From contig CAKTUP010000057.1 of NCBI GenBank assembly GCA_934621705.1, positions 1-12,283 of the forward strand: 12,283 nt of DNA. Direction: 5' to 3'. Each line of letters opens with the position of its first letter. Position 1 is the first letter of the stretch. Under the pieces are notes generated by a model, which saw nothing but the letters and a program-made list of their open reading frames with translations, had not been told where the DNA came from and made no database searches. A program made the position numbers and the translations under genes. Positions 1-12,283 of the stretch are shown here, in pieces. The stretch comes from an uncultured Petrimonas sp. Lineage in GTDB: Bacteria > Bacteroidota > Bacteroidia > Bacteroidales > Dysgonomonadaceae.

Positions 1-196
1 ACCCCAAGGAACCGACAGCACACTTATTTTGAAAAAAGCCATCGAGAAAGGCGTGGTTTTCGTTACCGGAAAAACCTTCGATCCCGATGGGGTAAAAAAC
101 GATTACATGCGCGTATCGTTTTGCAATACCGATATAGATGTCATCAACAAAGGTATTCCCATTGTTGCGGAAGCCATTCGTGAAGTTTGCGGGTAA
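1..196 (+). CDS. PLP-dependent aminotransferase, C-terminal end (5' truncated by window)
   Basis: The reading frame is open from base 2 to a TAA at 194-196 and gives 64 residues. They look like the small C-terminal domain of a fold-type I PLP aminotransferase of the 2-aminoadipate/MocR-like group. The segment GVVFVTGKTFDPDG followed by YMRVSFCNTD matches the family pattern of a 'G-v-F-v-pG' strand and an 'n-x-(M/L)R-(L/V)SF' strand. The Arg in MRVSF is the residue that in this fold binds the substrate alpha-carboxylate. The end, IVAEAIREV, is the usual final helix. Such enzymes move amino groups between amino acids and 2-oxoacids in the cytoplasm. The substrate cannot be read from this fragment, and the PLP lysine lies upstream of the window. 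The next gene is convergent. Confidence 0.8.
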   Translation, partial: PQGTDSTLILKKAIEKGVVFVTGKTFDPDGVKNDYMRVSFCNTDIDVINKGIPIVAEAIREVCG

Positions 197-199
197 AGA

Positions 200-234
200 G
201 AGCAAAGAGCATTGGGCGTTGAGCAAAGAGTTTC
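200..234. repeat. Degenerate heptad repeat array 1
   Basis: Just after the aminotransferase stop codon there are five consecutive 7-nt units in register, starting at 200, 207, 214, 221 and 228. The pattern is roughly GAGCAAA / GAGCATT / GGGCGTT / GAGCAAA / GAGTTTC. Units 1 and 4 are identical. The 13-mer AGAGCAAAGAGCA (199-211) recurs exactly in another heptad array at 10920-10932. The function is unknown. Confidence 0.6.
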
Positions 235-278
235 GAAACGGTTTTCTATTCACAAAATGGGACGAAACATAACTCCCC

Positions 279-385
279 TTTCAGAACCATTAATTTCTGA
301 AAATCCCGAAGGGATTGAACTAAAATAGCCGTGTGTGAAACGCACGGAAAATGGTGCATTCATCCCCAACCGACCCGAAGGGTCG
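279..385. repeat. Cluster of small palindromes (REP-like intergenic element)
   Basis: Four inverted repeats stand close together between two convergent gene ends. 279-302 has arms TTTCAGAA/TTCTGAAA. 302-316 has AATCCC-GAA-GGGATT. 329-347 has CCGTGTG/CGCACGG with one mismatch. 371-385 has CGACCC-GAA-GGGTCG. Two of them share the core CCCGAAGGG and are followed by TGAAC or TCGAAC. Palindrome clusters with a shared core between 3' gene ends are typical of REP/BIME-type interspersed elements. I recall similar CCCGAAGGG-type elements in Bacteroidota intergenic DNA but cannot search for copies here. They might also act as a bidirectional transcript end, although no clear T-tract follows. Confidence 0.6.
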
Positions 386-411
386 AACACAAGTAAGAAA
401 ACAACGAATTC

Positions 412-2580
412 TCAATTCCACCAATACGTCAGTTTCAGAACCAGCGCCCGGTTGCGTACTTCGCGCGTGTTGGCGAAACAATTATCGGTATAAACAATAA
501 ACAGATCCGATACGGGTTTATATCGCCATTGGAAACGAATGTTCAGATTAGTATTATTCAACTGGTCGTTGTATTGTACGAAAGTAGTTAAATACACCGT
601 TGGAGAAAAGGTTACATCCAATTTAGGCCCAATCAACCAGAAATGCTTGTGTTCGAACGGCGCGGGAAGGCGCATGTTGGTGTAGGTAGCGTTGAGCGTG
701 AAATTCACGTAAGGTTGAAACCGGTACACCATTCGGGCATCAACCATATCGTATTGTCCGTTGAAAAATCCGCCTTTTGTGTAAGTGATCATTCCGTTGA
801 GCGGTTTCCGGTTGTTGGACGTGAACGATATGTAGAAATTGGTGTAATCGTACTGAGTTCCGGCCGGCAGAAACTTGTCACCCGTGTGTGTGGGGTTGAA
901 ATCGTGCATCAGCTTGATGTGGTAATTCTTTATCCCTGCCGAGATACCCGATCGATCGCGGAAGTCCACTTTATAACCGAGATCGAATGTGTGATCCAAC
1001 TTATCGAACTGTGTTGTGTAAAAATCTTCGTATTTGGCGTAAGGCCCGTGTACGGTTACTTTTTTATTCGGTACAAATGAATAACTTATCTCCGGCCGGA
1101 AAGAGATGAAATCGCGACGGCGCACAAATCCGGTTTCGGCCAAGTAATTCGCGCCAACTGCCGTTTCCCGCAATTCTATCCTGAATTTACCGTTATTATA
1201 TACTGCCGATGCTCCCTGCGCAAACTGCCTGTCGGGATTTCCCGGTTGAAAAGAGCGGTGGTAGTAAGCTTTTCCGGTCCACACATTATCGCGCGACGCA
1301 AGATTGGCATCGAATGCGGCAACTCGATTGAATACCCGCTGCGCCCCTTCGCCGAAAGTTTCTTTGTTTACCATCATGAAACCCAAATTGGATCGCGAGA
1401 ATATTTTTCGTTGAGCGGACACTACCGTGAAATTTCGAACTGCGAAGGCATCGGTTTTTTCGGTGGTCATGTTCATTAAACCAATACGCCAGTCTTGTCC
1501 GATTTTTCCACTCACTCGCGCGCCGCCGAGCACCGGAGCGTCCAAGCCGATCCTTCGCGAGAAGAACGGTGTGGTGCCTGGTTCTCCGAAATTGGCAAAT
1601 AAATCGCTGTTTTCAAGAAAAAACTGTCGTTTCTCGGGATAAAAAAGTTCGAAGCGATCGATATTCATTACCTGCTGATCTACTTCCACCTGAGCAAAAT
1701 CCGGATTGTACGTCAAATCTAAGTTCATGGAAGTTCCCATACCTATCTTGGCGTCAAAACCAAAATCTCTCCGGTATCCGGCATCTTCTCCCGCTTCGAA
1801 GTTTCGGTGATATCCGCCGTAAAGATAAGGGATAAGGGAGAAGTTGGTTTTTGGTTTGGGCAAAGGTTCATCGAATTTTAACACTCCGGTGTAGGCTAAC
1901 GAAGCGTGCGGAAACTGACGCGGAACGGGCGCCCAAGCCGATTTTTCATTCAACTTCAAATCGAGACGGCCGAAATTGGCGTACCAAATTTGACTGTTGG
2001 ATGGATACCGGAGCGATTTAAAAGGCATTTTCATTTCAATGATCCATTTATCGGGATAATCTCTCACTTTCAGTTCCACTTTGCTGTCCCAGTTCAGGTT
2101 CATGGCGGATCCATCCGATACCAGCCCGTCCCATATTGCTCCCGATGGCGATGCTCCAAAAGAAAATCCGTTGGTTTGATCGCGGAAAGTATCGAAAACT
2201 GTGAGTAGATTGTCGTTGTTGCCGAAAGCGAAATCCCGGCGGAAAGATTCCGCTATTCGTTTACCGGGGATGGTGTCGTGAAAAATAACCCCCATATACA
2301 AGGCTTTATCGTCATAAGTGAGCATTAATTCCGTTCTTTGTTGTGGATATCCCGTATCGATAGGCGTAACGAGCCGAAAATTCTCGGCTATATTGGCCGC
2401 TTGCCAGTCGGGTTCGTCGAGCACACCGTCGAGCGTGATGCTGCTTTTCATTTTTTTCACCGTATAAACGAAATCTTTGTTGTGGATGTTAATGGAAACA
2501 GAATCGTTTAAAGCTCCTTGCGAGAAAGTTTGAAGAGCAAAAGCACTTGCCAGCACAAAAGATATCCAATATTTAATCAT
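412..2580 (-). CDS. DUF5916 outer-membrane protein with N-terminal CBM9-like domain (paralogue A)
   Basis: The product has 722 residues. It begins with a signal peptide (MIKYW...ALQTFSQG, about 1-21). A CBM9-like sandwich domain follows at about 40-235; its entry motif SITLDGVLDEPDW is at 47-59. The remainder is a DUF5916-type beta-strand-rich region predicted to be an outer-membrane barrel, with FYPEKRQFFLENSDLF near 313-328 and many alternating aromatic strands up to the terminal YWWN. The ATG at 2578-2580 is chosen over an in-frame TTG at 2607. The ATG gives a clean signal peptide and a length matching the 721-residue paralogue, while the TTG lies inside the last codons of the upstream gene. 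The gene follows paralogue B by 14 bp, so co-transcription is likely. The biochemical role of DUF5916 proteins is not established; surface glycan or envelope functions are only suggested by the CBM9-like fold. Confidence 0.88.
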   Translation of the reverse strand: MIKYWISFVLASAFALQTFSQGALNDSVSINIHNKDFVYTVKKMKSSITLDGVLDEPDWQAANIAENFRLVTPIDTGYPQQRTELMLTYDDKALYMGVIFHDTIPGKRIAESFRRDFAFGNNDNLLTVFDTFRDQTNGFSFGASPSGAIWDGLVSDGSAMNLNWDSKVELKVRDYPDKWIIEMKMPFKSLRYPSNSQIWYANFGRLDLKLNEKSAWAPVPRQFPHASLAYTGVLKFDEPLPKPKTNFSLIPYLYGGYHRNFEAGEDAGYRRDFGFDAKIGMGTSMNLDLTYNPDFAQVEVDQQVMNIDRFELFYPEKRQFFLENSDLFANFGEPGTTPFFSRRIGLDAPVLGGARVSGKIGQDWRIGLMNMTTEKTDAFAVRNFTVVSAQRKIFSRSNLGFMMVNKETFGEGAQRVFNRVAAFDANLASRDNVWTGKAYYHRSFQPGNPDRQFAQGASAVYNNGKFRIELRETAVGANYLAETGFVRRRDFISFRPEISYSFVPNKKVTVHGPYAKYEDFYTTQFDKLDHTFDLGYKVDFRDRSGISAGIKNYHIKLMHDFNPTHTGDKFLPAGTQYDYTNFYISFTSNNRKPLNGMITYTKGGFFNGQYDMVDARMVYRFQPYVNFTLNATYTNMRLPAPFEHKHFWLIGPKLDVTFSPTVYLTTFVQYNDQLNNTNLNIRFQWRYKPVSDLFIVYTDNCFANTREVRNRALVLKLTYWWN

Positions 2581-2594
2581 GTCGTTATTATTTT

Positions 2595-4760
2595 TCAATT
2601 CCACCAATACGTCAACTTCAGCACCAGCGCCCGATTACGAACTTCGCGCGTATTGGCATAATAATTATCGGTATAAACAATAAACAGATCCGACACCGGT
2701 TTGTACCGCCACTGGAAGCGGATGTTCAGGTTGGTATTGTTGAGTTGTTCGTTGTATTGCATAAATGTGGTGAGAAATAACTTATCTGTGAAAGTTACAT
2801 CCAGTTTCGGGCCGATGAGCCAGAATTGATGGTGTTCAAAAGGTTGCGGCAGGCGAAGGTTGGTGTACGTTACATTCATCGAGAAATTCACGTAGGGCTG
2901 GAATCTATACACCATCTTTGTATCCACCATATCGTATTTGCCGTTAAAAAATCCGCCTTTGGCAAAGGTAATTATTCCGTTAAACGGTTTTCGGTTGTTG
3001 GATGTGAATATGGTGTAGAAATCGGAGTAATTATAATCGGTTCCGGCCGGTAAAAAATTAGTGCTTACGTGAGTAGGGTCGAAATCCCGCATCAACTTAA
3101 TGTAATAATTGCGCATGCCCGCAGATATTGAAGAACGGTCGCGGAATTCTATCTTATATCCCAAATCCAGTTCGTGGTCTAATTTATCGAAACTGTGAGT
3201 AGTATAGTTTTTGAACTTTGAATAAGGACCGTGAATAGTTACTCTTTTGTTTGGAATAAAAAAGTATGCCAGCTCGGGGCTTAGAGAAATGTAATTTCTT
3301 CGACGAACGAAACCTGTTTCTGCAAGGTAGTTTTCACCAACTGCCGCTTGATCTAAATTGACAAGAATATTGCCTTTGCTGTATTTTATGGAAGTTCCCT
3401 GTGCGTATTGATTATCGGGGTTATTCGGTTGAAATGACCGGTGATAAAACAGTTTGCCGATCCACTCGTTGTTTTTGCTGGCCAAATTGAAATCCAGCGC
3501 GGCAACCCGATTAAAAAGCGAAGTACCGTCCGGTTTGTTCAAATATTCCTTGTTGACGAACATAAAACTGATGTTGGAGCGGGCAAGGATTTTCTGTTGC
3601 AAAGACAACACGGTAAAGTTTCTGGACAGATGATTGGTGGTTTTCTCGGTAGTCATATTCATAAATCCGAGACGGAGTGTGTTGTTCAATTTACCGCTCA
3701 ACCGCGCTCCGCCCAAAACGGGAGCATCAAGTCCGATGCGGCGCGAAAAGAATGGCGTGAGCCCTGTGTTTCCGTAATTGGCAAATAAATCGCTGTTTTC
3801 GAGAAAAAACTGTCGTTTTTCGGGATAGAACAGTTCAAAACGATCGATATTCATAACCTGTTGATCAACGTCTACTTGAGCGAAATCGGGATTGTAGGTT
3901 AAATCCAAATTCATAGCCGTAGATAATCCTATCTTTGCGTCCATACCGAAGTCACTGCGATAACCTGCTGCTTCACCTGCTTCAACGTTCCGGTGATATC
4001 CGCCATACAGATAAGGGATGAGCGAGAAATTCATTCTTGGCTTAGGCAAAGGCTCTTCAAACTGCAATACACCGGTATATGCCAGCGACGAATGCGGAAA
4101 CTGACGGGGAACGGGCGCCCACGCCGACTTTTCGTTCGATTTTAAATCCAATCGGCCGAAATTGGCATACCACGTCTGGCTGTTAGCCGGATAACGGATG
4201 GATTTAAACGGGATCTTCATTTCCGTAACCCATTTATCGGAATAGTTTTTCAACTTCAGTTCCACTTTGCTGTCCCACTCGCTGTTTTTGGTCTCACCCG
4301 AACGGATTCCGTCGGAAATGGCTCCCGAAGCCGAGAATTCAAACGTGTATCCGTTGGTTTGATCGCGAAAAGTATCGAAAACGGAAAGGAAGTTGTCGTT
4401 GTTGTTGAACACATAATCCCTGCGGAACGATTCAAATATACGCTTACCGGGAATGGTATCGTGAAAAATGACCGCCACATAAATTGCCTTATCATCGTAA
4501 ACCAGCATCACTTCCGATTTTTGTTTGGGAAAACCGGTATCCACCGGCTGAACAAGAAAGAAATTATCTGCTTTGTTTGCCGTTTGCCAATCGGGTTCTT
4601 CCAGCACGCCGTCGAGTGTAATGGAGCCTTTCATCTTTTTGGCGACGTACACAAAATTCTTGTTGTGAATATTTATATCCAGCGAGTCCGACGGAATTTG
4701 TTGCGGAAACAATTGAAAACAAGACAGCAAACCGATTAAAAAGATGAAAACTTTCTTCAT
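2595..4760 (-). CDS. DUF5916 outer-membrane protein with N-terminal CBM9-like domain (paralogue B)
   Basis: The product has 721 residues and the same architecture as the gene downstream. The signal peptide is MKKVFIFLIGLLSCFQLFPQQ. The CBM9-like domain carries SITLDGVLEEPDW at 46-58, and the DUF5916 barrel region carries FYPEKRQFFLENSDLF near 312-327 and ends in YWWN. By eye the two proteins agree at roughly two thirds or more of positions along the whole length, with few gaps. The last 50 or so residues differ only at a CF/YY pair. LLSC resembles a lipobox but lacks a typical residue at -2 and is followed by more hydrophobic sequence, so signal peptidase I cleavage is more likely. The ATG at 4758-4760 is the first in frame and directly starts the signal peptide. 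This is the promoter-proximal gene of the pair. Function is unknown beyond a probable outer-membrane location. Confidence 0.88.
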   Translation of the reverse strand: MKKVFIFLIGLLSCFQLFPQQIPSDSLDINIHNKNFVYVAKKMKGSITLDGVLEEPDWQTANKADNFFLVQPVDTGFPKQKSEVMLVYDDKAIYVAVIFHDTIPGKRIFESFRRDYVFNNNDNFLSVFDTFRDQTNGYTFEFSASGAISDGIRSGETKNSEWDSKVELKLKNYSDKWVTEMKIPFKSIRYPANSQTWYANFGRLDLKSNEKSAWAPVPRQFPHSSLAYTGVLQFEEPLPKPRMNFSLIPYLYGGYHRNVEAGEAAGYRSDFGMDAKIGLSTAMNLDLTYNPDFAQVDVDQQVMNIDRFELFYPEKRQFFLENSDLFANYGNTGLTPFFSRRIGLDAPVLGGARLSGKLNNTLRLGFMNMTTEKTTNHLSRNFTVLSLQQKILARSNISFMFVNKEYLNKPDGTSLFNRVAALDFNLASKNNEWIGKLFYHRSFQPNNPDNQYAQGTSIKYSKGNILVNLDQAAVGENYLAETGFVRRRNYISLSPELAYFFIPNKRVTIHGPYSKFKNYTTHSFDKLDHELDLGYKIEFRDRSSISAGMRNYYIKLMRDFDPTHVSTNFLPAGTDYNYSDFYTIFTSNNRKPFNGIITFAKGGFFNGKYDMVDTKMVYRFQPYVNFSMNVTYTNLRLPQPFEHHQFWLIGPKLDVTFTDKLFLTTFMQYNEQLNNTNLNIRFQWRYKPVSDLFIVYTDNYYANTREVRNRALVLKLTYWWN

Positions 4761-4795
4761 TTAGGGAAAAATGTATTTTTCGAATGAATATTTTC

Positions 4796-4803
4796 CAAAA
4801 TTA
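4796..4803 (-). promoter_or_regulatory. Possible -7 element (TAATTTTG) for the DUF5916 pair
   Basis: On the minus strand TAATTTTG fits the Bacteroidota -7 consensus TAnnTTTG. It lies 35 bp upstream of the ATG at 4760, in AT-rich DNA after the terminator of the preceding gene. No convincing TTG -33 box is present at 19-21 bp, so this is weak. Confidence 0.3.
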
Positions 4804-4861
4804 ACAAATAATGTAATGTGAGCGATTATAAGTCAGATTTTTTTAATCCATTTAATGAAAA

Positions 4862-4889
4862 AACCCGATAAATACGCTTTTATCGGGTT
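4862..4889 (-). terminator. Rho-independent terminator of the TonB_C gene
   Basis: Read on the minus strand, a perfect 11-bp stem (AACCCGATAAA/TTTATCGGGTT) with a 6-nt loop is followed at once by a run of T (bases 4863 to 4858). It starts 23 bp after the TAA stop at 4913-4915. It separates the TonB_C transcript from the DUF5916 operon on the same strand. Confidence 0.85.
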
Positions 4890-4912
4890 GTATTCTATCG
4901 TTAAAAACGTAG

Positions 4913-5764
4913 TTACGGCTTCAAACTCAACGCTGGTATTGGTTCCTCATCAATAGAAAAATCTATGGGCAGAAGGCACTTTACGTTCACCTTTTCGCCG
5001 TTGTTCTCGCCCGGAATCCATTTAGACATCAGGCTAAGCACCCGAATGGCTTCGTTGTCGAGTTGGGGATTCAGCCCCTGCACCACTTCAATATTGGAAA
5101 TGGAGCCGTCGGCAGCTACTATGAACGAGCACAGTATTCTGCCTTCGATTCCCTGCTGGCGGGCTTCCTTGGGATATCGGAGCTGGTGTGAGATAAATCC
5201 GGCCAGTTCTCTTTCGCCGTGCGGATATTGCGGCATTTTGTCCACGATGGAAAACACTTCGGAATTGGCGATTTCGGTATTTGTTTTAGCGTATGTTGCT
5301 GCCGGAGTGGTAGTGGTTGTCCGGGCTACTGCGTTCGCGTTTTTGTTGAGGCGGAAATACATCGGAACGTAGCTTTTGGAGCGGACGATCTCGTCTTTGA
5401 ATTTTGCCGGACGCCAGGGCGGCATGGCCTGCAAAATGCGCAATGCCTCCTTATCGAGCGATGAATCTGCACGATGGATCAAGTCGAAATTAGTCAGTGT
5501 GCCGTCTTTTTCAACGATAAACGTGTACACTACTAATCCCTGAACATTTCGCTCGGAAGCATTGGCAGGATAACGAAGCGTGTTGGATATAAACCGGTGC
5601 ATTTCGGCTGGGCCTCCCGTGTAAATGGGCGGGATGTCGGGATCTTCTATTATTCTCCCTTCGTAAACAGGAGGAGGAGTGGGAGATGGGGCGACTGGGT
5701 GACTGGGCGACTGGGCGACTGCGCCAAAAGCACATAGCGCAATAAATAATGCAATGAAATTCAT
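4913..5764 (-). CDS. Secreted protein with two tandem TonB C-terminal domains
   Basis: The product has 283 residues. A signal peptide or N-terminal anchor (MNFIALFIALCAFGAVAQ, 1-18) is followed by a short Pro/Ser-rich stretch and two TonB_C domains at about 54-139 and 171-270. Each has the typical order: 'LRYP' helix end, 'G-x-V/I-x-x-x-F-I-V-x-x-D-G' hairpin, 'LD-x-E-A-x-R-(I/V)-L' helix, 'W-x-P-(A/G)' turn and a final strand. A Thr/Ala-rich linker and 'EVFSIVDKMPQYPHG' precede the second domain. TonB_C domains bind TonB boxes of outer-membrane receptors. This protein has no long Pro-rich periplasm-spanning arm, so it may be an accessory or periplasmic binding version and not a classical energy transducer. 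An in-frame ATG at 5872 would add 36 residues, but it lies upstream of the predicted transcription start, so 5764 is chosen. The codons around the signal-peptide cleavage site are built from an 8-nt tandem repeat. Confidence 0.85.
   Translation of the reverse strand: MNFIALFIALCAFGAVAQSPSHPVAPSPTPPPVYEGRIIEDPDIPPIYTGGPAEMHRFISNTLRYPANASERNVQGLVVYTFIVEKDGTLTNFDLIHRADSSLDKEALRILQAMPPWRPAKFKDEIVRSKSYVPMYFRLNKNANAVARTTTTTPAATYAKTNTEIANSEVFSIVDKMPQYPHGERELAGFISHQLRYPKEARQQGIEGRILCSFIVAADGSISNIEVVQGLNPQLDNEAIRVLSLMSKWIPGENNGEKVNVKCLLPIDFSIDEEPIPALSLKP
5683..5722. repeat. 8-nt tandem repeat inside the TonB_C coding sequence
   Basis: On the plus strand four units of GCGACTGG/GTGACTGG/GCGACTGG/GCGACTGC run from 5691 to 5722, preceded by a poorer unit, GAGATGGG, at 5683. 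They encode AVAQSPSHPVA, the end of the signal peptide and the start of the mature protein. Eight is not a multiple of three, so gain or loss of one unit would shift the frame. Confidence 0.75.
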
Positions 5765-5804
5765 TCTGTTTTTGTTGTTTATTTTGCTTTTCAGATTTTC
5801 CAAC

Positions 5805-5839
5805 GAATAGCTAATAGCTAAAAGCCAAAAGCCAATCGC
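5805..5839. repeat. Degenerate heptad repeat array 2 (leader of the TonB_C gene)
   Basis: Read on the minus strand, five contiguous 7-nt units all start with GC: GCGATTG, GCTTTTG, GCTTTTA, GCTATTA and GCTATTC (unit starts at 5839, 5832, 5825, 5818 and 5811). The array lies between the predicted promoter and the ATG at 5764, so it would be transcribed as part of the leader. Related GCTnnTn units occur at 7609-7629. Confidence 0.7.
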
Positions 5840-5851
5840 TTTAACAGCGAG

Positions 5852-5883
5852 CAAAGATAACAAAAATCTCAAAGTTTTTGAAA
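5852..5883 (-). promoter_or_regulatory. Promoter of the TonB_C gene (TTTC-N20-TATCTTTG)
   Basis: On the minus strand the -7 box TATCTTTG (5859 to 5852) fits the Bacteroidota consensus TAnnTTTG exactly. The -33 box TTTC (5883 to 5880) is one base off TTTG, with a spacer of 20. The expected transcription start is near 5847, giving a leader of about 80 nt. Confidence 0.6.
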
Positions 5884-5889
5884 GTAGTG

Positions 5890-5920
5890 TTTGAGATTAA
5901 CAAATAAATTCATAGATTTG
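5890..5920 (+). promoter_or_regulatory. Promoter of the AbgT-family gene (TTTG-N19-TAGATTTG)
   Basis: TTTG (5890-5893), a 19-bp spacer and TAGATTTG (5913-5920) match the Bacteroidota primary sigma-factor consensus in both boxes and in spacing. Transcription should start near 5925, about 155 nt ahead of the ATG. Its -33 box lies only 6 bp from that of the divergent TonB_C promoter. Confidence 0.65.
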
Positions 5921-5972
5921 CAACGGTTTTTCATCATCGTGGTAATTCTGTTTTAAATTTTCCACGAAAAAT

Positions 5973-6011
5973 GCAGCCGGCTACGGAAGTGAAGCGCCTT
6001 TTGCCGGCTGC
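5973..6011 (+). promoter_or_regulatory. Leader hairpin upstream of the AbgT-family gene
   Basis: Perfect 9-bp GC-rich arms GCAGCCGGC (5973-5981) and GCCGGCTGC (6003-6011) enclose 21 nt, followed by TAATTTTAA. It lies within the predicted leader, about 50 nt after the expected transcription start. It could be an attenuator-like or protein-binding hairpin. The T-run is short, so a call as terminator is not secure, and no known riboswitch class was recognised. Confidence 0.5.
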
Positions 6012-6033
6012 TAATTTTAACTCGTCTGTTGGG

Positions 6034-6062
6034 TGACCTAACGTAGAAATCCTTTCAGGTCA
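6034..6062 (+). promoter_or_regulatory. Second leader hairpin, close to the AbgT-family start
   Basis: Arms TGACCT (6034-6039) and AGGTCA (6057-6062) enclose 17 nt and are followed by six A and the start region. A 6-bp stem is modest evidence on its own. Together with the hairpin at 5973-6011 it suggests a structured leader. Confidence 0.35.
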
Positions 6063-6067
6063 AAAAA

Positions 6068-6075
6068 TAACTTTG
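6068..6075 (+). promoter_or_regulatory. Possible second -7 element (TAACTTTG) next to the start codon
   Basis: TAACTTTG fits TAnnTTTG and ends 4 bp before the ATG at 6080. A transcript from it would begin at or next to the ATG, so it would be leaderless. No -33 TTG is present at the right distance, so support is weak. Confidence 0.25.
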
Positions 6076-6079
6076 CATA

Positions 6080-7606
6080 ATGAATGTACATACAGAGAAG
6101 CCCAAAAAAGGTTTTTTCGGTTTTGTAGAACGGGCAGGTAATGCTTTGCCGCATCCGGCGCTATTGTTCGGCCTGTTTGCGGTAATAACGTTGTTGTTTT
6201 CCGCTATCGGCGGATTGTTGGGGTGGACGGGAGTTCATCCGGCAACTGGCGAAACGGTTGAAGTGTTAAATTTACTGTCGCGAGACGGAATCCATCGCAT
6301 TCTATTGGAAATGGTGGGCAATTACACCGGCTTTGCTCCCCTGGGAATTGTTATGGTTGCGCTGCTTGGCATTGGCGTGGCGGAAAGCAGCGGATTGATA
6401 AAGGCTTCCATAAACGCGTTGCTGGTGAAAGCGCCGCCCCGATCTATCACTTTTATGGTGGTTTTCACGGGAATATTATCCAATATGGCTTCCGATTTGG
6501 GCTATCTGCTCATCATACCGTTGGCCGGTGTTATTTTCCATTCGCTCGGGCGTCATCCCATTGCCGGAATGTCGGCCGCTTTCGCGGGTGTGAGCGGAGG
6601 ATTCAGCGCTAATATCTTCATCGGTACTATCGACCCGTTGTTAGCCGGATTATCCACCGAAGCCGCCCATATTCTCGACCCCGAATATTACGTAATGCCC
6701 ACGGCCAATTATTATTTTATGGCGGTTTCTACGTTCGTGATCACTTTTGCCGGAACATTCGTTACTTCCAAATGGATTGAACCCCGGTTGGGAAAATACA
6801 CCGGAACCGTGGAACGGGAAGAAATTATTCAGCCTACGGCTTTGGAAAGGAAAGGATTGCGTCGCGCGGGGCTGGTAATTCTTGGCTGGGCAATTGTTTT
6901 TGCCATTGGGTTGATTCCCGAAAACGGTTTGTTGCGGGGAATGGACGGTACCATCCTGCATTCGCCGCTTTTGCGCGGATTCATCGCGGTGCTGTTTTTG
7001 GTTGCAGCAAGTGCGGGAGCCGTTTACGGATACACCGTGGGAACATTTAAAACGCAGAACGATTTGATCAACGGGATGAACACGAGTTTCAAAAGCCTGG
7101 TATCGTTTCTTGTTCTGGTGTTCTTTGCTGCCCAGTTTGTGGCGTGGTTCCGCTGGAGTAACCTGGGATTGCTGCTTGCCATAAACGGAGCCGAAGTGTT
7201 GCAGAATACCAACATAGGCCTTATTCCGCTGGTGGTTGTTTTCGTTATTTTTGCCGGTTTTATGAATCTGTTTATGGGAAGCGCTTCGGCCAAGTGGGCA
7301 ATTCTGGGGCCGGTGTTTATACCCATTTTTATGTTGCTCGGTTATTCGCCCGAGTTATCGCAGGCCGTTTACCGGGTGGGCGACAGCGTTACCAATATTA
7401 TTTCTCCCATGATGAGTTTCTTTGCCCTGATCATTGTTTATTACCAGAAATACGACAAGAAATCGGGTATCGGAACCATTATGGCTACCATGATGCCTTA
7501 TTCCATTGTCTTTTTCGTGGTATGGACATTGCTGCTTATCGTCTGGATATTGCTGGGATTGCCGTTGGGTCCCGAGGCACCGCTGTATTACGGTGGCGCT
7601 GGGTGA
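6080..7606 (+). CDS. abgT: AbgT-family inner-membrane transporter
   Basis: The 508-residue product is highly hydrophobic, with many membrane segments and the length usual for the AbgT family. Members include E. coli AbgT (p-aminobenzoyl-glutamate uptake) and MtrF/YdaH (antifolate/sulfonamide efflux). The signature GSASAKW is at 400-406 and YRVGDSVTNIISPM at 431-444. Residues S403, W406, P424, R432, D435 and P443 have the same mutual spacing as the functional set I recall from MtrF (S417, W420, P438, R446, D449, P457). D185 in IDPLLAG is a candidate for the conserved Asp of the first half. The family is well supported; whether this protein imports or exports, and which compound, cannot be decided. 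The gene stands alone, divergent from the TonB_C gene, with its own promoter. ATG 6080 starts the usual short cytoplasmic tail (EKPKKGFFGFVERAGN). Confidence 0.92.
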   Translation: MNVHTEKPKKGFFGFVERAGNALPHPALLFGLFAVITLLFSAIGGLLGWTGVHPATGETVEVLNLLSRDGIHRILLEMVGNYTGFAPLGIVMVALLGIGVAESSGLIKASINALLVKAPPRSITFMVVFTGILSNMASDLGYLLIIPLAGVIFHSLGRHPIAGMSAAFAGVSGGFSANIFIGTIDPLLAGLSTEAAHILDPEYYVMPTANYYFMAVSTFVITFAGTFVTSKWIEPRLGKYTGTVEREEIIQPTALERKGLRRAGLVILGWAIVFAIGLIPENGLLRGMDGTILHSPLLRGFIAVLFLVAASAGAVYGYTVGTFKTQNDLINGMNTSFKSLVSFLVLVFFAAQFVAWFRWSNLGLLLAINGAEVLQNTNIGLIPLVVVFVIFAGFMNLFMGSASAKWAILGPVFIPIFMLLGYSPELSQAVYRVGDSVTNIISPMMSFFALIIVYYQKYDKKSGIGTIMATMMPYSIVFFVVWTLLLIVWILLGLPLGPEAPLYYGGAG

Positions 7607-7608
7607 TG

Positions 7609-7629
7609 GCTGTTGGCTTTCAGCTCATC
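7609..7629. repeat. Short heptad repeat array 3 after the AbgT-family stop
   Basis: Three contiguous 7-nt units, GCTGTTG, GCTTTCA and GCTCATC, begin 3 bp after the TGA at 7604-7606. They resemble the GC(T)nnTn units that array 2 shows on the opposite strand. Three units alone would be weak; the resemblance supports the call. Confidence 0.45.
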
Positions 7630-7673
7630 AGTGTAAGTTATTGTCTTACTCCAACACAAATAACCAATCGCTC

Positions 7674-7705
7674 TTGTCATAAACCATGAAAAATTTCTAT
7701 CTTTG
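7674..7705 (+). promoter_or_regulatory. Promoter of the receiver/ATP-grasp gene (TTG-N21-TATCTTTG)
   Basis: TATCTTTG (7698-7705) fits TAnnTTTG exactly, and TTG (7674-7676) lies 21 bp upstream. The expected start is near 7710, leaving a leader of about 155 nt. That leader carries a palindrome and a heptad array. Confidence 0.6.
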
Positions 7706-7744
7706 TTTTTGCATAGATAATCAGATTTACGGAATTTCGCTTTT

Positions 7745-7765
7745 GAGACGCAAGCGTTGCGTCTC
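7745..7765. repeat. Perfect palindrome GAGACGCAA-GCG-TTGCGTCTC
   Basis: Nine-bp perfect arms (7745-7753 and 7757-7765) enclose a 3-nt loop within the predicted leader of the downstream gene. I recall similar GAGACGCAA.. palindromes as dispersed elements in Bacteroidota and cyanobacteria, so this may be a copy of a REP/MITE-like family. It is not followed by a T-tract, so it is not a typical terminator. Confidence 0.6.
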
Positions 7766-7802
7766 TACGTGGGAATCCCGTCTTCGGACTATCGGTTTCC
7801 GT

Positions 7803-7872
7803 CATCTGTCATTAAACATCCATCATCTATCATCAAACACTCATCACCCATCATCCAACACCCAACATGAAC
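7803..7872. repeat. Heptad repeat array 4, running into a start codon
   Basis: Ten contiguous 7-nt units in perfect register (unit starts every 7 bp from 7803 to 7866) all begin with CA. The consensus is CA(T/C)(C/T)(C/T/A)A(T/A), for example CATCCAT, CATCTAT and CACCCAT. Unit 10, CATGAAC, contains the ATG (7867-7869) of the downstream gene. After one register slip, CATCCGT CATTAAA (7886-7899) resembles units 1-2, so the array may once have reached into the coding region. The plus strand is almost free of G. Confidence 0.8.
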
Positions 7873-10800
7873 CTATCCACATCTCCATCCGTCATTAAAG
7901 CCCACGATTTGCACCGTTTCCGGTTTCGCGATACCCCGTTCGTAAAACTGATGAACCGGCGTATCTACAACGTGCTCTTCATTGCTTCGCAATACGATAT
8001 GTTTATTCTGGAAGACGACGGGCGGGTGGACGAACAAATATTCAACGAATACACATCGCTCAACCTGCGCTATCCGCCGCGTTTTACGCAGGTGAGCACG
8101 GTGAAGCAGGGCATGGAAGAACTCCGCTCCAACCGCTACGAACTTATCATTTGCATGCCCAATATGGACAACCACGAAATTTTTGCCCAGGCGAAAGTCA
8201 TCAAGCATAAATTTCCGTATATCCCCATCGTGCTGCTCACGCCGTTTTCGAAATCGGTTACGCGGGTGCTTGAGAAAGAGGATGTTTCGGGCATGGACTA
8301 TGTTTTTAGCTGGTTGGGAAATGCCGATCTGCTGCTTGCCATCATCAAGCTGATCGAGGACAAAATGAACGTGGAAAACGATGTGCGGACGGTTGGCGTA
8401 CAAACGATTATGCTGGTGGAAGACTCCGTCCGTTTTTATTCTTCGGCGTTGTCGCTGCTCTATAAATATGTGCTTAACGAGTCGAAAGAATTTTCCAAAG
8501 AAGCGCTCAACGACCACTTGCGTATGATGCGTATGCGCGGACGTCCCAAAATTTTGCTTGCCCGTAACTACGAAGAAGCGGTGAGCCTTTACAAGAAATA
8601 CGGCGACAATATGCTGGGCGTACTCTCGGATATGAGTTTTAACCAAAACGGACAGAAAGACAAAACGGCGGGTAAAAAGTTGGGAGAATGGATACGGAGC
8701 AAAGATAAATACATACCCATTATATACGCTTCGTCGGAGTCCGAAAACCGGAAATACGCCGCCGAAGTAGATGCCCGGTTTATCGATAAGAATTCGAAAA
8801 CCTTTCCGTTGGATCTTCACCGGGCGGTGAAAGAAAACCTGGGATTCGGCGATTTTATTATTGTGGCGCCGAAATCGCAGGAAGAGATTTTCAGGATTAA
8901 AAACCTGAAAGAGTTGCAGTTGAATATCCGTCAGATTCCCGACGATTCGCTGTATTATCACCTTTCGAGAAACCATTTTTCGCGGTTTTTCTACACCCGC
9001 GCCATGTTTCCCGTGGCCGAAATGCTGAAGAAAATACACGTATCGGCTTATGCCAATATGGACGACGCGCGCGAGCTTATTTATCAGGCCATCGTTGAGT
9101 ACCGGCGGATGAAGAACACGGGCGTGGTGGCCGTTTTCGAGAAAGACCGCTTCGATAAATATTCCAATTTTGCCCGAATCGGCGAAGGTTCGTTGGGCGG
9201 AAAGGGCAGGGGACTGGCTTTTATCGGGCAAATCGTGAAAACGCACATAGAGCTAAATAATTACGAGAATTTTCCGGTTACCACGCCTAAAACGGTGGTG
9301 CTGTGCACCGATATTTTCGATGAATTTATGGAAGCCAATAAACTTTACGATATTGCGCTTTCGTACCGCCCCGATGAAGACATTCTGAAACATTTCTTGG
9401 CGGCTAAGCTGCCCAAACGGTTAGTCAGCGATTTTCTGGTTTTTTTCGATGCCATATCGTCGCCCATCGCCATTCGTTCGTCGAGTATGCTCGAAGACTC
9501 TCAGTATCAGCCTTTCGCCGGAATTTATTCCACTTACATGATCCCTTACGTAAGCGACAAGTACGAAATGGTTCGCCTGCTCAACAACGCCATCAAGGCG
9601 GTTTACGCGTCGGTTTTCTACAAAGACAGCAAGGCGTATATGTCTGCCACTCAGAATCTTATAGACCAGGAGAAAATGGCGATCGTGCTTCAAGAGGTGG
9701 TGGGTTCCCAGTACGGAAATCTTTTTTATCCGGCCATTTCGGGGGTTGCCCGCTCCATTAATTATTATCCGCTTGGCAACGAAAAAACGGAAGACGGCAT
9801 TGTGAATATGGCTATGGGACTGGGAAAATACATTATGGACGGCTATCAGGGCTTGCGTTTTTCTCCGTTGCATCCTAAAAATATATTGCAGTTAAGCTCG
9901 CTGGACACGGCGCTGAGAGACACGCAAACGCAGTTTTACGCGCTCGATCTGGAATCGATGTCGAAGGACTTCACTGTTGACGACAGTTTCAACCTGCAAA
10001 AGCTACGCATCAGGCAAGCCGAAGCCGACAGCCCGTTGCGGTATGTGTCATCCACTTACGATCCGAATGACCAGATTATCCGCGACGGATTTTACGAGGG
10101 AGGCCGAAAAATCATTTCGTTTGCCAATATTCTGAAACACGATACGCTCCCACTTGCCGAAACGCTGGATAAGGTGCTGAAAGTGGGGCAGCAGGAAATG
10201 GGGCGGCCCGTGGAAATAGAATTTGCCGTGGATGTGAAAAGCCGCGAGGAAGCCGAATTCTTTTTGTTGCAGATCCGCCCCATTGTGGACAGCAAGGAGG
10301 TGGTGAACGAAGATTTGGAAAATATCGATAAAAACGATACGTTGCTCTATTCGCAAAATGCGCTCGGCAACGGCATATCCAACGATGTGTTTGATGTAGT
10401 TTACGTGAAAACTCGTGATTTTTCTGCCACCAATAATCCGGCGATAGCCCGCGAAATTGAGAAGATTAACGTGGGGTTTGGCGAAGCCGATAAAAACTAC
10501 GTGCTGATTGGCCCGGGACGCTGGGGTTCATCGGATCCGTGGCTGGGCATTCCCGTAAAATGGGCGCACATAAGCCAGGCGCGGGTGATTGTGGAATCGG
10601 GATTGGAGAATTACAGGATAGAACCGAGTCAGGGCACCCATTTCTTTCAGAACCTGACATCGTTTGGCGTGGGTTATTTCACCATTAACTCTTTCCTTGA
10701 AAACGACGGTTTTTTTGATGAGAATTTTCTCGATGCCCAACCTGCTGTGTTTGAAACCGGCTTTATCCGTCACGTTCGTTTCGAACAGCCTTTATCGATA

Positions 10801-10875
10801 AAGATCAGCGGAAAGAAAAGAATTGGCGTAGTGATGAAACCAACATCGGGTGATGCAAGTTCCAACTCGCATTAA
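7867..10875 (+). CDS. Two receiver-like domains fused to a PPDK/PEP-synthase-type ATP-grasp domain
   Basis: The product has 1002 residues. At about 33-165 lies a receiver-like fold whose phosphoacceptor Asp and acidic pair are replaced (YELIICMPNMD, 91-101). At about 178-325 a second receiver keeps the key residues: E185/D186 in LVEDS, D255 in VLSDMSF, S289 in IIYAS and K308 in FIDKN. From about 435 to 806 comes a PPDK_N ATP-grasp module, with GEGSLGGKG (K446), PIAIRSSSMLED (R537), LQEVV (608-612), VEIEFAVD (E783/E785) and LLQIRPI (Q802, R804). The C-terminal block has GPGRWGSSDPWLGIPV (882-897) and PSQGTHFFQNL (920-930). The swivelling phosphohistidine domain and the PEP/pyruvate TIM barrel of PEP synthase are absent, so it should not be called PEP synthase. 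A cytoplasmic ATP-dependent phosphotransfer or sensing role is inferred. The ATG at 7867 is the only one upstream of M29; the conserved-looking part begins near residue 16, so the exact start is slightly uncertain. Confidence 0.85.
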   Translation: MNLSTSPSVIKAHDLHRFRFRDTPFVKLMNRRIYNVLFIASQYDMFILEDDGRVDEQIFNEYTSLNLRYPPRFTQVSTVKQGMEELRSNRYELIICMPNMDNHEIFAQAKVIKHKFPYIPIVLLTPFSKSVTRVLEKEDVSGMDYVFSWLGNADLLLAIIKLIEDKMNVENDVRTVGVQTIMLVEDSVRFYSSALSLLYKYVLNESKEFSKEALNDHLRMMRMRGRPKILLARNYEEAVSLYKKYGDNMLGVLSDMSFNQNGQKDKTAGKKLGEWIRSKDKYIPIIYASSESENRKYAAEVDARFIDKNSKTFPLDLHRAVKENLGFGDFIIVAPKSQEEIFRIKNLKELQLNIRQIPDDSLYYHLSRNHFSRFFYTRAMFPVAEMLKKIHVSAYANMDDARELIYQAIVEYRRMKNTGVVAVFEKDRFDKYSNFARIGEGSLGGKGRGLAFIGQIVKTHIELNNYENFPVTTPKTVVLCTDIFDEFMEANKLYDIALSYRPDEDILKHFLAAKLPKRLVSDFLVFFDAISSPIAIRSSSMLEDSQYQPFAGIYSTYMIPYVSDKYEMVRLLNNAIKAVYASVFYKDSKAYMSATQNLIDQEKMAIVLQEVVGSQYGNLFYPAISGVARSINYYPLGNEKTEDGIVNMAMGLGKYIMDGYQGLRFSPLHPKNILQLSSLDTALRDTQTQFYALDLESMSKDFTVDDSFNLQKLRIRQAEADSPLRYVSSTYDPNDQIIRDGFYEGGRKIISFANILKHDTLPLAETLDKVLKVGQQEMGRPVEIEFAVDVKSREEAEFFLLQIRPIVDSKEVVNEDLENIDKNDTLLYSQNALGNGISNDVFDVVYVKTRDFSATNNPAIAREIEKINVGFGEADKNYVLIGPGRWGSSDPWLGIPVKWAHISQARVIVESGLENYRIEPSQGTHFFQNLTSFGVGYFTINSFLENDGFFDENFLDAQPAVFETGFIRHVRFEQPLSIKISGKKRIGVVMKPTSGDASSNSH

Positions 10876-10880
10876 ATACG

Positions 10881-10911
10881 TGCGCTTTGCGGTTTCAAAC
10901 TGCACAGCGCA
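10881..10911 (+). terminator. Hairpin just after the receiver/ATP-grasp gene (possible transcript end)
   Basis: Beginning 6 bp after the TAA at 10873-10875, arms TGCGCTTTGC (10881-10890) and GCACAGCGCA (10902-10911) pair with one mismatch. The intervening bases include GTTT/AAAC, which lengthens the stem. No T-tract follows, so it may be a processing or stability hairpin and not a true intrinsic terminator. Confidence 0.4.
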
Positions 10912-10936
10912 TGGAACATAGAGCAAAGAGCACAGA
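10902..10936. repeat. Degenerate heptad repeat array 5
   Basis: Five contiguous 7-nt units start at 10902, 10909, 10916, 10923 and 10930, of the form (G/A)CAnnG(A/C), such as GCACAGC, GCAAAGA and GCACAGA. The first unit forms part of the right arm of the hairpin at 10881-10911. The 13-mer AGAGCAAAGAGCA (10920-10932) is shared with array 1. Confidence 0.6.
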
Positions 10937-11045
10937 CTTAGCCGGGTGAAGTTTTAGATAAATCTGTTTTAACAAAATATAACGCTGTCTCGCGCCAACT
11001 TTTTCCTGTTTTTGCATCTTATAATAGAACAGAAAATAAACCGAA

Positions 11046-12283
11046 ATGAAAAAACTAGTATTAATTGCAATAGCGGGAGTACTTTTTCTCTCGCTGCAAG
11101 CGCAAACCAAACAAACTATGAACTACGACCAACAATGGAAAACCGTGGCGGATTTCGAGAAAAAATCGCTACCCAAATCGGCTGCGGAGCATGTAGATAA
11201 AATTCTCAGGCAGGCGGTTGCCGATAAGAATAGCCCACAGGTTATCAAAGCATTGATCCATCAGGGGAAATACGATTTGGCGCTGGATGCCGAAAACGAT
11301 ACCGTGATTTTCCGCAACCTTACCGATATGCTGGCGAAGAGTACCGATGTGGTTGAAAAGTCCGTGTTGCACTCGATGTTGGGCGAGCTGTACCTGCAAT
11401 ATTACCAAAAAGACCAATGGACCATTAACCAACGCACGGCGTTGAGCGGATTTGTTCCGAGTGATATGAAAGAGTGGTCGAAAAACAATTTTTACGATAA
11501 GGTGGTGGAGCACCTGAACGCGTCCATTGAACCGCGCGTGCAACTTGAAAAAGCGCAGGTGACGCCTTTTGCCGCCGTGGTGGATTTGGGCAAAGATTCG
11601 CGCCGTTTTTATCCCACGATGTACGACTTTTTAGCGCTTCGCGCTATCGAGTTTTTTAGTCAAATAGACGAAGATGCGGATTTGAGCCGCTCACTGGCAA
11701 AGAAAAACATCGCTTCGGCATCGTTGTTTGCTTCGGCAAACGAATTTGTGAAACTGCAATTTGACCCGCAACCCGAAGAATACAACCTGTGGGCGTTGGA
11801 AACCTATAAAAAACTGCTTGTTTCGCTTTCCGAAAGAAAATTAAACACGTCTCTCGTTCTCACGCAACTCGATAAAACAGATTTTCTTTCCAAACTTCAT
11901 AACGCACACCAAAGTTACGCGTTTCCGTCGCTGCAAGCGATGGTAAAGAATAGGGAAAACGACCCGATAAGCGTGGAAATCGTAGATAAAATGGCGGATT
12001 TTTATACACGCCAAATCGGGGAATTTCCGCAGGAAGACAGTGTTAAGCGCCTTGAAAAAACAAAAGAACTGTACGACCTGTTGCAAAAAACGATCCGAAA
12101 ATATCCCACATACGAACGTATTTCTGTATTGGAAAACCGGTTGTTGCAGCTTACACAGCCTGAATTTCAGGTAAAAGGCAACAACACCTTTGCGCCAAAA
12201 GCTGACAAAAAACTCACGGTTGAATACAAGAACCTGAAAAAACTCACTGCAAAACTGTATCGGTTAGACTCTCCTTTTTCGGC
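11046..12283 (+). CDS. Alpha-2-macroglobulin-like protein, N-terminal part (3' truncated by window)
   Basis: The frame is open from ATG 11046 to the window end and gives 412 codons. It starts with a signal peptide (MKKLVLIAIAGVLFLSLQAQ). A mostly helical region follows, opening with YDQQWKTVADFEKKSLPKSA and continuing with VIKALIHQGKYDLAL and TINQRTALSGF. Near the end KKLTVEYKNLKKLTAKLYRL looks like the first strands of a macroglobulin (MG) domain. This order, a 'W-x-x-V-x-x-x-x-x-K-x-L-P-x-S-A' helical N-terminus before MG domains, is what I know from the very large (about 1800-2000 residue) Bacteroidota A2M family proteins. Bacterial A2Ms trap foreign proteases in the cell envelope. The thioester and bait regions lie beyond the window and cannot be checked. 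No clear TAnnTTTG promoter was found in the 170 bp upstream. Confidence 0.75.
   Translation, partial: MKKLVLIAIAGVLFLSLQAQTKQTMNYDQQWKTVADFEKKSLPKSAAEHVDKILRQAVADKNSPQVIKALIHQGKYDLALDAENDTVIFRNLTDMLAKSTDVVEKSVLHSMLGELYLQYYQKDQWTINQRTALSGFVPSDMKEWSKNNFYDKVVEHLNASIEPRVQLEKAQVTPFAAVVDLGKDSRRFYPTMYDFLALRAIEFFSQIDEDADLSRSLAKKNIASASLFASANEFVKLQFDPQPEEYNLWALETYKKLLVSLSERKLNTSLVLTQLDKTDFLSKLHNAHQSYAFPSLQAMVKNRENDPISVEIVDKMADFYTRQIGEFPQEDSVKRLEKTKELYDLLQKTIRKYPTYERISVLENRLLQLTQPEFQVKGNNTFAPKADKKLTVEYKNLKKLTAKLYRLDSPFS

What the first reader, a model, noticed from the sequence alone, without database searches (positions are those of the whole stretch)
200..10936. Five gene-boundary stretches share 7-nt periodicity but not one sequence
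Seen directly: 200-234, 5805-5839, 7609-7629, 7803-7872 and 10902-10936 consist of consecutive heptamers in register. Each array has its own degenerate consensus (GAGCAnn; GCTnTTn; GCTnnnn; CAYYnAn; GCAnAGA). All lie within about 100 bp of a start or stop codon. Known heptanucleotide STRR arrays (described in cyanobacteria) are near-identical copies. Here the period is kept while the letters drift and differ between sites. That suggests either a repeat-generating process with a fixed 7-nt step or selection on spacing.
Basis: partly seen in the sequence, partly recalled or inferred. Interest (0 to 1): 0.7.

Follow-up and report, generated by a model that had tools for sequence, protein, structure and literature searches.

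The report
Seven-letter DNA repeats at gene edges
This bacterium and many of its relatives carry worn arrays of seven-letter DNA repeats between genes; such arrays change in steps of seven and differ between sister species, a kind of repeat already known from other bacteria, although why the step is seven is still unexplained.

Summary
Three of five stretches (5805-5839, 7803-7872, 10902-10936) are clear 7-nt arrays; 200-234 is weak alone but repeats the GAGCAAA unit; 7609-7629 is chance. An 8-nt array at 5689-5721 was missed. 'Not one sequence' is overstated: sites 1, 2 and 5 contain units of the form AGCNAAN.

Syntenic sister species lack the arrays, so they are recent gains. In 40 Bacteroidota slices and in tiles of two sister genomes, 7 is the commonest intergenic repeat period, with unrelated units. 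In closely related phage contigs chosen for carrying such arrays, 7 of 8 distinct indels of 3 nt or more were 7, 14, 21 or 28 nt, all in arrays. At two sites sister species carry different heptamer arrays. Arrays lie near stop codons more often than random placement predicts, and 16 of 43 have an inverted partner.

Best reading: local slippage or template switching with a preferred 7-nt step makes arrays that then decay; some may be reused as hairpins or leaders. Closest known: cyanobacterial STRRs, Xanthomonas (GGGANTN)n arrays and TAACTGA repeats. Apparently new are the breadth of units and same-site replacement in Bacteroidota.

The parts
198..411 (.). Lineage-specific insertion holding site 1: the heptamer stretch 200-234 (GAGCAAA GAGCATT GGGCGTT GAGCAAA GAGTTTC) right after the stop codon 194-196 of the upstream gene, then short palindrome-like segments
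   Evidence: 16/28 at lag 7, not significant alone. L002 joins the sequence matching 2-197 directly to that matching 412 onward, and L007 nearly so. GAGCAAA is an array family in L007's genome.
5799..5845 (-). Site 2: about 47-nt insertion with five AGCYAAW-type heptamers, in the 5' leader between a promoter-like TATCTTTG and the start codon of the TonB-like gene
   Evidence: 23/28 at lag 7; expected 0.003 per window; absent from L002, L003 and L007. The unit holds the palindrome AGCT and the array folds on itself (z -1.9).
5852..5859 (-). Promoter-like -7 element TATCTTTG upstream of site 2; conserved as CAAAGATA in L002, L003 and L007
   Evidence: alignment; that TAnnTTTG is the Bacteroidetes -7 motif is recalled, from no call
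5689..5721 (.). Octamer array GGGCGACT x4, inside the N-terminal coding part of the TonB-like gene
   Evidence: 23/25 at lag 8; not in L002, L003 or L007; never seen in 300 simulations
7609..7629 (+). Claimed site 3; not distinguishable from chance
   Evidence: 7/14 at lag 7; 97 such places expected per window, 80 seen
7745..7768 (.). Palindrome GAGACGCAAGCGTTGCGTCTCTAC (GTAG-ended on the - strand) in the same expanded 5' leader as site 4
   Evidence: sequence; hairpin; a similar GTAGAGACG..CGTCTC palindrome stands at L001's counterpart of site 5
7698..7705 (+). Promoter-like TATCTTTG of the PPDK_N gene; in L002, L003 and L007 it lies close to the start codon with no array between
   Evidence: read by eye; motif identity recalled
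7798..7872 (+). Site 4: about ten CATCNAN-like heptamers with a 21-nt super-period, running into the start codon of the PPDK_N gene
   Evidence: 41/63 at lag 7 over 7803-7872; TRF period 21, score 72; absent in L002, L003, L007; L001 has AACGTCA AACATCA AACATGA ACC here, 15/19 at lag 7
10902..10937 (+). Site 5: GAGCAAA-type heptamers in an insertion of about 68 nt after the stop codon at 10873-10875; its first half is one arm of a hairpin 10879-10913
   Evidence: 20/28 at lag 7; expected 0.013; insertion relative to L001, L002, L003 and L007; hairpin z -2.75

Best explanation
The arrays are products of a local tandem-duplication process, most likely replication slippage with template switching, that prefers a step of 7 nt (secondarily 8) almost regardless of the unit's sequence. 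A short chance or inherited seed in a permissive gap (after a stop codon, or in the 5' leader) is copied in whole units, in blocks of one to four. Point mutation blurs the units, further duplications spread the variants locally, and the array is lost or overwritten. That gives arrays with the same period but different, drifting letters at each site. When the template switch goes to the other strand, an inverted partner arises and the pair can fold as a hairpin. SHOWN: the period-7 excess, absence in sisters, changes in whole heptamers (in phage contigs), local similarity of units, inverted partners, closeness to stop codons. INFERRED: that a polymerase does it, why the step is 7, growth from seeds in general (one site documented), and that some hairpins are reused as terminators or leaders.
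For: Intergenic lag-7 arrays: 22 against 0.3 (Markov-2) in 81 sequences; 10 against 0.0 in G004 and 12 against 0.0 in G003 tiles (see the full report for how tiles were chosen); 15 against 0.4 in 40 Bacteroidota slices, found in 7 of 40. By fundamental period, pooled: 7 = 38 (one Markov replicate: 1), then 22 = 22, 21 = 11, 8 = 10, 14 = 8, 11 = 7. Array GC runs from 14 to 69% in 41 arrays. Window arrays absent in syntenic sisters; further absent or unrelated sites. Local expansion: G004 has about 19 units where G002 has one GAGCAAAGA. Closely related phage contigs: distinct indels of 3 nt or more were 7, 7, 7, 9, 14, 21, 21, 28, all in or at arrays. Unit identity falls from 0.852 to 0.791 over separations 1-4 in 29 end-trimmed arrays, 9 with p < 0.05. 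Inverted partner 16 of 43 arrays against 1 of 43 control.
Against: The unit-number evidence comes from phage contigs of unknown host, not strains of this species, and they were chosen because they hold arrays. Changes by whole units are expected of any 7-nt array, so they show active evolution rather than why 7. After end-trimming only 9 of 29 arrays reach p < 0.05 for local similarity and 19 of 29 lie in the right direction. Closeness to stop codons is not predicted by slippage alone. In the 80 PPDK_N loci taken alone, period 22 (17 arrays) slightly exceeds 7 (15). Some unit preference exists: AGCNAAN fits 7 of 60 arrays against 1.4 expected (a form picked after seeing the window, and 6 of the 7 lie in the window, G003 or G004), and GAGCAAA recurs in many genomes, which hints at copying between sites or sequence preference. 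Not every array is private: G001 has a related two-unit GTTTCAG at G004's C11:102667 site, and L328/L335 share AAACATC units. E. coli shows none in 100 kb, but that is only 13 kb of intergenic DNA.
Confidence: 0.72

Rival explanations
1. Selection on 7-nt spacing: a protein that contacts seven nucleotides per protomer (for example a cold-shock-type single-strand binder, or S1) reads mRNA leaders and tails, so the period is kept while letters drift.
For: Sites 2 and 4 lie in 5' leaders. MacGregor 2015 notes one CspB per heptamer (passage). Of 27 AAACATC-type occurrences printed (from 30 loci fetched for 49 hits), 14 have an ATG that opens at least 60 codons within 70 nt downstream on the same strand; the opposite orientation was not counted. 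Closeness to stop codons.
Against: Sister orthologues of the same genes lack the arrays. Units are unrelated between many sites. Unit columns are not unequally conserved (4 of 60 arrays p < 0.05, about chance, low power for short arrays). ATG registers relative to the AAACATC unit are scattered (4 of 14 in register).
Confidence: 0.12
2. The arrays are passengers or parts of small mobile elements (REP, MITE or phage) that insert near gene ends; the heptamers travel with them.
For: Site 1 lies in a 214-nt insertion and site 4 beside a GTAG-ended palindrome; L001 carries such a palindrome where the window has site 5, and G001 one where G004 has an array. The same heptamer families recur in many genomes and in phage contigs.
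Against: The unit differs at two orthologous sites in sisters. One array grew in place from a seed (G004 C18). Site 2 is an insertion of about 47 nt of which 35 are array. I noticed no constant ends at the few junctions read by eye, but did not test for them or for target-site duplications.
Confidence: 0.1
3. The arrays are functional hairpin terminators or transcript stabilisers, built from inverted heptamers and maintained by selection.
For: Inverted partners at 16 of 43 arrays. L049's paired arrays stand where L033, L050 and L051 have what read as GC hairpins with T-runs. L069 and L049 pairs fold far better than shuffles, z -7.4 and -4.4. Arrays lie near stop codons.
Against: 27 of 43 arrays have no inverted partner at that cut-off, including both window arrays in the test (7836-7869 p 0.59; 10909-10937 p 0.06). 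I see no clear T-run after the L049 and L069 pairs. L034, L052 and L063 manage with under 20 nt at the L061/L069 site. It does not explain 5'-leader arrays.
Confidence: 0.06

Closest known systems
Cyanobacterial STRR heptamer repeats (one passage in PMC2670836; Vioque 1997 seen only as a reference-list entry in PMC2858038)
   Same: 7-bp units, tandem, reported in promoter or intergenic DNA, able to form hairpins, function unknown
   Different: Other phylum; the window's arrays are short and strongly degenerate; units differ between sister species at two sites.
Xanthomonas GGGAATC / (GGGANTN)n and Nostoc GGGGA(C/T)T arrays (Rehm et al. 2015, PMC4692102; section 10 read, other parts as passages)
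   Same: Heterogeneous heptamers, 89-93% intergenic, close to the upstream ORF (average 28 nt), inverted pairs in 70 and 75 cases, extensive length and sequence variation between close species
   Different: [quoted passage not shown] here many unrelated units, many of them AT-rich, with similar anatomy, and arrays often absent from sisters, so G-quadruplexes cannot be the general reason
TAACTGA direct repeats of Beggiatoaceae, Cyanobacteria and five Bacteroidetes (MacGregor 2015, PMC4679880; passages)
   Same: Heptamers near start codons; in two Bacteroidetes, arrays beside 'other heptamer direct repeats' and close relatives with shorter intergenic regions without obvious repeats
   Different: One fixed heptamer with rare variants; it is not in this window
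Long simple sequence repeats of prokaryotes with excess heptanucleotides (Mrazek et al. 2007, known here only through passages in PMC4679880 and PMC4692102)
   Same: Excess of period 7 and the proposal of polymerase slippage with a 7-nt contact
   Different: Presumably defined on near-exact repeats, so that degenerate arrays as here would mostly be missed (inference; paper not seen)

Membership tests
Cyanobacterial STRR | tandem units of 7 bp | tested here: met
   sites 2, 4 and 5
Cyanobacterial STRR | repeats that can form a hairpin | tested here: inconclusive
   site 2 self-folds z -1.9, site 5 overlaps a hairpin z -2.75, site 4 array unpaired in the predicted fold, site 1 z 0.2
   65-82% lag-7 identity at sites 2, 4 and 5; near-perfect arrays do occur in the relative G004
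Xanthomonas (GGGANTN)n arrays | unit GGGANTN | tested here: not met
   no exact tandem pair in the window; two overlapping one-mismatch matches at 10592-10611, inside the PPDK_N gene; 44 of 200 shuffles do as well
Xanthomonas (GGGANTN)n arrays | inverted partner arrays and proximity to the upstream stop | tested here: inconclusive
   seen in relatives: 16 of 43 inverted, 27 of 45 within 15 nt of a stop; not reached by the two window arrays tested for a partner
TAACTGA repeats | tandem TAACTGA | tested here: not met
   0 matches of two units with up to 3 mismatches
Polymerase-slippage heptamer LSSRs | unit number varies in whole units between close genomes | tested here: inconclusive
   met in phage contigs with such arrays; not testable for this species
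Polymerase-slippage heptamer LSSRs | slippage by a replicative polymerase | not testable with these tools
   needs an experiment

The most novel reading that the evidence does not exclude
The 7-nt period belongs to the machinery, not the sequence. Bacteroidota (and by the same anatomy Xanthomonas and cyanobacteria) have a replication or repair step that copies about seven nucleotides at a time next to stop codons and in leaders, whatever the letters, and switches strand to make inverted partners. Each gap is repeatedly erased and re-seeded, so sister species show different heptamers at the same site.
Probability: 0.27. Interest if true: 0.75.

Novelty: new member of a known kind. Interest (0 to 1): 0.45.

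Why it matters
According to the papers seen, heptamer excess in bacteria has been known since 2007, with only a hypothesis for the number seven. Bacteroidota offer a natural experiment: many unrelated units, one favoured period, arrays absent from or replaced in sister species, and phages whose arrays change by 7, 14, 21 or 28 nt between close relatives. This argues against unit-specific explanations such as G-quadruplexes and points to a property of replication or repair that can be tested directly. The arrays also seem to break short-read assemblies: five contigs seen here begin or end in or within 20 nt of one.

Tried and rejected
Column-restricted variation (a fixed skeleton under selection): 4 of 60 arrays p < 0.05, not supported. 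In-register start codons for AAACATC arrays: suggested by L001 and the window, but only 4 of the 14 occurrences with a downstream ATG are in register (L328, L333, L335, L339), not pursued. Arrays as known RNA elements: no Rfam match in the window at gathering scores. Site 3: rejected as chance. A megablast of the PPDK_N gene against E. coli found nothing and told nothing. Strain-level comparison within the species: not possible, no genome is held for the window and the genome collections hold one genome per species; phage contigs were used instead.

Weak points of the counts. Gene calls in the intergenic tests were crude (longest ORFs of at least 80 or 100 aa), so stops are more reliable than starts. 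In one search and both arms of a pair count as separate arrays; the 16 arrays are about 9 sites. Tiles: for G003, contigs C1, C13 and C17 (210 of 313 kb) were taken because one search had listed GAGCAAA hits there, and they hold 11 of the 12 intergenic arrays (two of these are the sides of one assembly gap); the other 103 kb hold 1. For G004, the first 20 kb of contigs C1-C20 (252 kb) hold 6 and the rest of C11 and C18 (400 kb, taken for length, also listed) hold 4. The 80 PPDK_N loci and the 40 slices (every fifth genome of the phylum sample, up to 20 kb each) were not chosen for arrays. Arrays in L205-L224 come from contigs chosen for GAGCAAA-type hits, and searches were not limited to intergenic arrays. 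One search compared only loci L001-L080; for L049 it also listed L036, L047 and L060 as aligned straight through, which I did not inspect. In one search the script counted three events twice because L240 and L252 are near-identical; I collapsed them by hand to 8. The L245/L259 pair (11% diverged, one 3-nt indel outside arrays) is left out by its 94% filter. At G003 C13:79446 no orthologous anchors were found. The GAGCAAA phylum search gives 12 of 296 genomes with at least 5 hits, and 4 of 296 with at least 5 reversed-letter control hits (G140 15); hits overlap within one array.


Full report
WHAT IS IN THE WINDOW. The window is a stretch of a Bacteroidota genome close to Proteiniphilum: its PPDK_N-domain protein is 89-91% identical over the best segment to L001, L002, L003 and L007 and 75-80% to the other 24 loci among L004-L028, most of them labelled Proteiniphilum, Fermentimonas, Petrimonas or Bacteroidales. 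Genes: two DUF5916 proteins (- strand), a TonB_C protein (-), an AbgT-family transporter (+), the PPDK_N protein (+), and a partial protein with no Pfam match (+). No whole genome is held for it.

CHECK OF THE FIVE STRETCHES. Lag-7 identities are 16/28, 23/28, 7/14, 41/63 and 20/28. Against 300 Markov-2 simulations of the window, sites 2, 4 and 5 are far beyond chance (expected 0.003, 0 and 0.013 per window), site 1 is not (1.8), and site 3 is plainly chance (97 expected, 80 seen). Units AGCAAAG occur at sites 1 and 5 and AGCYAAW at site 2, so these share the form AGCNAAN, although the majority consensus of sites 1 and 5 fits only 4 of its 5 fixed positions; site 4 is CATCNAN-like with a 21-nt super-period. 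An additional 8-nt array lies at 5689-5721 inside the TonB-like gene.

THE ARRAYS ARE RECENT GAINS. L002, L003 and L007 are collinear with much of the window, without the AbgT gene. In L002 the sequence matching 2-197 is followed at once by the sequence matching 412 onward, so 198-411 with site 1 is missing; L007 is the same to within a few bases; L003 gives no match to 2-197. At site 2 all three sisters lack about 47 nt, between a TATCTTTG promoter-like element and the start codon. At site 4 the sisters have short leaders, while L001, whose contig begins there, has AACGTCA AACATCA AACATGA ACC, the same kind of unit. At site 5 the window has about 68 nt that the others lack, and L001 has a GTAGAGACG...CGTCTCTAC palindrome there.

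IT IS FOUND WIDELY IN RELATIVES AND IN THE PHYLUM. In 81 sequences (80 loci plus the window, 1.44 Mb) intergenic lag-7 arrays number 22 against 0.3 in Markov-2 sequence; lag 8 gives 15 against 0.7, lag 14 gives 15, lag 10 gives 9, and no other lag from 4 to 15 exceeds 6. In tiles of two sister genomes, G004 (652 kb) has 10 against 0.0 and G003 (313 kb) 12 against 0.0. In G003 the only other lags above 2 are the harmonics 14 and 21; in G004 lag 11 gives 7 besides the harmonics, and lags 3 and 10 give 3. The G003 figure is inflated by choice: 11 of its 12 lie in three contigs taken because one search listed GAGCAAA hits there, and the other 103 kb hold 1; in G004 the contigs taken by number alone (252 kb) hold 6 of the 10. 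In slices of up to 20 kb from 40 Bacteroidota genomes (every fifth of the phylum sample, 641 kb) there are 15 at lag 7, in 7 of 40 slices, 7 at lag 8 in 3 slices, and otherwise only harmonics above 3; 100 kb of E. coli K-12 has no intergenic array at any lag from 3 to 21, but that is only 13 kb of intergenic DNA. Assigning each array one fundamental period gives, pooled, 38 at 7, 22 at 22, 11 at 21, 10 at 8, 8 at 14, 7 at 11 and at most 5 elsewhere. Period 7 leads in the G003, G004 and 40-slice sets, but in the 80 loci alone period 22 gives 17 against 15 at 7. Coding arrays favour multiples of three, with 9 at period 7. Units range from AATTGAC and TTATGAT to GTTGGCG, and GC from 14 to 69% in 41 longer arrays. 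The GAGCAAA family is very uneven: with up to 3 mismatches 69 forward and 37 reverse hits in G004 (several per array) against 0 and 0 for the reversed-letter control, control level in G006-G008; with up to 2 mismatches 84 of 296 phylum genomes have a hit and 12 have at least 5, while 4 have at least 5 control hits.

HOW THE ARRAYS CHANGE. (a) Growth from a seed, one case: G004 C18:2363-2501 has about 19 units just after a stop codon; G002 has one GAGCAAAGA there and G003 GAGTGGGG. (b) Steps of seven: 40 alignments of related phage contigs (192 kb, at least 94% identity) gave eight distinct indels of 3 nt or more, namely 7, 7, 7, 9, 14, 21, 21 and 28, all in or at heptamer arrays; seven of eight are multiples of 7. 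They come from L256/L257, L240/L252, L240 and L252 against L246, and L283/L287. Terminase and portal genes show L256, L240 and L283 to be phages; hosts are unknown, and the contigs were chosen for carrying arrays. Most of the other alignments have 0-7 substitutions and say little. (c) Drift along the array: unit identity falls with separation, 0.852, 0.843, 0.828, 0.791 for one to four units apart in 29 end-trimmed arrays, 9 with p < 0.05 and 19 with p < 0.5; untrimmed, 17 of 41 with p < 0.05. G004 C11:92666-92795 passes from TTTTTAG through CTCTTTG to TTCTTTA, and a G249 contig switches from GGACTGA to GCAATGA in register. (d) Replacement: at G004 C18:94880 (CAAACAT units) G002 has 24 nt and no array, while G003 has two other heptamer arrays (11/15 and 16/23 at lag 7); at G004 C11:175216 (GAACCAG units) G001 has a CAAACAT-type array (15/22). 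At G004 C11:162461 neither G002 nor G001 shows the array, and G001 has a GTAG palindrome; G003 C13:90469 faces 14 nt in G004. Against this, at G004 C11:102667 G001 has two related GTTTCAG units, so that array may be shared. L061 and L069 carry related but different units where L034, L052 and L063 have under 20 nt. L077's array is absent from L072, 92% identical upstream.

PLACEMENT AND PAIRING. Among 45 intergenic lag-7 arrays beside a stop codon, 27 lie within 15 nt of it against 17.3 expected from random placement in the same gaps (sd 2.8, paired arms counted apart); lag 8 gives 7 of 13 against 3.7; repeats of other periods show 20 of 71 against 20.1. Sixteen of 43 arrays (about nine sites) have an inverted partner within 150 nt against 1 of 43 for a reversed, uncomplemented control; the two window arrays in that test do not reach it (p 0.59 and 0.06). 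L049's paired arrays stand where L033, L050 and L051 have what read as GC hairpins followed by T-runs, and the L049 and L069 pairs fold much better than shuffles (z -4.4 and -7.4).

INTERPRETATION. Absence from sisters, steps of whole units, local similarity of units and different units at one site fit a mutational process better than selection for spacing. The excess of 7 over most other periods across unrelated units is the part that needs a machine; slippage with about seven nucleotides in contact with the polymerase was proposed by Mrazek and co-workers, known to me through PMC4679880 and PMC4692102. I infer strand switching from the inverted partners. Closeness to stop codons is not explained by slippage and may reflect tolerance or use. 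AAACATC-type units often precede an ATG (14 of 27 printed occurrences), but I did not count the opposite orientation.

COMPARISON WITH PRINT. Rehm et al. [quoted passage not shown] MacGregor 2015 describes TAACTGA arrays, including Bacteroidetes cases with other heptamers and array-less close relatives (passages). Cyanobacterial STRRs are usually 7-bp and can form hairpins (passage). My seven literature searches (open-licence papers only) listed no survey of degenerate heptamer arrays in Bacteroidota, but they were narrow and subscription papers are not covered.

Noticed in passing
window 5689-5721: Octamer array GGGCGACT x4 inside the TonB-like gene, absent from L002, L003 and L007; period 8 is a second, weaker mode in relatives (10 intergenic arrays).
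   Followed up: partly
window 7745-7768; L001 3014-3041; L228, L252, L258: GTAG-ended palindromes GTAGAGACG...CGTCTC(TAC), REP-like, twice at sites where a relative carries a heptamer array, and in several phage contigs; the passages seen of PMC3733652 do not list GTAG repeats in Bacteroidetes.
   Followed up: partly
window 310-395: Short palindrome-like segments (AATCCCGAAGGGATT, CCGTGTGTGAAACGCACGG, CGACCCGAAGGGTCG) within the 214-nt insertion absent from L002 and L007.
   Followed up: no
L047 19943-19997, L051 4800-4851, L057 12560-12675, L064 8636-8694, L071 22735-22797: A separate class of intergenic tandem repeats with a period of 22 nt in the PPDK_N loci, many of them Parabacteroides (17 arrays in the 80 loci, 22 pooled; examples).
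   Followed up: no
window 6080-7606: The AbgT transporter gene lies between DNA that is nearly continuous in L002 and L003, and gives no nucleotide match in L001-L080, so it is probably a lineage-specific insertion.
   Followed up: no
L240 677-1924 (-): A phage portal gene runs into a heptamer array that encodes a repetitive C-terminal tail (..DNGQLRMDNGQLRMDNSQ..); three 7-nt units give a 7-residue repeat.
   Followed up: no
L205, L206, L209, L211; L001 start: Assembly contigs begin or end in, or within 20 nt of, heptamer arrays, so short-read MAGs probably undercount long arrays.
   Followed up: no
L328 and L335: Apparently orthologous genes in G004 and G001 (ORF of 258 aa) both carry AAACATC heptamers just upstream of the start codon, an array shared between species.
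   Followed up: no
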